The position numbers and the translations under genes were made by a program. Below, in pieces: positions 1-64,000 of a stretch of 64,000 nucleotides of DNA. Source of the stretch: Marinobacter sp. S6332 (GTDB lineage: Bacteria; Pseudomonadota; Gammaproteobacteria; Pseudomonadales; Oleiphilaceae). Within the stretch, counting starts at the first letter, position 1. Each line of letters begins with the position of its first letter. The notes under the pieces were generated by a model that saw only the letters and a list, made by a program, of their open reading frames with translations, did no database searches and had not been told where the DNA came from. Location: contig NZ_JALKAP010000004.1 in assembly GCF_023016045.1 (NCBI RefSeq), positions 62,001 to 126,000 on the forward strand, written 5' to 3'.

Positions 1-576
1 GAGCGATTGGAGTTTCTTGGCGACTCCATCGTTAACATGGTGATTGCAGAGTACTTGTTCCTGAATTTTGATAAAGCCCGGGAAGGCCACCTGAGCCGCT
101 TGCGCGCTCGTATGGTGAAAGGTGTAACTCTGGCCGAGATTGGTCGGGAGTTCGACTTGGGAAGCTATTTGAGGTTGGGGTCCGGCGAGCTGAAAAGCGG
201 CGGCTTTCGTCGCGAGTCCATTCTTGCAGATGCCGTGGAATCCGTCATTGGTGCTATTTACCTCGATAGCGATTTCGACACCTGCCGGGAGCAGGTTCTG
301 CGCTGGTTCGAGCTACGCCTTAAACAGCTCGACCTTCAGGATACTCAAAAAGATCCAAAGACCCGATTGCAGGAGTACCTACAGTCCCGCCAGTTCCCGT
401 TGCCCAGATACGATGTGGTTTCTGTGGACGGAGAAGCTCATAAACAGACATTTCACGTATCCTGTGTGTTGCCTTCGCTCGAGCGCAAAACCAGCGGCGT
501 TGGCAGCAGTCGCCGTATTGCGGAACAGGAAGCAGCCCGTAGTGCGCTGAAACAACTCGGCGTGGAGACACCCTGA
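1..576 (+). CDS. rnc: Ribonuclease III, 5' end cut off by the window
   Basis: RNase III cleaves double-stranded RNA in rRNA precursors and regulatory duplexes. The frame is open from base 1, and its first residues are the signature ERLEFLGDS of the catalytic domain, so roughly the first 35 residues lie outside the window. The acidic catalytic stretch continues through [15 protein letters not shown] (about residue 75-90 of the visible part). The C-terminal third is a double-stranded RNA-binding domain with the usual GxGxSRRxAEQEAA motif. The stop overlaps the era start (TGATG), so the two genes are probably translationally coupled, as in most proteobacteria. Confidence 0.96.
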
Positions 577-1493
577 TGAACGATATTACCCGCCCGGAGA
601 ATCCTGACAGTCGCTGTGGTTTCGTCGCGATAGTTGGCCGCCCCAACGTCGGTAAATCCACCTTGTTGAACCATATTTTGGGGCAGAAGCTGAGCATTAC
701 CTCCCGCAAGCCTCAAACCACGCGTCACAAGGTGCTGGGAATTAAAACCGAGGGCTTGGATCAAGCGATCTATGTAGATACACCCGGGATGCACGTGGAA
801 GAGCCAAGAGCTCTGAACCGCTATATGAACAAAGCGGCTACGTCGGCGCTTTCCGGTGTGGATGTAGTGGTATTTGTGGTGGACCAATTGGCTTGGACCA
901 CCGCCGACGAGATGGTATTGGAAAAACTGAGCAAACTAGAATGCCCGGTTATTCTGGCGGTTAACAAAGTGGACCGGATTGAAAAGCGGGAAAATCTGCT
1001 GCCGCACCTAGACATGCTGTCCAGAAAGCGCGAGTTTGCGGAAATTATACCCATCTCCGCCTTGAAGGAAACCAATCTGGAGCCGCTGGAAGAAGCGGTG
1101 GGCCGTTTTCTGCCGGAGAGCGTCCACTTCTATCCCGACGATCAGATTACCGATCGCAGCGAGCGCTTTATGGCGTCGGAAATGGTGCGGGAAAAGATCA
1201 CACGGCAACTTGGCGCTGAGCTACCTTACTCTGTGGCAGTAGAAATCGAAGAGTTCAAACATGATGGAAAAACGCTGCACATATCGGCGTTGATTCTTGT
1301 GGAGCGTGAAGGCCAGAAGAAAATCATGATTGGCGATAAAGGCGACAGGCTACGCAGTATTGGGCAGGAAGCCCGCGCCGACATGGAACGTATGTTCGAC
1401 AGTAAGGTTATGCTGAAGTTGTGGGTGAAGGTAAAGCGTGGCTGGGCTGATAGTGACCGGGCGCTAAAGAGTCTGGGTATGAACGATCTCTAA
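576..1493 (+). CDS. era: GTPase Era, ribosome small-subunit assembly
   Basis: Era is an essential GTPase that binds 16S rRNA near its 3' end and helps 30S maturation. The P-loop GRPNVGKS is at about residues 21-28, the switch region has PQTTRHK, then DTPG (about 68) and NKVD (about 130). The C-terminal KH RNA-binding domain contains the [13 protein letters not shown] loop. At 305 residues it has the normal family length. The ATG overlaps the rnc stop by one base, and the rnc-era-recO order is the standard one. Confidence 0.97.
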
Positions 1494-1525
1494 ACGTTGA
1501 GGCCGCTCTGCCCCCTTGAGGCACT

Positions 1526-2251
1526 ATGAGTAGAGAAGCGCAGCAGCAGGAACCCGCGTATGTGATTCACCGCCGACCCTGGCGGGAAACCAGCCTCATG
1601 GTTGATCTTTTTACCCTGAATCACGGCCGCCTGAGCGTCATAGCCCGTGGTGCTATTGGTAATAAGAGCCCGTTAAAGGCTCAGTTACAGCCATTTCAGC
1701 CACTGCTTCTGGGCTGGGTAGGACGCGGCGACCTGAAAACGCTCACCGAAGTAGATGTTCGTGAAGGCCCCTTACTGCATCGCACCGCCTCGCTTTACAG
1801 TGGCCTGTACCTCAATGAACTGATGCAAAGAATTTTGCCCCAGGCAGACCCCCATCCAACTCTCTTTGCCGCATACATCGGGGCGCTTGAGCAACTTGCG
1901 CAGGCGTCGGATGTGGAGCCGGTTTTACGGAAGTTTGAACAGGCATTTGCAGCAGCTCTGGGGTACGATTTTTTATGGGATCTGGCGATGGATACTGGCG
2001 AGCCCGTCCACTCCGGGCAAACCTATTGCTATAACCCCGAACAAGGTATTGTTGCTAACGCTTCCAGTGGCGTGCGTTTGCAAAACCTGCACGGGGAAAC
2101 GTTGCTGGCCCTTGCCAGCGGGGATTATGAAAGCAGCGCTAGCCGCCGGTTATCGAAGCGGGTTATGCGCGTGCTAACGGACTACCTGCTGCAGGGCCGC
2201 CCGTTGAATAGTCGCAGCCTTTTTACTCATCACTCTGTTCGCTCATCTTAA
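1526..2251 (+). CDS. recO: DNA repair protein RecO
   Basis: RecO works with RecR and RecF to load RecA on SSB-coated single-stranded DNA and to anneal strands. The N-terminal OB-fold region begins with the typical [20 protein letters not shown], followed by GARG-like and PFQPLLLGW segments. The central part has the helical [11 protein letters not shown] segment. Like other gammaproteobacterial RecO proteins it lacks the four-cysteine zinc site of the Bacillus/Deinococcus type. At 241 residues it is of normal length. It lies 32 bases after era and 11 bases before pdxJ in one operon; GAGG at about 1517 precedes the ATG. Confidence 0.93.
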
Positions 2252-2262
2252 GGGAGAACCAC

Positions 2263-3000
2263 ATGAATCCTAGAGTATTGCTTGGTGTCAATATCGATCA
2301 TGTTGCCACGTTACGCGAGGCCCGGGGAACGCGTTACCCCGATCCGGTTCAGGCTGCACTGATTGCTGAAGAAGCCGGCGCCGACGGCATTACCATCCAT
2401 CCAAGGGAAGACCGCCGACACATTCAAGATCGTGATGTGTTGTTACTTAAAGAAGTGCTGCAGACTAAAATGAATCTGGAAATGGCGGTTACAGATGCCA
2501 TGCTGGAATTCGCCGAAAAAGTGAAGCCTGAGTGTGTGTGTTTGGTGCCCGAAAAGCGCGAAGAGCTTACAACCGAAGGCGGCCTTGATGTTGATGGCCA
2601 CGAAGAACGTATAGCGAGAGCTTGTGAGCGCCTTGCCAAGTTGGGCGCGGAAGTTTCTCTGTTTATAGATCCAGATCCGGTGCAGATTGATGCCGCTGTA
2701 CGCTGCGGCGCGCCCGTGATTGAACTTCATACCGGCGAATACGCTGAGGCTGTTGGTGCCGAAGCTCAGGACGCAGCCTTCAAAGCCCTAACCGACGCGG
2801 TGGCTTACGCCCGCAAAAAAGGACTGATTGTGAATGCGGGTCATGGATTGCATTATCACAATACCGAGCGGGTTGCCGCGATTCCGGGGATTAATGAGCT
2901 GAATATTGGCCATGCGATTATCGCTAGAGCCGTGTTTAGTGGGCTGAAAGAAGCGGTTCGGGATATGAAGACAATTCTTGATCAAGCGTCAGCCTGCTGA
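2263..3000 (+). CDS. pdxJ: Pyridoxine 5'-phosphate synthase PdxJ
   Basis: PdxJ condenses 1-deoxyxylulose 5-phosphate with 3-amino-2-oxopropyl phosphate to make pyridoxine 5'-phosphate, the ring-closing step of DXP-dependent vitamin B6 synthesis. The TIM-barrel motifs are intact: [15 protein letters not shown] at the N-terminus, [27 protein letters not shown], and [13 protein letters not shown] for phosphate binding near the C-terminus. At 245 residues it matches the family. AGGGAGA lies just before the ATG. Its last 19 bases overlap the end of the convergent barA gene. Confidence 0.97.
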
Positions 3001-5855
3001 AAGTGCTCCCGGAACATCTGCTGCCAGTCGGTCTGCTCACTCCAGATTTGCAGGCGCTCGATAGCAGAGGTTAGCTGGTTTTTCTGCAACTCCATGTCCG
3101 GCGCTGAGCATTTGAGCGCCGTTTCCAAGTGATTTGCCGCGGAGCGTAGCTCGGGAACGCCGCAGTAACGTGTGGCGCCATGCAGTTTGTGCACGCATTC
3201 CAGAAGGTTCTCCAAGTCGTTGCTCGCCCAGAGTCGTTCAATAGTGTCTAGATCTGTGGGCAATTGCTCCACCAGCATGCTGAATAGCTCTTCCGCCAAA
3301 TCCGTTTTACCCGCAGCCAGTTGGATACTCTCATCCACGCTTACGCAATCCCGCTGCATTTGTCGCGTAGAGGGCCTCAAGGTGCGCCTTGTATCCCGCA
3401 CCTCGGGAACCTGAATGCGGCCTGTGCTGCTACTCCGGCACTGATAGCCAGTCCACTCGTGTATGGTGTCGGCCAATTGCACACTGCTAATGGGTTTAGG
3501 CATGTAGCCGTCAAACCCCTGTCGGGCCAGCCGCTCTTGCTCATCAGCCAGCGCGTGCGCCGTGAGTGCGATGATGGCTGTTCTATGATTATTGTTTTTA
3601 TCCATTTCACGAATCCGCGCGGTTGTTTCTACGCCGTCCATACCCGGCATTTGCAGATCCATAAAAACCAGATCAAACGGTTTTTGTCGGGACTTGCTCA
3701 GGGCTTCAAAACCACTTGAAGCTCCTTCGGCGTCTATCTGATAATCCTGCAGTAGGGTCATAACCAGCTTTAGGTTGGCTTCATTATCATCTACAGCCAG
3801 AACCCGCGGCATATTAACGGGTGCGGGTAGTCGAGCAGTATGGTCCTGATGGGCAATGCCTTGCCCGGACGTATTAATGCCGTGTACCAGAAGCAGCAGC
3901 TCGTCATAGAGAGCATCGCGACATATAGGCTTGGTAAGATGGCCGCTGGCAAGTCCGGAAAGCGGGGTGTCGTGAATTTCCAAAGTTGGCGTGAGTAGCA
4001 GTGTGCGGCAATCCCGCTCGATTTCAATCGTTCGCACCAGCCCACAATATTGGCTTGAGTTGAGCAAATGCCGGGTAATGCCGATAATGGCCACCGCATA
4101 CCCCTGTTGGCTCTTCTGGGCCTCTTCAATCTTCTCCTGCATAGCGCCGGGGCATGCAACACGATCAACCGTCATGCCCCAATCCCGCAATAGATGCTCA
4201 ACCGCAAGGCCACAGGTTTTCTGGTGTTCCAGATATATGGCTCGCTCGCCCTTCAGAGCGTCCCTAGGGGCAACCGCCTCACCACCCGAGGACAGTTCGG
4301 GAGTTAGGGTAAACCAGAAAGTGGAGCCTTTGCCGAGCTCACTTTCCAAGCCAATCTCGCCCCCCATTTCCTCCACAAGGCGTTTGGAAATCGCCAGTCC
4401 AAGGCCGGTGCCGCCATACTGTCTGGCCGTAGAGGCATCCGCTTGACTGAAGGCATTGAACAGAGACTGCTGCTGGGCTCTGGATAAGCCAACGCCCGAA
4501 TCACTAATACTCAGGCGCAGAGTAACCCGGTTATTTTCTTTATCTTCGTCCTCCAGACTGGCACGCAAAACCACCTCTCCGGTTTGGGTAAACTTGATGG
4601 CGTTGTTGACCAGATTTGTAATTACTTGCTTTACCCTTAAAGGGTCACCAGTGATGTTGTCTGGCACGTCGTTGTAAACAAGAGGTACAAGGTCCAGATT
4701 TTTGCCGTGGGCAGCAGGTGCCAGCATCACCATTACCTCTTCCACAATATCCCGAAGCTGGAAGGGCACACGGTCCAAAATCAGCTTGCCTGCTTCAATC
4801 TTGGAGAAATCCAGAATGTCATTGATGATGGTGAGCAAGATTTCGGAAGATTTCCGTATGGTGCTTAAGTGATCCCGTTGTTGGCGCGGTAGTGGGCTTT
4901 TGAGCAGCAACTCTGTAAAACCGATGATGCCGTTGAGTGGTGTCCGGATTTCGTGGGACATATTGGCCAGAAACTCGGATTTAATGCGGCTGGCTTCCAG
5001 CGCTTCTTTGCGAGCGAAATCCAGTTCAATGTTCTGGATTTCAATGGTTTCCAGAGTCTCCCTTAGGTCTTCCGTGGCCTGATCAATGTTCTGCTGCATT
5101 TCCGCCTGCGCTTTGCTCAGTTCTTCCGCCATGGCGTTCAGGCCGGATTCAAGCTGCTCGAATTCGGGGCCAGCGTTGGTATGAATGCGGGTGTCGAGTT
5201 TGCCTTCCTTCAGTTTTGCAACGGCTTCGTTAAGTTCAAGCACCGGGCCGGTGAAAGCGCGGCTGAGCCGCAGGGCGATGAGAAGGCTGAAAACAACACC
5301 ACCGAGAACCAGCAGCAGTGATATTAACAAAGCCTTGTAGGTCTCTTTTTCCGTGCGGATGTGCGACATCTCGACGGCTACCCAGCCAAGCGGCTCCCGC
5401 TGTTTAAAGGCAGACTGCCGGGCGTCTGGATCATGCATAGACTGAATCATCAAGTCTTGCAGAAATACCGGGTTCACAAAGCGGGTGCTGTCTTTGCTGG
5501 CAATCCGGCTTGCCTGTTCCTTCGCAAGCTCTTTGCTGTCGAGATTGTCGGAACTGCCCGGGCCGGTGTGCAGCAAGCGACGGCGCTCGCTATCGAAGAA
5601 TGTAATTGAGCGCACATCCTGTTCTTCCAATAGGGCATTGGAAAGACTGCTCAACAGGCTGCGATTCGCCGTAAACAAGCCATACTCCGAGCCAGCCGCA
5701 AGCTGGCGAGACAACGACTCGCCACGATCTTTTAGCAGGTTCTCAATGTTGTTGACCCAGCTGTAGGTAAAAAACAGCCCCAGCATCAAGGTAGTGATCA
5801 GGGTGGGAACCAAGGTTACCACCAGCACTTTTTTGCGAATGCCCCAACGTCGCAT
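2982..5855 (-). CDS. barA: Hybrid sensor histidine kinase BarA/GacS
   Basis: This is the membrane sensor of the BarA/UvrY (GacS/GacA) system that controls Csr/Rsm small RNAs. The order is: TM1 (about 8-30), a periplasmic loop, TM2 (about 175-195), HAMP, coiled coil, HisKA with [15 protein letters not shown] (phospho-His near residue 300), and HATPase with [19 protein letters not shown] degenerate receiver-like segment follows, then a full receiver ([10 protein letters not shown], phospho-Asp in [10 protein letters not shown]) and a C-terminal Hpt domain ([11 protein letters not shown]). I take the ATG at 5855, with AGGA about 7 bases upstream, over a TTG 15 bases earlier; this gives 957 residues. 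It is convergent with pdxJ and divergent from cysM. The cognate regulator is not in the window. Confidence 0.93.
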
Positions 5856-6078
5856 ACCAATGTCCTGCAAATAACTTAACTCCGCCTGTTGGGGCGGGTT
5901 ACGTCCTTGTATTAGTAGTTCGTCCGGGCTGAAATTATATTCGAGTCAGTGCCGGGCGAGCCGAAAAATACACCACTTATATAGCCTTCAGTCATGGTTT
6001 TAGCGAGAAGCTGTATTGGGCGACTGGGGCTATAAGGCGTATCATGCCAACGCAAAAGTGTACCACAGGGTTCTTACT

Positions 6079-6972
6079 ATGCATTTTCCCACAATTGAAG
6101 ATTATGTCGGGCACACGCCTCTGGTTCGGTTGCAGCGTCTCCCCGGGGATACCAGTAACGTGATTCTGGCAAAGCTGGAAGGCAATAACCCGGCCGGTTC
6201 TGTAAAAGACCGACCTGCTATAGGAATGATTCAAGAGGCCGAACGCCGTGGTGAAATCAAACCTGGCGATACGCTGATTGAGGCAACCAGTGGTAACACC
6301 GGTATTGCTCTGGCCATGGCTGCGGCTATTAAGGGATACCGAATGGTACTCATCATGCCCGCAAACATGAGTGAAGAACGTCGAGCATCCATGAGAGCTT
6401 ACGGCGCAGAGATCATTACCGTGAGTCAGGAAGAGGGCATGGAGGTGGCCAGAGATATGGCCTTGAAAATGGCTTCGGAAGGTAAGGGCAGGGTGCTGGA
6501 TCAGTTCAGCAATCAGGACAACCCTTTAGCGCACTATCGCACCACGGGCCCGGAGATTTGGGAGCAAACTGAAGGGCGTGTAACCCATTTTGTCAGTTCT
6601 ATGGGCACCACCGGCACCATTATGGGCGTTTCCCGTTACCTCAAAGAGCGTAACCCGGATATCAATATTGTCGGCTTGCAACCAAAAGAGGGCGCATCTA
6701 TACCGGGTATCCGTCGTTGGCCGGAAGCTTACCTACCCAGCATCTACGATTCCACTCGCGTGGATCAGGTATTGGACATTGGCCAACAAGAGGCGGAGGA
6801 AACCATGCGCGCTTTGGCAGAGCGCGAAGGGATATTCTGTGGTGTATCATCCGGTGGCTCTATCGCTGCCGCACTTAAGCTCTCTTCGCAGGTTGAAAAC
6901 GCCATTATTGTGGCCATTATTTGTGATCGCGGCGACCGCTACTTATCGACTGGCGTATTCCCCGGCGCCTGA
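6079..6972 (+). CDS. cysM: Cysteine synthase B (O-acetylserine sulfhydrylase B)
   Basis: CysM is a PLP enzyme that makes cysteine (or S-sulfocysteine with thiosulfate) from O-acetylserine. The start at 6079 (MHFPTIEDYVGHTPLVRL) fits the family N-terminus; an upstream in-frame ATG at 6016 would add 21 residues without similarity. The PLP lysine is in GSVKDRPA (about residue 41), the phosphate-binding loop is TSGNTGIALA, and the substrate loop MGTTGTIMG is present. The C-terminal CDRGDRYLSTGVF segment is characteristic of CysM. It has 297 residues. The cysM-rlmD-relA-mazG order is shared with Pseudomonas. Confidence 0.95.
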   Translation: MHFPTIEDYVGHTPLVRLQRLPGDTSNVILAKLEGNNPAGSVKDRPAIGMIQEAERRGEIKPGDTLIEATSGNTGIALAMAAAIKGYRMVLIMPANMSEERRASMRAYGAEIITVSQEEGMEVARDMALKMASEGKGRVLDQFSNQDNPLAHYRTTGPEIWEQTEGRVTHFVSSMGTTGTIMGVSRYLKERNPDINIVGLQPKEGASIPGIRRWPEAYLPSIYDSTRVDQVLDIGQQEAEETMRALAEREGIFCGVSSGGSIAAALKLSSQVENAIIVAIICDRGDRYLSTGVFPGA

Positions 6973-6998
6973 ACCTGACGACACCAAGAGAATAGATT

Positions 6999-8348
6999 AT
7001 GAGCAGACGACGCAGGAAGGTACTTCCTACGGAACCCGTACGCTGTGAAGTGGAAAAGCTTAGTCATGATGGCCGTGGCATAGCTCGTCAGGATGGCAAA
7101 ATCCTGTTTGTGGATGGCGCGTTGCCGGGTGAAACCGTAATGGCCAAGGTGGTTTCCACCCGCAGTAAATTTGATGAGTTGCGCACCCTTGAGGTGCTCG
7201 AAGCGGCGCCTGACCGTCAAAATCCCCCCTGTGATTTTGCCGATTTATGCGGTGGCTGCAGCCTTCAGCACATGAGCAGTGATGCCCAGATTCGCTTTAA
7301 GGAAGAGACTCTGCGCGAGCAGTTTGAACACTTTGGCGGTATCGAGCCGGAGGAGTGGATAGAGCCGCTGCGCCCAGACAGTAACCTTGGGTATCGGCGC
7401 AAGGCGCGCATGGGCGTGCGCTACGTCAAAGCGCGGGAGTCGGTTCTGGTAGGGTTCCGGGAGAAGCGCAATAGCTTTCTTACGGATATTGACCGCTGTG
7501 TAGTGCTGGACCCGCGTATTGGCGAGCGCATTGTTCCGTTGCGCGAGCTGTTGCACACCATGGATGCATACGCCCGCGTGCCTCAGGTTGAAATTGCGTG
7601 TGGTGATGACACCGCAGCGATGGTTTTCCGCAATATGGATGACTTGAGCAGCGGCGACCGCGAAAAGCTGATTGCTTTTGGCCAGGCCCACGATTTGCAC
7701 ATCTATCTGCAGCCCAAAGGGCCAGATACTGTTCACCGCATCTGGCCTGAATCTGCGGGTCGAAGCGATGAGCGCCTAAGTTACCAGCTTGATGCATTTG
7801 ACCTCACCATGAAGTTTCACCCTATGGACTTTACCCAAGTCAATGCGGGCATCAATAAAGCCATGGTAAGTAGAGCTGTTGAGTGGCTGGACGTGCAGCC
7901 GGGTGAGCGGGTCTTGGATCTGTTCTGCGGGCTGGGCAATTTTACCCTGCCACTTGCGCGGAAAGGCGGTCAAGTTATTGGCGTGGAAGGTGATGATGCC
8001 ATGGTTGTTCGGGGTCGCGAAAACGCGGAGCTGAACGGGCTTACAAATGTTGAATTTCACGGCGCTGATTTGCACGGAGATTTTACCGGCCAACGCTGGG
8101 CGCAAGAGGGTTTTGATAAAATCCTTATTGATCCGCCACGCTCCGGGGCAGAGGAGATCTGCAAGTACTTAACTGCCTTCGGTGCCAAGCGCATTGTGTA
8201 TGTGTCCTGCAACCCTGCCACTCTGGCGCGGGATGCGGGTGTGATGGCCAGCAACGGTTACCGGCTAGTGCGCGCCGGTGTGATGGATATGTTTCCTCAC
8301 ACCACGCATGTGGAGTCGATTGCGCTGTTTGAGCGTGGCTCTCGCTGA
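6999..8348 (+). CDS. rlmD: 23S rRNA (uracil-1939-C5)-methyltransferase RlmD
   Basis: RlmD (RumA) is an iron-sulfur, SAM-dependent enzyme that methylates U1939 of 23S rRNA. The N-terminal TRAM domain (about residues 10-65) contains [13 protein letters not shown]. The cluster cysteines appear in [15 protein letters not shown], with a further Cys upstream or downstream completing the 4Fe-4S site. The SAM motif is [16 protein letters not shown], and the catalytic cysteine is in [12 protein letters not shown]. Length is 449 residues. It starts 26 bases after cysM and lies 58 bases before relA. Confidence 0.95.
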
Positions 8349-8406
8349 ATTTTGCTGTGCACAGCAAAGGACAGTTGTGTGAATCACCAGGAATAACAAA
8401 ACAGAT

Positions 8407-10647
8407 ATGGTAAAAGTTCGCGAAGATTACGCAGTGGATGGCGATGGCCAGATCGATATCGAGGGCTGGGTACAGCAAATTGCTTCCCAGACCCATCTGG
8501 ACGATGTGGACCAGTTTCGCAGGGCTTGTGAAAAAGCCGCTGAAATCGATTTGCAGGCCTTCCGGGAGGATCGCCTATGGGCGTCTGGCTCCAGCAGCTT
8601 TCGTATTGGCATCGAGATGGCTCAGGTGCTGGCGGAGCTGCGCTTGGATCAGGCCAGTCTGGTTGCTGCCATTCTTTACCGCGCGGTTCGGGAGGAGCGG
8701 GTAGCTCTTGAGGTTATCCGCAAAGAGTTTGGCGATGAAGTGGCCATGCTTATTAATGGCGTACAGCAGATGGCGGCCATTTCTTCCATACACCACCCGC
8801 TCAAAGGCAACGTGCTCGGGCAGAGTGAAGGCCAGCTGGATAACGTTCGCAAAATGCTGGTAACCATGATTGATGATGTGCGGGTTGCGCTGATCAAACT
8901 CGCCGAGCGCACCTGCGCTATCCGTGGTGTTAAAGATGCGCCGGAAGAAAAGCGTATGCGAGTCGCCCGCGAAGTGTTTGATATCTATGCGCCCCTTGCT
9001 CACCGTTTGGGCATCGGGCACATCAAGTGGGAGCTGGAAGACCTTTCATTTCGTTATCTGCACGAAACAGCGTACAAAAAAATTGCCAAACTGCTGGACG
9101 AGAAACGTCTGGACCGGGAAGGCTACATCCGTCGCGTAATTGCCAAGTTGCAGGCAGAGCTGAAAGCTTCCGGTATCGAAGCCGACCTTTCGGGCCGTGC
9201 CAAACACATCTACAGCATCTGGCGGAAGATGCGCATCAAGGGCCTCGATTTTTCCCAGATATACGATATCAGGGCCGTGCGTATTCTCGTGCCTGAGGTG
9301 AAGGATTGTTATGCCGCCCTCGGAATTGTGCACACGCTTTGGCGCCACATCCCGAATGAGTTTGATGACTATATAGCCAACCCCAAGGAGAATGGCTACC
9401 AGTCTCTGCATACGGCCGTGATCGGGCCGGATGGCAAGGTCATGGAGGTGCAGATTCGCACTCATAGCATGCATGAAGATGCAGAGCTGGGCGTATGTGC
9501 TCACTGGCTATATAAGGGCACAGACAAAAGTAACAAGTCGTCCGGCTATGATGCCAAGATTAACTGGCTACGACAGGTGCTGGAGTGGCAGGAAGAGTTG
9601 GGCGACCTCTCCGGGCTGGCGGACCATCTCAAATCCGATATCGTATCGGATCGAATTTATGTGTTTACGCCTGAGGGGCACGTTGTTGATTTGCCTCAGG
9701 GGGCGACACCCGTAGATTTTGCTTACCGAGTTCACACTGAGATTGGTCATGCCTGTCGGGGTGCGCGGGTAAACAGCCGCATAGTACCACTGACCTACCC
9801 ACTGAAGACCGGTGAGCAGGTATTTGTTCTTACCTCAAAGAACAATCCGGCGCCCAGCCGGGATTGGCTAAATCCCAGCCTTGGATACATTCAGACCTCC
9901 CGCGCCAGAGCCAAGGTAACCCATTGGTTTAAAGAGCAAAATCGCGATCGTAACGTGACGGATGGTCGTGCCATTATTGAGGATGAGTTCCGCCGCTTGT
10001 CGTTGCACGATGTGGACCTCAGCCAGCTGGCGGTAAAAGTGAATTATCACAGCGCCGAGGACATGTTTGCCGCTGTGGGTGCCGGTGATCTCCGCCCTGC
10101 ACATGTTGCCAATGTTGCCCAGCAGATGATCGAGCCCAAATCCGAGCAGCTCGACCTGAAACTGATGGCCCAGCGCGGCAAGCCTTACGATACCGAGTCG
10201 GATATCCACATACTGGGCGTGGGCAAGCTGAAGACTCAAGTGGCCAAGTGCTGCAAACCGCTGCCGGGAGACGCCATAGGCGGGTACATTACCGTTGGCC
10301 GGGGTGTGACCGTCCACCGGCAGGACTGCCCAACGTTTCTGAATCTACGGGAGTTTGAGCCTAACCGAATTATTGAAGTGAGCTGGGGAGGCCAGCAAGC
10401 CTCCGTTTACCCGGTGGATATAGAAATTGAAGCCTACGACAGATCCGGTTTGTTGCGGGACATCACTCAGGTCTTGTCAGTGTCTAAGAGCGATGTTCTA
10501 GCATTGCATACCGTGACCAATCGTGATGACAACACGGCAACTATGGTTGTGACGGTTGAAATTTCCAGCCTTGAGCAGTTGGCGCGCCTACTCGCCCAAA
10601 TCCGCAATCTGCCCAATGTTATTGACGTAAAGCGTAAACGCTCATGA
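8407..10647 (+). CDS. relA: GTP pyrophosphokinase RelA
   Basis: RelA makes (p)ppGpp when uncharged tRNA sits on a stalled ribosome. Domains in order: a degenerate HD region (about 25-200) that lacks the HDxxED pair needed for hydrolysis, the synthetase domain (about 240-370, with YDIRAVRILVP and ENGYQSLHTAV), TGS (about 400-470, VFTPEGHVVDLPQGATPVDFAY), a zinc-finger segment with CCKPLPGD, and a C-terminal ACT domain. At 746 residues it is a monofunctional RelA, not SpoT. The stop overlaps the mazG start (ATGA). Confidence 0.96.
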   Translation: MVKVREDYAVDGDGQIDIEGWVQQIASQTHLDDVDQFRRACEKAAEIDLQAFREDRLWASGSSSFRIGIEMAQVLAELRLDQASLVAAILYRAVREERVALEVIRKEFGDEVAMLINGVQQMAAISSIHHPLKGNVLGQSEGQLDNVRKMLVTMIDDVRVALIKLAERTCAIRGVKDAPEEKRMRVAREVFDIYAPLAHRLGIGHIKWELEDLSFRYLHETAYKKIAKLLDEKRLDREGYIRRVIAKLQAELKASGIEADLSGRAKHIYSIWRKMRIKGLDFSQIYDIRAVRILVPEVKDCYAALGIVHTLWRHIPNEFDDYIANPKENGYQSLHTAVIGPDGKVMEVQIRTHSMHEDAELGVCAHWLYKGTDKSNKSSGYDAKINWLRQVLEWQEELGDLSGLADHLKSDIVSDRIYVFTPEGHVVDLPQGATPVDFAYRVHTEIGHACRGARVNSRIVPLTYPLKTGEQVFVLTSKNNPAPSRDWLNPSLGYIQTSRARAKVTHWFKEQNRDRNVTDGRAIIEDEFRRLSLHDVDLSQLAVKVNYHSAEDMFAAVGAGDLRPAHVANVAQQMIEPKSEQLDLKLMAQRGKPYDTESDIHILGVGKLKTQVAKCCKPLPGDAIGGYITVGRGVTVHRQDCPTFLNLREFEPNRIIEVSWGGQQASVYPVDIEIEAYDRSGLLRDITQVLSVSKSDVLALHTVTNRDDNTATMVVTVEISSLEQLARLLAQIRNLPNVIDVKRKRS

Positions 10648-11525
10648 CCTACTCGATTGACGATCTGAAACTGTTGATGGCACGGCTGCGTGACCCTGAA
10701 ACCGGATGCCCCTGGGATACCAAGCAAACGTTCAGGAGTATTGTGCCGCATACGCTGGAAGAGGCCTACGAAGTAGCAGATGCCATTGAGCGGAAGGACT
10801 ACGGAAACCTGAAAGATGAATTGGGTGACCTGCTGTTTCAGGTGATCTTTTACTCACAGATTGGGGCGGAAGAAAATCGTTTCAGCTTTGATGCTGTGGT
10901 CGACAATCTCGTGCGCAAGCTTGTGCGACGCCATCCCCATGTGTTCCCGCAGGGGACACTGGAAAGCCGTATTGATCCGGACAACCGGCCAGACGAAGCC
11001 TGGATCAAGGAGAGCTGGGAGCGTATCAAGGCAGAAGAGCGGGCTCAGAAACAATCAGACACTTCTGCGGATGCAACGTCGCCAAGCGGATTGCCAAGCC
11101 GATTGCCAAGCCGGTTGGATGGTATCGCACGGGCGCTGCCCGCGATGGTACGCGCGGAAAAGTTGCAGAAGCGGGCGGCAAGGCACGGGTTTGATTGGCC
11201 GAATATAGAGCCGGTATTCGACAAACTCCATGAAGAAATCGATGAGCTCAAGGAGGCTTGGCAGGCGGCAGAATCCGGGCAGGGTGACCACGATGCTGTC
11301 GAAGATGAATTGGGCGATCTGCTGTTCGTGTGTGTGAATCTTGCACGGTTCATGAAAGTTAATCCGGAGCAGGCTGTTGGACGCACCAATCACAAGTTTG
11401 AGGCGCGATTCCGGGCCATTGAACAGGTTCTTGAGCGTGAAGGCCGCTCCTTTGATGAAGAGACATTGGAAGCTCTTGATCAGATCTGGCAATCGGTCAA
11501 GGGTGTGGAAAAGAAAAGCGGGTAG
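10644..11525 (+). CDS. mazG: Nucleoside triphosphate pyrophosphohydrolase MazG
   Basis: MazG hydrolyses NTPs to NMPs and is known to reduce (p)ppGpp-related stress signals, which fits its overlap with relA. Two MazG domains are visible. The N-terminal one (about 8-125) has CPWDTKQTFRSIVPHTLEEAYEV and the EXXED-type KDELGDLLFQVIF. The C-terminal one (about 175-290) has EEIDELKEAW and EDELGDLLFVCVNLARF. The linker is longer than usual and contains a short in-frame repeat (LPSRLPSR, DNA 11083-11115). Length is 293 residues against about 263 in E. coli; the linker accounts for the difference. Confidence 0.95.
   Translation: MTYSIDDLKLLMARLRDPETGCPWDTKQTFRSIVPHTLEEAYEVADAIERKDYGNLKDELGDLLFQVIFYSQIGAEENRFSFDAVVDNLVRKLVRRHPHVFPQGTLESRIDPDNRPDEAWIKESWERIKAEERAQKQSDTSADATSPSGLPSRLPSRLDGIARALPAMVRAEKLQKRAARHGFDWPNIEPVFDKLHEEIDELKEAWQAAESGQGDHDAVEDELGDLLFVCVNLARFMKVNPEQAVGRTNHKFEARFRAIEQVLEREGRSFDEETLEALDQIWQSVKGVEKKSG
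11083..11115 (+). repeat. 12-base direct repeat inside the mazG linker
   Basis: The unit ATTGCCAAGCCG occurs in almost three tandem copies (the first one diverged as CGCCAAGCGG). Each unit adds four residues (LPSR) to the linker between the two MazG domains, so gain or loss of a unit stays in frame. Confidence 0.75.
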
Positions 11526-11690
11526 CCAGAATAGGTACAATCCGTTACCAATTCCTTAAGTTTTCACTCCTGAGCTTCGTCTACACTTATTGAATAGGGT
11601 GTTTGGCGGCTTTGTGTAAGGAGCTTGCGCGATAAACTTGCGCGCCTAAAAAGTTCAGGAATTATCAACAAGAATTGGGAGTCTGGCTCG

Positions 11691-12035
11691 ATGAAAATCA
11701 AAGATCTGGTTGGTTACTGGGATAAGCACGCTAAAGGCAGGCTTACCCGCGATGCTTGTTTTATGGCGTTATCTGACCAGCATCATCGGCAGCTTGAAAA
11801 GCTATCGGCCCTGTACCCTCTAAAATCATCTCAGGACCTTATTCTCGACCTGATCTCCGCTGCGCTCGATGAGATCGAAACCGAGTTTCCCTACGTTCAA
11901 GGTGATCAGGTTGTCGCCTACGATGAAGACGGCTTCGAAATATACGAAGACAAAGGGCTGACTCCGGAATTCGTTCGCCTCAGCCAAAAGCACATCGAAC
12001 GCCTGAAGGCTCGCCAGCTTGAGTCAGTAGCCTAA
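11691..12035 (+). CDS. Small protein of unknown function, paralogue of the next gene
   Basis: A 114-residue protein beginning MKIKDLVGYWDK. I chose the ATG at 11691 because GGGAG lies 9 bases upstream and because the paralogue at 12293 starts in the same way; an upstream frame to 11625 has no good ribosome site. The middle (about 35-60, LYPLKSSQDLILDLISAALDE) resembles the helical part of a ribbon-helix-helix protein. The acidic C-terminal part (PYVQG to YEDKGLTPEF) is absent from the paralogue. Close relatives in pseudomonads are sometimes labelled pilin-assembly or pili-tip proteins, for which I see no support here. Function unknown. Confidence 0.8.
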   Translation: MKIKDLVGYWDKHAKGRLTRDACFMALSDQHHRQLEKLSALYPLKSSQDLILDLISAALDEIETEFPYVQGDQVVAYDEDGFEIYEDKGLTPEFVRLSQKHIERLKARQLESVA

Positions 12036-12059
12036 TAACGAGTCCTCCAGCAAGCTCTG

Positions 12060-12293
12060 TTAGCCGTTGTGACCCTCTAGCTTGTCTTTTAGTGGGTCTT
12101 GACTGGCTAAGTCGTCCAGCGCGGCGGCGATCATATCGTTTAGAATGTCGCTTTCGCTGCGGTCGGGGTAAAGCTCGGCCAGAGCAGCAACTCTGGCCGC
12201 GTCTTCCAAGGGAAGCCTCAAACTGTAATCATGGGTTAGCTCTACTGGCTTTTTCTTTTGTTCCCAGTGCTTGGGCAGATCTGTGACTTTCAT
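12060..12293 (-). CDS. Small ribbon-helix-helix-like protein, paralogue of the previous gene
   Basis: A 77-residue protein starting MKVTDLPKHWEQ, with GAGAGGA about 6 bases upstream of the ATG at 12293. It aligns with residues 1-72 of the convergent neighbour at 11691-12035: MKxxDLxxxW, LTxD, LxALYP or LAELYP, SxxDIL, and an AALDDL-type helix. The pattern of a strand followed by two helices (LRLPLEDAARVAALAELYP and ESDILNDMIAAALDDL) suggests a DNA-binding or dimerising fold, but no function is known to me. The gene lies between mazG and ppc and is divergent from ppc. Confidence 0.75.
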   Translation of the reverse strand: MKVTDLPKHWEQKKKPVELTHDYSLRLPLEDAARVAALAELYPDRSESDILNDMIAAALDDLASQDPLKDKLEGHNG

Positions 12294-12428
12294 GGTGGGT
12301 CCTCTCAAAAGTGGGTTCTCTGGCGCTGGTGCGGGCGCAGTTGCAGCCCCAAACGCTAATAGACTTTTCCGGTGGTTCCTTAGTATCGTAAGTTTAGTTT
12401 GTCTCCGTCAATTCATAAGGACGCCAAT

Positions 12429-15074
12429 GTGACCGAGCTACACCCTGATCTCCGTGAAAATGTCCGCATGTTGGGCGAATTGCTGGGGCAAAGCATCCAG
12501 CGCTATCCCGGGCGGGAATGCTTCGAACGAATCGAAGAAATTCGAGCTGCCGCCAAATCCGACCGGCGGCAGGAAAGTGGCTCCGGCCAACGGCTGGTCA
12601 GCCTTCTTGGCAAGCTAAGCGATGACGAGCTGCTGCCAGTCACCAGAGCATTTAACCAGTTTCTTAATCTCGCGAACCTAGCTGAGCAATACCACGGCAT
12701 TCGCCGCAAGCGTGATCATCAGTCTGATCTGATGGTTGAACCATTAGCGGGTGTTTTTGATCGCCTTAAAGACGGTGGCGTAAGTGCGGAAGCCTTGCAC
12801 CAATGTGTTGCAGATATGCGTGTGGAGTTCGTATTGACAGCGCACCCTACAGAAGTTGCGCGCCGTACACTGATCATGAAATACGATGAAATGTCGGATT
12901 GTTTGGCGAGTCTGGACCACGCAGACTTGCTTCCATCCGAGCGAGAGGCGATTACAGAACGCCTGTCACGGTTAGTAGCCGAAGCTTGGCATACCGATGA
13001 GATTCGCCATGAGCGCCCCACGGCCGTTGATGAAGCCAAATGGGGTTTTGCGGTTATCGAAAACAGTCTATGGCAGGCTTTGCCGCGATTCCTTGGTGAT
13101 CTGGATCGGTCACTTCAGGAGGCGACAGGCGAGGGCCTTCCGTTACAGGCATCGCCCGTGCGTATCGCATCCTGGATGGGCGGCGACCGGGACGGTAATC
13201 CCAATGTTACCCATCAGGTAACCCAGAAAGTGTTTTTGCTCGGGCGGTGGATGGCTGCGGACTTGTTTCTACGTGATATCAAGTCACTGAGAGCGGAGCT
13301 TTCCATGTGGCAGGCAAGCGATGAGCTGCGTGACCTATCTGGCGATTCCCGGGAGCCGTACCGCTATGTATTGGCAGAATTGCGGGATCGGCTTATCAAA
13401 ACGCGGGATTGGGCGGAGGCTCGCGTTAATGGCGAGCCAGCTGATACCTCGGGCATACTCTTTGAGAATGAAGATCTGACGGCACCGCTAGAACTCTGTT
13501 ACCGATCGCTAGTGGAGTGCGGGCTTGAAAAAATCGCCAATGGCGCTTTGTTAGACACCATTCGTCGCGCCCATACATTTGGCTTGCCCCTAAGCCGTCT
13601 CGATATTCGTCAGGAAGCGACCCGCCACGCGGAAGCGGTTGCCGAGATGGTGGAGTATTTGGGGCTTGGTGATTACCTTTCTTGGTCTGAAAAAGAGCGC
13701 CAAGTATTTTTAATACAAGAACTTCAGGGCCGCCGCCCACTGGTTCCCCGCAACTGGGAACCTTCTGAACCGGTACGGGAAGTTCTAGACACCTGCGAAG
13801 TGGTTGCGCAACAAACCCCGGAAGCTCTGGGTTCCTATGTTATATCCATGGCCAGCAAGCCGTCGGATGTGTTGAGCGTGATCCTACTGCTTCGCGAATC
13901 CGGTATGAAATTCCCCATGCGGATCGTGCCTTTATTTGAAACGCTGGATGACCTTCGCGGCGCTCCCGACAGTATGTCTGCCCTGTATGAGGTGGACTGG
14001 TATCGGGATTACTGTCAGGGGCGGCAGGAAGTCATGATTGGCTATTCAGACTCATCTAAGGATGCGGGTCAGCTTATGGCTGCTTGGGCCCAGTATCAGG
14101 CGCAGGAAAAGCTCACTCAAGTTGCAAACCGATTCGGGGTGCATCTAACGCTGTTTCATGGCCGCGGCGGAACCGTCGGCCGTGGCGGTGGCCCGGCCAA
14201 CCGAGCAATTTTGTCTCAGCCACCGGGTTCCGTAAACGGTAGCTTCCGCATTACCGAGCAGGGGGAAATGATCCGATTTAAGTTTGGTTTGCCTCAGCTT
14301 GCGGTGCAGAGCTTAACGCTATATAGCACTGCGGTGATCGAGGCGACTCTGGCGCCGCCACCCGAGCCCGAAAAAGCTTGGCGCGATACTATGGACTGGC
14401 TGACGGAGCGTTCGCTCAAAGCTTATCGCGAAGTGGTTCGGGAAAATCCCGATTTTGTACCCTATTTTCGCCAAGTCACCCCGGAGCAGGCGCTGGGCAA
14501 ACTGGCGCTGGGTAGTCGGCCTGCGCGTCGCAAAGCCAGTGGTGGTGTGGAAAGCTTGCGAGCCATTCCGTGGATTTTCGCTTGGACCCAGATGCGCTTA
14601 ATGCTGCCCAGCTGGTTAGGCAGTGATGTGGCCTTGGAAGATGCCGCCAGAGAGGGGCGTCTGCCCGAATTGCGTGAAATGATGCAGGGGTGGCCTTTCT
14701 TCCGCACTTATGTCGACATGCTCGAAATGGTCTTGGCCAAGGCTGATTTGCGCATCGCCGGTTATTACGAAAAAACACTGTTGGACGATGACAAGCTCCG
14801 TGCCTTGGGTACCAGCTTAGGTGAACGCCTTGAAGGCTGCGTTCAGCGCCTTCTGGAGCTCAAAGAACAGCATGAGTTGCTGGAGGGCGAGCCGGTCTTT
14901 GCCCACTCCATGCGCGTGCGCAACCCATATACAGACCCCTTGCACTACCTTCAGGCGGAATTATTGAAGCGCGATCGGGAAAGCGAGGGCAAAGGCGAAG
15001 TGCCTGAGCTGGTAGAACGTGCGCTTAAGGTTACAATGGCGGGAATTTCCGCCGGTATGCGTAACACGGGTTAA
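12429..15074 (+). CDS. ppc: Phosphoenolpyruvate carboxylase
   Basis: Ppc carboxylates PEP to oxaloacetate to refill the TCA cycle. I prefer the GTG at 12429, preceded by AAGGA 7 bases upstream; it gives the family N-terminus (TELHPDLRENVRMLGELLG). A TTG at 12399 would add 10 residues. Catalytic motifs are present: VLTAHPTEVARRT with the essential His (about 140), WMGGDRDGNP, the glycine-rich FHGRGGTVGRGGGP loop (about 580), and the C-terminal MRNTG. It has 881 residues, normal for a bacterial Ppc. It is not obviously in an operon. Confidence 0.96.
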   Translation: MTELHPDLRENVRMLGELLGQSIQRYPGRECFERIEEIRAAAKSDRRQESGSGQRLVSLLGKLSDDELLPVTRAFNQFLNLANLAEQYHGIRRKRDHQSDLMVEPLAGVFDRLKDGGVSAEALHQCVADMRVEFVLTAHPTEVARRTLIMKYDEMSDCLASLDHADLLPSEREAITERLSRLVAEAWHTDEIRHERPTAVDEAKWGFAVIENSLWQALPRFLGDLDRSLQEATGEGLPLQASPVRIASWMGGDRDGNPNVTHQVTQKVFLLGRWMAADLFLRDIKSLRAELSMWQASDELRDLSGDSREPYRYVLAELRDRLIKTRDWAEARVNGEPADTSGILFENEDLTAPLELCYRSLVECGLEKIANGALLDTIRRAHTFGLPLSRLDIRQEATRHAEAVAEMVEYLGLGDYLSWSEKERQVFLIQELQGRRPLVPRNWEPSEPVREVLDTCEVVAQQTPEALGSYVISMASKPSDVLSVILLLRESGMKFPMRIVPLFETLDDLRGAPDSMSALYEVDWYRDYCQGRQEVMIGYSDSSKDAGQLMAAWAQYQAQEKLTQVANRFGVHLTLFHGRGGTVGRGGGPANRAILSQPPGSVNGSFRITEQGEMIRFKFGLPQLAVQSLTLYSTAVIEATLAPPPEPEKAWRDTMDWLTERSLKAYREVVRENPDFVPYFRQVTPEQALGKLALGSRPARRKASGGVESLRAIPWIFAWTQMRLMLPSWLGSDVALEDAAREGRLPELREMMQGWPFFRTYVDMLEMVLAKADLRIAGYYEKTLLDDDKLRALGTSLGERLEGCVQRLLELKEQHELLEGEPVFAHSMRVRNPYTDPLHYLQAELLKRDRESEGKGEVPELVERALKVTMAGISAGMRNTG

Positions 15075-15115
15075 CACCACCGGGAACGGACAACGGGGCG
15101 CAGAATGCCCCGGCC

Positions 15116-16510
15116 ATGGATAACAGGAGTATTCTTTTGGCTCTCGCAGCGCGACTGGAGCGGTTTTTCAATAAACAGGGTATAGCTTATCAGGAGCTGC
15201 CAATCGATAGGGCCGCCAACCTTGACGAGGCGGTGGCTACGCTTGGCCAATCCCGTCAGGACGTCATCAAAGCAACTCTGCTGATCGACATCGGTGGCAT
15301 TGTGATGGTTGTTCACAGGTTTGACAGTGCGCTTGATACAGAAGCTCTCTGGCAAATGACGGGGCGCCATCTGCAACCCCTTACCGAGCAGCAGGCCTTC
15401 CGGTTATTCAGTGATTGTGATCCCGGGTTTACGCCGCCAATCGGCAATGCTTATGACTTGCCGGTGCTTGTCGATGAAGGTATTACCAGATCAGAGCGGG
15501 TTCTGTTTTCCAGTGGTACAGACCACTCGATGGTGGAGCTGGAAGGGCGGTCACTGCGCCTTGCGATGGTTGGTTCCCGGGAAGGGCATTTGGCGATTCG
15601 CGGTCCGGACAGTGATGACGCCCGGGAAGCACTGACGCTGGCAGAAGTCGCTAGCAAACTGAAAAAGCTGTACCGGCTGCCGCCCATGCCAGCACTGGCG
15701 TTACGCATTTTACGCCTAACTTCCAACACTGAGGCGACTGCGCGGGAATTGGCAGAGCTTATCGAGTTCGACCCCAGCCTAACTGCACAAGTGATGCGCT
15801 ATGCGCGCTCGGCCCTATTCAACTATCCTGGTCAAATCACCTCTGTTCAGGAAGCGGTAACCCGCGTTTTGGGCTTTGATCGCGTTGCTCACATCGCAAT
15901 GGGTATAGCCTCGGTTCGTGCGTTTGACGTGCCAAGATCAGGCCTTCTGGGCATGGATAACTTTTGGCGCCACTCGCTTTACTGCGCCTTCCTGTGCCAG
16001 CGCTTGGCGCCCCGCTGCGGTGCAGACAAGGGTTTGGCCTATCTCTGTGGCTTATTGCACAACTTTGGGTTGCTGTTGGTGGGCCATTTGTTCCCGGCAG
16101 AGTTCAAAGAACTCAACAGGCTTAGAGAGGCCAACCTCGAGACCAGCATGCAATCGTTGGAGCAGCAGGTATTCGGACAGGGGAGCGAACAGGAGATTAT
16201 CGCCGTAGGTCACGGCGCTATTGGCGGAATCTTGCACCGTTTATGGGAGTTGCCGGATCCTGTGGTCAAAGCCGCGGGCGTGCATCAGCAGCTGGGTTAC
16301 CAAGGTGAGCATGAAAACTACGTGATGATGGTTCAGCTAGCGAATGCGCTTTTGAAGGAACGGAACATAGGCGACGAGTTTAATGCCGATGATATTCCGG
16401 CGCTGCTGCGTGGGCTGCAATTGGAGCCTGCAATCGTGAATGAAATGATTGACGAGATTGATAAGGTTGCGCCGGAGCTGGACGCACTGGCATCGTCACT
16501 TATCACCTAA
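15116..16510 (+). CDS. Fusion of a YbaK/ProX-type tRNA deacylase domain with an HDOD domain
   Basis: Residues about 10-150 look like the YbaK/Ebs C domain, which removes wrong amino acids from tRNA: YQELPIDRAANLDEAVATLGQ, VIKATLLID, HLQPLTEQQAF and FSSGTDHSMVELEG. Residues about 185-390 are an HDOD domain (LPPMPALALRILRLTSN, NYPGQITSVQEAVTRVLGF, WRHSLYCAFLCQRLA, LCGLLHNFGLLLVGHLFP). HDOD proteins are scaffolds in signalling and usually lack phosphodiesterase activity. The same fusion occurs in pseudomonads. Its substrate and the reason for the fusion are unknown. It sits between ppc and adk. Confidence 0.85.
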   Translation: MDNRSILLALAARLERFFNKQGIAYQELPIDRAANLDEAVATLGQSRQDVIKATLLIDIGGIVMVVHRFDSALDTEALWQMTGRHLQPLTEQQAFRLFSDCDPGFTPPIGNAYDLPVLVDEGITRSERVLFSSGTDHSMVELEGRSLRLAMVGSREGHLAIRGPDSDDAREALTLAEVASKLKKLYRLPPMPALALRILRLTSNTEATARELAELIEFDPSLTAQVMRYARSALFNYPGQITSVQEAVTRVLGFDRVAHIAMGIASVRAFDVPRSGLLGMDNFWRHSLYCAFLCQRLAPRCGADKGLAYLCGLLHNFGLLLVGHLFPAEFKELNRLREANLETSMQSLEQQVFGQGSEQEIIAVGHGAIGGILHRLWELPDPVVKAAGVHQQLGYQGEHENYVMMVQLANALLKERNIGDEFNADDIPALLRGLQLEPAIVNEMIDEIDKVAPELDALASSLIT

Positions 16511-16688
16511 CGGCGGTCTCTGAAGATTGGTTGTGTCCCGTTTTATAAAGATGATACGGAGGTCGACTTTCTCTGGAGTGCCTGACTTCGTATAATGCGC
16601 CATCGCCAAATCTGGCTAACACCTGTTCCGGCAGGAGAGGTTGTCGCAAAGGCATAAGTTTTTGCCACAACTTTTCAAACGATAATGA

Positions 16689-17363
<675 letters not shown>

Positions 17364-17396
17364 TCCACTGACCTTTTATCGAGGCCATTCACGCCT

Positions 17397-18095
17397 GTGA
17401 AACTTTTGGCACTGGACACCTCCTCAGAGGGCTGCTCTGCAGCCCTTTTTGTTGATGGAGAGGTTTTTGAGAAGTTTGAAATTGCGCCTAGAGGCCACAC
17501 CCGTCTCTTGATGCCGATGTTGCGCGAGTTATTGACGGAGCAAGCACTCAAGCCTACCGACCTTGACGCGCTGGCGTTTGCCCGTGGCCCAGGGTCGTTT
17601 ACCGGCGTTCGCATCGCTACCGGTGTGGTTCAAGGCTTGGCATGGGGGCTCGACCTTCCCGTTGTTCCTGTTTCCTCTCTGGAAACTGTGGCTCTGGGTG
17701 CCATTGAAACCTTGCAGGTAAAAGAAGGCGAAGGTATAGCTGTCGCATTCGATGCCCGCATGAGTGAGCTGTATTGGGGGTGCTTCCAAAATAGCTCGGG
17801 CCTGCCGGAGCTAATCGGTGAAGAGCGGGTCTGTGCGCCATCGCGGGTTGCGTTAGAGACTGATGTCAAAAAGTGGGTTGGCGCAGGTCATGGTTGGGCG
17901 TTCCGCGAAACCATGCCGACCGACGTTTCGGGCCGAATCAACTCGGTGGATGAAGCCATGATTCCCCGGGCTAGCTGGGTAGCGCGTTTGGCCGTTGCTA
18001 AGTTCGATCAGGGCTTAGCTGTGCCAGCGGAGCAAGCCCAACCGGTCTATATTCGTGACGAAGTTACTTGGAAGAAGCTGCCGGGGCGTGAGTAA
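17397..18095 (+). CDS. tsaB: tRNA threonylcarbamoyladenosine modification protein TsaB
   Basis: TsaB forms the t6A-synthesis complex with TsaD and TsaE and is an inactive member of the ASKHA/Kae1 fold. It starts with GTG at 17397 (KLLALDTSSEGCSAALFVDG). The typical segment LAFARGPGSFTGVRIATGVVQGLA (split here over about residues 59-82) and VAFDARMSELYWG are visible. The 232-residue length is normal. The adk-tsaB neighbourhood is seen in Pseudomonas. Confidence 0.93.
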   Translation: MKLLALDTSSEGCSAALFVDGEVFEKFEIAPRGHTRLLMPMLRELLTEQALKPTDLDALAFARGPGSFTGVRIATGVVQGLAWGLDLPVVPVSSLETVALGAIETLQVKEGEGIAVAFDARMSELYWGCFQNSSGLPELIGEERVCAPSRVALETDVKKWVGAGHGWAFRETMPTDVSGRINSVDEAMIPRASWVARLAVAKFDQGLAVPAEQAQPVYIRDEVTWKKLPGRE

Positions 18096-18172
18096 GGCTT
18101 TTAATCCGCGCGGACTTCTTCCATACTCCAGCTAACCGCGTTTATTTCTCTGAAGCCCATGGTGCTTTGACG

Positions 18173-18532
18173 ATGATTGGTGGAATCAACTCAGGCAATA
18201 CGCTTTCCTATCAGTCGGGGACTAACAGCCCCGTGCGTGAGCGTGGTGATGTTGCCCGTTCCCCTGCGTCTGCCCCCGAGAAAACCGCCGAAGCGGCCCG
18301 CCGTGATTTAGCAGATAGCCCTAGCCAGACTGCGTCGGAGCGGAGTGTCAATGACAACCCAGCGCGCCGTGTAGAGGCCCGTCGTGCGGCTGAAGATGTG
18401 CGTCTGGAGCGCTTTCGCGCGGATGAGGTTCCTCTACCCGCAGCCCGCGCCTTGTCGACCTTTGCCAGTGTAGCTGCTGCCGGGCAGGACTCTGATGGCT
18501 CGACGCTCGCCGGAATCGATATCCTGATTTAA
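18173..18532 (+). CDS. Small, largely disordered protein of unknown function
   Basis: A 119-residue frame starting at the ATG at 18173 ([16 protein letters not shown]). The middle (about 25-85) is rich in Ala, Arg, Ser, Asp and Glu and is probably disordered. The last 25 residues ([16 protein letters not shown] followed by a short tail) look like the only conserved part. It ends in an ATG overlap (TAATG) with rsmJ, so it is likely co-translated. Proteins of this kind occur at the same place in pseudomonads. Function unknown; no clear ribosome site. Confidence 0.65.
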
Positions 18533-19383
18533 TGTCTCGCTCCAACGGCGCAAGAGCGTCCTCCAAAGATAAAAGCATCCCACTGGCAATAGCCAGAAGC
18601 CAGCTTGGTGATGAGCATCAGGCCATGGCTCTTGGTGCCGAACTTTCCTTACCCTACCTTGGCGTAGTGCATCCTAAAGATGTGCGACATGCAGATGCTC
18701 TGCTGTTTTTGGATGAAAACGGTTTGTGTCTTCAGGTGGCTGGTAAAGGTGCTCCGGGCCCGGTGAGGGCGGAATTTGTAACCGGCAAAATGGGATACCG
18801 GCGTGAGCACGGTGGCGGCGCTGGCCAGTTGGTGGCGCGCGCCGTGGGCTTGCAGAAAACAAAGGCGGACTTGCATGTGCTGGATGCCACCGCAGGCTTG
18901 GGGCAAGATGCGTTTGTGCTAGCTGGGCTTGGCTGTCGGGTCACTATGTTTGAGCGCAATCCTGTGATTCACGCGTTGCTGGCGGACGGGCTGGCTCGCG
19001 CAGCGTTGAATGTCGATTGCGCCCCGATCGTCGCCCGGATGACGCTTCATGTGGGTAGCAGTATCGGCTGGCTGGCTAATGCACGGGAAGAGGAAGCAGA
19101 GGTATCCCATGCAGCCGATGTGGTCTACCTCGACCCTATGTTTCCTCACAGGGATAAATCGGCGCTGGTGAAGAAGGAAATGCAGGTGTTTCGAACCCTG
19201 GTGGGCGACGATGATGATTCGCCAGTGTTGTTGGAGGCAGCCTTGGCTGTCGCCAAATACCGCGTAGTGGTGAAGCGTCCGCGCAAAGCTCCGGCTATAT
19301 CTGGTCCAGAGCCCGGTGCCCGGGTAGAGGGTAAGAGCAGCCGCTACGATGTCTACCCAATCTGCGCCTTGCCTACACGCTAG
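18532..19383 (+). CDS. rsmJ: 16S rRNA (guanine-1516-N2)-methyltransferase RsmJ
   Basis: RsmJ (YhiQ) methylates G1516 of 16S rRNA with SAM. The order [34 protein letters not shown] (SAM-binding, about residues 120-141), [16 protein letters not shown] and [21 protein letters not shown] (catalytic loop) is that of the family; the C-terminal [11 protein letters not shown] is also typical. Length is 283 residues against about 250 in E. coli, with a short N-terminal extension. The start overlaps the upstream stop by one base. Confidence 0.93.
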
Positions 19384-19402
19384 CGCCTTGACTGTCAGGC
19401 GC
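19383..19402. terminator. Possible terminator between rsmJ and plsB
   Basis: A 6-base-pair stem (GCGCCT/AGGCGC) with an 8-base loop sits in the 37-base gap between the convergent rsmJ and plsB genes. There is no T-run, so this is a weak candidate. Confidence 0.3.
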
Positions 19403-19420
19403 CTAACTTAGACGCCTAAC

Positions 19421-21889
19421 TCATACACCCAACATAGTAACTTGCTGAATAGCTTGGCGTTTCTCCACGCTCAACACCAGTCTGGCATCGTCCGCCACCT
19501 CATCAAGCCCTTCTCCGTAGCAGAGTAGCCCGTTATCGTCGGTAGTGAGAACGCCGTTTTTCTGCATGTTTGCGATAAAGTTTCGGAACAGGCTTTTATC
19601 GAAAAACTCGGGCGCATTCAGCCCAAACAGTATAGACATTCGCTCTGCTAGCAAGGTGCTTTGCTCTTCCAGTTCGGCTGCAGTGATCTTGCCCGTGCCG
19701 TATTTACGGAGTATGCCCAGCGCAATGTGATAACGCTCCACCATCTGGATAATGAACCGGGAAAGCACTCTCAGGCGCAGCATGGCTTCGGTGCCTTCAT
19801 CCGGGCGTGCAATGCGTTCGTTATCCAGAGCCACAAGCAAGCCTTGATCGACCAGCACATCAATCCACTGATTGATCACTGCTTCTACCTCGTCGTCGTC
19901 ATACTTCAGGAACAGTTCAGACTGGACATAGGGGTAGGCTACGCTGGCAAGATAAACGATTCTTTCCCGCGCCAGAGAGCTCTTGTTCTCGAACAGGCTG
20001 GCCACCAAGGCGGGAAGGGCAAACAGATGCTGGATATTATTTCGGTAGTAAGTCATCAGAATGGCATTGCTGCCTTCCAGCCCTATGATGTCGCCGAGCT
20101 TCTGCGGTTGGCGCGAAACCAGCCCCATGGACTCACAGTAGGCAACCCAGTCTTTGCCGCAGCCTTCCGGTAGGGTAACGGTTTCGGCGTAAGGAAACGC
20201 TTTCAGAAGGGTGGCATATTGATCCGCCAAACGTTCAAGTTGGCCTTCATCCATGGCCAGTCTTTCTGCGCCGAGCAATACGGTTGCGATCATACCGATG
20301 GGGTTAACGGCAACAGAAGCGTTGATGTTGGAGGCAACCCGCACTGACAGTTCGGACACGGCATCGTTCAACCACTCGGGTCGGTATTGGGAATCATAGG
20401 CCTCGTCCCGCCAACTGCTACGGACATCATCCAGAACGTCGGATAGGTGAATGGCTTCACCAAAATTCACGGAAACCCGACCGAAGGAGTTGGTGAGTTT
20501 GCGCGCTGTTTTGGCCAGCCCAAATACGCTTTCTTTCTGTTTCTTCTTGCCTCTAAGCTCGCCAAGATAGGAGCGCCCCTCCATCACCTTTTCGTAGCCT
20601 ACGTATACAGGCACAAACACAATCGGCTTGCGGTGATCACGGAGAAAGCTGCGCACGGTCATGGCGAGCATGCCGGGGCGTGGCTGCAGCATACGCCCGG
20701 TGCGACTGCGCCCGCCTTCCACAAAATATTCCACAGAGTATCCACGGGAAAACATAACGTGCATGTATTCGTTAAATACTGTGGCGTACAAGGGGTTGTC
20801 GCGAAAACTGCGGCGCATAAAGAAAGCACCGCCCCTGCGGAGAATGGGGCCCACAATGGGCATGTTCAGGTTGATGCCTGCAGCAATGTGCGGCGGCATC
20901 AGGCCGTTTTTATAGAGCACGTAAGACAACAGCAAGTAATCGATGTGAGAGCGGTGGCAGGGCACATAAACCACGGCGCTGTTTTGCGCGGACTCCGTTA
21001 CGACACGAATATTGTTGACGGAGACACCGTTGTATATTCGGTTCCATAACCACGAGAGCAGCTTTTCAAATACGCGAATGGTAACAACTGACATATTGGC
21101 CGCTATTTCATCGGCGTATTTGTATGCGCGGGCACGGACCTTTTCCGGAGCTACGCCTTCATTGGCCGCAGTTTCTCTTATGGCTTCTTTTACTGCCTGA
21201 GTTCGTAGCAGGCCAGATACAAGCGTTCTGCGATGTGATAGGTCCGGGCCCAAAACGGCTTGTCGCACCTTACGGAAGTGGGTTCGCAAAATGCGTGCAA
21301 GTTTACGGTTAGCGCGCTCCTCACTATGGCGATGCTCTTCGATTACCTGTTTCAGAGAAAAAGGCTTGTTGAACTGCACGTACGTATTACGACCGTGCAC
21401 CAGAATAATCAGAAATTTCTGCAACCTGCCGGCGACCGACCAGGTATCTGAAAGCAACAGTTTGACTAGCGACTTCTCTTTGTCTGGAGAGCGCCCCCAG
21501 AAGAGCGAGACGGGAACAATCTGGACATCTTGCTCAGGGTTCTCGAGGCCGTAACGCACGAGCGCCTGAAACTCCGAGGTGGGAACCGGTGTTTGGCGCT
21601 TACGGAACGATCGGCCAATGCGGCGGTAGAGAAAAAAGAATGAGTGGGAGGGGCCATTTTTAACCGGTAGCGATGTGGTGGCTCCCGGTAACTGTGCCCG
21701 GACTACCTCTTGCTCGAGCACCAGTCGGCTCGACAACGAACTGTATTGAAGCACATAACAAACCGGTATTTCGGAGGACAATCCGAGAGCATCAACGCTG
21801 TTTCCGCTGACATCTGTCCGGACCCACAAAAACAGTATTTTCCGGAAAAAAGTCAGAATCAGGCTTCGAATACCCTGGTAAAGACGCAT
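19421..21889 (-). CDS. plsB: Glycerol-3-phosphate 1-O-acyltransferase PlsB
   Basis: PlsB puts the first acyl chain on sn-glycerol 3-phosphate at the inner membrane and feeds both membrane phospholipid and, in oil-storing relatives, neutral-lipid synthesis. The acyltransferase blocks are present: VPCHRSHIDYLLLSYVLY (H-X4-D, about residue 305-322), RRGGAFFMRRSFRDN, and FVEGGRSRTGRMLQPRPGM, then PIVFVPVYVGYEKVMEG. Long N-terminal and C-terminal helical regions fit the 822-residue length. It is convergent with rsmJ and divergent from nudC. Confidence 0.96.
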   Translation of the reverse strand: MRLYQGIRSLILTFFRKILFLWVRTDVSGNSVDALGLSSEIPVCYVLQYSSLSSRLVLEQEVVRAQLPGATTSLPVKNGPSHSFFFLYRRIGRSFRKRQTPVPTSEFQALVRYGLENPEQDVQIVPVSLFWGRSPDKEKSLVKLLLSDTWSVAGRLQKFLIILVHGRNTYVQFNKPFSLKQVIEEHRHSEERANRKLARILRTHFRKVRQAVLGPDLSHRRTLVSGLLRTQAVKEAIRETAANEGVAPEKVRARAYKYADEIAANMSVVTIRVFEKLLSWLWNRIYNGVSVNNIRVVTESAQNSAVVYVPCHRSHIDYLLLSYVLYKNGLMPPHIAAGINLNMPIVGPILRRGGAFFMRRSFRDNPLYATVFNEYMHVMFSRGYSVEYFVEGGRSRTGRMLQPRPGMLAMTVRSFLRDHRKPIVFVPVYVGYEKVMEGRSYLGELRGKKKQKESVFGLAKTARKLTNSFGRVSVNFGEAIHLSDVLDDVRSSWRDEAYDSQYRPEWLNDAVSELSVRVASNINASVAVNPIGMIATVLLGAERLAMDEGQLERLADQYATLLKAFPYAETVTLPEGCGKDWVAYCESMGLVSRQPQKLGDIIGLEGSNAILMTYYRNNIQHLFALPALVASLFENKSSLARERIVYLASVAYPYVQSELFLKYDDDEVEAVINQWIDVLVDQGLLVALDNERIARPDEGTEAMLRLRVLSRFIIQMVERYHIALGILRKYGTGKITAAELEEQSTLLAERMSILFGLNAPEFFDKSLFRNFIANMQKNGVLTTDDNGLLCYGEGLDEVADDARLVLSVEKRQAIQQVTMLGV

Positions 21890-22046
21890 AAAATGTCGCT
21901 CCGATGAAAATCAGGCGCCAAGTTTACTTGGTTGAGTGAAGGCCGGAAAGCCACTGTGTCATTCTTGAAGCTCGCGACACTATGATACATTCCTGTTTGG
22001 CCTGTTTATCACTAAGGCCTGCCCATCCATAAAGGTGCGAGAGACC

Positions 22047-22874
22047 ATGGCGACAACAACCGTTCAGTGGAGTCCCGGTTGGACTACCAAGGCGCCCGAG
22101 CCGGGTGATCTTGTGCTGATGCTGTCCGGGTCTGGTGTGTTCAAGCCGGATGACGGCTGGTTGCAGCCGTTGGAGCGCATGCCCGGGCATGCTGAGAATA
22201 CGGGTTTTGTGTCTTTGGGAAGCGCCGATGGCCGTCCGGTTTTCGTGACGCAAGTGCCGGAGTCTGAATGCGCTGGTTATGATGTTGTTTCTTTGCGGGA
22301 TGCTCTGTTAACGGCCAGTGATGTGCCAGCGGCGATGTTGAGTACCGGGTTTCAAGTGTGGCAATGGTTTCAGGACCACCAATTCTGTGGTCGCTGCGGC
22401 AGTGGAACAGGTTTTCATCGGCGGGAGCGGGCAAAGTGGTGCAGTCACTGCAATATCCCTTGGTACCCGCGACTGGCTCCGTGTGTGATCGTGGTTATAA
22501 GAAATCAAGATCGCTATCTTCTGGCAAAATCGTCACGTGTTAAACGGGATTTTTATAGTTTAATCGCAGGTTTCGTCGAGCCCGGCGAGAGCTTAGAAGC
22601 GGCGGTTGCCCGTGAGGTAAAAGAAGAAACCGGCCTCGACGTTACCAATATTCAATATCAGGCCTCTGAGCCTTGGCCATTTCCACACCAGTTGATGGCC
22701 GGTTTTTTCGCCGATTATGCAGGTGGCGATTTGGTTCTACAGGAAGATGAGCTGGCGGATGCTGGCTGGTTTCTACCCGGGAGTAGGCCTCCTGTGCCTC
22801 CGAATACAACGATTTCCGGGCGTTTGATTCGGGAAATGGAAAAGATGATTCTCGGTAAAGAGATTAAGCCTTGA
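22047..22874 (+). CDS. nudC: NADH pyrophosphatase / RNA NAD-decapping enzyme NudC
   Basis: NudC cleaves NAD(H) and removes NAD caps from RNA. A zinc ribbon (CGRCGSGT and CSHCNIPWYPR, about residues 115-140) precedes the Nudix box GFVEPGESLEAAVAREVKEE (about 180-200). The NADH-specific array reads SEPWPFPHQ in place of the usual SQPWPFPxS, so its last residue differs. I start at the ATG at 22047 (275 residues); a GTG 12 bases upstream is also in frame. The stop overlaps the TTG start of murI. Confidence 0.92.
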   Translation: MATTTVQWSPGWTTKAPEPGDLVLMLSGSGVFKPDDGWLQPLERMPGHAENTGFVSLGSADGRPVFVTQVPESECAGYDVVSLRDALLTASDVPAAMLSTGFQVWQWFQDHQFCGRCGSGTGFHRRERAKWCSHCNIPWYPRLAPCVIVVIRNQDRYLLAKSSRVKRDFYSLIAGFVEPGESLEAAVAREVKEETGLDVTNIQYQASEPWPFPHQLMAGFFADYAGGDLVLQEDELADAGWFLPGSRPPVPPNTTISGRLIREMEKMILGKEIKP

Positions 22875-23698
22875 GTGAGTATGAGGCGCCCAGAGTTTTG
22901 ATTTTCGATTCCGGTGTTGGCGGGCTGAGTGTTGCGGCTTGTGTGCACAAAAAGCTACCGCATGCTTCCATTGTGTACCTCGCCGATAACGCCGCCTTCC
23001 CCTACGGTAGTCAGCCTGAATCTGTAGTGATTGAGCGCTCTTGCAGGCTCATTGTGAAGGCGCTTGAGCAGTACCCTTGCGACGCTATTGTCGTTGCATG
23101 CAACACAGCCAGCACGGTCGCTTTGCCGCACTTAAGGGCGCTAACACATGTGCCAGTTGTTGGAGTGGTGCCAGCGGTTAAGCCTGCCGCAGCCTGCACG
23201 CAGAATCGGCGCATAGGCATTCTTGCCACGCCAGCAACAGTGCGCCGACCCTATCTAGATGAGCTGATTCAGGAGTTTGCATCCCATTGCAGGGTTGAGC
23301 GCTTGGGTCACCCTGGCCTTGTGCAGTGGGCGGAAGACTTGGTTCGAGGGTTGGCAGTGCCACAAGCCGAGCTCAATAGTGTGCTGGCGGGCCTGCGTGA
23401 CGCTGATGTAGATACCGTGGTTCTTGGGTGTACCCACTATCCGCTTTTACTGGACAGCCTTAAGCTGAGTTTGCCTCAGGTGAAATTCTGGGTGGATTCC
23501 GGGGAGGCTATTGCCCGCCGTGTTGCGTCGCTTCTAGCGCAAGCGAACAAGCCTGTCGATGCAATTAGCGACCACAGGACGCTGCCTGTGCCTGTGGCGC
23601 TCTTCTCCGGCAAACCCCCGGAGGGTATTGCCCGCTATATGGCTGAGCTGAGTCTGCAGCCAAAGAGGGTTATCGGGAATTGGCCGGGTAGCTCATAG
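22871..23698 (+). CDS. murI: Glutamate racemase
   Basis: MurI makes D-glutamate for peptidoglycan. The two catalytic cysteines are visible in VACNTASTVALP (about residue 75) and LGCTHYPLL (about 187), with the N-terminal IFDSGVGGLSV. The start is a TTG that overlaps the nudC stop (TTGA); no ATG or GTG is in frame near it, and MSEYEAPRVLIFDSG is a good N-terminus. It has 275 residues. The 3' end overlaps the convergent DUF2156 gene by 6 bases. Confidence 0.94.
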   Translation: MSEYEAPRVLIFDSGVGGLSVAACVHKKLPHASIVYLADNAAFPYGSQPESVVIERSCRLIVKALEQYPCDAIVVACNTASTVALPHLRALTHVPVVGVVPAVKPAAACTQNRRIGILATPATVRRPYLDELIQEFASHCRVERLGHPGLVQWAEDLVRGLAVPQAELNSVLAGLRDADVDTVVLGCTHYPLLLDSLKLSLPQVKFWVDSGEAIARRVASLLAQANKPVDAISDHRTLPVPVALFSGKPPEGIARYMAELSLQPKRVIGNWPGSS

Positions 23699-24700
23699 CA
23701 CTTGGGTGAGTTTGAACATGGCAAGGAACTCCAAGGCCGGTATGCTCCGTTTGTGGCAGCAGTAGGTTTTAAAATTGTCGCCCCGGAACCGTGATTTGGT
23801 AAATTCCAATCCTTTGAAGTTATAAATAAAGTTTCCTCTGTTGTAGAGGCCGTGGAAGATTCGCTTCAAAAGCTTACTTTCCTGATGTTCTGTGGTGGCA
23901 TCAAGAGACAGAGGGATAAGACCCAGATCCAGATAAGGAACGCCTTCGGCTTTGAAAGCATCCATCGCGTGGGCCATAAGGGTATAAAAAATACCTTGTT
24001 TAAAGTCAGCGTTTGCGCGGGAGATGTTAGGCACGTAACTGATGATTTCGTTGTTGCGGTAAATGGGGTCAAAGTAAATAAAGCCAACCGCCTTGCCATC
24101 TTGATACGCGTAGAAATGGCGTTCATTCTCCCGATAATCCATTTCCATAGGGCGAATGAGAAAGCGTATCTCGTTACTCTTGCATTTCCGGGTGCGAATC
24201 CAGGCTTCTGAAATTTCTCGGGTGTGGTCGTCACTGAAGCGTTCCTGAACGGTAATTCCGCTTTTCTCGGCCTGATTTAGTGCCGTGCGCAGAATCTGCT
24301 TTTTCTTGCCACTGAGGGACCATTTGCCTAGATCGATCCGTGACTCGCTTCCAAACTGTGTTCCGTATAGGCCAAAACGCTGGTGCAAAAAGTCCACAAC
24401 CGGTTTGGAGACCTGAACATAGGAAGCATTTGGAAAGCGCTTCTGAAAAAGTTCAAGAATTGGTCCGAAATTTTCGGGTGCGCAAACCGGGTCGGAAAGG
24501 ACAATGGTCGCACCCCACTTACGCATGTAGGCCATATAACCCACATCGGGCACGTCGAAATACTGCATGTCTGGCTGTAGGGTAGAGAAGGATTGAGAGT
24601 GGCCACCAAACCTTTTCAGGTAAGTCACTCTTTCACTGAAGGTAAATTCAGTGTTTTCAAATTCTGAGGTTTGGTCGAGTGTAAGAATTTGATCTGACAT
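23693..24700 (-). CDS. DUF2156-type (phosphatidylglycerol lysyltransferase C-terminal-like) acyltransferase
   Basis: A soluble protein of 335 residues with the GNAT-like fold of DUF2156: GYMAYMRKWGATIVLSDPVC, a helical middle (KKKQILRTALNQAEKSGITV, about 140-160), and the YLDLGLIPLSL/RIFHGLYNRGNFIYNFKGL segment near the C-terminus. Family members transfer aminoacyl groups from tRNA to lipids when fused to a membrane flippase; this one has no membrane segments. It has a strong ribosome site (GGGGAG, about 7 bases before the ATG). It lies 40 bases after a methyltransferase gene in the same direction, so the two probably act in one pathway, perhaps lipid modification. The substrate is unknown. 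Confidence 0.75.
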   Translation of the reverse strand: MSDQILTLDQTSEFENTEFTFSERVTYLKRFGGHSQSFSTLQPDMQYFDVPDVGYMAYMRKWGATIVLSDPVCAPENFGPILELFQKRFPNASYVQVSKPVVDFLHQRFGLYGTQFGSESRIDLGKWSLSGKKKQILRTALNQAEKSGITVQERFSDDHTREISEAWIRTRKCKSNEIRFLIRPMEMDYRENERHFYAYQDGKAVGFIYFDPIYRNNEIISYVPNISRANADFKQGIFYTLMAHAMDAFKAEGVPYLDLGLIPLSLDATTEHQESKLLKRIFHGLYNRGNFIYNFKGLEFTKSRFRGDNFKTYCCHKRSIPALEFLAMFKLTQVL

Positions 24701-24740
24701 AGTGATTCTCCCCGGTTGTTATTGTTTTGCAGGTGCTGAG

Positions 24741-25460
24741 CTATGCCTGCTTGCGGCCGAGAATGGACCAGTAACAGTCCATGTTCATCAATTTGAAGTG
24801 CTTTTTCTCTGTAACCTCAAGACCCAGACGCCGCATGTGTTCCGGGTAGTTGTAGATTTTGTGGAAGGCATTGTTAGCAAATAGCCAGAAGGTGAACACG
24901 GCCATATACCAATACAGTTTTTTGAATGTGCGCGAGAACAGGTTGCCGGTGGGGTAGCAGAAGTCGCCCACAACAATGCTGGCATCTGCTTTACCCAGTT
25001 GGATTAGGTGTTCCAGAACTTTCACCATCATTCCTTCTTCAAAAACATTGAGGAAGAAATTGGCAACAACCATATCGTACTGGCCGACTTCGTCTACCTT
25101 CATGATATCGCTGTGAATGCGGCGAATGGTTAGGTGGGGTGCCTCGCTCTCTTGGGCTTCGCCGAACTTCCGTAACATGGTTTCTGACAGATCAACAACC
25201 GTAACATCTGCGCCAAGTTCAGCCGCACGTATCGCATCCCGGCCATGGCCAACGCCAGCAAAAAGAATGCGGTCGCCGGGCTTCACTGTTTCCACCTCTA
25301 GCATGGCGGTTTTGCAACGGTGGATGTTCTTGCCGCTGTATAGGTTGCTGAGGAAATCGTATACGGGGCCGATGTAGCGGTACTTGTCGCGCATAGAACT
25401 GCTGCCTGCTCTTGATTGCTTTGATGCTGCCACCGTTATTGTCATTTTTGCTCTGCCCAT
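24741..25460 (-). CDS. Class I SAM-dependent methyltransferase
   Basis: A 239-residue methyltransferase. The core begins YRYIGPVYDFLSNLYSGKNI and has the SAM motif RILFAGVGHGRDAIRAAELG (about 70-90), then VTVVDLSETML and DMVVANFFLNVFEEG. The arrangement is like UbiE or phospholipid N-methyltransferases. The C-terminal part (KLYWYMAVFTFWLFANNAFHKIYNYPEHM, split here over about 185-215) has a hydrophobic stretch that could touch the membrane. Two starts (25460 and 25445) are possible and neither has a good ribosome site. It is the first gene of an operon with the DUF2156 protein. Function beyond methyl transfer is not known. Confidence 0.75.
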   Translation of the reverse strand: MGRAKMTITVAASKQSRAGSSSMRDKYRYIGPVYDFLSNLYSGKNIHRCKTAMLEVETVKPGDRILFAGVGHGRDAIRAAELGADVTVVDLSETMLRKFGEAQESEAPHLTIRRIHSDIMKVDEVGQYDMVVANFFLNVFEEGMMVKVLEHLIQLGKADASIVVGDFCYPTGNLFSRTFKKLYWYMAVFTFWLFANNAFHKIYNYPEHMRRLGLEVTEKKHFKLMNMDCYWSILGRKQA

Positions 25461-25642
25461 AGGTTCAGAGCGCTTCGGTGGCTAAGACCTTGGGATTTTT
25501 GAGTTTAATGAACAGGGTAGGAGAAATATGTGCCGCAATGCGCATTTCGGGATACACAACTTAACGCAACGCAATACTTTGCAAACAACATCAAGGTTTG
25601 GGTTAGGAGTGTCAGACAATAAAGGATGGTCGTACCGAAAAA

Positions 25643-26956
25643 TCAGCCAGATACGGCATTTTGGATCAGTTGATCCATGTTATTTCCCGCTTCTGGATAT
25701 ACAGCGATCCCGATACTGACCCCGATAAACACCTGATGTTCGCCAAGTTGGAAGGGTGCCTTGAGCGTTTTGATTAGCTTTCTCGCGATCTGGCTGACAT
25801 CGTCTTTGCCATGGATTGAGGGCAGTAGTAGCGTGAACTCGTCCCCCCCGAAGCGCGACAAAGTGTCGCCTTTGCACAAACATCCTTCCAAACGTTGGGT
25901 TACGGCTTGCAGCAATCGATCGCCCATCGCATGGCCAAGGGTGTCGTTAATAACCTTGAAACGATCAAGATCAAGAAACATCACGGCGAGCTTTTGCTTT
26001 GCGCGGCGCGCATGGGTAATGGCTAACTCCAGACGATCTTTGAATAGGGCTCGATTCGGTAAGCGTGTGAGCAAGTCGTGATAGGCCTGAAAGTTGATAA
26101 AAGCTTCAGCTTCTTTGCGTTCAGTAACGTCTCTAGCCGTTCCGTAATAGCAGGCCTTCTGCCCACTGCCACCGCCTTGGGTATCGCTATTGTGGGTCCA
26201 GGATTGGGGCGCAATTGGGAAGGCTGTCACTTCGAAATACCGGTTTGCGCGCCTGCTACCGCGAGTTTTAATACGTATTTCCAGCGTGCGTGGGTTGTCC
26301 GCGCTTATATCTGGTGCATTGAGAGCGTAGGTGCCTTTGGCAACGTCCCGATCGTCGAGTATGTGCCGAAAGTGTTTACCGCAAAGCTCAGCCGGCTTGT
26401 ACCCCAGCAGACTTTCAATTTTGCTGTTGATAAAGCAGAAACGGCCATGGGCATCAAGCATGAAAACGATGTCGGGCGAGCTGTTTACGATGTAACGGTG
26501 CAGAGCTTCAGATTTTTCAAGGCGCCCCTGTACGTCTTCATGGGCTTTAAGGAGGGTTTGTTTTCCAACTACGCCTTTTACTAAGGCAAGGAGTTCTTCA
26601 GGATCATAGGGCTTGCGGATGTAATCCAGAGCACCACGCCTTAGGGCGCGGCTGACTGCTGTAAACGAGCTTTCGCCGCTGATTACGATAACTCCGCATT
26701 CCGGTTGCCGGTTCTCAAGGTGCGCCATAACGGCAAAACCATCTACCTCAGGCATGCGTAAGTCGATCAGCGCGAGGTCATAGTGCGAAGTGTCTGCTAA
26801 TTCACAGGCTTGTTTTCCGCCATAGGCCTCGGTGACATCATAACCACAACCGCTTAGCAGCGAGGCTAGCGCGCTCACCAGTCGTGGCTCGTCATCAACC
26901 ACCAAAATGCGCGCTGCCTCGGACGGGGAGGTCCTCTTGGTTAGCTCTGATGCCAT
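25643..26956 (-). CDS. REC-PAS-GGDEF response regulator, truncated at its C-terminus
   Basis: A cytoplasmic signalling protein: receiver (about 15-130, RILVVDDE, phospho-Asp in LIDLRMPEVDG, lysine in IRKPYDPEE), coiled linker, PAS (about 150-270, SSPDIVFMLDAHGRFCFINSK), and a GGDEF domain (about 285-437) with the active-site RFGGDEFTLLL. The frame ends at NNMDQLIQNAVSG, just where family members continue with the last helix (AMYxAKxxGxN) and often a full EAL domain. No remnant of that helix or of EAL was found in the other frames of 25461-25643. I infer a 3' deletion; the enzyme may be inactive. Confidence 0.8.
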   Translation of the reverse strand: MASELTKRTSPSEAARILVVDDEPRLVSALASLLSGCGYDVTEAYGGKQACELADTSHYDLALIDLRMPEVDGFAVMAHLENRQPECGVIVISGESSFTAVSRALRRGALDYIRKPYDPEELLALVKGVVGKQTLLKAHEDVQGRLEKSEALHRYIVNSSPDIVFMLDAHGRFCFINSKIESLLGYKPAELCGKHFRHILDDRDVAKGTYALNAPDISADNPRTLEIRIKTRGSRRANRYFEVTAFPIAPQSWTHNSDTQGGGSGQKACYYGTARDVTERKEAEAFINFQAYHDLLTRLPNRALFKDRLELAITHARRAKQKLAVMFLDLDRFKVINDTLGHAMGDRLLQAVTQRLEGCLCKGDTLSRFGGDEFTLLLPSIHGKDDVSQIARKLIKTLKAPFQLGEHQVFIGVSIGIAVYPEAGNNMDQLIQNAVSG

Positions 26957-26997
26957 CGGTTTGAGTCCGTTTCCTATCAGTCAGTTTCGGTATTTGT

Positions 26998-27972
26998 TTA
27001 ATCCGTGCCCAGCACAAATACACCGGGGCAGAGGTTACCCGTAAGGATTGGGACAGCGGTCAATGACGGCGTTCTTAACAGCGATAAAAGTTGATGGTCG
27101 AGCACGTTAGGTGTGCGGCCGCTGAGGTTGGTGAGCGTTTGGGTGGCAAAGGCTTCTGTCAAAGCGCTGCCGCCTGCTACTACGCTCACTGCCAAATGTG
27201 GATGTTGGCCGGCGGTGCCTGAAAGAAGAACAAGGTTGTCATCTACGTGTCCAAAGCATAAGGCTGGAAGGCCGGTAATCAGCGTTAGGCTGCTTACAGA
27301 TTCCGCTAGAATGGTGGCATTCGTGGTCTCGAGATCAGCAAGCCCAATGGCTTGCTGGGTAATAGCCTGCTGTAATACGGTGTGTCGTAGCTTTAGTGCT
27401 GCGGGTTCAGCGTTGTAGCTGTTAATCAGCGGGACTCCCAGAGATTCCGCCATTGTAGATACGTCTTGCGCGATCCGCCGGTTGATTTCCCTAACTAGCT
27501 CTTCACTGAGCCCGAACATGGTACCGGCAGCGGCAATGCCCGCTGAGTCAGACAAGGCTAAACGCGCCGCAAGACTGATGACCTTGACCAAGTGCCCCGC
27601 ATCTCGCAAATCTGATGGAAGTGCCTGCTGATAACGCATGGCGTCCGCCGCCATGGGCCCCAGCCCCCAAGAGGTCACCACTTCAGCCGCTATCTCTGAC
27701 TGTCGGTTCATATACTCTTGTCTGGTTTCCATATCTGGCGTTTTAATGGCTATCAGCTCGCCGATGTTATGGAGCAGGCCAAGCATAAACGCTTCATCGG
27801 CTTCCGGGTATCGAGTCAGGGTTGCCAGTGCCCGAGCGGTCAACGCAGTCGTAAGGGCATGTCGCCAGAAGTCTCGTAATTGTTGCCAGGCGCCACCGCC
27901 CAAATCGAAAAGTATCTGGCGCATAGCTGCGGTCAGCACCAACGTTTTGAACCGACGAGTTCCAAGACGCAT
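26998..27972 (-). pseudogene. HDOD-domain protein lacking its N-terminal part
   Basis: The frame gives 324 residues from the ATG at 27972, but similarity to HDOD proteins continues upstream without a start codon to about 28005 (residues SRGINSVDQAL). It then ends abruptly where the opposite strand becomes a MinD-like gene. Roughly 50 residues of the HDOD core are missing (the LPxLP start and the DPALTA-like helix). What remains includes MRLGTRRFKTLVLTAAMRQ, FWRHALTTALTARALA and FMLGLLHNIGELIAI, followed by a C-terminal sensory-like region. It may still be translated, but a complete HDOD fold is not possible. Confidence 0.7.
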
Positions 27973-28001
27973 TAGCGCCTGATCTACTGAGTTTATTCCT
28001 C

Positions 28002-28937
28002 GTGATAACGGATACGGCTGCCGGCCTTCAGTCGACAGGTTTGCACATGATTGCGGCAGCAGAGCTGGCGTGTGTGGTTGTGACTCCAGATCCTGCTTCG
28101 GTTACAGATGCTTTCTCTTTGATCAAGGTCTTGAGGCGCCGTGGGTACCGTAAAACGCCCAGTGTGTTGATTAATATGGCCCAAGGGGCCAGTCAGGCTC
28201 GCTCGGTGTTTCAGCGCTTGGATTCAGCGGCGCGGCGCCATCTGCAATGCTCTCTCCATTACATGGGTGGGATTTGGCGCGATGAGACTTTGCGCCAGTC
28301 AGTGCTGAATCAAAAGCCTGTCGCCCTCTTACCTCAGGCGGACCCGTCTTGTCGGCAGTTCAGTACCTTGGCTGATATGCTTGATGTGCGCTTGGCGCAG
28401 ATGCCCGTTCGCAAAGCCGGTATAGCGGCCTATTGGTACACAGTCTCTAAGCGCCAGCCGGCTCAGGCGGAAAAAGCAAGCCGGTCTTCGATGTCACCGG
28501 ATGAACGCTGCTTTCAGGCTGTTGGTGAATTGGAAACGATACTCGGGCGCACGGATGTGAACGCCATGCTGCGCTACGATGTGTTTATGCGTTTGTTTGC
28601 GCTGCTCGGGGGCTCACTAGACAACGATACGGTTGAAATTATCCAGGCCGGACTTGGTGCGATTAACTGGGAAGCGCTTAGCCCAGCACAGCGCCAGCAT
28701 CTGGCAATGCACCTCAGGCATTTGGCTGGTGAGATCTCGCCCGTTGATGCCTCCTCCGATGATGGTAAACAGGTTGGTCTCGAGATTTCGCAGCCTATCC
28801 CACCTGAACCTGTCTATGATCGTATCCGTTTTGGTGATCAGGAGAGCTTGGTTAAAGCCCTAAAAGAGCAGCCTTCGAGCATTTCGCTAAATCAACTGCT
28901 AAGGTCGCTGGCGGACAAAGAGAATAACAACACCTAA
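28002..28937 (+). pseudogene. MinD/FleN-like ATPase lacking the Walker A half, with a long C-terminal extension
   Basis: The 311-codon frame begins at a GTG without a ribosome site. Its first residues match the middle of FleN/FlhG-type ATPases (DTAAGLQS, then ACVVVTPDPASVTDAF, KVLRRRGY, VLINMAQGASQARSVFQRL and LHYMGGIWRDETLRQSVLNQKPV). The first 110 or so residues, with the P-loop, are absent; the DNA there is the HDOD gene on the other strand. After about residue 150 there is an extra region of about 150 residues that FleN does not have (SPDERCFQAVGELETILGRT, LRYDVFMRLFALLGGSLDND). Both frames are free of stops, so the loss is probably recent. Confidence 0.7.
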
Positions 28938-29046
28938 ACGACCATCCGTTGATTATTCGTGGCAATCTTGCAGTTTGTCACCGCATTGTCCCGAAAAATG
29001 TGCAAGGATCGGATGCTGCTGGCATCCACGAAAAGGAGTTTTCACA

Positions 29047-30585
29047 ATGGCAAAACGAATAAAGGGGGCAGAAGTGTCTTCGTCAAAAGTACTTGAACAG
29101 CTACGTGGTAAACATGTTCTGATTACTGGCACTACGGGTTTTTTGGGTAAAGTTATTCTGGAAAAACTGATTCGTGCGGTGCCGGACATTGGCGGTTTAC
29201 ACCTGCTGATACGAGGCAACAAACAACACCCTGACGCCCGTGGCCGCTTTCTCGATGAAATTGCCACCTCCTCGGTATTTGATAGATTACGGCAAGAGAA
29301 TAACGAAGTGTTTGAAGCTTTCTTGGAAGAGCGGCTGCACTGCGTTACGGGAGAGGTCACTGAGCCTGACTTTGGCTTGCCGCCAGAGGCGTTCCGAAAC
29401 TTGGCGTGCAGCGTAGATGCCGTTATTAACTCGGCGGCCAGCGTTAACTTTCGCGAAGAGTTAGACAAAGCACTAACCATCAACACTCTGTGCTTGAATA
29501 ACATTGCTGAACTTGCGCGCCAGAATCCATCGCTCTCAGTTGTCCAAGTTTCAACCTGCTATGTAAACGGGAAAAACTCTGGGCAGGTAACGGAATCGGT
29601 GATTAAGCCCGCAGGTGCCAAGATTCCCCGCAGCCAAGCTGGCTATTATGAAATTGAAGAACTGATACGGGTACTTAATGACAGCATTGCAGATGTCCGT
29701 TCTCGCTACACTGGAAAAAACCTAGAACGAAAGCTCGTGGATTTGGGGATTCGTGAGGCCAACCGCTATGGCTGGAGTGACACCTATACCTTCACAAAGT
29801 GGTTGGGCGAGCAGCTGCTTTTGAAGGCTTTGAACGGTCGAGCCCTTACTATTGTGCGCCCATCTATAATCGAGAGCGCTCTCGAAGAGCCTGCACCCGG
29901 CTGGATTGAAGGGGTGAAAGTGGCAGACGCCATTATTCTTGCTTATGCACGAGAAAAAGTCACTTTATTCCCCGGTAAGCGCTCAGGCATTGTTGATGTA
30001 ATCCCTGTGGATTTGGTCGCAAATACTATTATTCTTGCGGTTGCAGAGGCTTTGGGAGAAGCCCCGCGCTCCCGGATTTACCAGTGTTGTAGTGGCAGCT
30101 CAAACCCGGTGTCTGTGGGTGAGTTTATTGATCACCTTATGGCGGAAGCCAAAACCAATTATGCGGCCTATGAAAACCTGTTTTATCGCCGGCCAGTGAA
30201 GCCCTTTATTGCTGTAAACCGAACCTTGTTCGATGCCTTGGTGGGAGGTGCACGCATTCCCCTCAGTCTTACGAGCCGCTTGATGGGCGCGCTGGGGCGG
30301 GGTAGTGAGTTCAAGGTACTTCAAAACCTCGATACCACGCGTTCCCTTGCATCGATTTTCGGCTTCTATACCGCGCCGGACTACATCTTCCATAACGATA
30401 ACTTGCTAGCTCTGGCAGCACGTATGGGTGAGGTAGATAAAGCCCTGTTTCCAGTAGATGCTGGTCTAATCGATTGGGCTGTCTATCTGCGTAAAATTCA
30501 CTTGGCAGGTCTCAACCGGTACGCACTTAAAGCGAAAAAAGCGCGTGCTCCACGTGGCATTCGGGGGCGTAAAAAAGCGGCTTGA
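29047..30585 (+). CDS. Alcohol-forming fatty acyl-CoA reductase
   Basis: This enzyme reduces long-chain acyl-CoA (through the aldehyde) to a fatty alcohol with NADPH; the alcohol is then esterified into wax esters, a storage lipid of Marinobacter. The start at 29047 is set by AAAAGGAG 9 bases upstream; an in-frame start at 28975 has no such site. The Rossmann motif is LITGTTGFLGKVILEKL (about 26-42), the catalytic Tyr-Lys pair lies in SDTYTFTKWLGEQLL (about 235-249), and the C-terminal sterile domain has RKIHLAGLNRY. The protein has 512 residues and resembles, nearly end to end, the Marinobacter enzyme of 513 residues as I recall it. No wax-ester synthase is in the window. Confidence 0.95.
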   Translation: MAKRIKGAEVSSSKVLEQLRGKHVLITGTTGFLGKVILEKLIRAVPDIGGLHLLIRGNKQHPDARGRFLDEIATSSVFDRLRQENNEVFEAFLEERLHCVTGEVTEPDFGLPPEAFRNLACSVDAVINSAASVNFREELDKALTINTLCLNNIAELARQNPSLSVVQVSTCYVNGKNSGQVTESVIKPAGAKIPRSQAGYYEIEELIRVLNDSIADVRSRYTGKNLERKLVDLGIREANRYGWSDTYTFTKWLGEQLLLKALNGRALTIVRPSIIESALEEPAPGWIEGVKVADAIILAYAREKVTLFPGKRSGIVDVIPVDLVANTIILAVAEALGEAPRSRIYQCCSGSSNPVSVGEFIDHLMAEAKTNYAAYENLFYRRPVKPFIAVNRTLFDALVGGARIPLSLTSRLMGALGRGSEFKVLQNLDTTRSLASIFGFYTAPDYIFHNDNLLALAARMGEVDKALFPVDAGLIDWAVYLRKIHLAGLNRYALKAKKARAPRGIRGRKKAA

Positions 30586-30863
30586 TTTCGTCTGGTCCCG
30601 TTGTGCGGGGTTGGTTTACCTCTCAGGGAAACCGAACTACTCTTTAATTTGTGGCTTGTTTTGTCAGGAATTTACCCTTGAATTCTTGCAGGTTACTGAA
30701 CGTTTTGCGCTAAAAGTTCAAGCGTGTTAGGACGTTAGTCTAATTCAATAGGTGGTAGCTCACATGTTGAACTACGGCTATGTGTCCGCAGGGCTCGCGT
30801 GCCCTCTCGTTTTAAATCAGCAAAATCGACAATGACAACAAACTCTGACCAAAGGGGAACACT

Positions 30864-32813
30864 ATGACTGATAAACACCTTTATCCGGTAAGTCCAGAAG
30901 TAGCCAAACGGGCGTTAGTAAACCGGGAGCAGTATGACGAAATGTATCGTCGGTCGGTCGAGGATCCCGATGGTTTCTGGGGAGAACACGGCAAGCGTCT
31001 TGAGTGGATCAAACCCTATTCTAAGGTTAAGAACACGTCTTTTGATTACAACAACGTTTCCATTAAATGGTTTGAAGATGGGCAGCTAAATGCGTCTGCA
31101 AATTGCCTTGACCGTCATCTTGAAACCCGTGGCGACCAGACGGCTATTATTTTTGAAGGCGATGACCCGGCAGAGTCCCGTCACGTTAGTTACAGTGAAT
31201 TGCATGAAGAAACCTGCAAGTTCGCCAACGTGTTAAAAAATCTGGGTGTAAAAAAGGGTGATGTCGTCACCATTTATATGCCAATGATCGTGGAAACCGC
31301 AGTGGCTATGCTGGCGTGCACACGTATTGGTGCTATCCACTCGGTTGTGTTTGGAGGCTTTTCGCCCGAAGCTTTGGGTGCCCGCATAGTAAATGGTAAG
31401 TCACGTTTTGTTGTTACCGCCGATGAGGGCCTTCGCGGTGGTCGTAAGGTGCCACTGAAAAAGAACGTGGATGCAGCGCTTAAAGACAGGGAAGGTGTCG
31501 CAGTCGAGAAAGTTGTGGTTGTCAGCCGCACCGGTAACAAAGATGTACCCTGGAACGACGAGCGTGACGTGCGCTATGAGGATCTAGTGCAAGCGGCCTC
31601 TGCTGACTGCCCGCCAGAACCTATGAACGCGGAAGATCCTCTGTTTATGCTATACACATCAGGATCTACTGGCGCTCCCAAGGGCGTCCTGCATACGACT
31701 GGAGGCTACTTGGTATACGCTTCCATGACCCACCAGTATGTATTTGATTATAAAGATGGCGATGTTTACTGGTGTACAGCAGATTTTGGCTGGGTAACGG
31801 GGCACAGTTACATTCTTTACGGCCCACTTTGTAATGGCGCCACTTCGCTTCTGTTTGAAGGCGTTCCCAACTATCCGGACAGTTCACGAATGGGGCAGGT
31901 TGTTGATAAGCATCAGGTCAACATTCTTTACACAGCCCCGACGGCTATTCGGGCGTTGATGGCCGAAGGCGAAGCCTGTATGGAGGGTACGTCACGCAAG
32001 AGCCTGAAACTGCTAGGCTCTGTGGGTGAGCCGATAAACCCGGAAGCCTGGGAGTGGTACCACCGTGTTATCGGTAACAGCCAGTGCCCGATTGTGGATA
32101 CCTGGTGGCAAACCGAAACCGGCGGTATTCTGATTGCGCCACTGCCGGGCGCGGTTGATTTGAAGCCGGGCTCTGCAACAGTGCCATTCTTCGGAGTAAA
32201 ACCAGCTCTGGTGGATAACGAAGGCAATCTGCTGGAGGGTAAAGCCGACGGCAACCTTGTTATCCTAGACAGCTGGCCGGGGCAAATGCGCACGATATAC
32301 GGTGACCATGAGCGCTTTGTGAGAACCTATTTCAGCACCTACAAAGGCATGTACTTTACTGAAGACGGTGCCCGTAGGGACGAAGACGGCGACTACTGGA
32401 TTACCGGCAGGGTTGACGACGTGCTCAACGTATCTGGCCACCGTCTTGGTACTGCCGAGGTGGAAAGTGCGCTGGTAGCCCACGACAAAGTGGCAGAAGC
32501 TGCGGTTGTCGGCTTCCCCCATGAGATTAAGGGGCAGGGTTTGTACGTTTATGTGACTCTGATGCAGGGTGAAGAACCTTCCGATGAGCTCAAAAAAGAA
32601 CTGGTACAATGGGTTCGCAAGGAAATTGGCCCCATCGCCTCCCCGGATGTCATTCAGTGGGCACCGGGTATGCCTAAAACACGGTCAGGCAAGATCATGC
32701 GTCGCATTCTGCGTAAGATTGCCGCTAACGAGCACGACCAGTTGGGAGATACTTCAACACTTGCAGATCCTAGCGTGGTTGATGATCTCGTCAGCAATCG
32801 TGCGTTCAAATAA
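30864..32813 (+). CDS. acs: Acetyl-CoA synthetase
   Basis: Acs activates acetate with ATP to acetyl-CoA through acetyl-AMP. The adenylate motifs are intact: [20 protein letters not shown] (about 262-281), TWWQTETGG (about 413-421), and [20 protein letters not shown]. The lysine of TRSGKIMRR near the C-terminus (about 610) is the site that is acetylated by Pat-type enzymes in relatives. The 649-residue length is normal. An AGGGGA ribosome site precedes the ATG. The gene lies directly upstream of an ErdR-like regulator, as in Pseudomonas. Confidence 0.96.
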
Positions 32814-32853
32814 GGTCTGAAAACAGGCCATAAACCCGTGAGGAATCGGTTTA

Positions 32854-33519
32854 ATGACACAAACAATTATCGTCGCTGATGACCATCCCCTGTTTCGGGC
32901 CGCCCTGAAACAGGCGGTCAATCAAGCAGTACCTGATGCACAAACCGTAGAAGTCGACAGCATCAAGGCACTCCAAGCGTCGGTAGATTCGCACCCGGAT
33001 GCAGATCTGGTTTTGCTTGATCTTAATATGCCGGGTGCCCACGGTTTTTCCGGGTTGGTGTTTATGCGGGGGCAGTACCCCGGCTTACCCGTGGTGGTTG
33101 TGTCTGGCTCTGAAGAGTTGCAGGTAATGCGACGTTCCATTGACTATGGAGCGTCTGGCTTCATTCCCAAGTCGGCGCCGCTGCCAACCATCACAGAAGC
33201 CATTCGGGCTGTGCTGGAAGGTGATGTTTGGCTCCCCGAAGGCGTTGCAGACAAGCTTGAACGCATGCATGCCGACACCACGGATTTCTCTGAAAAGCTC
33301 GCGTCACTGACCCCGCAGCAATTCCGAGTTCTGGGTATGCTGGCGGAAGGTCTTCTGAACAAGCAAATTGCTTACGATCTTGAGGTGTCTGAGGCAACCA
33401 TCAAGGCACACATCACCGCGGTATTCCGCAAGCTTGGGGTTCGCAACCGTACTCAAGCGGTGATTGCGATACAGCAGATGGAGATTGATCCAGCGGACCA
33501 GTCGTTGTCTGGGAGCTGA
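32854..33519 (+). CDS. LuxR-family response regulator, ErdR-like
   Basis: A 221-residue two-component regulator: receiver (about 4-120, IIVADDHPLFRAAL, phospho-Asp in LLDLNMPGAHG, lysine in FIPKSAPL) followed by a LuxR-type HTH (about 150-212, LTPQQFRVLGMLAEGLLNKQIAY and EATIKAHITAVFRKLGVRNR). In Pseudomonas the ErdR protein next to acsA turns on ethanol and acetate oxidation with the sensor MxtR/ErcS'; the position 40 bases after acs suggests the same role. No sensor kinase is adjacent. Confidence 0.85.
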   Translation: MTQTIIVADDHPLFRAALKQAVNQAVPDAQTVEVDSIKALQASVDSHPDADLVLLDLNMPGAHGFSGLVFMRGQYPGLPVVVVSGSEELQVMRRSIDYGASGFIPKSAPLPTITEAIRAVLEGDVWLPEGVADKLERMHADTTDFSEKLASLTPQQFRVLGMLAEGLLNKQIAYDLEVSEATIKAHITAVFRKLGVRNRTQAVIAIQQMEIDPADQSLSGS

Positions 33520-33539
33520 GGTTCAGTAAGTTAGGAGAG

Positions 33540-33724
33540 CGGGCAGGGGAGGTGTTCCCAAAACACGCTGTGAATACCTCCCTGTACGCTCGGCTCCGCC
33601 TTTCACTGCTTATTGCTCCTGCGTCGCAGTGAAAGTCCTGGACTGGCCGTCCTTGGCCAGCCCGTGAAGTGCTTTGCACTTCACCCAAGGCTCCGCACGG
33701 TTTTGGGAACACCTCCCCTGCCCG
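33540..33724 (-). repeat. Structured intergenic repeat, copy 1 (long form, core on minus strand)
   Basis: A perfect 25-base inverted repeat (33540-33564 and 33700-33724; arm starts CGGGCAGGGGAGGTG) encloses 135 bases. Inside are three more perfect hairpins: 33601-33609 with 33626-33634 (9 bp), 33643-33648 with 33655-33660 (6 bp), and 33664-33672 with 33676-33684 (9 bp, TTT loop). On the minus strand the segment 33600-33562 starts GGCGGAGCCGAGCGTACA and matches the core of copy 2 at 35 of 39 positions. The element begins 20 bases after the erdR-like stop and reaches the end of the convergent dehydrogenase gene region. It could terminate transcription in both directions. Confidence 0.9.
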
Positions 33725-33747
33725 ATCCGGCATTCTCGGGAACTCGG

Positions 33748-34731
33748 CTACTTGCTCCCAGCGTATCCAAGGTCCTTATCCACCAGATTGAACAGTTCCT
33801 CACCGCCATGCCAGCGGTCAAAATTCTCCAAAAACTGATCAGTAAGTGCGCGCTTCCACCCGATAAAGTCACCCGCCATGTGTGCGGTCATGATGACATT
33901 GTCCATGTCCCAAAGCGGGTGATCTTCCGGTAAGGGTTCTTCCTCGAATACGTCGAGTCCGGCACCGGCAATTTCGCCACTCTCCAGCGCTGCAATCAGA
34001 TCCTTGGTTTTAACAATCGGGCCTCGGCCAATGTTAATCAGGCGTGCGGTCTTCTTCATGGCCTTGAAGGCTTTCTCATCGAACAAGCCTTCTGTTTGGG
34101 GTGTCAGTGGTGCAGCGATGACTACGTAATCTGCGTGACCTAGCTGATTATATAGGTCGTCGTTACTGTGCACGGCCACAAAGTCTGGATCGTCTGTACG
34201 TGCTGTTCTTGCAATACCGTGAGGTTGTAGGCCCGCAGCAGCAACCAAACGCCCAATCTGTCGGCCGATAGAGCCCGCACCCACTACAAGCACCTGCTTT
34301 CCCGCTGCTCTTTCTGTGTCTCTATGCTTCCACTGATGCTTGAGTTGAAGGCGAATTGAGGCCGGGAAGTCTTTGGCAAACATCAAAATAGTACAGAGCA
34401 CGTATTCGGCAATGGTTTTGTCAAATATACCTCTGGCATTAGTGACTACCACGCTGCTTTTCGTGAGGGCAGGGAACATCAGCGCATCTACCCCCGCGCT
34501 GGTGGCATGTATCCATCTCAATGTGTCCGCACAGCCCCAAGCCGCTTCGAGTGCCTCGGTTCGAAAATCCGTCACCATCATTACATCGGTACCCGGTAAG
34601 GTAGCGCGCAGGGTGGCCTCATCGCTGGCAAAACGCACTTCGGCGCGTGCCCTGAGAGAATCCATGCCCGGAGGTTCCTGCTCTCCGGGGGCAGTGAGTA
34701 CGGTTACAACAGGTTTGTTGCGCTGAGACAT
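33748..34731 (-). CDS. D-2-hydroxyacid dehydrogenase family protein
   Basis: An NAD(P)-dependent oxidoreductase of 327 residues that interconverts a 2-keto acid and its D-hydroxy acid. The N-terminal substrate domain is followed by the Rossmann domain with VVGAGSIGRQIGRLVAAAG (about 150-170), a catalytic arginine in NIGRGPIVKTKDLIAAL, the glutamate region AGAGLDVFEEEPLP, and a histidine in MTAHMAGD (usually TPHxAG). Substrates cannot be told from sequence; glyoxylate/hydroxypyruvate reductases are the closest general type. It is a single gene, divergent from an aminotransferase. Confidence 0.85.
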   Translation of the reverse strand: MSQRNKPVVTVLTAPGEQEPPGMDSLRARAEVRFASDEATLRATLPGTDVMMVTDFRTEALEAAWGCADTLRWIHATSAGVDALMFPALTKSSVVVTNARGIFDKTIAEYVLCTILMFAKDFPASIRLQLKHQWKHRDTERAAGKQVLVVGAGSIGRQIGRLVAAAGLQPHGIARTARTDDPDFVAVHSNDDLYNQLGHADYVVIAAPLTPQTEGLFDEKAFKAMKKTARLINIGRGPIVKTKDLIAALESGEIAGAGLDVFEEEPLPEDHPLWDMDNVIMTAHMAGDFIGWKRALTDQFLENFDRWHGGEELFNLVDKDLGYAGSK

Positions 34732-34997
34732 TGAACCTCCGCCTGATTAAAAAGCTGGTTTCTGTGAGTGTTTTTCTGTGGGCCGGTTTTATTCCTTGCA
34801 AGGCCCTGCAAAGAGTCTGGTAGGCAGATGCGGTCTGGTCAACCTTGGTTCGGTTTTGTGGGCTCAAGCCCCGTCTATTTTGCTGGGTACTTGTACCTAC
34901 ACCATCTTTCGCGGCTTTGTCTTGTATGCCCTGATTTTACTGACTAACCTGCAAGGGGGTCTGTTTTGCCCCGTCGTCCCCGTTGCAGGAGGTTGTT

Positions 34998-36224
34998 ATG
35001 GCAAATGCCGCCAACAGAGATACTGGCCAAGATGCAGTGCGCAAAGTGAAGTACCGGAAAACCAAGGCCAGTTGGAACCCTGCCATGCAGGCTGTTCCGG
35101 TGCCGGGTATTCGGCGTATGGTCAATATGGCTGCCACCATGAAGGACGTAATCCATCTTTCAATCGGTCAGCCTGATCTGCCAACACCCAAGCATATTAT
35201 TGATGCTTATGTTGACGCTCTCCATGCAGGGCAAACCGGCTACACCATGGACGCCGGGCTACCTGAATTGTTGGTGGCGCTAAGGGATTATTACGGCAAG
35301 CGCTACAACCGCAAACTCACCAGAGATAATATTTTGGTGACCAGTGGTGCGACTGAAGCCATGTATCTAGCCATCTCGGCGACAGCGGCACCGGGTCGAC
35401 AGTTCATCGTAACCGACCCCTCGTTTCTATTGTATGCCCCACTCATTCGTATGAACGGGGGAGAGGTTAAGTTTGTTCCAACTCGGGCCGAAAACGATCA
35501 TCAGCTCGATCCCGATGAAGTGATCCGGGCCATGGGTTCGCGCACCTTCGCCTTGATCCTCAATAACCCAAACAATCCTACCGGGGCGGTTTATCCGCGC
35601 AGTACTGTAGAGACTATTTTGGAGGAATGCGCTTACCGGGGCATTCAGGTCTACGCCGACGAAGTGTATGACCACATGATTTTTGATGACGATGACTTTG
35701 CCAGTGTTCTGAATTGCTCCATGGATCTGGACAACATCATGTGCATCAGCAGTTTCTCCAAAACCTACAGCATGGCAGGGTTGCGTGTCGGCTGGGTAAT
35801 ATCCAGTCAGGCTGCGATTAAATCCTTGCGGCGCTATCACATGTTCACCACGTCGGTTGCCAATACACCTTCCCAGTTCGCTGGCGTAGCTGCACTAACA
35901 GGTGACCAACAGTGCGTGAGGGATATGCTGGGCATCTACAAAGAACGCCGCGATAAAGTTGTAGAGCTTATTGATCAAACTCCCTACATGACCGGGTACA
36001 AACCGGGCGGAGCGTTTTTTGCGTTCCCGGATCTGCCGCCTCATGTTGATGGGTCGGATTTAGCACTGCGCATGCTTAAAGAAACCGGTGTGTGTGTAGT
36101 GCCTGGTGATGCTTTCGGCGAAGGCTGCACTAACGCTGTGCGCATTAGCTTTTCCACCACCTGTGAAAAGCTGGATGCAGCGTTTGACCGCATCATTCCG
36201 TGGATGGCCAAGCAGCAGTTCTAA
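34998..36224 (+). CDS. Pyridoxal-phosphate aminotransferase, class I/II
   Basis: A fold-type I aminotransferase of 408 residues. I start at 34998 because AGGAGG lies 5 bases upstream. PLP-contact features are visible: NILVTSGATEAMYLAISA, NNPNNPTGAVYPR, VYADEVYDHMIF, the lysine in SFSKTYSMAGLRVGWV (about 245), and the arginine in NAVRISFSTTCE. It resembles aspartate or aromatic aminotransferases of the AspC-like subgroup, but the substrate is uncertain. The small zinc protein gene follows 20 bases later in the same direction. Confidence 0.9.
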   Translation: MANAANRDTGQDAVRKVKYRKTKASWNPAMQAVPVPGIRRMVNMAATMKDVIHLSIGQPDLPTPKHIIDAYVDALHAGQTGYTMDAGLPELLVALRDYYGKRYNRKLTRDNILVTSGATEAMYLAISATAAPGRQFIVTDPSFLLYAPLIRMNGGEVKFVPTRAENDHQLDPDEVIRAMGSRTFALILNNPNNPTGAVYPRSTVETILEECAYRGIQVYADEVYDHMIFDDDDFASVLNCSMDLDNIMCISSFSKTYSMAGLRVGWVISSQAAIKSLRRYHMFTTSVANTPSQFAGVAALTGDQQCVRDMLGIYKERRDKVVELIDQTPYMTGYKPGGAFFAFPDLPPHVDGSDLALRMLKETGVCVVPGDAFGEGCTNAVRISFSTTCEKLDAAFDRIIPWMAKQQF

Positions 36225-36244
36225 AAGAACTCTAAGGAGCACCT

Positions 36245-36436
36245 ATGTCGGCTCTGGACTCTGTAATCGTCCAGTGCCCCTATTGCTGGGAGGCGCTGGA
36301 TATCAGCGTCGACCCATCAGTAGCGGAGCAGGAGTATGTCGAAGATTGTCAGGTATGCTGCCAGCCTATTCTATTGCGGGTTATTTTCGATGATAATCTG
36401 ATCCCTTATGTAGAAGCTCGGGCTGAAAACGAGTAG
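36245..36436 (+). CDS. CPXCG-motif cysteine-rich small protein
   Basis: A 63-residue protein with two CxxC pairs: CPYCWEALDI (about residue 11) and CQVCCQPILL (about 35), likely to bind one zinc, as in the CPXCG family. The rest is acidic. A strong ribosome site (AAGGAGC) precedes the ATG. It follows the aminotransferase by 20 bases and may be co-transcribed. The family's function is unknown. Confidence 0.88.
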   Translation: MSALDSVIVQCPYCWEALDISVDPSVAEQEYVEDCQVCCQPILLRVIFDDNLIPYVEARAENE

Positions 36437-36528
36437 ATGGCCCGAGTTCTGACCAATCATTAATCCGCCAGTCTTGTTACGCCTTCCGCTCTGCCGCAGG
36501 ATGGGTGCTCATTCATGGAGAATAGACG

Positions 36529-37101
36529 ATGAAGAAACCACACCTAATCGGCCTTTGGGGCATGGTTTTGATGACCCTTGCCTTAACCAGCGGCTGTGCC
36601 AGCATATCCCCTTATGCAATTTCTGAAGGTGAGCTTGAGCGGCACCTCCAAAACGTTGTAAGTGATTACGATCGCACGCAGTTGAAAAGCGGCTCGCCCC
36701 TGAGCCTCAGTCTCAGTGATGCAAACGTGGCGTTGGGGCCGGATGGCCGCGATGTGGCGGTAATTGATCTCAAAGGGCAGGTTGCACTTAATGCGTTTTT
36801 GGCCAAGCTTCCGGTTGATCTGGCCTTGAAAGTGGAGGGTGCCCCGGTTTACGACAGCAAAGAGAAAGCGATCTATATTCGCAGAATAAAGCTGCTTGAA
36901 AGCAGCATTGATTCGAGCTTTTTCAAGGGTGATCTAGCACCGGTTACAGATACAGTCATGCGCGTTGTGGCTCAGATGCTGGAAACCATGCCAGTGTACC
37001 GTTTGGATGAAACCAAGCTGGCGCAGCGCATGTTTGGGATGGTGCCTATGGACGTGCGCGTAGCACCGGGCCGTCTAGAATTTGTGATGGCTGACGAATA
37101 A
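36529..37101 (+). CDS. DUF1439 lipoprotein
   Basis: A 190-residue lipoprotein: signal peptide with hydrophobic core LWGMVLMTLALTSGC and lipobox cysteine at about residue 23 (SGC). The mature part fits DUF1439 (YAISEGELERHL, then a beta-rich region, and RIKLLESSIDSSFF). The +2 residue is Ala, so outer-membrane sorting is expected. E. coli YceB is the best-known member and has no proven function. Confidence 0.85.
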   Translation: MKKPHLIGLWGMVLMTLALTSGCASISPYAISEGELERHLQNVVSDYDRTQLKSGSPLSLSLSDANVALGPDGRDVAVIDLKGQVALNAFLAKLPVDLALKVEGAPVYDSKEKAIYIRRIKLLESSIDSSFFKGDLAPVTDTVMRVVAQMLETMPVYRLDETKLAQRMFGMVPMDVRVAPGRLEFVMADE

Positions 37102-37115
37102 AAGGCTGCAGTTGA

Positions 37116-37146
37116 AGCGGAGTCAGAAAAAAACTCTGGCTCCGCT
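37116..37146. terminator. Probable terminator between convergent genes
   Basis: A 12-base-pair stem (AGCGGAGTCAGA with TCTGGCTCCGCT, one T-G pair) closes a 7-base A-rich loop between the DUF1439 gene and the convergent decarboxylating dehydrogenase. There is no clear T-run on either side. Confidence 0.5.
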
Positions 37147-37157
37147 CCTGTGGTCTA

Positions 37158-38312
37158 TCAGGCTGACAGTCTCGCGCAGATTGCTTCACCAATGGCTTGA
37201 GTTCCACGCCGCGCACCGGAATTTTCCGCCAAGTCTGCGGCCACTGCGTCGAATAGCTCCTTACCTGCCGCTGCCATCACCGGATCTTTCCGGCCAAACC
37301 ATTCCAGCATGCGAGCAGCGGTAAATAACATGGCAGTTGGATCTGCTAAGCCTTGCCCTGCAATGTCTGGAGCGCTGCCATGAGTGGGCTCAAACATAGA
37401 GGGCATGTTTGGGTCTGTTGGGTTTAGGTTGCAGGATGGGGCTACGCCCATGCCGCCAGATAACACGGCGGCCAAATCCGTAAGGATATCTCCCTGCAAG
37501 TTGCTGGCAACCACCACGTCAAATGCCCAGGGGCTTTGTACGAACTTCATACAAGCTGCATCTACCAGTTCATGGTGGGTTGCTACGTCAGGAAACTCTT
37601 GGCTGATCTCCTCAAACGCCTCGGTATACATATCACCCCAGTAACGCAGAGCATTGCGTTTGGTGATCAAGCACACCTGACTTTCACAGGTGCTGCCATC
37701 AAGCTTGCGGAATTCCCGGGTGCGGCCTTCGTTTGCCCGCTCCGTTGCTCTAGCACGAGCTTGCTCAAAACCATAGCGGATAATGCGATTGGTGGCCTTG
37801 CGGGTAAACACCTCCATTTGGGTCGCAATTTCATCCTCGGTTCCCTTGCGCAAGCGCCCACCTTGACTCACATACTCACCCTCGGAATTCTCCCGAATAA
37901 CCAACATGTCTATATCTTTTGCACGCTCATCAGCAAGATACTGGCGAGCGCCGGGCAGCAGGCGCGCTGGCCGTTCACACACCCATTGATCGAAGCCCTT
38001 ACGCATTTCCAGCAAAGGTGCCAGTGAAACGCTGTCTGTCAGCAAGTAGCGGTTGGGGTCATCCAGAGGCCCTGGATCACCCAGCGCGCCAAGTAATATA
38101 GCGTCGTAGGCTTTGAGCTGGATTAATGCGTCCTCGGGCATGGATTCACCATGTTCTTGATGCCAAGCATGGGATGGCCATGGAAAATGAGTCCACTCAA
38201 GAGCGAGATTGTGCTTGGTTCGCAGGGTTTCCAGGCAGCGTATGGCTTCCCCCACAACTTCCGGGCCAATTCCGTCGCCGGGTGTAACGGCAATGCGGGT
38301 CGTTTGGGCCAT
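37158..38312 (-). CDS. Beta-decarboxylating dehydrogenase of the tartrate/isopropylmalate family
   Basis: An NAD-dependent decarboxylating dehydrogenase of 384 residues. N-terminal VTPGDGIGPEVVGEAIRCL, then LLGALGDPG, the ENSEGEYVSQGGR substrate loop (about 139-151), a metal site in SNLQGDILTDLAAVLSGGMG (about 268-287), and the nucleotide loop FEPTHGSAPDIAGQGLADP. The GEYVSQGGR stretch and QVCLITKRNALRYWG are closer to tartrate dehydrogenase/D-malate decarboxylase (TtuC/DmlA) than to LeuB. Probable substrates are tartrate, D-malate or a related acid. The ATG is preceded by AGGAG. Confidence 0.85.
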   Translation of the reverse strand: MAQTTRIAVTPGDGIGPEVVGEAIRCLETLRTKHNLALEWTHFPWPSHAWHQEHGESMPEDALIQLKAYDAILLGALGDPGPLDDPNRYLLTDSVSLAPLLEMRKGFDQWVCERPARLLPGARQYLADERAKDIDMLVIRENSEGEYVSQGGRLRKGTEDEIATQMEVFTRKATNRIIRYGFEQARARATERANEGRTREFRKLDGSTCESQVCLITKRNALRYWGDMYTEAFEEISQEFPDVATHHELVDAACMKFVQSPWAFDVVVASNLQGDILTDLAAVLSGGMGVAPSCNLNPTDPNMPSMFEPTHGSAPDIAGQGLADPTAMLFTAARMLEWFGRKDPVMAAAGKELFDAVAADLAENSGARRGTQAIGEAICARLSA

Positions 38313-38496
38313 TTTGGAGACTCCTTTTCAAATTGACTGGTATGGATAACCAACCCAGTTTAGTCAGGGAAACCGGGGTTGCCACCGGTGAAGGCAAGAA
38401 AGCCGTTTTACCCGCCTGCAACCCGGCGCTATAGTGTGTCCTCAATTCGCGCACTCGCGTAATTTTATAGGGTCTACTTACTACAGGAAGGCAGCT

Positions 38497-38853
38497 TTGC
38501 TTTACCGACTTCTTACCGTTATTGGCGGCTTGGTATTTGTGGCAGCGCTTTTTGCGCTGGTGTGGTTTTTCTGCAAGAAGTTCCTGCAGCGTCAGGGCGT
38601 TATCGATAACCTTTCAGGCCGAACCACTGAACTTGCCACCTGGACCTTTGCTGGCATGAGCATAGGGCTGGTGTTTGCTGTGGTGGGCGCTTTTCTACTC
38701 GGCCCCTGGGCATTTTACCGCACCCTGCGCGGCCACGGAGTTGATATCTCCGATGGCGCAGCCATCTGGTGGGGGTTTGGAATTGTGTTGGCCTCGCTCG
38801 GTATTACCGCCATTTGTTTCTTCGGCTTTCTGGTGGCTGTGGGGGCCTACTGA
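38497..38853 (+). CDS. Small membrane protein of unknown function
   Basis: I choose the TTG at 38497, because AGGAAGG lies 6 bases upstream; this gives 118 residues (LYRLLTVIGGLVFV...). Three membrane segments are visible at about residues 4-25, 49-71 and 88-115, with a short charged loop CKKFLQRQGVIDNLSGRTTE. A longer frame from 38434 would add a hydrophilic N-terminus without a ribosome site. No family recognised. It is convergent with a LysR gene and overlaps its end by 7 bases. Confidence 0.65.
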   Translation: MLYRLLTVIGGLVFVAALFALVWFFCKKFLQRQGVIDNLSGRTTELATWTFAGMSIGLVFAVVGAFLLGPWAFYRTLRGHGVDISDGAAIWWGFGIVLASLGITAICFFGFLVAVGAY

Positions 38854-39740
38854 ATCGCCTTCAGCTGCTCCCGAAACCAAATGAGAGCCGGTTCCTGACC
38901 GTAGGCAGTGTGCCAGTACAGATGCACATCCACTGAAGGCAAGTCGGCTGGCGGGTTCATTATGGTGATGTTTGCCCGCTCGGAAATAATCTGGGCGTAG
39001 GTTTCCGGCATAGTCAGCAACATATCCGTTCCTTCGACCACCCGGCAGGCGGCGTAATAGTGCTGGCAGCGCAGGCGGATGCTGCGCTGAACCCCTAGCC
39101 TTGATAATTCAAAATCCTCAATCCCCGGCCCTTCAGCGCGTGATGAAACCAACACGTGCTGCGCTGAAAGGTATCCGTCCATGTTCAGCGTGTTTTCTGC
39201 CAGCGGATGTCCCTCCCGAGCCAGAACCACAAGTCTGTCCTGCCTGAGAAGTTCATGGGATGTATGGTTGCTGACGGGCAGCAAAACATCCACAGCAAAG
39301 TCCAGTTTGCCTGCGGCCAATTGCGTTTCCATATCCCGTCGGGGAATGCGCTTGCTAGCTATTTCGAGTTCAGGGTAGGGGTTTAATCGCTGCATAAGCG
39401 GCGGCAGAAACGTTGACTCAAGAACATCCCGTAGCCCCAAAGAATAGGTTTTGCGCTGGTTCGCAGGGTCAAACGCGTGGAACTGATTCACCGCGCCCTG
39501 AATTTGGGTAAGTCCCGGTTTCATGGATTCCAGAAAACGTCGGGCCAAAGGTGTCGGCACCATTTGGTTGCCCTGACGGGTGAACAGAGGGTCGTCAAAA
39601 TGGTCCCTCAGTCGAGACAGCGAATGGCTAACGGCAGGCTGGGTGAGGTGTAACGCCTTCGCCGCCCGGGTAAGACTGCCTTCCCGGTATATCGTGTCAA
39701 ATACATGCAGCAAATTGAGATCCAAACGAGTCCCGGCCAT
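38847..39740 (-). CDS. LysR-family transcriptional regulator, divergent from the acyl-CoA operon
   Basis: A 297-residue LysR protein with the N-terminal winged HTH (LNLLHVFDTIYREGSLTRAA, then LTQPAVSHSLSRLRDHFDDPLF) and a periplasmic-binding-like effector domain. NodD/SyrM-like subgroup features (DPLFTRQGNQMVPTP) are visible. It is divergent, 162 bases apart, from the acyl-CoA dehydrogenase gene, so it probably controls the operon 39903-44697. The inducer could be a hydroxyacid or its CoA ester. Confidence 0.85.
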   Translation of the reverse strand: MAGTRLDLNLLHVFDTIYREGSLTRAAKALHLTQPAVSHSLSRLRDHFDDPLFTRQGNQMVPTPLARRFLESMKPGLTQIQGAVNQFHAFDPANQRKTYSLGLRDVLESTFLPPLMQRLNPYPELEIASKRIPRRDMETQLAAGKLDFAVDVLLPVSNHTSHELLRQDRLVVLAREGHPLAENTLNMDGYLSAQHVLVSSRAEGPGIEDFELSRLGVQRSIRLRCQHYYAACRVVEGTDMLLTMPETYAQIISERANITIMNPPADLPSVDVHLYWHTAYGQEPALIWFREQLKAIQ

Positions 39741-39902
39741 AGTCAGTTAGCTCTAGTTGAATAAGTATTTCTGATAGTAAACGATAAGAATAATTCAGTC
39801 GCGTAATAGTGTAGGCAACCTTAGACTGACCTAATCGTGCTTAAACTTCATGCACTGTTTGCTAGTCTAAAATCGCTGTTCAATTTCTGAGAGGGTTCGG
39901 CA

Positions 39903-41114
39903 ATGGATTTCAGTATCTCCGAGAAAGGTCAGGATTATCTCAAGCGTGTAAAAGCGTTTATGGCGGAAGAGATTTTCCCGGTTGAAGCCCAGTACCACAA
40001 AGAGCTGGCATCTCTTGAAAATCGCTGGGTTGTGCTGCCCATCATCAAGGAATTGAAGGAAAAGGCCAAAGCCCAAGGCCTCTGGAACATGTTCTTCCCG
40101 GATGAAAAGCATGGTTGCGGCTTACTCAACTCCGACTACGCACTGATTGCAGAAGAAACCGGTCGCAGCTTTATCGCGCCTGAAATCTTCAACTGCAATG
40201 CGCCAGACACCGGCAACATGGAAGTGCTTATTCACTACGGTTCTGAAGAGCAAAAGGCAGAATGGCTGCCCCGCCTGCTCAGCGGTGAAATCCGCTCTGC
40301 CTTCTGCATGACCGAGCCTGCAGTAGCCTCTTCTGACGCCACCACTATGGAAGCAACCGCTATTGTTGAAGGTGACGAAGTGGTGCTCAATGGTCGCAAG
40401 TGGTGGAGCACCGGCATTGGCCACCCAGACTGCAAAGTGGCTATCTTTATGGGTCTTTCAGACCCCGATGCCCACAAACACCGTCGTCATTCCATGGTAT
40501 TGGTACCGCTCGATGCACCGGGCGTAAAGATTGAACGTATGCTCCCCGTATTCGGCGAATACGACGAACCTTACGGCCACGGCCAGGTGCTGTTCGAAAA
40601 CGTTCGCCTGCCCAAAAGCGCCTTCATCGCAGGCCCCGGCCGTGGCTTCGAAATCGCCCAAGGCCGCCTCGGGCCAGGCCGAGTACACCACTGCATGCGC
40701 GCTATCGGCGCCGCAGAGCGCACGCTGGAGTTGTTGGTGAAGCGTTCATTGAGCCGCGAAGCCTTTGGGCGCCCGTTGGCTAAGCTCGGTGGCAACCCGG
40801 ACATCATTGCCAACGCCCGTATGTCCATTGAACAGGCGCGTTTACTGACCCTGAAATGTGCCTGGGCTCTGGACACCAAAGGTATTGCCGGAGCTATTCA
40901 GGAAGTCGCCATGATCAAAGCCGTGATCCCCAACATGCTGCAAACCATTGTGGATCAAGCCATCCAGATTCACGGTGGTGCCGGTGTGAGCGATGACGAC
41001 TTCCCGCTTACCCAACTATTCGCCTATGCTCGTGTATTACGCTTGGCAGATGGTCCGGATGAAGTGCATCGCGCAACAGTTGCTAGACTGGAACTGCGTA
41101 AATACAAAAGCTGA
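39903..41114 (+). CDS. ACAD10/ACAD11-like acyl-CoA dehydrogenase
   Basis: A flavoprotein of 403 residues. It has the ACAD fold (FCMTEPAVASSDATTMEA, FAD-binding RKWWSTGIGHPDCKVAIFMG, RVHHCMRAIGAAERTLEL, and IQIHGGAGVSDDDFPL). The region that holds the catalytic Glu in ordinary ACADs (YEGTSEIQ-like) reads LADGPDEVH, the form I associate with ACAD10, ACAD11 and LvaC. Human ACAD10/11 remove phosphate from 4-phospho-acyl-CoA made by their kinase domain. The matching kinase is two genes downstream. It is followed by a structured repeat and then the first SDR. Confidence 0.85.
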   Translation: MDFSISEKGQDYLKRVKAFMAEEIFPVEAQYHKELASLENRWVVLPIIKELKEKAKAQGLWNMFFPDEKHGCGLLNSDYALIAEETGRSFIAPEIFNCNAPDTGNMEVLIHYGSEEQKAEWLPRLLSGEIRSAFCMTEPAVASSDATTMEATAIVEGDEVVLNGRKWWSTGIGHPDCKVAIFMGLSDPDAHKHRRHSMVLVPLDAPGVKIERMLPVFGEYDEPYGHGQVLFENVRLPKSAFIAGPGRGFEIAQGRLGPGRVHHCMRAIGAAERTLELLVKRSLSREAFGRPLAKLGGNPDIIANARMSIEQARLLTLKCAWALDTKGIAGAIQEVAMIKAVIPNMLQTIVDQAIQIHGGAGVSDDDFPLTQLFAYARVLRLADGPDEVHRATVARLELRKYKS

Positions 41115-41135
41115 CGGCCAGCGAAAATGATGAGA

Positions 41136-41248
41136 GGAGCCGCCGGAGGGACGGGTTGATGAAACTGTGCGGAGCCATGGATGGCGGAGCCAAGCGTACA
41201 AGGACGTATCCACAGCGTGTTTCAGCAACCCGTCCCTCCGGCGGCTCC
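41136..41248 (+). repeat. Structured intergenic repeat, copy 2 (short form, core on plus strand)
   Basis: A 30-base inverted repeat with a single mismatch (41136-41165 and 41219-41248; arm starts GGAGCCGCCGGAGGGACGGG) lies between the acyl-CoA dehydrogenase and the next operon gene. The core at 41183-41221 starts GGCGGAGCCAAGCGTACA and matches copy 1 (33600-33562, other strand) at 35 of 39 positions. A second shared motif, GTGCGGAGCC followed by WTGGRTG, starts at 41167. The internal hairpins of copy 1 are absent. The element begins 21 bases after the stop codon and would separate expression of the two genes or protect the upstream mRNA. Confidence 0.9.
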
Positions 41249-41302
41249 ACCATACTCCAATGCTTAGGTGCTGTTTTTCAATAACAAACAACGGACAAAC
41301 CC

Positions 41303-42124
41303 ATGACACAAAGAGTATTCGTAACCGGCGGCGCAAGCGGCCTTGGCCGAGCCATTGCACTGCGTTATGCCAGAGAAGGTGCCAAGGTTTGCATCGGCGA
41401 CATCAATCCAGAACAGGGCGCTGGTGTAGAACAGGAAATTAACAATGCTGGTGGCGAAGGCTACTTTGTTGAATGTGATGTGCGACGGCTAACAGATCTG
41501 GAAAAAATCTGCGCCGATCTCACCGAAAAGTGGGGTGGGGTGGACGTAGTGGTAAACAACGCAGGTGTGGCCTCTGCTGGCTCCATTGAAGACACCACCA
41601 TGGCCGATTGGGAGTGGATTATCGACATCAACGTGCTGGGCGTTGTGCGTGGCTGTAAAGCATTTACACCGCAGTTCAAAAAGCAGGGCTCAGGAACCTT
41701 CGTGAACATCGCCTCCATGGCGGGCCTTATGCTTGCGCCGCTGATGGACAGCTACAACGTATCCAAAGCCAGTGTTATAGCATTGTCAGAAACCTTGCGG
41801 CAGGAACTGCGTGGTGATGGCATACACGTAAGCTGCGTATGCCCAGCGTTTTTCCAGACAAACCTCACTCAGAGCATGCGTTCGGACATTCCCGGAATTC
41901 AGCAGAACGTGAACAAGCTGATGAAGCGTTCAACAATCACTGCCGATCAGGTTGCCGACGATATCGTTCGCTCGGTAAAGAAAAATGACTTCTGGGTACT
42001 GCCCCATGTGAAAGAGCGCCGCTTGTGGATACTCAAGCGTTATGCTCCTGCGGTGTTTGACAAGCTCATGTACGAAGAAAGTAAACGCTGGATGAAAAAG
42101 ATGGGCAACAAGGCCAAAGCCTGA
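41303..42124 (+). CDS. Short-chain dehydrogenase/reductase (first of the operon)
   Basis: A classical SDR of 273 residues: cofactor motif FVTGGASGLGRAIAL (TGxxxGxG, about residues 5-19), DINPEQ (acidic, which favours NAD), NNAGV (about 90), and the catalytic Ser and Tyr-Lys pair in IASMAG and YNVSKAS (about 150-160). It ends in a basic tail (KRWMKKMGNKAKA). In the proposed pathway it would oxidise a hydroxyacyl-CoA intermediate; the substrate is not known. Confidence 0.88.
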   Translation: MTQRVFVTGGASGLGRAIALRYAREGAKVCIGDINPEQGAGVEQEINNAGGEGYFVECDVRRLTDLEKICADLTEKWGGVDVVVNNAGVASAGSIEDTTMADWEWIIDINVLGVVRGCKAFTPQFKKQGSGTFVNIASMAGLMLAPLMDSYNVSKASVIALSETLRQELRGDGIHVSCVCPAFFQTNLTQSMRSDIPGIQQNVNKLMKRSTITADQVADDIVRSVKKNDFWVLPHVKERRLWILKRYAPAVFDKLMYEESKRWMKKMGNKAKA

Positions 42125-42155
42125 CCAGCACCCGGGAACAAAAGGAGAGAGATGA

Positions 42156-43220
42156 ATGACCCAGATTGATCAGGCACAAGATATTCGCGAAGGTGAAGAA
42201 CTGGATCTTGCAGCAGTAGATCACTTCATGAAAGGGGCCATCCCCAATCTGACCGGTGAGCCAGTCATCCGCCAATACCCGGGGGGCGCCTCCAACCTGA
42301 CGTATCAGGTGGACTATGGCGACCGATCATTTGTTTTGCGTCGCCCACCGTTTGGGAAAATTGCAAAATCTGCCCACGACATGCTGCGCGAAGCGAAAGT
42401 AATGCAAGCGCTGAAACCTGTTTACCCCTATGTGCCCGACATAATCGCCATTTGCGATGATCATGATGTGCTGGGGTGCGATTTTTATGTCATGGAGCGA
42501 ATGAAAGGCATCATTTTGCGCCAAGACTTCCCGGACGATCTGGAGTTAAACGAAGCCGATACGCGCAAACTGTGCCTGAGTGTGATCGACAAGATGGTAG
42601 ACCTGCACCGTGTTGACGCCAAAGCCGCAGGTCTCGATTCTCTGGGGAAGGGCGAGGGCTACGTTGAGCGACAAATCGGTGGCTGGAGCGACCGATTCCG
42701 CAAGGCTCGCACTGATGACGTTGGCGACTTCGAGGAGGTGATGACTTGGCTCAGCGAAAAAATGCCGAACGATATTGCGCAAGTTGTTATCCATAACGAC
42801 TTCCGTTTCGACAATGTGGTACTGAACCCAGACAACCCTTTTGAAGTGATCGGTGTATTGGATTGGGAAATGGCCACCATTGGTGATCCGCTGATGGATC
42901 TGGGCAACACGCTGGCCTATTGGATTGAGGCGGACGACGAAGGGCCGTTCCAGATGCTGCGCCGCCAACCCACCCATCGTGCAGGCATGCTTACCCGTAA
43001 GGAAGTGGTGGCGTACTACATGGAGAAGTCGGGCTTTCGGGCAGAGAACTTCGATTTCTATGAGATCTACGGGCTGTTCCGATTGGCGGTGATCGTGCAG
43101 CAGATCTATTACCGCTTCTACCACGGCCAAACCAGTGACAAGCGCTTTGCAGCGTTTGGTCATGCGGCGAACTACCTTGAAAAGCGCTGCAAGCGTTTGA
43201 TCTCGGAGAGCTCGCTTTAA
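42156..43220 (+). CDS. Aminoglycoside-phosphotransferase-fold kinase, ACAD10/11 N-terminal-domain-like
   Basis: A 354-residue protein of the APH family. The nucleotide lysine region reads RQYPGGASNLTYQVDYGDRSFVLRRPPFG, the catalytic loop is VIHNDFRFDNVVLNP (HxDxxxxN, about 210-224), and the metal motif is VLDWEMATIGDPLMDLG. Kinase residues are therefore intact. Similar domains form the N-terminal half of mammalian ACAD11 and of LvaA, which phosphorylate the 4-hydroxyl of acyl-CoAs. The next gene starts on its stop (TAATG), showing tight coupling. A role as acyl-CoA 4-kinase is inference. Confidence 0.88.
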   Translation: MTQIDQAQDIREGEELDLAAVDHFMKGAIPNLTGEPVIRQYPGGASNLTYQVDYGDRSFVLRRPPFGKIAKSAHDMLREAKVMQALKPVYPYVPDIIAICDDHDVLGCDFYVMERMKGIILRQDFPDDLELNEADTRKLCLSVIDKMVDLHRVDAKAAGLDSLGKGEGYVERQIGGWSDRFRKARTDDVGDFEEVMTWLSEKMPNDIAQVVIHNDFRFDNVVLNPDNPFEVIGVLDWEMATIGDPLMDLGNTLAYWIEADDEGPFQMLRRQPTHRAGMLTRKEVVAYYMEKSGFRAENFDFYEIYGLFRLAVIVQQIYYRFYHGQTSDKRFAAFGHAANYLEKRCKRLISESSL

Positions 43221-43909
43221 TGGCTACTGTTTACTTGGTGCGCCATGGCCAAGCCAGTTTTGGTAAAGAGAACTATGACCAACTTTCCAAAAAGGGCTGG
43301 GAACAAGGCAAGGTTCTTGGGCGATGGATGGCCGGTAAATTCGAACCGGCAGCGATTTTTGGCGGCGACTTACAGCGTCACCGGGAAACCGTAGAGGCCA
43401 TTGCTACCGGGTACGGAGCTAGTCTGCCGGATATGCAGGTTGCTCGGGGCTTTAACGAATTTGATCACGAGTCCATCGTAAATTGTTACCGTCCCCAGTG
43501 GCGTGATCGGCAGGTCATGGCAAAAGAACTCGCTGCGTCCACAAAGCCCGCAGCAGCCTTTCAGAAGGCATTTGTTGAAGCTGTTCGCCGCTGGGCCTCC
43601 GGTCAGCACGATGCCGAATACGATGAAACCTGGGCAGATTTCCAAGCACGGGTTCTCGCGGCCTTTGACGAAATGATCGAGTATGCGGACGGCGGCGATG
43701 TTCTGGTGTCCACATCCGGCGGCCCCATCGCCGTTATGTGTCAGCATCTTCTAAGCCTAAGCGACGAGCGGGCATTAGGGTTGAACGAAGTCATTGCCAA
43801 CACCAGCGTTACCCGTGTGCTTTACTCCTCAGGGCGCCGCAGCCTGTCTGTTTTCAATAACTATAGCCACCTTGAAGCGGAAGACCCCGCTCTGGTGACG
43901 TTCCGATAA
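43220..43909 (+). CDS. Histidine phosphatase family protein
   Basis: A 229-residue branch-1 histidine phosphatase: phosphohistidine motif LVRHGQASFG (residues 6-15), a second His region STSGGPIAVMCQH, and the conserved arginine in GGDLQRHRETVEAIA. It overlaps the kinase stop by one base. In mammals ACAD10 carries a phosphatase-like HAD domain next to its kinase, so a phosphatase here may be a functional parallel. The true substrate is unknown. Confidence 0.85.
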   Translation: MATVYLVRHGQASFGKENYDQLSKKGWEQGKVLGRWMAGKFEPAAIFGGDLQRHRETVEAIATGYGASLPDMQVARGFNEFDHESIVNCYRPQWRDRQVMAKELAASTKPAAAFQKAFVEAVRRWASGQHDAEYDETWADFQARVLAAFDEMIEYADGGDVLVSTSGGPIAVMCQHLLSLSDERALGLNEVIANTSVTRVLYSSGRRSLSVFNNYSHLEAEDPALVTFR

Positions 43910-43926
43910 CGAATTGAGGTGAACGA

Positions 43927-44697
43927 ATGAGTAAGAAAGACCTGTTTGACCTGACCGGGAAAACCGCCCTAATCACCGGTGCCAGCCGTGGAATTGGCGA
44001 GAGCATCGCGCGCACGCTGGCAGATTATGGCGCCCATGTGATTGTAACCAGCCGCAAGATTGACGGTTGTGAAGCTGTAGCCAGCAGTATTCGCGAGGCT
44101 GGTGGCAGTGCTGAAGCCTATGCCTGCCACATTGGCGAGATGGATCAGATTGAAGCCATTTGGGCTCATATCGAAAAAGAGCACGGCAAGTTGGATATTC
44201 TGGTGAACAACGCCGCCGCCAACCCGTATTTCGGCCCGATTGAAGACACAGATCTTGGAGCCTTCCAAAAAACCGTCGACGTAAATATTCGCGGTTATTT
44301 CTTCATGTGTGCCCGTGGCGCGCAACTGATGAAGAAAAACGGTGGTGGTTCGATCATTAACGTAGCCTCGGTAAACGGTGTGAATCCTGGGCACTACCAA
44401 GGGATTTACTCGGTCACCAAAGCGGCGGTTATCTCCATGACTAAATCGTTTGCGATGGAGCTGGGCCAGCAAAATATTCGCGTGAATGCCTTGCTGCCAG
44501 GCCTTACCGATACCAAGTTTGCCAGCGCTTTGACCTCTAACGAAGCCATCAAGAAACAAGCTATGGCGCACATCCCCATGAAGCGGGTGGCGGATCCCAG
44601 TGAAATGGCGGGCACGGTGCTCTATCTGGCATCAAGCGCTTCCAGCTACACCACGGGCGCCTGCATCAATGCAGACGGTGGTTATCTTACAATCTAA
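43927..44697 (+). CDS. Short-chain dehydrogenase/reductase (second of the operon)
   Basis: A 256-residue SDR with ALITGASRGIGESIAR (about 15-30), VTSRK (basic, favouring NADP), NNAAANPYFG, the catalytic pair in YSVTKAAVISMTK (about 158-170) and a C-terminal INADGGYLTI. It resembles DHRS4/FabG-like carbonyl reductases. It is the last gene of the operon and is followed directly by a convergent lipoprotein gene. Confidence 0.88.
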   Translation: MSKKDLFDLTGKTALITGASRGIGESIARTLADYGAHVIVTSRKIDGCEAVASSIREAGGSAEAYACHIGEMDQIEAIWAHIEKEHGKLDILVNNAAANPYFGPIEDTDLGAFQKTVDVNIRGYFFMCARGAQLMKKNGGGSIINVASVNGVNPGHYQGIYSVTKAAVISMTKSFAMELGQQNIRVNALLPGLTDTKFASALTSNEAIKKQAMAHIPMKRVADPSEMAGTVLYLASSASSYTTGACINADGGYLTI

Positions 44698-45606
44698 TCA
44701 TTGGTTAGATTGCATTGCGACTTCCGGGCCCGGCTTGCAGGTAAGGGCTTTGAAGTCGCCGTTTAATTCCGATGTGCGTTGGGCCAAGTGATCAAGTTGT
44801 GAAGGCTGGCTTGCGTGTAGAAGATCCTGAACTAATGAAGACATGGCCTCCATGCTTTCATCCATTCTTTGCGCGTAGGCATCGCCACGGCCTGCTTCCG
44901 GATTATTGATCAACTCACTGATTTCTTGTTCAAAGCCCGGGGCCCGGCGATTCTCCAGTGCTTCCAGCAGTGCCTTTTGCCAGTTTCTGCGGCCCTCAAG
45001 CCAGATTTTGGTTTGTCCTGTGCGGCTTTCGGACCAGTTTTTGACGATTGTTTGTTGGCTATCGTTCAAATTGCCTAGCCAACGCTCAACTCGTTCTATT
45101 GTCCGTTCCGCTCTTGCTTGCGCAATTGTTTCAGCATTACCAGCCAGAAATTCTTCTTCCAACTCCCGGTGATTGTCTTCCATGTTGCCCGCCAGCTCGC
45201 GGACCTGTTCATCATTTAGGCTGGAGAGAAGGTTAATGGCAACGGGGGTTATTCTCTGCATCAAAGGCGGAAAGAAGCTAACAAGTTGATCCTGAAGGCG
45301 ACCAACAGCCTCGGAGGTCGGTTTGCCGGAAGCCAGATCATTGTCGATATTACTGAGCCAATCTCGGTAGCGCGGCAGCTCAGTGCTACAGTGCCATTGC
45401 TTTAACTTCTCAATGTCTGCATTTAGCTGTTGCTCTTGAGCTTGAGAGAGCGAAATAAAATCCTCAACCCACCAGACAATGCCCCAGTCGGCGTAACGGT
45501 ACGCCAATCGCGTTGAGCTGCACCCGGAAAGAAACAGAATTGTGACAAGTAAGAGTGCTGCCGTTCGTATGCAATTTACTTTGGATAAATGTCCATACTG
45601 ATCCAT
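44698..45606 (-). CDS. DUF6279-type lipoprotein
   Basis: A 302-residue protein, start ATG at 45606 (AAGG about 6 bases upstream), which makes a lipoprotein signal: basic start, ALLLVTILFLSGC lipobox. The mature protein is almost entirely helical, rich in Gln, Glu and Arg (SLSQAQEQQLNADIEKLKQWH, SQQTIVKNWSES), with STRLAYRYADWGIVWWVEDF near the N-terminus. This fits DUF6279, of unknown function. The gene start is close to that of a divergent small membrane protein. Confidence 0.75.
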   Translation of the reverse strand: MDQYGHLSKVNCIRTAALLLVTILFLSGCSSTRLAYRYADWGIVWWVEDFISLSQAQEQQLNADIEKLKQWHCSTELPRYRDWLSNIDNDLASGKPTSEAVGRLQDQLVSFFPPLMQRITPVAINLLSSLNDEQVRELAGNMEDNHRELEEEFLAGNAETIAQARAERTIERVERWLGNLNDSQQTIVKNWSESRTGQTKIWLEGRRNWQKALLEALENRRAPGFEQEISELINNPEAGRGDAYAQRMDESMEAMSSLVQDLLHASQPSQLDHLAQRTSELNGDFKALTCKPGPEVAMQSNQ

Positions 45607-45749
45607 AAGGCGCCTTGCTCGGTAAAAAAGCCTATCGAAAAATGATTGCAAGCTTACTATTATGTCTTGCCTTGGTAGGTACAGTGTACGACACCCCGAA
45701 GCTTTCAGATGTAGCTATTAAAAGGCCAGTGTCCAGATCAGGAGAGTTC

Positions 45750-46007
45750 ATGAGCCGAATTAAACCCGCCCGTTTGCGACAGCTAGTGTTCGGATTTTAT
45801 ATGTCTGGAATGATGTCCCTATTGATGTCCGGGGTCATCACCTTCATCAACACAGGGATGGATAGCGCCTTTTTGTATCGTTGGATTCCAGCCTTTTTGG
45901 TGGCATGGGCAGTCGCATTTCCGCTGGTAACTTTCATCGCACCTGTTGCGGTGAAACTTACGGAGATGACCTTGGGATCGCGCCTTAAAGATAGTAAGAG
46001 TGCGTAA
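45750..46007 (+). CDS. DUF2798 small membrane protein
   Basis: An 85-residue membrane protein with start ATG at 45750 (GGAGAG just upstream). Two membrane segments: about 14-34 (FGFYMSGMMSLLMSGVITFI) and 45-70 (RWIPAFLVAWAVAFPLVTFI). The motif arrangement (basic start, SGVITFINTG, FPLVTFIAPVAVKLT) fits DUF2798. Function unknown. It ends just before a good terminator. Confidence 0.8.
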   Translation: MSRIKPARLRQLVFGFYMSGMMSLLMSGVITFINTGMDSAFLYRWIPAFLVAWAVAFPLVTFIAPVAVKLTEMTLGSRLKDSKSA

Positions 46008-46014
46008 GGTAACT

Positions 46015-46045
46015 ACCCCGGGGCTAAGCCGGGGTTGTTTGTTTT
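46015..46045 (+). terminator. Rho-independent terminator after the DUF2798 gene
   Basis: A 7-base-pair stem ACCCCGG/CCGGGGT with loop GGCTAAG, followed by the T-rich tract TTGTTTGTTTT (46035-46045). It terminates the plus-strand gene that ends at 46007. Confidence 0.8.
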
Positions 46046-47681
46046 ACTGGATGGATGTACTTGAGCTTCCAGAGCTGGATCTTGATAGAGCCGTTCCCGT
46101 AGGCGGTTGGAAGTGCAGTGAATAGAGAATTCGATCAAGCACAGCCTGCCCATTCCACGCCGGGTCATTATTCACCATGCCCACAACAGCCCAAGTTGTG
46201 TTGTTCTCGTCTCGCGTAAAGCCCGCAATAGAGCGAACATTTTCAAGGTAACCGGTTTTAATGCGGCCTTCTCCGTCCATTCCGGTATTACGAAGACGCC
46301 GTGCCATGGTTCCGTCCATAGCGATAATAGGCATGGAGGCCATAAGGTCTGACGAGTAGGGGCTATTCCAAGCGTGTTGTAGGATTTTGGTACCCTGTCT
46401 TGCAGTAATTCGACCATGACGTGTTAGGCCAGCCCCATTGTCGATGACCATACCTGCGGTATCGATGCCCTTTTTCTCAAGCCAATCGTATATAACGCGT
46501 ATGCCGGCAACGCGGTCATCGCTTTCGTTATCCAGCCGGTTTTGGGCGCCAATAGTCAGCAACAACTGCCGTGCCATCACGTTACTGCTCCACTTATTGA
46601 TGTCCCGTACCATGGTCACCAAATCGGGTGAGGTGGTTTTCATCACTAGCCGTGCCGTTTCCGGCGTTGTTCCGGTTTGGTTTCCGCCTGACACAATAAT
46701 GCCCATCTCGCCAAGCAGAGAACGAATCATCGAAGCGCTGTATTGCTCGTGGGGCAATAAAGAGAAATAGGCTGTCGTGCGGCATCCCTGTGGCAATTTG
46801 CCCGTTACTCGCACGGTTACCTGTCCACCATCTTGCACCACGGGCTGCCAATCAAAATTCCGACGTGCGGGGCAGGGCCCTTCAGGTACAGCAGTTACAC
46901 GGTTGTCGATAACAACCTCGCTTAAAGCAGGTGTGCTCCAAGCTTGGGTGCCGCGCTCATCTGCCCGAATTTGAAAGTGCAAAAGGTTGAGGTTGGTGAG
47001 GTAAGCCGATGGCTCAACCAAAAACGGTGCGTATGGATTGCTGCCATTGTCAGCAAATGCAGGAAAGCCCCCATCCACCTTGAAGTAGCTGCCATCCAGA
47101 ACGAGATTGCCCTCGATGCGGTTTACACCCATATCGCGAAGTTCCCGCAGGGTTGCCCATAATCGCTCGAAGGTCAGTTTTGGATCGCCGCCAAAACGCA
47201 CATACAGGTTCCCTTTAAGGGTATCGCCTACCATTTGTCCGTCTGTCAGAAAATCGGTATCCCAGTGATGAGTAGGGCCAAGGATTTCCAGCGCTGCATA
47301 GGTGGTGATCACCTTCATAATCGAGCCGGGGCTCATAGGTATATCGGCATTGATATGCTGGTCAAGCCCCGGACCGTTCAGCGGCACCGCGGCCATGCTC
47401 AATGCTTCGTCGCTGTTAAGGGATTTTGTGGCGTAATCTTGCATCTGGCTGGCCCAAAGGCGATTACTGCTGTAGCTCTTATCGTCGCCATCCGCAGCCA
47501 GCGCAGAAGGCAGATGCGCCAGACCCGGTGCTAGTGCGATAGCTGTAGCAAGGATCAAGGCTGGGCGCCGTATTTTACGGCGGATATTTCCTGCGCTATT
47601 CGTATGCGGCATACCCGAGATTACCATGTTGGCCAGGCTATGAAATGTGCGGATAGATCCGCTGATTAAACAATAGCCCAT
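46044..47681 (-). CDS. dacB: D-alanyl-D-alanine carboxypeptidase/endopeptidase (PBP4)
   Basis: A class C penicillin-binding protein that trims peptide stems and cross-links in the periplasm. The catalytic motifs are SIMK (in MSPGSIMKVITTYAAL), SNV in WSSNVMARQLLLT, and KTG in GRIKTGYLENV. The signal peptide (RRKIRRPALILATAIALAPG) lies after an unusually long N-terminus when the first ATG is used; starts at 47627 or 47612 are equally possible, none with a strong ribosome site. The protein is 545 residues from the first ATG, 522 from the third. It is divergent from a GST-like gene. Confidence 0.88.
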   Translation of the reverse strand: MGYCLISGSIRTFHSLANMVISGMPHTNSAGNIRRKIRRPALILATAIALAPGLAHLPSALAADGDDKSYSSNRLWASQMQDYATKSLNSDEALSMAAVPLNGPGLDQHINADIPMSPGSIMKVITTYAALEILGPTHHWDTDFLTDGQMVGDTLKGNLYVRFGGDPKLTFERLWATLRELRDMGVNRIEGNLVLDGSYFKVDGGFPAFADNGSNPYAPFLVEPSAYLTNLNLLHFQIRADERGTQAWSTPALSEVVIDNRVTAVPEGPCPARRNFDWQPVVQDGGQVTVRVTGKLPQGCRTTAYFSLLPHEQYSASMIRSLLGEMGIIVSGGNQTGTTPETARLVMKTTSPDLVTMVRDINKWSSNVMARQLLLTIGAQNRLDNESDDRVAGIRVIYDWLEKKGIDTAGMVIDNGAGLTRHGRITARQGTKILQHAWNSPYSSDLMASMPIIAMDGTMARRLRNTGMDGEGRIKTGYLENVRSIAGFTRDENNTTWAVVGMVNNDPAWNGQAVLDRILYSLHFQPPTGTALSRSSSGSSSTSIQ

Positions 47682-47778
47682 CTTTGTTCATTGTACTATG
47701 CAGAAAACCTCTACATGACGTTAATAAATGCCAGTAGACTGCTTGTTTGTATTGGAGTTTGTCACAGCGTGTAAGTTG

Positions 47779-47805
47779 CGTTGCTGTCAGTATCCGACAG
47801 CAACG
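47779..47805. promoter_or_regulatory. Perfect hairpin between divergent dacB and GST-like genes
   Basis: CGTTGCTGTC pairs with GACAGCAACG (10 base pairs, 7-base loop) in the middle of the 188-base divergent region. It has no T-run after it, so it is more likely an operator or a structured leader than a terminator. Which protein binds is unknown. Confidence 0.5.
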
Positions 47806-47869
47806 TCAGCCAATGTAAAAGCTACATGTTTGGTGATAATGATGAAGTTTTCAACAGAGGAATTGCTCT

Positions 47870-48637
47870 ATGCTTAATATGTTGGCCCATCACGCAAATG
47901 TGCTTGGTTCTGTGGCAACGTCATCGCTAACGGCCTGGCGCGGGTGTCTTGTAGTAAAGGCTGTTGCGCAACCTGAGCAACCCTTGGTGCTTTACGACAT
48001 GGAAGGTTGCCCATACTGTCGGCGAGTTCGCGAAGCATTGACCGCGCTCAACCTTGATGTACAAATTCGACCCTGCCCTAAGGGCGGGCGAGTTTTTCGG
48101 CCGCAGGCTGAAGCGACGGGGGGCAAGCAGCAATTCCCTTTGCTGGTTGACCGTAATACCGAAACCGTGATGTACGAGTCGGAAGCCATTATCGAGTACC
48201 TTTTCCGCCAATATGCACAGCGGCCGGTGCCCGGCTATTATCGTGAGCGCGTTTGGCAGCCGGTTTTGGGCTCGATGGCCTCTGTTGCCAGTGCTATGAG
48301 AGGATTGCGAGCCAATGCAGGAAAGCGGCCAGAGCAACCGCTGCATTTGTGGAGTTTTGAGGGCAGTCCATTCTCTCGTTTGGTGCGCGAGAAACTGTGC
48401 GAGTTGGAACTTCCATACACTCTGCATAATTTGGGTAAAGAACACTGGACTGAAATTGGCCCTGCCAAGCAACGTCTCAAGCCCGGGCCCTATAAGCCTA
48501 TAGCTGGCGGCAAGCGTGATGCTTTTTTCAAGGCTCACGGTCGAGTGCAGGTGCCTTACCTTGAAGACCCGAATACCGGTGAAGGGTTGTTTGAGTCTGC
48601 GCGCATACTGGACTACCTGACCGCGCAATATGGTTAA
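47870..48637 (+). CDS. Protein of two tandem glutathione S-transferase N-terminal (thioredoxin-fold) domains
   Basis: A 255-residue protein. Domain 1 (about 35-125) has LVLYDMEGCPYCRRVREAL with a CPYC redox motif and ESEAIIEYLFRQY. Domain 2 (about 155-255) has LHLWSFEGSPFSRLVREKL, in which the CxxC is replaced by SPFS, and FESARILDYLTAQYG. The helical C-terminal domain normal for GSTs is absent from both. The first domain may act as a thiol-disulfide or glutathione-dependent oxidoreductase. A ribosome site GAGGAA precedes the ATG. Confidence 0.8.
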   Translation: MLNMLAHHANVLGSVATSSLTAWRGCLVVKAVAQPEQPLVLYDMEGCPYCRRVREALTALNLDVQIRPCPKGGRVFRPQAEATGGKQQFPLLVDRNTETVMYESEAIIEYLFRQYAQRPVPGYYRERVWQPVLGSMASVASAMRGLRANAGKRPEQPLHLWSFEGSPFSRLVREKLCELELPYTLHNLGKEHWTEIGPAKQRLKPGPYKPIAGGKRDAFFKAHGRVQVPYLEDPNTGEGLFESARILDYLTAQYG

Positions 48638-48735
48638 AACACGTCAGCGTTCACTCTGTTTCATGGGCAATTAGACGGGTATCATAGCCTGCTATCGAGC
48701 AGAAGCTTGAGAGCAGCAAGATCCAATCAGTTAGG

Positions 48736-49155
48736 ATGTTTATGTATACCGGTCAGTGCCTGTGTGGCGATATTACCTTTGAATATGAAGGCCCTCTGGG
48801 GCCTATCTCTCTCTGCCATTGCAGCCAGTGTCGCCGTGCTCATGGCAGTGCTTTTTCTGCCAGTTCTCCGGTTCAGAAGGTTCGTTTTCGGTTCCTATCG
48901 GGAGAAGAGCAACTTACCGAGTACGAATCGCGTCCGGGAAAGTACCGGGCATTTTGTCGCCGCTGTGGCAGCCACCTGTATAGCCGGGTGGATGCAATAA
49001 CGGGTATTCTCCGCTTGCGTGTTGGCGTCATTAACGAGCCTCTGGGCAAAGGCCCTGCGCAGCATGTTTATACTGGCTCAAAATCCGACTGGTTTGAAAT
49101 TACCGATACGGTTGCTCAGTACGAAAAAACCGAGCGTACCGGTGACCCTCATTGA
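48736..49155 (+). CDS. GFA family (glutathione-dependent formaldehyde-activating-like) protein
   Basis: A 139-residue zinc protein: YTGQCLCGDITFEY, CHCSQCRRAHGSAFS, and FCRRCGSHLYSR provide the seven cysteines that bind two zinc ions in this fold. The name refers to Gfa of Paracoccus, but most members have no tested function. The start at 48736 fits MFMYTGQCLCG. The last 7 bases overlap the convergent sugar dehydrogenase gene. Confidence 0.88.
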   Translation: MFMYTGQCLCGDITFEYEGPLGPISLCHCSQCRRAHGSAFSASSPVQKVRFRFLSGEEQLTEYESRPGKYRAFCRRCGSHLYSRVDAITGILRLRVGVINEPLGKGPAQHVYTGSKSDWFEITDTVAQYEKTERTGDPH

Positions 49156-50273
49156 GCCGGTACAATCCGGTAGACTTTGCCTTCTGGCGAGTCGGTGAGT
49201 AACCACAACTCGCCATCTGGGCCAGCTCGAACGTCGCGTATTCGTTCTTTCAGGTTGGTGAGTAAATCTTCCTCGTTAGTGACCCGTCCGTTTTCGATTT
49301 CCAAGCGCACCAGTTTGCGCAACTTGAGAGCACCTACGAACAAGTTGCCTTGCCATTCAGGAAATTCGGAGCCGGTGTAAAAGGCCATGCCTGACGGTGC
49401 AATGGATGGATCCCAGTAGTGTAAGGGCTGCGCCATGCCTTCTTTTGCGGTATCCAGAGTGATCGGAAGTCCAGAGTAACCTATGCCGTAGGTTATTTCG
49501 GGCCACCCGTAATTCGTACCGGCTGTTAAGATATTGATTTCGTCACCGCCGCGCGGGCCGTGCTCGTGAGTCCAGATATCACCGGATTCCGGGTGTACGG
49601 TCATGCCCTGAATATTGCGGTTTCCCCAAGTGAACAGTGTGTCCTTGGTGCCTTTGTCATCAAGTCCTGGATTACCGGGCGCCGGCTTACCATTGACGGT
49701 TATGCGGTGAACCCCACCCGCACCGTCTTGTGTGTCTTGAGCCCGATCCATCTCACCGCGGTCGCCAACGGATATATAGAGGTAACCGGATGCGTCAAAG
49801 GCCATTCGCCCGCCAAAGTGGCGCGACGTATTGGAGCGGGGCAGGGCTTCAAAAATCACCACTACCTCTTTTAACTGCCCGTTTTCAATCACCGCGCGAG
49901 CGACCCGTGTTGTCATCCCCTTGCGGGAGCTGTGGGCGTAACTAAGGAACAGAGTTCTGTTTTCTTGGAAATCTGGGTGCAGGAGAACATCGAGCAACCC
50001 GCCCTGACCGGATACAGCGAGTGATGGAAGGCCGCGTACAGCTTGGGGTAGCAGTTCGCCATTTTGAATAACGCGCAGTCGCCCCGCTCTTTCTGTAACG
50101 AGCACAGAGCCATCTGGCAGAAACGCCAAGCTCCAAGGGTGCTCAAGACCCGTGGTAACGGTTTCCAGCTTGAAGTGAGTATTCTCGCTGGTGAATGTTT
50201 GGCCCGTTGAAACAATTGGCAGCCATAACAAAAGTAGACTGCTGAGTGTGATAAATGATCGGACAGAGAGCAT
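49149..50273 (-). CDS. PQQ-dependent sugar (glucose/sorbosone) dehydrogenase, YliI-like
   Basis: A secreted six-bladed beta-propeller of 374 residues. A signal peptide (SFITLSSLLLLWLPIVSTGQ) precedes the enzyme. Typical blocks are present: GLEHPWSLAFLPDGSVLVTERAGRL, GQGGLLDVLLHPDFQ, YISVGDRGEMDRAQD, HEHGPRGGDEINIL and GPDGELWLLTDSPEG. The HEHGPRGGDE stretch is the PQQ site of soluble aldose dehydrogenases. A Fur box lies 20 bases upstream of the start. PQQ synthesis genes are not in the window. Confidence 0.9.
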   Translation of the reverse strand: MLSVRSFITLSSLLLLWLPIVSTGQTFTSENTHFKLETVTTGLEHPWSLAFLPDGSVLVTERAGRLRVIQNGELLPQAVRGLPSLAVSGQGGLLDVLLHPDFQENRTLFLSYAHSSRKGMTTRVARAVIENGQLKEVVVIFEALPRSNTSRHFGGRMAFDASGYLYISVGDRGEMDRAQDTQDGAGGVHRITVNGKPAPGNPGLDDKGTKDTLFTWGNRNIQGMTVHPESGDIWTHEHGPRGGDEINILTAGTNYGWPEITYGIGYSGLPITLDTAKEGMAQPLHYWDPSIAPSGMAFYTGSEFPEWQGNLFVGALKLRKLVRLEIENGRVTNEEDLLTNLKERIRDVRAGPDGELWLLTDSPEGKVYRIVPAQ

Positions 50274-50292
50274 TTTCGTCCCCTTTTCTATT

Positions 50293-50311
50293 GCAAATGA
50301 TAATCAATATC
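50293..50311. promoter_or_regulatory. Fur box between the sugar dehydrogenase and a small ORF
   Basis: GCAAATGATAATCAATATC matches the 19-base Fur consensus at 16 positions by my count. It lies 20 bases before the start of the minus-strand dehydrogenase gene and about 90 bases before the small plus-strand ORF at 50400. It should make one or both genes iron-repressed. Confidence 0.8.
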
Positions 50312-50399
50312 ATTAATATATTTTTGTGCTCAGCTAACATGCAGGAGCACAAACATTCCATACGGTCTGTTTACACCATAAGCTCAGGGAGATACAGCT

Positions 50400-50498
50400 A
50401 TGACGGCAGAGCAGGAAATGATTGAAGGGCTAAAACTTGCGGCAGGCGCCGGCCTTTTCGTTGCTTTAGTGGTTGCCGGGCTTGCGGTTGCGCTGTAA
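50400..50498 (+). CDS. 32-residue single-span membrane peptide
   Basis: A short frame starting MTAEQEMIEGLKLAAGAG and ending in a hydrophobic helix (about residues 13-32, AGLFVALVVAGLAVAL). AGGGAG lies about 8 bases before the ATG. The charged start and single membrane segment make it a plausible real small protein. It sits downstream of the Fur box and its stop lies inside the end of the yaiI gene on the other strand. No similar protein is known to me. Confidence 0.55.
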   Translation: MTAEQEMIEGLKLAAGAGLFVALVVAGLAVAL

Positions 50499-50927
50499 CC
50501 ATCGATCCAATTTATCAGCGAATTCTTTGCGATCGGTTTGACTGAACGGCGCTGCGCCTCCGGTAACTTGCCCGGCGTTGCGCATTTCTTCCATGAAATT
50601 CCTCATCGCCAGACGTTGACGGATATTTTCTTTAGTAAAAGCTTGGCCCCTTGGATTAAACACATCTGCGCCTTTCTCAATAGCCTCGGCCGCCAAGGGG
50701 ATGTCTTGGGTAATTACGAGGTCACCCGGGCTCAGCTGGTCCATAATCTCGTTATCCGCCACATCGAAACCCTGCATAACCTGTCTAGACTTTATATAGG
50801 GGCTCGGCGGTAGCTTGATCACATGGTTGGCGATGAAGGTCGTTTGCACCTGCCAGCGAGTTGCGGCGCGACAAAGTATTTCCCGTATGGGGACAGGGCA
50901 GGCGTCAGCATCGACCCAGATTGGCAT
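50466..50927 (-). CDS. yaiI: YaiI/YqxD family (DUF188) protein
   Basis: A 153-residue protein of the DUF188 family, with the typical MPIWVDADACPVPIREIL start, GDLVITQDIPLAAEAIEKGA (about 87-106), NPRGQAFTKENI and GAAPFSQTDRKEFADKLDRW. The aspartate-rich pattern is that of a PIN-like nuclease fold, though no activity is established. The length is normal. Its last part overlaps the small ORF at 50400-50498 on the other strand. Confidence 0.92.
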   Translation of the reverse strand: MPIWVDADACPVPIREILCRAATRWQVQTTFIANHVIKLPPSPYIKSRQVMQGFDVADNEIMDQLSPGDLVITQDIPLAAEAIEKGADVFNPRGQAFTKENIRQRLAMRNFMEEMRNAGQVTGGAAPFSQTDRKEFADKLDRWLQRNRKPGNH

Positions 50928-51054
50928 AGCAGATTCCTCGAAATAGTTGATTTTGGTTACTGAGTTTACCTTTAGTTGATCAGGGCTCCCAGCCCCCGGA
51001 TTTGCAGGGGTGTTGGTGGTATAATCCCTTCAAATTCATTTACAGGAGCCTCCG

Positions 51055-51393
51055 ATGTCCCAACTACCGCCTTGCCCTCAGTGTGGATCTGAATATACCT
51101 ATGAAGATGGTGTTCAGCTGATTTGCCCTGAGTGCGCTCACGAATGGACAGAAGCCGAGGCGGCAGCGAAGGCCGAAGGTAAAGTTGTGAGAGATGCTAA
51201 CGGCAACGAGCTTCAGGATGGAGACGCGGTAACCGTTATTAAGGATTTGAAGGTTAAGGGTTCAAGCTTGGTTGTTAAGGTTGGCACCAAGGTTAAGAGC
51301 ATTCGTCTGGTTGAGGGTGACCACGATATTGATTGCAAAATTGATGGCATTGGCGCCATGAAGCTTAAGTCTGAGTTTGTTAAAAAGGCCTGA
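51055..51393 (+). CDS. yjdM: Zinc-ribbon protein YjdM (PhnA)
   Basis: A 112-residue protein with an N-terminal zinc ribbon ([21 protein letters not shown], here over about residues 6-26, in two CxxC pairs) and a C-terminal SH3-like barrel ([52 protein letters not shown]). It was first named for phosphonate use (PhnA), but it is not a phosphonatase. Role unclear. AGGAGCC precedes the ATG. Confidence 0.93.
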
Positions 51394-51547
51394 TGCCGGC
51401 AGCCCCCTAATATTGTCTCGCTCGCTGCGACTATTCGACGCACTCCATTCCTTGCGTTGAGTTGAACTGAAAGCAACACTGTTAGCCTTCTGCTTGCAGT
51501 TCCTGACATCAGTCATTTTCAGATTAACCGTAGCGATGCGAGATACC

Positions 51548-52057
51548 ATGATAAAACGAATCCTTTTTCTTATTGTAGCCAGCACAATGGCCCTCCCAGC
51601 TTTCATCAGTGGTGCGGTGGCCCATGAGTACTCTCATGGGAGCGTTGAAATTGATCACCCTTGGAGCCGACCAACCCCGCCGGGCACGCCCATGGGAGTC
51701 GGCTATCTGGTTATCAAGAACCATAGTGACGCTGATATAACGCTGGTGGGCGCAAGCACGCCAAGGGCCGATCGTGTTTCAATCCACGAAACGCTTATGA
51801 AAGACGGTGTGATGCGCATGCAATCACTTAAAAGCGGGCTGACTATATCGGCAGGGGAGGTTGTGGAACTCAAACCCCATAGCTATCACCTGATGCTGGA
51901 GAAGCTGGTTGAACCGCTAAAGGCGGGAGAGCGCATTCCCCTCAGACTGGAATTCAAGGGGGCGGACGCGATGGATGTGGAACTCAGTGTACAGTCGCTA
52001 GACGCTGACATGGGGCAGAAAGAAATGGATCATTCCGGGCACAACATGGAGCATTGA
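51548..52057 (+). CDS. Periplasmic copper chaperone PCu(A)C
   Basis: A 169-residue secreted protein. I start at the ATG at 51548 (MIKRILFLIVASTMALPAF), which gives a clean signal peptide. The copper site H-x10-M-x21-H-x-M type is present: IHETLMKDGVMRM and LKPHSYHLMLEKL. A His- and Met-rich tail (MGQKEMDHSGHNMEH) and an N-terminal HEYSHG add copper ligands. These chaperones deliver Cu(I) to cytochrome oxidase. No partner Sco protein is adjacent. Confidence 0.9.
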   Translation: MIKRILFLIVASTMALPAFISGAVAHEYSHGSVEIDHPWSRPTPPGTPMGVGYLVIKNHSDADITLVGASTPRADRVSIHETLMKDGVMRMQSLKSGLTISAGEVVELKPHSYHLMLEKLVEPLKAGERIPLRLEFKGADAMDVELSVQSLDADMGQKEMDHSGHNMEH

Positions 52058-52144
52058 CCCTGTTATTCTGGGTGGCCAGTGGCGTTTCCAGTGTGCAAGG
52101 TATGCTATAGAAACGTCACGGGCACCGTATTGATTTCTGTGTGC

Positions 52145-52321
52145 TTACGAGCAACCGCCACAACAAACACCCGGATCCCCGTGCTTTCCTTTTTTGGGGG
52201 AGCTTTCCGAAGCGGCAACGGAAGCTTCTGAGCTTTCTTGCGCCGCGCCAGCATTCAGCTTTTCAGCTTCTGCCTTATCGGTATTTTTGGGGCTGGTTAC
52301 TTCCTTAAATAATTGCGTCAT
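52145..52321 (-). CDS. CCGSCS-motif-like small protein
   Basis: A 58-residue protein that ends GDPGVCCGGCS, close to the CCGSCS motif family of small gammaproteobacterial proteins. The N-terminal part is a low-complexity Ala, Ser, Glu, Lys segment (TQLFKEVTSPKNTDKAEAEK). GGCAGGAAA precedes the ATG with about 8-base spacing. The cysteine-rich C-terminus may bind a metal or be modified. Function unknown. The next gene upstream on the same strand is cspA at 53934, too far to be an operon. Confidence 0.7.
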   Translation of the reverse strand: MTQLFKEVTSPKNTDKAEAEKLNAGAAQESSEASVAASESSPKKGKHGDPGVCCGGCS

Positions 52322-52593
52322 AGAATGATTTCCTGCCGTTAAGAGCCGTTTGATATGCTCAGAATGTTAAGCGTCATTTTAGATGAATGTTATTGGTATT
52401 TTTGGTGCCAGTCAACGTGTGTTTTTCGGAATCTAGGTTTTGCTTGAAGGGGCAGGTGCGTCTATTCTAGGTAGGCGGTAGTGTTGCGCAGACACCTTTG
52501 CATGCAGGCTGAACTATCTTGCTAGCCCGCGTTGGACAGAGAGCGTTCTTGTTGGTGGGGCAGATAGTTAAATAACTAGGGATTTTTGAACTC

Positions 52594-53664
52594 ATGGAAA
52601 GCAATGCAGCCGTGCCTGATTCCTCGCATCACAATGAGCGCAGGCCCCAGTTCTGGCGCGTAGCCCGCCTAACCTGCCAACTTGCAGGCGCTGTAGATGT
52701 TTCCTTTTTCTTCTTGTTCCACATTCTAGGGTCCCCCATTTTGGCGTGGGTCAACGTTATCAGTGTGTCTATGTACGTTGCCGCATACTACGCATTAGGG
52801 CGCCAGCAGAATCGTTTGGCTATCCGGCTCATTTGGATTGAGGTTATTGTTCATTCTGCCTTAGGTACTGTTCTGATCGGCTGGGGTAGCGGCTTCCATT
52901 ATTACCTTCTTATGTTTATTCCTGCCTTGTTCGTTACCATGCCCCTCAAGGGTGCGGCTCTTTCATTGGTCGGGCTTTGGGGGTATTACGTAGGTCTGGA
53001 TATTCTGATGTGGTTTATTGCGCCCATTCAGCCCGTATCATCCGGTGCCTTGTTGGGCGTTCACCTGTTTAACCTGAGCATTGTGTTTGCCATGTTCAGT
53101 TACCTATCTTTTTTCTATCTGAGCATGGTGCTTTCAGCCCAGCGAAAACTTCGTCGGTTGGCGACTATAGATCCGTTAACAGGGCTACTTAATCGGAGCC
53201 ACGGAAGCGAGTTGGCAGAAAAGGAAATTGCACGGTTCCACCGGGAAGGGCACCCGGTGTCGTTTATGTTGCTCGACGTGGATCACTTTAAATTGGTCAA
53301 CGATCGTTACGGGCATGAAATGGGAGATAGGGTACTTGCCAAGATCGCGCAGTTAATATCGGCGCAGCTACGAACCCAAGACCTTGTAGCTCGCTGGGGT
53401 GGTGAAGAGTTTTTGATCATTCTGCCAACTACGAGTATCGAGAGTGCCTTGTCCAGCGCGGAAAGAGTGCGAGATGCGCTTTGCAGTTATGACTGGAAAG
53501 CTATCGATGGAATGGCAATGAATGTCACTATCAGCGTGGGCGTTAGCGAATTTTTTGAAGGTGACGATATAGCTTCTGTTATTCGCCGTGCAGATCAGGC
53601 GCTTTACCGTAGCAAGGCTGGGGGTAGGAATAGGGTTGAGCGGGAGGAGGTTTTAGAGCAATAA
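52594..53664 (+). CDS. Membrane diguanylate cyclase (GGDEF)
   Basis: A 356-residue protein. An N-terminal region of about 180 residues holds six membrane segments (FFFLFHILGSPILAW, VIVHSALGTVLIGWG, YLLMFIPALFV and others), a MASE-type sensor. The GGDEF domain (about 190-350) has RRLATIDPLTGLLNRSHG, LLDVDHFKLVND and the active site ARWGGEEFLIILP; the last helix ADQALYRSKAGGRNRV is complete, unlike in the truncated protein at 25643. No I-site RxxD is evident just before GGEEF. Makes c-di-GMP. Confidence 0.9.
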   Translation: MESNAAVPDSSHHNERRPQFWRVARLTCQLAGAVDVSFFFLFHILGSPILAWVNVISVSMYVAAYYALGRQQNRLAIRLIWIEVIVHSALGTVLIGWGSGFHYYLLMFIPALFVTMPLKGAALSLVGLWGYYVGLDILMWFIAPIQPVSSGALLGVHLFNLSIVFAMFSYLSFFYLSMVLSAQRKLRRLATIDPLTGLLNRSHGSELAEKEIARFHREGHPVSFMLLDVDHFKLVNDRYGHEMGDRVLAKIAQLISAQLRTQDLVARWGGEEFLIILPTTSIESALSSAERVRDALCSYDWKAIDGMAMNVTISVGVSEFFEGDDIASVIRRADQALYRSKAGGRNRVEREEVLEQ

Positions 53665-53684
53665 AACACTGATCTCCAGATAGC

Positions 53685-53710
53685 AAAAAGGCAGCCGAAG
53701 CTGCCTTTTT
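53685..53710. terminator. Bidirectional terminator between the GGDEF and csp genes
   Basis: AAAAAGGCAGC pairs with GCTGCCTTTTT (loop CGAA), with A/T tracts on both sides, between convergent genes ending at 53664 and 53728. A textbook intrinsic terminator for both directions. Confidence 0.92.
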
Positions 53711-53727
53711 CTAACGTTGTCTGTTAA

Positions 53728-53934
53728 TTAAACAGCAACAACGTTCTCAGCCTGAGGACCTTTCTGGCCCTGAGTCACGGTGAAGTCAACTTGCTGGCCT
53801 TCAGCCAGAGTCTTAAAACCGCCGCCCTGAATAGCGCTGTAGTGAACAAATACGTCGGGGCCGCCTTCACGAGTGATAAAGCCAAAACCTTTTGCTTCGT
53901 TGAAAAACTTAACAGTACCGGTAACAGTAGACAT
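53728..53934 (-). CDS. Cold shock protein, CspA family
   Basis: A 68-residue single cold-shock domain with RNP1 (KGFGFITRE, about 14-22) and RNP2 (DVFVHYSAI, about 27-35). It binds single-stranded nucleic acid and melts mRNA structure. About 250 to 290 bases of non-coding DNA separate it from the upstream crotonase gene; cold-shock genes usually have a long 5' leader, which would fit, but I did not identify a cold box. Confidence 0.95.
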
Positions 53935-54227
53935 AATATAATCCTGAATTCAATCTTTTAAAATGCCGCCAGATCATCATTTTGATGGCTGGTCAGCGAT
54001 ATGCGGAAACAAAAAACGGGCGTGATCAAAAACAGGACGTACAACTACTGGAATGCGTCATATTGATGAAGTGCTTTGCTAAATCTTTCCAACGAGGGCC
54101 ACTTTACCTGCTGGTTAATGAAAAGCAAAGAACTTTCTTGTACGTATAAACCCGACATTTCTAGCAACATAGGGTATGTTTGCGTCTGCGTTTCAGAAAT
54201 TGCGTAAATCAACAGAGGAGTATTGTC

Positions 54228-55082
54228 TTGTCTGAGTTATCCACCTACGAAAGTTTTGCCGTCAGCGTTGAAAGCAAGATTGCCCATGTTCAGTTCAATC
54301 GCCCGGAATCGCTGAACTCCATGAACAAAGCTTTTTGGCTTGAGCTGCCCCGTTGCATGCAGGATATTGAAGCGAACACCGATGCTCGAGTAATTGTGGT
54401 GTCATCTACGGGGAAGCACTTTTCTGCGGGAATGGATCTTGGTGTCTTTACAGACCCCAAAGCGGTACCTATGAGTGGTGACCCCGGCCGCATGGCAGAA
54501 AACTTGCGGCGGGTTGTAATGCAGCTTCAAGACACCTTAACGTCGTTGGAAACTGTGCGTCTGCCAGTACTGGCGGCCATACATGGAGGCTGTATAGGCG
54601 GTGCATTGGATTTGGTGTGTGCGGCAGATAGCCGCTACTGCACGGAAGATGCGTACTTCACCATCAAGGAAACCGAGCTTGGCATGACAGCCGATGTGGG
54701 CACGTTACAAAGGCTGCCCAAGCTGATGCCGGAAGGCGTTGTACGCGAACTCGCATACACTGGGCGCAAACTGACTGCGCAAGAAGCGAATAGGTTGGGT
54801 TTTGTGAATGCGGTTTACCCTGACCAGCAATCTTTGGTTGCCGGTGTAATGGAGATTGCCGCTAAAATTGCAGCCAATTCACCGTTGGCGGTTACGGGTT
54901 GTAAAGAGATGCTCAATTACAGCCGCGATCACACGGTAGCGGATAGCCTGAAGTACATGGCTACCTGGCAAGCAGGTATGTTCCGCCCGACTGATATGAT
55001 GAAAACCTTCCAAGCGAAAGCCCAGAAGCAAACGCCTCAGTATGATGACCTCTTTCCTGTGAAGGGGTTGTTTGAAAAATAA
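54228..55082 (+). CDS. Enoyl-CoA hydratase/isomerase (crotonase family)
   Basis: A 284-residue crotonase. The start is the TTG at 54228, with AGGAG 7 bases upstream; the product begins MSELSTYESFAVSV. The oxyanion-hole segments are GKHFSAGMDLGVF (about 65-77) and IHGGCIGGALDLVCAAD (about 115-131), with the catalytic Glu region ETELGMTADVGTLQRLP (about 145-161). The pattern ADVGTLQRLP resembles dienoyl-CoA isomerase (ECH1-like), which shifts double bases in unsaturated acyl-CoAs. The gene ends on the base before the CPBP gene. Confidence 0.88.
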   Translation: MSELSTYESFAVSVESKIAHVQFNRPESLNSMNKAFWLELPRCMQDIEANTDARVIVVSSTGKHFSAGMDLGVFTDPKAVPMSGDPGRMAENLRRVVMQLQDTLTSLETVRLPVLAAIHGGCIGGALDLVCAADSRYCTEDAYFTIKETELGMTADVGTLQRLPKLMPEGVVRELAYTGRKLTAQEANRLGFVNAVYPDQQSLVAGVMEIAAKIAANSPLAVTGCKEMLNYSRDHTVADSLKYMATWQAGMFRPTDMMKTFQAKAQKQTPQYDDLFPVKGLFEK

Positions 55083-55685
55083 ATGGCAGTGAAGAGCCCG
55101 AATAAATCAAAAATTACTCCAATTGCCGCCCTGATATTTCAGGGTGGGATTGGGGTTGTCGGGTTTTTGGTTATTCTGGTTGCGGGCATCCCGGTTCAAG
55201 GTTTTGGAGCCGGGGTTTGGCCAAGTGTGTTCTATGGTGTTCTGGGAGCTATATGCACCTATGCTGGGTTGCTACTGGCCTCGCAAATCCCCGGGTTGTT
55301 CCCGGCAGGTCTCGACCGGCAAATGCGTGGATTATACAAATTTGCGTCTGGGTACTCGTGGCCTGTTCTTATTTTACTCTCGGTCTTCGCTGGCGTAGGA
55401 GAGGAGCTTTTATTCCGGGGAGCGGTGCAAGGCTGGCTTGCCGAGTACGTGGGGTCTACTGCCGCAGTGCTTGCAGCATCTCTGCTTTTCGGCCTCGCAC
55501 ACTACGTTTCCTTCACTTACTTTGTTATCGCAACCGGCCTTGGGATGGTGCTGGGTATGGCTTATGCGATAACCGACAGTCTTCTTTTGGTTATGGTTTG
55601 GCATGGCGTTTACGACATGATAGCCCTGTTCTGCCTGCTCCGGTTTCCTGAGTGGTTTGGCGTTAATGTACGACCAAAAGATTAA
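55083..55685 (+). CDS. CPBP-family intramembrane glutamic endopeptidase-like protein
   Basis: A 200-residue membrane protein with several helical spans. CPBP (Abi) motifs: GVGEELLFRGAVQGWL (EExxxR, about 105-120), FGLAHYVSFTYFV (His, about 138-150), and MVWHGVYDMIALF near the C-terminus. The ATG follows the crotonase stop directly, so the two are co-translated. CPBP proteins cleave substrates in the membrane or act in immunity to self-made peptides; no such peptide is apparent here. Confidence 0.85.
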   Translation: MAVKSPNKSKITPIAALIFQGGIGVVGFLVILVAGIPVQGFGAGVWPSVFYGVLGAICTYAGLLLASQIPGLFPAGLDRQMRGLYKFASGYSWPVLILLSVFAGVGEELLFRGAVQGWLAEYVGSTAAVLAASLLFGLAHYVSFTYFVIATGLGMVLGMAYAITDSLLLVMVWHGVYDMIALFCLLRFPEWFGVNVRPKD

Positions 55686-56548
55686 GGCCGAGCCGCTTTC
55701 AGCGCAGCTGTCAGCCTCTCCATAACCCCTCCGCTATGACGCCAGAAGTGCCAATACAGCTCAACTTTAAGAGATTGCCCGGGAGCAATATTGACGAGAC
55801 GCCCCGCCTTGATCTCGTGCTGCGCCTGAATCTCCGGAATCATGCCGTAACCCATGCCTGCCAACGCCAGTTTCACGAACCCTTCAGAAGACGGGCATAG
55901 ATGATAAGGGAAGGCGCCGTGATAGCCATTTTGAGCTAAAAACCGGTGCTGCAACTGATCATTTGGCCCAAATACGATTGCAGGCGCGGTCTGCAAGCTC
56001 TGTTCAGTGAAGCCTTGATTGAAATACTGTGTTTTATAGGAAGGCGTTGCCAATGGCAGATAGGTCATGCCGCCAAGTGGAATGCAACGAGCTCCAGCTA
56101 CCGGTTGTGAGTTGCTGCATAGGCAAGCGGCAACATCACCTTCGCGCATTCGGCGCAGTGCAATGTCTTGATCTTCTACCACCATATCCAGCAACAACAT
56201 TTCGCTTTGGCAGAACTCTCCAACAGCCGTTGCCCACCAGGTCGCGAGACTGTCTGCATTTAGGGCAATACGCAGTCGTGCGGTCGGCTCGGAAAGGGTC
56301 GGAAGTGATTTTGCTAAATCGCGTTCAAGCAGTTGAACCTGTTGAACGTGGTTTAGCAGCTGCTGGCCCGCGGGTGTGGCTTTGGGAACCGGGCTGCGAA
56401 ACAATACTGGCTGCCCGATGCGCACTTCCAATGTTCGAATACGTTGCGAAATAGCGGACTGGCTTAGGCCGAGCACAGCGCCTGCCCGCTCAAAACCTCC
56501 CGTCTCGATAACCGTAGCGAGAGCTTCTAATAATTTATAATCAATCAT
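55682..56548 (-). CDS. argP: ArgP/IciA-type LysR regulator
   Basis: A 288-residue LysR protein: LLEALATVIETGGFERAGAVL, LSQSAISQRIRTLEVRIGQPVLFRS (HTH), and an effector domain. The subtype is ArgP, which senses lysine and arginine. It is divergent (85 bases apart) from a LysE/ArgO exporter, the classical argP-argO arrangement. The 3' end overlaps the convergent CPBP gene by 4 bases. Confidence 0.9.
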   Translation of the reverse strand: MIDYKLLEALATVIETGGFERAGAVLGLSQSAISQRIRTLEVRIGQPVLFRSPVPKATPAGQQLLNHVQQVQLLERDLAKSLPTLSEPTARLRIALNADSLATWWATAVGEFCQSEMLLLDMVVEDQDIALRRMREGDVAACLCSNSQPVAGARCIPLGGMTYLPLATPSYKTQYFNQGFTEQSLQTAPAIVFGPNDQLQHRFLAQNGYHGAFPYHLCPSSEGFVKLALAGMGYGMIPEIQAQHEIKAGRLVNIAPGQSLKVELYWHFWRHSGGVMERLTAALKAARP

Positions 56549-56633
56549 AAGAAAAACTGATGCACCATTATGAATATGAATTTCAAGTATACCGCCATGC
56601 GGTTATTCTTGCGGCATCAAAAAAGGAGTAAAA

Positions 56634-57257
56634 ATGGTGCTTGAAGGTTCGCTAGAGAGCTACTTGACGGGATTGATTGTCTGCGGCGGAATCATTGTTG
56701 CTATTGGAGCGCAGAATGCTTACGTACTGAGCCAAGCGATCCGACGAGAGCACCATTGGTGGGCGGCTGGCTTGTGCATGTCTGCAGATATTACGCTTTT
56801 TACACTTGGTATGTTTGGAGTGAGTGCGGCTTTGATGGCCATGCCACAGGCGCTGGAAATTCTGCGTTGGTTAGGCGTGGCCTTTCTCGGGTGGCTGGCT
56901 CTTCAGGCTTTTTATCGGGCCAGTCGGGGCAGGGCGGCACTTGAAACCGGGGAGGTGTCCCGTCGCAGTTTAAAAGGCGTTCTTTTTACCACCTTGGCTG
57001 TCACCTTGCTGAACCCGCAGGTGTATCTCGATACGCTCTTATTGATTCCGGCGGTTGGCGCACAGCAGGAAAACGCAACCACCTTTGTGGCAGGCGCCAG
57101 CAGTGCATCTGTTCTTTGGTTTGGCGTGCTCGCTTGGAGCGGGTCGGCACTGGCACCTATTCTTTCGCGCCCTCTGGCCTGGCGAATCATCGATGGCGTA
57201 ATTGGTGTAATGATGGCGGCTATCGCGTTTCATCTTGCGTTCAACGGCAGTCTATAA
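56634..57257 (+). CDS. argO: Basic amino acid exporter, LysE/ArgO family
   Basis: A 207-residue membrane protein with about six spans. The N-terminus GLIVCGGIIVAIGAQNAYVL carries the GAQNAxVL motif of LysE/ArgO; TLLNPQVYLDTLLLIPAVGA (split here over about 124-143) contains the NP motif. It should export arginine or lysine. AAAAGGAG lies 7 bases before the ATG. Its expression is expected to depend on ArgP, whose gene is divergent. Confidence 0.92.
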   Translation: MVLEGSLESYLTGLIVCGGIIVAIGAQNAYVLSQAIRREHHWWAAGLCMSADITLFTLGMFGVSAALMAMPQALEILRWLGVAFLGWLALQAFYRASRGRAALETGEVSRRSLKGVLFTTLAVTLLNPQVYLDTLLLIPAVGAQQENATTFVAGASSASVLWFGVLAWSGSALAPILSRPLAWRIIDGVIGVMMAAIAFHLAFNGSL

Positions 57258-57294
57258 GCAGGTTACGGTTTGCAGGATTTGGTATCCTAGTGTC

Positions 57295-57708
57295 ATGTTG
57301 AAACTATCCAATACTGTCGAAATCGCGGACTGGGAAATAGAAATTACACAAATTCGAGCTCAGGGTAACGGTGGCCAGAACGTTAATAAAGTGGCCTCAG
57401 CCGTGCACCTGCGCTTCGATATTCAAAATTCCGCTCTGCCGCCATTTTATAAAGCGCGGCTTATGGCGCTGCAGGATCAGCGCATAAGCAAAGAAGGCGT
57501 TATCATTATTAAGGCGCAATCGTTTCGTACGCTGGAGCTAAATAAGGAGGATGCCCTTGAGCGCCTGAAAGAAATGATTCAGGAGGCGGTCAAGGTGCAA
57601 AAGGTGCGGCGCGCTACCCGGCCTTCTAAATCTGCACGGCGTAAACGCGTTGACCGCAAAACCCAGAAGGGTAAAACCAAAGCCCTGCGTGGCAAGGTTC
57701 AGATCTAA
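57295..57708 (+). CDS. arfB: Alternative ribosome-rescue factor ArfB (YaeJ)
   Basis: ArfB frees stalled ribosomes by hydrolysing peptidyl-tRNA. The start at 57295 gives 137 residues. The GGQ motif is in AQGNGGQNVNKVASAVHLRF (about 22-41), and the C-terminal tail is basic (RRATRPSKSARRKRVDRK), needed to enter the empty mRNA channel. An upstream frame at 57235 has no similarity. The 3' end overlaps the convergent esterase gene by 4 bases. Confidence 0.94.
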   Translation: MLKLSNTVEIADWEIEITQIRAQGNGGQNVNKVASAVHLRFDIQNSALPPFYKARLMALQDQRISKEGVIIIKAQSFRTLELNKEDALERLKEMIQEAVKVQKVRRATRPSKSARRKRVDRKTQKGKTKALRGKVQI

Positions 57709-58778
57709 GCCGTTTCGGCTTGCTGGCCTTTGCGGGATTCAATTTCCCTGATAAACACCTCTATGTCAGCAAACGCTTCTTCAGCCTCTGGCAGCATGGG
57801 CGTGAAAATTTGCCATACATGAACCATTCCCGGCCATGTATGCAGTTCTACATGTGACCCAGCTGCTCTCGCTTTGGCGGCGTACCGCCGTGCGTTATCC
57901 AATAGCATCTCCGAATCACTGGCCTGAATCAATGTGGGCGGCAGATTGGCGAGATTGCCCAGAAGGGGTGATGCGATAGGACTGGTGGGTGAAATACGAA
58001 AGGCCGCTAAGGTCGCCCACCAGATCACCGGCCGGGGAACTTTAGAGAGGCCGCCGAACATTGGCCCAAGCATAGGGTCTGTAGAGATATTGTTACGGTT
58101 ACTGGGTGCGGACATTGTGAGGTCAGTAGAGGGTGAAAACGCCACGGCACCGTCAGCCTGACGCAACCCGTTCTCGCGAATCCATGCTAGCAGCCCAAGG
58201 GTATGGCTTCCGCCGGCAGAATCTCCCGCTATCAGAATAAATTCCGGCTCTGACTTGCCATCTGGACCGTTTTCCAATAACCAGGCGTAGGCTTTGCGGC
58301 AGTCACGCACACCGTCCATAAATCGGTGCTCTGGCATAAGGCGATAATCCAAAGAAAAAACGGCAGCATTGGTAATGCGGGACAGCCGATCCGTGATAGA
58401 TCTGTGGCTGCGGGGGCTACCGACAGCCCAGGCACCGCCGTGGATGTAGAGAATCCTTCGCCGTGTGTCGGCCCCCGGGGCAATCACCCACTCGCCTTTC
58501 GGAGTGCTGCATTGGCGGAATTCGGATTGCAAATCCAGGCCGTCACTCAGGCTGTCCATATGCTTTCGCATAGCAAGTAGCCTCGCTTTGCCGCGAAGGC
58601 CCTTGCCTGCTCTGCGCATTTCTTTTAACCGCTCCAGCACATTTTGGTTCTCGGCACTGGGGCTTGCCCCCCTAACGGAATACTGTTCTTGATCGAAGTG
58701 CGACAAATCCTCCATGCGAAACATAAGCAGCGTCAATGCAACAATAACCACGATTACGACAGCGATAATCCAGAACAT
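57705..58778 (-). CDS. Membrane-anchored alpha/beta-hydrolase, HSL family
   Basis: An esterase of 357 residues, start ATG at 58778 (FWIIAVVIVVIVALTLLMF, an N-terminal membrane anchor). The HSL motifs are HGGAW in ILYIHGGAWAVGSPRSHR (about 110-127), the nucleophile GDSAGGSHTLG (about 190), and the catalytic His region WPGMVHVWQIF with an Asp in ASDSEMLLDNA. It could hydrolyse storage lipids or other esters, which suits an organism with wax esters, but the substrate is unknown. A longer frame with a GTG at 58823 is less likely. Confidence 0.85.
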   Translation of the reverse strand: MFWIIAVVIVVIVALTLLMFRMEDLSHFDQEQYSVRGASPSAENQNVLERLKEMRRAGKGLRGKARLLAMRKHMDSLSDGLDLQSEFRQCSTPKGEWVIAPGADTRRRILYIHGGAWAVGSPRSHRSITDRLSRITNAAVFSLDYRLMPEHRFMDGVRDCRKAYAWLLENGPDGKSEPEFILIAGDSAGGSHTLGLLAWIRENGLRQADGAVAFSPSTDLTMSAPSNRNNISTDPMLGPMFGGLSKVPRPVIWWATLAAFRISPTSPIASPLLGNLANLPPTLIQASDSEMLLDNARRYAAKARAAGSHVELHTWPGMVHVWQIFTPMLPEAEEAFADIEVFIREIESRKGQQAETA

Positions 58779-58909
58779 GAGTTGTCCGTATCTTGAAAGT
58801 TGGCCCTGAAAGCATAGTCGCACTATGCTCTAAATAGGAAACAACTTAAATGTCACAAAAGGGGGCTGGCTTTGCAAATAGCCTATCGGGCCAGAAATGG
58901 GAGTATTTT

Positions 58910-59851
58910 CTATCGCTTAACGCTGCGCTGACGCGGTTTCCCAGCCTTGGGTCGTTTTGATGATTTGGGCTTTTTGCTGGTTTCAGGCCTGCCTCGGGGA
59001 GCTTTAGCCCCCGGTTTGTTACCCGACTTCGGCGCTTTAGATGGGTGGTTTTGTGAGTGGCCGTGAGAGCGCTTTTGTTTTCCAGTGGGTTGCTTTTTAG
59101 CAGCTTTAGGCTTGTCTGGGGTGCCATCGGAAGATGAATCGCGAATCGCGTCAAAAAGTCCGGCTACCTCTTTCTCCGTTAGATCCCGCCATTGGCCTAC
59201 CGCCAACCCTTTCAGGTTAACGTTCATAATACGAACGCGCTCCAGCCGGGTAACCTCAAACCCGAAATGCTCACTCATCCTGCGAATTTGGCGGTTCAGT
59301 CCTTGCACCAGCGTTATGCGAAATACAAACCGGCTCTCTTGCACCACCTTGCACTTCTTGGTCATGGTGCCAAGGATGGGAACGCCTCCGGCCATACCTT
59401 GAATAAACGACTTGGTGATGGGTTTGTCGACGGTTACAACATATTCTTTTTCGTGGTTGTTGCCAGCTCGAAGGATTTTATTGACCAGATCGCCGTTGCT
59501 GGTCATGAAGATCAGCCCCTGCGAATCCTTGTCGAGGCGTCCGATAGGAAAAATGCGAGTGCTGTGACCAACAAAGCGCTGGATGTTATGTCTTTCCGCA
59601 TCATCAGTGGTGCTGACGATGCCCACTGGTTTATTCAAAGCGATAAACACCAAGTCTTCTTCCGCTCTGGGCTCGATGATCTGGCCGTTTACCCTAACGG
59701 TATCTGTGGGTAAAACCTGATCGCCCACGCAGGCGCGCTTGCCATTGATAAAGACATTGCCTTGCTCAATGTAACGGTCGGCTTCACGGCGTGAACACAT
59801 GCCGCTTTCGCTAATGTATTTGTTGAGGCGCGTAGATTGGTTGTTGGTCAT
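58910..59851 (-). CDS. rluF: 23S rRNA pseudouridine-2604 synthase RluF
   Basis: RluF makes pseudouridine at position 2604 of 23S rRNA. The S4-like RNA-binding domain is at the start ([20 protein letters not shown], about 7-26), and the catalytic Asp is in [20 protein letters not shown]. The [12 protein letters not shown] motif (about 180) is typical. The last 75 residues are a Lys-, Arg-, Ser- and Pro-rich tail ([20 protein letters not shown] and more), as in E. coli RluF. The whole core is very close to the E. coli protein. Confidence 0.95.
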
Positions 59852-59956
59852 CGGTTACCCGGTTGCGTATCAGAGTTCGGGCATGATACCAGCCAGATTT
59901 TATTTCTGCGCCCTTGAGCGGGATAAAAGGGTAGGGGGGTGAAGGGGGAAGATAGA

Positions 59957-59976
59957 GCCCCCGGCATGCCGGAGGC
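59957..59976 (-). terminator. Probable terminator of the secreted DUF6160 gene
   Basis: The palindrome GCCCCCGGCATGCCGGAGGC forms an 8-bp stem with one mismatch. On the minus strand it is followed by TCTATCTTCCCCC, a modest pyrimidine tract, 11 to 30 bases after the stop of the gene at 59987. Confidence 0.6.
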
Positions 59977-59986
59977 CCCAACAGCC

Positions 59987-60811
59987 TTAGTGGCCGTAGA
60001 TACGCATAGCTGTGTTCTGAACAGACAAGTTGTCCAGAGCAACAGAGCCGATAGAGGTGCCGCCTACGAGCACTTGCCCGATAGTCATGTCAGCCTCGAA
60101 GGTATTCAAGTCGATTGCCAAAGCGGAGCCGCCATTGGCTCTGGTGCCGTTGTAAATGTCCATATTCACTTTGGCGCCTAGCTTGGTGATGATCGGGTTG
60201 TTTGGATCGAAGTCTGCGCCAGTAAGGTGCAGGTCACGAATGCCAAGGGCCAAAAATGGGATATCAACATCCAGATCGTCGATGGCGAACAAGGTTTGCA
60301 CGTTCATCTTGTCGGTTGCAGTATCAATGCGGATTTTTAGCTCCGTTACAATACCGTCCATAGCAAAATTGTTGGCCAGCAGAGTGGAGTCTGTGTGTCC
60401 TTGCAATGACCATTCCCCGGTGCTAACGGCAAAGTCGATAGGTGCTGCAACGAGTGGGAATACGTTGATCAAAGCGTCGCCGTCGTCCGCAATATCGATT
60501 TCGATCTTAATGTTATCGATCAGGTCGCTTGTATCGGCGAACAAAAAGTTTCGGATTGTCGGGTCTGTAAACTCGGCAAACATATCGGTGCGGTTAGCGC
60601 CGCCGATGAAGATGTCTTTCACAGAAAGCGAGCCTTCATCCGTATAAATAAACTCACCGATATTAACTTTGGTTTCCAGCTCAATGGTGACACCGGCCTG
60701 ACCGGTGATGTTACCCATATGAGTGTCTTCAAGTGGCTTTAGTTCTGCGCTTGCCGCGAACGACAGGCTTGAAATGGCCAGCACCAGTACTGATTTCTTC
60801 AGGCTTTTCAT
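59987..60811 (-). CDS. Secreted DUF6160-like protein
   Basis: A 274-residue protein with signal peptide (SLKKSVLVLAISSLSFAASA) and the N-terminal motif LEDTHMGNITGQAGVTIEL of DUF6160-like exported proteins (some named FilA in the Acinetobacter pilus-like system). The rest is a beta-rich repeat-like region rich in Asp and Asn (IDIADDGDALINVFPL, DTATDKMNVQTLF). It is downstream of the choice-of-anchor protein and in the same direction. Likely a surface or periplasmic protein; its role is not known. Confidence 0.75.
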   Translation of the reverse strand: MKSLKKSVLVLAISSLSFAASAELKPLEDTHMGNITGQAGVTIELETKVNIGEFIYTDEGSLSVKDIFIGGANRTDMFAEFTDPTIRNFLFADTSDLIDNIKIEIDIADDGDALINVFPLVAAPIDFAVSTGEWSLQGHTDSTLLANNFAMDGIVTELKIRIDTATDKMNVQTLFAIDDLDVDIPFLALGIRDLHLTGADFDPNNPIITKLGAKVNMDIYNGTRANGGSALAIDLNTFEADMTIGQVLVGGTSIGSVALDNLSVQNTAMRIYGH

Positions 60812-60848
60812 AGTTATTCCTTTTTTTGCTTTTTTGCTTTTGTTATGT

Positions 60849-60877
60849 GGGCCAGCCGGTGTGATCCCAGCTGGCCC
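60849..60877. promoter_or_regulatory. Hairpin between the two secreted-protein genes
   Basis: GGGCCAGC pairs with GCTGGCCC (8 base pairs, 13-base loop) in the 98-base gap between the genes at 60910 and 60811. It has no T-run on the minus strand. It may attenuate or process the transcript so that the second gene is expressed differently from the first. Confidence 0.5.
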
Positions 60878-60909
60878 GGACGGGCCTTATTCAATTAGCC
60901 CTCTTTTCC

Positions 60910-62721
60910 TTACAGCTCCGGGGTCAACGTCAGGTCGATGGTGTTACCGGAACCAGTCAGGAACTGGTTAAGAACGCTGGTCAGAAGACCACAGTTCTCG
61001 AGTGCTGGCAGGTTGTAAACGCCGCTCACGTCACCGCCAGTTGCAGGCGAGAAGTTAGAGCCTTCAACCGAGGTCAGAGTGATATCTACAGGCTCGATTG
61101 TCTGGCACTGGCTACCACCACCAACACGGATTGGGATACCGAACAGCTTGAGTTGAACTTTGGGAACCTTCACATACAGGTGGGAGTTAGCGGTCAGCTT
61201 GCCGTTAACCAGATTGCCGGTGGTCATTTCTGACTGCTCGAATTCCACGTTCGCTGTAGCGTTTAGGCGGCTGAACAGAAGCTTGATGGAGAAGTTACCA
61301 ACAGTTGGCTCAACGTTTAGGTCGGCTTCGAAGGTGCCGCTCGCCAACTCTAGAAGAGTTGCGATGCTGCCGTTTAGAGGCAGAGTGCTGTCCGACGAGT
61401 TGATATAGGTAGAGCCTGCAAGACCCAGCAGAAGCTCGATTTCGTTAGTCGGTGCTTCAAAGCCTTCTGCGGTTACTGGTACGGAGACTTCTGCATTCTC
61501 GGGATCGTCAGAGGAGATGACCAGCTGTGCGTTGCGCACGCCTGCAGCCGCCGCTGTGAAGCTTACTTCAGCTGCGCAAGTCTGGCCGGGTGCGACCGTG
61601 GTGCAGTTGTTTGTCTGCAGGAACTCGCTTGCATCAGGACCGGCAAGCTCGATGCCGTTGATCAGCAGTGTGTCGTTGCCATTGTTGGAAATTGTGACCG
61701 AAGTAGAGTTGCTCTGGCCCAGTTGAACTCGGCCCAAGTTTACAGAGGCAGGTGTTACAGCAATTTCCGGAATTGGCGCAAGCACGCTGCGGCCGTTCAG
61801 GGCAACATCTACAGAGCTGTTTTCTGCATCCGTTGAGTTGACCGTTAATGTTGCACTTTGGGTGCCTTCGCCATCGGGGATGTAAGTAACGTTTACATCA
61901 CAGCTTTCGCCAGCGGCGATGGTGCCACAGCTGTTGCTTTGCATGAATGCACTGGCGTTCGCGCCAGCAATCGAAACACCGTTGATACCAAGTGCCGCAT
62001 TACCGGTGTTGCTCAGAGTTACGATCTCATCTTTGGTGGTGCCAGCTTGCACGTTACCAAAGGCCACTTCGTCGCGGTTTACCGCAATGCGTGGTGTTTC
62101 GACAGTGTCGAATTGGACAGCAACGGTTTGCAGCAAGTTATCTTGGCCTGCAAGCAGCGTACAGTTGGTTGTAATTTCACCAATCGGTGCGGGGGCAATG
62201 GAGCCGTTAGCAGTACGAGCAACCAGATTCAGTGTCAGACCGCCAACGCGGATTTCTGCATTACCGATATCCTGCTCGGTAAACGTGAATTCTGGTGCCT
62301 GACCGTTGGCAGGAACCGTGAATGGGCCAGATTCTGATGGGATTGGGCTTGGGGGAATAGTTAGCGTTACTGTCTGCTCAACAGTTCGGCCAGCAGTAAT
62401 GATCTGGTTGGTATTTACCGCGGTGCCTTCAACCGTTTCAGAGCCCACCAGCTTAAGGCCGGTACGCGAGTCTTCGTTGACCAGTGTCATCGCGGTTACA
62501 GCGAACGCAGGCAAAGGCGAGCCAACCGTTGCACTGGTAGGAATATCTGCGCTGATCTCCGCGCTGATAGGCTGATCGCCGATCAGGGGGAACGGGCAGG
62601 TGAATTGCAGATTGGTAGTGACCGGTGCGGCCATGGCGCTTCCGGCACCAGACATTAATGCCGCAGCTGCCAGAGCTGGCGCAAGCATGCGTCCGCCGGG
62701 GTTGGTGTTCCTGAGTTTCAT
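60910..62721 (-). CDS. Secreted choice-of-anchor D (HYDIN-type Ig repeats) protein
   Basis: A 603-residue exported protein. The signal peptide contains MLAPALAAAALMSGAGSAMA. The first 200 residues are a beta-domain with CPFPLIGDQPISAEI that resembles DUF6801. Two choice-of-anchor D repeats follow (about 218-315 and 318-418), each with VxFGxVQAGxT/SVNLGRVQLGQS, TLSNTGN/TISNNGN, a Cys pair (SNSCGTIAAGESC/TNNCTTVAPGQTC). The last 180 residues are another beta-domain with two Cys (SQCQTIEP, ENCGLL). No sortase or beta-barrel domain is visible. It probably acts outside the cell with its downstream partner. Function unknown. Confidence 0.8.
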   Translation of the reverse strand: MKLRNTNPGGRMLAPALAAAALMSGAGSAMAAPVTTNLQFTCPFPLIGDQPISAEISADIPTSATVGSPLPAFAVTAMTLVNEDSRTGLKLVGSETVEGTAVNTNQIITAGRTVEQTVTLTIPPSPIPSESGPFTVPANGQAPEFTFTEQDIGNAEIRVGGLTLNLVARTANGSIAPAPIGEITTNCTLLAGQDNLLQTVAVQFDTVETPRIAVNRDEVAFGNVQAGTTKDEIVTLSNTGNAALGINGVSIAGANASAFMQSNSCGTIAAGESCDVNVTYIPDGEGTQSATLTVNSTDAENSSVDVALNGRSVLAPIPEIAVTPASVNLGRVQLGQSNSTSVTISNNGNDTLLINGIELAGPDASEFLQTNNCTTVAPGQTCAAEVSFTAAAAGVRNAQLVISSDDPENAEVSVPVTAEGFEAPTNEIELLLGLAGSTYINSSDSTLPLNGSIATLLELASGTFEADLNVEPTVGNFSIKLLFSRLNATANVEFEQSEMTTGNLVNGKLTANSHLYVKVPKVQLKLFGIPIRVGGGSQCQTIEPVDITLTSVEGSNFSPATGGDVSGVYNLPALENCGLLTSVLNQFLTGSGNTIDLTLTPEL

Positions 62722-62979
62722 GAGTTCGTCCTCTGTAAAGCATCGTTATTATAGGAGGGCGCGCAGACAACACCGAAAACGACTAATTCAATCGGACTTG
62801 CAAAATACCCTTTCGCCACGCGTTTATACGCAAGTGTGCAGGCCTATTAGGCCCCTGAAGACCGCCGTGGGTCATTGCCGTTCGCGGCATGGTTTTTGTT
62901 CAAAGCGGCGATAATGTGCAGAGAATGTCCAAACCGTGACCGGCTTCAAATTGCTTCGCTGTTCAGTTGACTGGAGCAG

Positions 62980-63984
62980 TTACTGGCTTTTTTGCGACTG
63001 CTTGCGCACATCGCCGGGGGTTTTTCCTGTCCATGTGCGGTAGGCTTTGGTGAAGCTTGCCTGATCACTAAATCCAAGCTTTTCAGCAATGGATTCCAGT
63101 GGCACATTGGTGTCTCTCAAGTATAAGGTTGCGAAGCTTTCCCGAATTTCGTTTCTTACCTCACGAAATGAAGTACCTGCACTGGCAAGGTGTTGGCGCA
63201 GGGTGCGAGCACTTATGTCGAGGCGCCGGGCAATATTACTTGTCGTGCAAGGTCGGCCAGGCTGGCTCATGATCATTTCCCGAACCTGCATCAGTGTTTC
63301 ATCGGCCTGTCCGGTTTGTTGTCCGGCTATTTTTCGTGTGCGGGCCAAAAGAAACTGAAGGCTTACGTTATCCTTCTGGCTAGGCTGCCCTTTCAATGTC
63401 ATGGTTATCTGGTTATAGGGCGCGTCGAAGTGAAACTCGCAATCCGTAGCCAGTGACTGCCATGAGCTGGCATCACGCCGTGCCGGGAAAGCAAATTGGA
63501 TGTCGAAATGCTCGCATACCTCCGCAGACACCCGGTGAATACTGCCCATGTACATTTTGGTTATACAGGGGTTGAGCTCACCAAGCCCCCATGTGTCGAG
63601 CAGGCGAATATTGAAGGTTGGTCCGGTAGAGTTAAGCTCCATATCCATCAAGGGCAGGCCAACACGCAGGTACTGGACAATCATGCTGATAAGTTGTCGC
63701 GGGTTATCCTGACCAAGTACGGCAAACCCAAGCAGACCGTGGCTGGGCAAATCCAGCTGTTGCCCGAACTGGAAGGCCGCTCTCTCGTCTTTCATCAGCC
63801 AGTCTGCTTTTCTCAGCACGGAGGTTATCTCCTGCATGCTGATACTTGCGTCTGGGTCATCCAGCATTGCGTCAGTAATATTGCTGTCGTTTAGAAGGGC
63901 TGCCCGTTTTACACCCCTGCGTTCCATAAATTCGATGAAGCGACGCGCATAGCGTGCAGAGATCAGGGGCACCTCAAGAGCCAT
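62980..63984 (-). CDS. AraC-family transcriptional regulator
   Basis: A 334-residue regulator: an N-terminal arabinose-binding-like domain of the OruR/PA2 type (VPLISARYARRFIEFMERRGV, LPSHGLLGFAVLGQDNPRQL) and C-terminal tandem HTH (about 235-330: TTSNIARRLDISARTLRQHL and LESIAEKLGFSDQASFTKAY, RTWTGKTPGDVRKQ). The start at 63984 is near the window edge and has no clear ribosome site; the true start might be just beyond. The 258 bases to the secreted-protein gene downstream hold no further gene that I see. Confidence 0.85.
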   Translation of the reverse strand: MALEVPLISARYARRFIEFMERRGVKRAALLNDSNITDAMLDDPDASISMQEITSVLRKADWLMKDERAAFQFGQQLDLPSHGLLGFAVLGQDNPRQLISMIVQYLRVGLPLMDMELNSTGPTFNIRLLDTWGLGELNPCITKMYMGSIHRVSAEVCEHFDIQFAFPARRDASSWQSLATDCEFHFDAPYNQITMTLKGQPSQKDNVSLQFLLARTRKIAGQQTGQADETLMQVREMIMSQPGRPCTTSNIARRLDISARTLRQHLASAGTSFREVRNEIRESFATLYLRDTNVPLESIAEKLGFSDQASFTKAYRTWTGKTPGDVRKQSQKSQ

Positions 63985-64000
63985 ACGATTTGAAATATCC

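Follow-up and report, generated by a model that had tools for sequence, protein, structure and literature searches.

A dispersed repeat family of Gammaproteobacteria related to YPAL/RU-2, with a predicted three-way junction and candidate CsrA-binding loops

The two inverted structures found in a stretch of 64,000 nucleotides from Marinobacter sp. S6332 (contig NZ_JALKAP010000004.1, positions 62,001 to 126,000; the whole stretch is called the window hereafter) belong to a real and widespread repeat family that is a relative of a named repeat, and the structural and evolutionary facts about this family are firm. The explanation that we prefer, with a probability of about 0.48, is that the family is related to YPAL/RU-2, that its GGA strand would fold into a three-way junction holding a CsrA/RsmA dimer on two CANGGANG loops, and that its arms would stay complementary because one arm serves as template for the other when the DNA is replicated.

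Both copies are located where a preliminary description of the window had placed them (Table 1), and their cores, for which 35 shared positions out of 39 had been claimed, differ by eye at 4 of about 40 positions, consistent with that claim, and are opposite in orientation as described. The arms pair within each copy, and the arm length of 30 given for copy 2 stands, while the arm of copy 1 measures 28 nt and not 25. The three additional hairpins of copy 1 are present, and the ORF list contains the stop codons said to be nearby: copy 1 is 20 nt from a minus-strand ORF whose stop end is at 33748 and also 17 nt past a plus-strand stop at 33519, and copy 2 starts 21 nt past a stop at 41114. The core pattern has 2 matches in the window compared to 0 in 100 shuffles. 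RNA fold z-scores are -11.0 for the minus strand of copy 1, and -9.2 (plus strand) and -9.1 (minus strand) for copy 2, which as a whole element folds equally on both strands.

Table 1. Features of the two copies of the repeat, in coordinates of the window
Feature	Position	Strand	Detail	Basis
Copy 1, long form	33537..33727	- (GGA strand = minus)	191 bp	
Copy 1, low-coordinate arm	33537..33564		28 nt, 27/28 paired with other arm	
Copy 1, high-coordinate arm	33700..33727			
Copy 1, core pattern match	33563..33590	+ (hairpin 1 = opposite strand)		
Copy 1, hairpin 1 loop	33577..33584	-	CAGGGAGG, fits CANGGANG	sequence and motif counts
Copy 1, extra hairpin a (long form)	33600..33635			sequence and fold
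Copy 1, extra hairpin b	33643..33660	-	loop 33648-33655 = CAAGGACG on minus strand, fits CANGGANG	
Copy 1, extra hairpin c	33664..33684			sequence and fold
Copy 2, short form	41136..41248	+ (GGA strand = plus)	113 bp	
Copy 2, low-coordinate arm	41136..41165		30 nt, 29/30 paired	
Copy 2, high-coordinate arm	41219..41248			
Copy 2, hairpin 2 loop	41176..41183	+	CATGGATG, fits CANGGANG	sequence and family counts
Copy 2, hairpin 1 loop	41199..41206	+	CAAGGACG, fits CANGGANG	sequence and family counts

Searching the 4.14-Mb draft genome with the pattern ACRCGCTGTGAATACNTCCNTGTANGCT and up to 3 mismatches returned 46 copies, 22 forward and 24 reverse, which rules out that the core is absent elsewhere; the reversed pattern, used as a control, had 0 matches in the same 4.14-Mb genome. 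Near-perfect inverted arms of 25-38 bp flank all 46 copies (14 of them perfect), which fall into a short class of 38 copies (103-129 bp) and a long class of 8 (185-203 bp). The arms are indeed unlike between copies, as only 11 of the 1081 pairs of own elements exceed the random 99th percentile, which is the chance rate. This includes the 6 own pairs with identical cores, all of which have arms below the random 99th percentile, the two shared core sequences shown among these pairs being 61 nt long. The preliminary description was right in proposing a dispersed family that preserves stem pairing rather than stem sequence.

For the structural alignment, 64 elements were picked for short heads and clean alignment and were read on the GGA strand. 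In the modelled structure, a three-way junction joins the long arm stem to two hairpins, hairpin 2 in columns 15-41 and hairpin 1 in columns 43-65. Among its 1856 cells 93.5% are paired, compared with 63.1% after shuffling and at most 46.2% in slid registers, and two-sided changes amount to 550 cells versus 146 shuffled and at most 144 slid. Such two-sided changes occur at 14 of 14 arm pairs and 9 of 9 hairpin 2 pairs; in the inner stem of hairpin 1, UA and AU pairs changed to CG in 5 or 6 of the 64 elements. The model is weakest at three pairs in the middle of hairpin 2 and at a single pair of hairpin 1, which are non-standard in 18 to 30 of the 64 elements. From the same 64-element alignment, RNAalifold recovered the arms and both hexaloops unaided. 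Single-sequence MFE folds place the GGA of hairpin 2 in a hairpin loop in 165 of the 191 elements with the motif, and that of hairpin 1 in only 68 of 219. All six loop bases are unpaired in 16/219 (hairpin 1) and 17/191 (hairpin 2), a measure which asks too much, since the two outermost bases of the loop are able to pair. The covariation supports the predicted three-way junction.

The sequence CANGGANG is the loop consensus of CsrA/RsmA, and the consensus for CsrA/RsmE reads A/UCANGGANGU/A. Hairpin 2 lies outside the search pattern; hairpin 1 lies inside it, with 4 mismatches allowed anywhere. In 219 elements, hairpin 2 carries exact CANGGANG in 189 cases, ANGGA or AGGA in 19, GGA only in 8 and none of these in 3, while CANGGANG is found in 1.3% of shuffled interiors. 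The GGA of hairpin 1 is invariant (219/219), the variable positions being the two N of CANGGANG. Among the 175 short elements in which it could be measured, the distance between the two GGA is always 22-24 nt, and 23 nt in 157 of them; the long interiors contain a further CANGGANG hairpin in 13 of 17 cases, a mirror-image loop in 3 and neither in 1. By sequence and consensus fold the hairpin loops hold CANGGANG or ANGGA, the latter being given as the CsrA motif in PMC9788540. CsrA is the likely ligand of the loops as judged from their sequence and modelled fold, and its binding is a specific prediction of our analysis.

CsrA (PF02599) was found in 57 of 58 relatives, the sole miss being a genome that is 62% complete, and the own genome has one CsrA, a 65-aa ORF at locus L312. 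As relatives carry CsrA both with and without elements, its presence is not discriminating. The sequestering RNAs of the CsrB/RsmZ type are single genes with many sites. The family resembles these CsrA/RsmA-sequestering RNAs in presenting GGA in hairpin loops and in having more than one site per RNA; it differs from them in that two or three sites per unit are distributed over dozens of loci. Two RNAs, CsrR1 and CsrR2, are described in PMC9788540. The RsmZ model RF00166 gave nothing over the cut-off in 38 genomes.

The element had been considered a candidate not yet named for this genus; the dispersed family is real, yet it is a relative of the named YPAL/RU-2 repeat. De Gregorio 2006 is said to be the primary paper on this repeat of Yersinia. 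The Y. pestis RU-2 (YPAL) sequence printed in PMC2759123 contains both CANGGANG loops, 24 nt apart, and over the head it agrees with the best elements, such as L040 of the own genome, in 52 of 64 aligned positions. For 202 short elements the median YPAL match is 46, compared with 35 for shuffled cores (largest 44). YPAL is described as a single repeat of about 167-168 bp with one family model (PMC2759123, PMC2229807, PMC2267715, PMC2847712) and as mobile, with target duplications and with empty and filled sites (PMC2229807), the target site duplication measuring 3-26 bp; PMC2847712 (Table 3) lists 37-144 copies for 10 of the 11 Yersinia species, Y. ruckeri having 2, and 3 copies for E. coli. 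The present family is like YPAL in being dispersed, intergenic and hairpin-forming, with tens of copies and with filled and empty sites. It is unlike it in that the arms differ per copy and the unit comprises 103-203 bp; a unit of 167-168 bp with arms conserved between copies was not found. No link between YPAL and CsrA was found in the open-licence papers that were inspected, CsrA being absent from PMC2229807, PMC2759123 and PMC5193452.

Membership in an Rfam family was rejected, as no family scored at or above its gathering score in the window and the elements of nine loci gave sub-threshold matches only. Among the latter, RF02770 (Ysr224) accounts for 6 matches on elements at 5 of the 9 loci, the best with 29.3 bits versus a gathering score of 70. 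Ysr224 has the same head in its consensus. Each of its 6 matches lies on the TCC strand and not on the GGA strand favoured here, and the orientation of the Ysr224 model seems to be that of the TCC strand.

The pattern is present in 40 of 58 genomes including the own one. Within the genus it is carried by 35 of 37 genomes (G012 and G020 being without it), with the highest count of up to 59 copies in G010, and outside the genus by 5 of 21 genomes, including G051 with 66 copies. A scan of named genomes yielded at least 119 stretches with the pattern; among the matches listed are Marinobacter, Halomonas, Microbulbifer, Stenotrophomonas, Methylomonas, Rheinheimera and others, taxa which we take to be Gammaproteobacteria. 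Under strict filters the covariance model matches 20 of 299 Pseudomonadota genomes, all 20 from the same class or nearer. A genus-specific element is ruled out by the matches in other Gammaproteobacteria. Plasmid or phage cargo was likewise rejected, one 63-nt query at E up to 0.01 giving one weak Halomonas match among plasmids and none among phages. As a separate observation, G051, with the most elements outside the genus (66), has nine CsrA homologues compared to one in most relatives.

Candidate elements numbered 268, of which 48 with an arm score below 15 were dropped before mismatches and loops were counted. On the GGA strand, the arms of the 220 elements contain 169 G.U mismatches (25 own, 50 relatives, 94 wider), 28 A.C mismatches (4 own, 6 relatives, 18 wider) and 141 others (12 own, 40 relatives, 89 wider), counts which are non-independent since related copies share ancestry; the bias of G.U versus A.C has a p of 0.0001 in the own-genome count alone. 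The GGA strand is the one with the more stable arm pairing in 133 of 219 elements, the reverse being true of 17. One strand is thus marked as the folding strand. The mismatch bias is no proof of RNA, because folding of single-stranded DNA gives a like bias.

With crude codon-score gene calls, 112 of 129 genus-set elements could be placed relative to genes, the side of 17 being unresolved. Co-directional settings comprise 40 sense and 28 antisense elements, a difference that is not significant (p 0.18), and a cruder count in the wider set shows no sense excess either. G.U outnumbers A.C by 25:1 in the sense settings and by 20:5 in the antisense ones. These orientation counts give no backing to a strictly sense role in 3' UTRs. 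From the lack of a significant orientation bias it follows that the folding strand is a property of the element and not of the neighbouring transcript; it also makes a role in cis less likely and does not account for how the antisense copies would be transcribed.

For comparison at orthologous sites, relatives were sampled with 30 of the 41 copies of G022, 20 stretches of G008 and single loci of others. Within this sample, a filled orthologous site of matching orientation exists for 29 of the 47 own elements. The L013 site is filled in 12 of 14 inspected genomes, one of them with another head, and empty in G009 and G023, where 16 bp without arms lie between the flanks; a second empty-site query, L004, gave no clean empty site. 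No clear target site duplication was seen by eye at the single closely read empty/filled site. The inner part can be exchanged between the classes: of 54 orthologous pairs that share orientation and have similar arms, 8 combine a long inner part on one side with a short one on the other. Copy 1 itself, long here, has a short counterpart in G022 that shares all 24 inner arm pairs.

Flipped heads were analysed in single-element pairs, loci with two elements being dropped. None of 24 flipped pairs has arms above the random 99th percentile, compared with 31 of 46 same-orientation pairs, although the flipped pairs taken together slightly exceed random pairs in arm similarity (p 0.0002). With flipped heads and unrelated arms, these look like replaced or re-inserted elements. 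In G021, paired arms at the L013 site (L300; see also L309-L311) surround a different, unrelated head, which has 3 copies, all in G021, among 10 genomes searched. In the gene gap of copy 2 (L031, orthologues L077-L106), several relatives have two elements that differ in head type, the two being opposite in orientation in some cases, and some relatives have none.

The strongest of the competing explanations, which we nevertheless regard as somewhat unlikely, is that the repeat is a YPAL-type miniature mobile element, selfish and without host function. Its loops and junction would then promote its own movement, for instance through folded single-stranded DNA or RNA that some enzyme would recognise. 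This explanation would be in keeping with the mobility of YPAL described in PMC2229807 and with the filled and empty orthologous sites observed here, with the 24 orthologous pairs of flipped head and unrelated arms that resemble re-insertion or replacement, with the lack of a significant orientation bias to genes and with a mismatch bias that fits DNA folding equally well. However, the 29 own elements at orthologous filled sites indicate that many copies are old and yet still paired, there are no recent duplicates with shared arms, no RAYT is present in the genome, and plasmids and phages contributed one weak match and none, respectively. In addition, a selfish element does not account for free N positions exactly as in the CsrA motif.

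The manner in which the arms change bears on the copying part of the preferred explanation. Comparing the 24 innermost arm pairs of 45 orthologous pairs gives 1080 cells, the 45 pairs not being independent since 10 of them involve copy 2. Of these cells 741 are the same, 274 are double Watson-Crick changes and 14 single G.U changes, the rest being 8 double changes with G.U, 42 broken and 1 unpaired alike. In a stricter set of 33 pairs, each having 14 or more of the 24 arm pairs the same (12 of the 45 being left out), 605 cells are the same, 151 are double and 12 single G.U changes, the rest being 1 double with G.U, 22 broken and 1 unpaired alike. The 151 double changes comprise 94 of the transversion type and 57 of the transition type. 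A stepwise route is disfavoured, because transversion swaps need unpaired intermediates, of which few are seen. Arm length differs in 21 of 45 pairs. Equal arm lengths as such are a circular measure, as the arms are defined by mutual alignment, so that only the 6 outer-anchored pairs were used, in which the outer ends and the inner end match and both arms have changed length together.

That the stem is kept, as the preliminary description had stated, is upheld, but its view that compensation means selection for the stem is too simple, the excess of one-step double changes pointing to arm-to-arm copying. Template copying from arm to arm likely fits the double changes better than stepwise compensation does, and template switching is the proposed cause of the one-step double changes. 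Such switching is described for RNA stems in PMC8794818, which also reports loop inversions. The template-switch hairpins of that source likewise show one-step double compensatory changes; its examples are rRNA stems and new microRNA hairpins, whereas here the stems are of 25-38 bp and belong to dispersed bacterial repeats. Head flips with kept arms, which template switching predicts, were found in none of the 24 flipped pairs, so that the elements are in this respect unlike the hairpins of PMC8794818. Of the two ways to explain the double changes, arm copying is the better, although one of its predictions failed.

The other of the two, restricted to the arms, is that ordinary point mutation together with strong selection for paired arms suffices, and that no template copying takes place. 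In its favour, one strand tolerates G.U and rarely has A.C, and in 19 pairs selected for similar arms the arms are 88% identical compared to 77% for the adjacent flanks, suggesting that the arms are constrained. Double Watson-Crick changes, however, are about 20 times as frequent as single G.U changes, 94 of the 151 doubles being of the transversion type, and both arms changed length together in the 6 pairs mentioned above, so that we consider point mutation without copying a somewhat unlikely account of the arms.

A barrier at transcription ends or mRNA 3' ends, in which a long hairpin after the stop codon would halt exonucleases or polymerase from either side, would be favoured by the gene setting, since a gene stop codon lies 10-40 nt off in 54 of the 112 placed elements and 34 elements are located between convergent genes compared to 10 between divergent ones, and a long hairpin would function in both orientations. 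It is improbable nonetheless, as it has no need of conserved GGA loops, of a fixed spacing between them or of a strand-specific mismatch bias, and the right-hand ends, inspected by eye, are without a general T run. A REP/BIME-type palindrome moved by a RAYT transposase, a link that had been suggested as a check on this element, is hardly credible: REP elements are also small, palindromic and intergenic and lie near gene ends, but PMC3733652 gives them short conserved stems of 5-13 bp with a GTAG or CGTC tag, in contrast to the long unique arms seen here, and Y1_Tnp (PF01797) has 0 matches in the own genome (G000) and in the element-rich G022, G008, G009 and G024, these five genomes carrying 46, 41, 36, 30 and 48 elements, respectively.

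Returning to the preferred explanation of a CsrA-holding junction with copied arms, the summed copies might act as a decoy (sponge) for CsrA. In its full form this would be a chromosome-wide CsrA sponge of scattered heads with 2-3 loops each, in which the arms, as a socket, stay at their site and record the copying while the heads swap sites, a picture that we offer as speculative and, on balance, doubtful. If the loops do bind CsrA, repeats that have been called mobile in Yersinia would constitute, in many Gammaproteobacteria, a large set of places on the chromosome for a global regulator to bind. Independent of the CsrA reading, dozens of 25-38-bp stems per genome, together with their orthologues in numerous species, provide a large bacterial test set for the origin of compensatory changes in RNA stems.

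Two minor observations concern the borders and the arrangement of the units. Just outside the arms, on the GGA strand, weak motifs of approximately CTCCAAAGTT before and approximately GCACCAAA after the element are possibly the ends of the unit, the flank motifs CTCCAAAGTT and GCACCAAA not being exact repeats. At G245:C1:94430-95646, six matches of the model lie on one strand with a spacing of about 227 bp, forming a tandem array.
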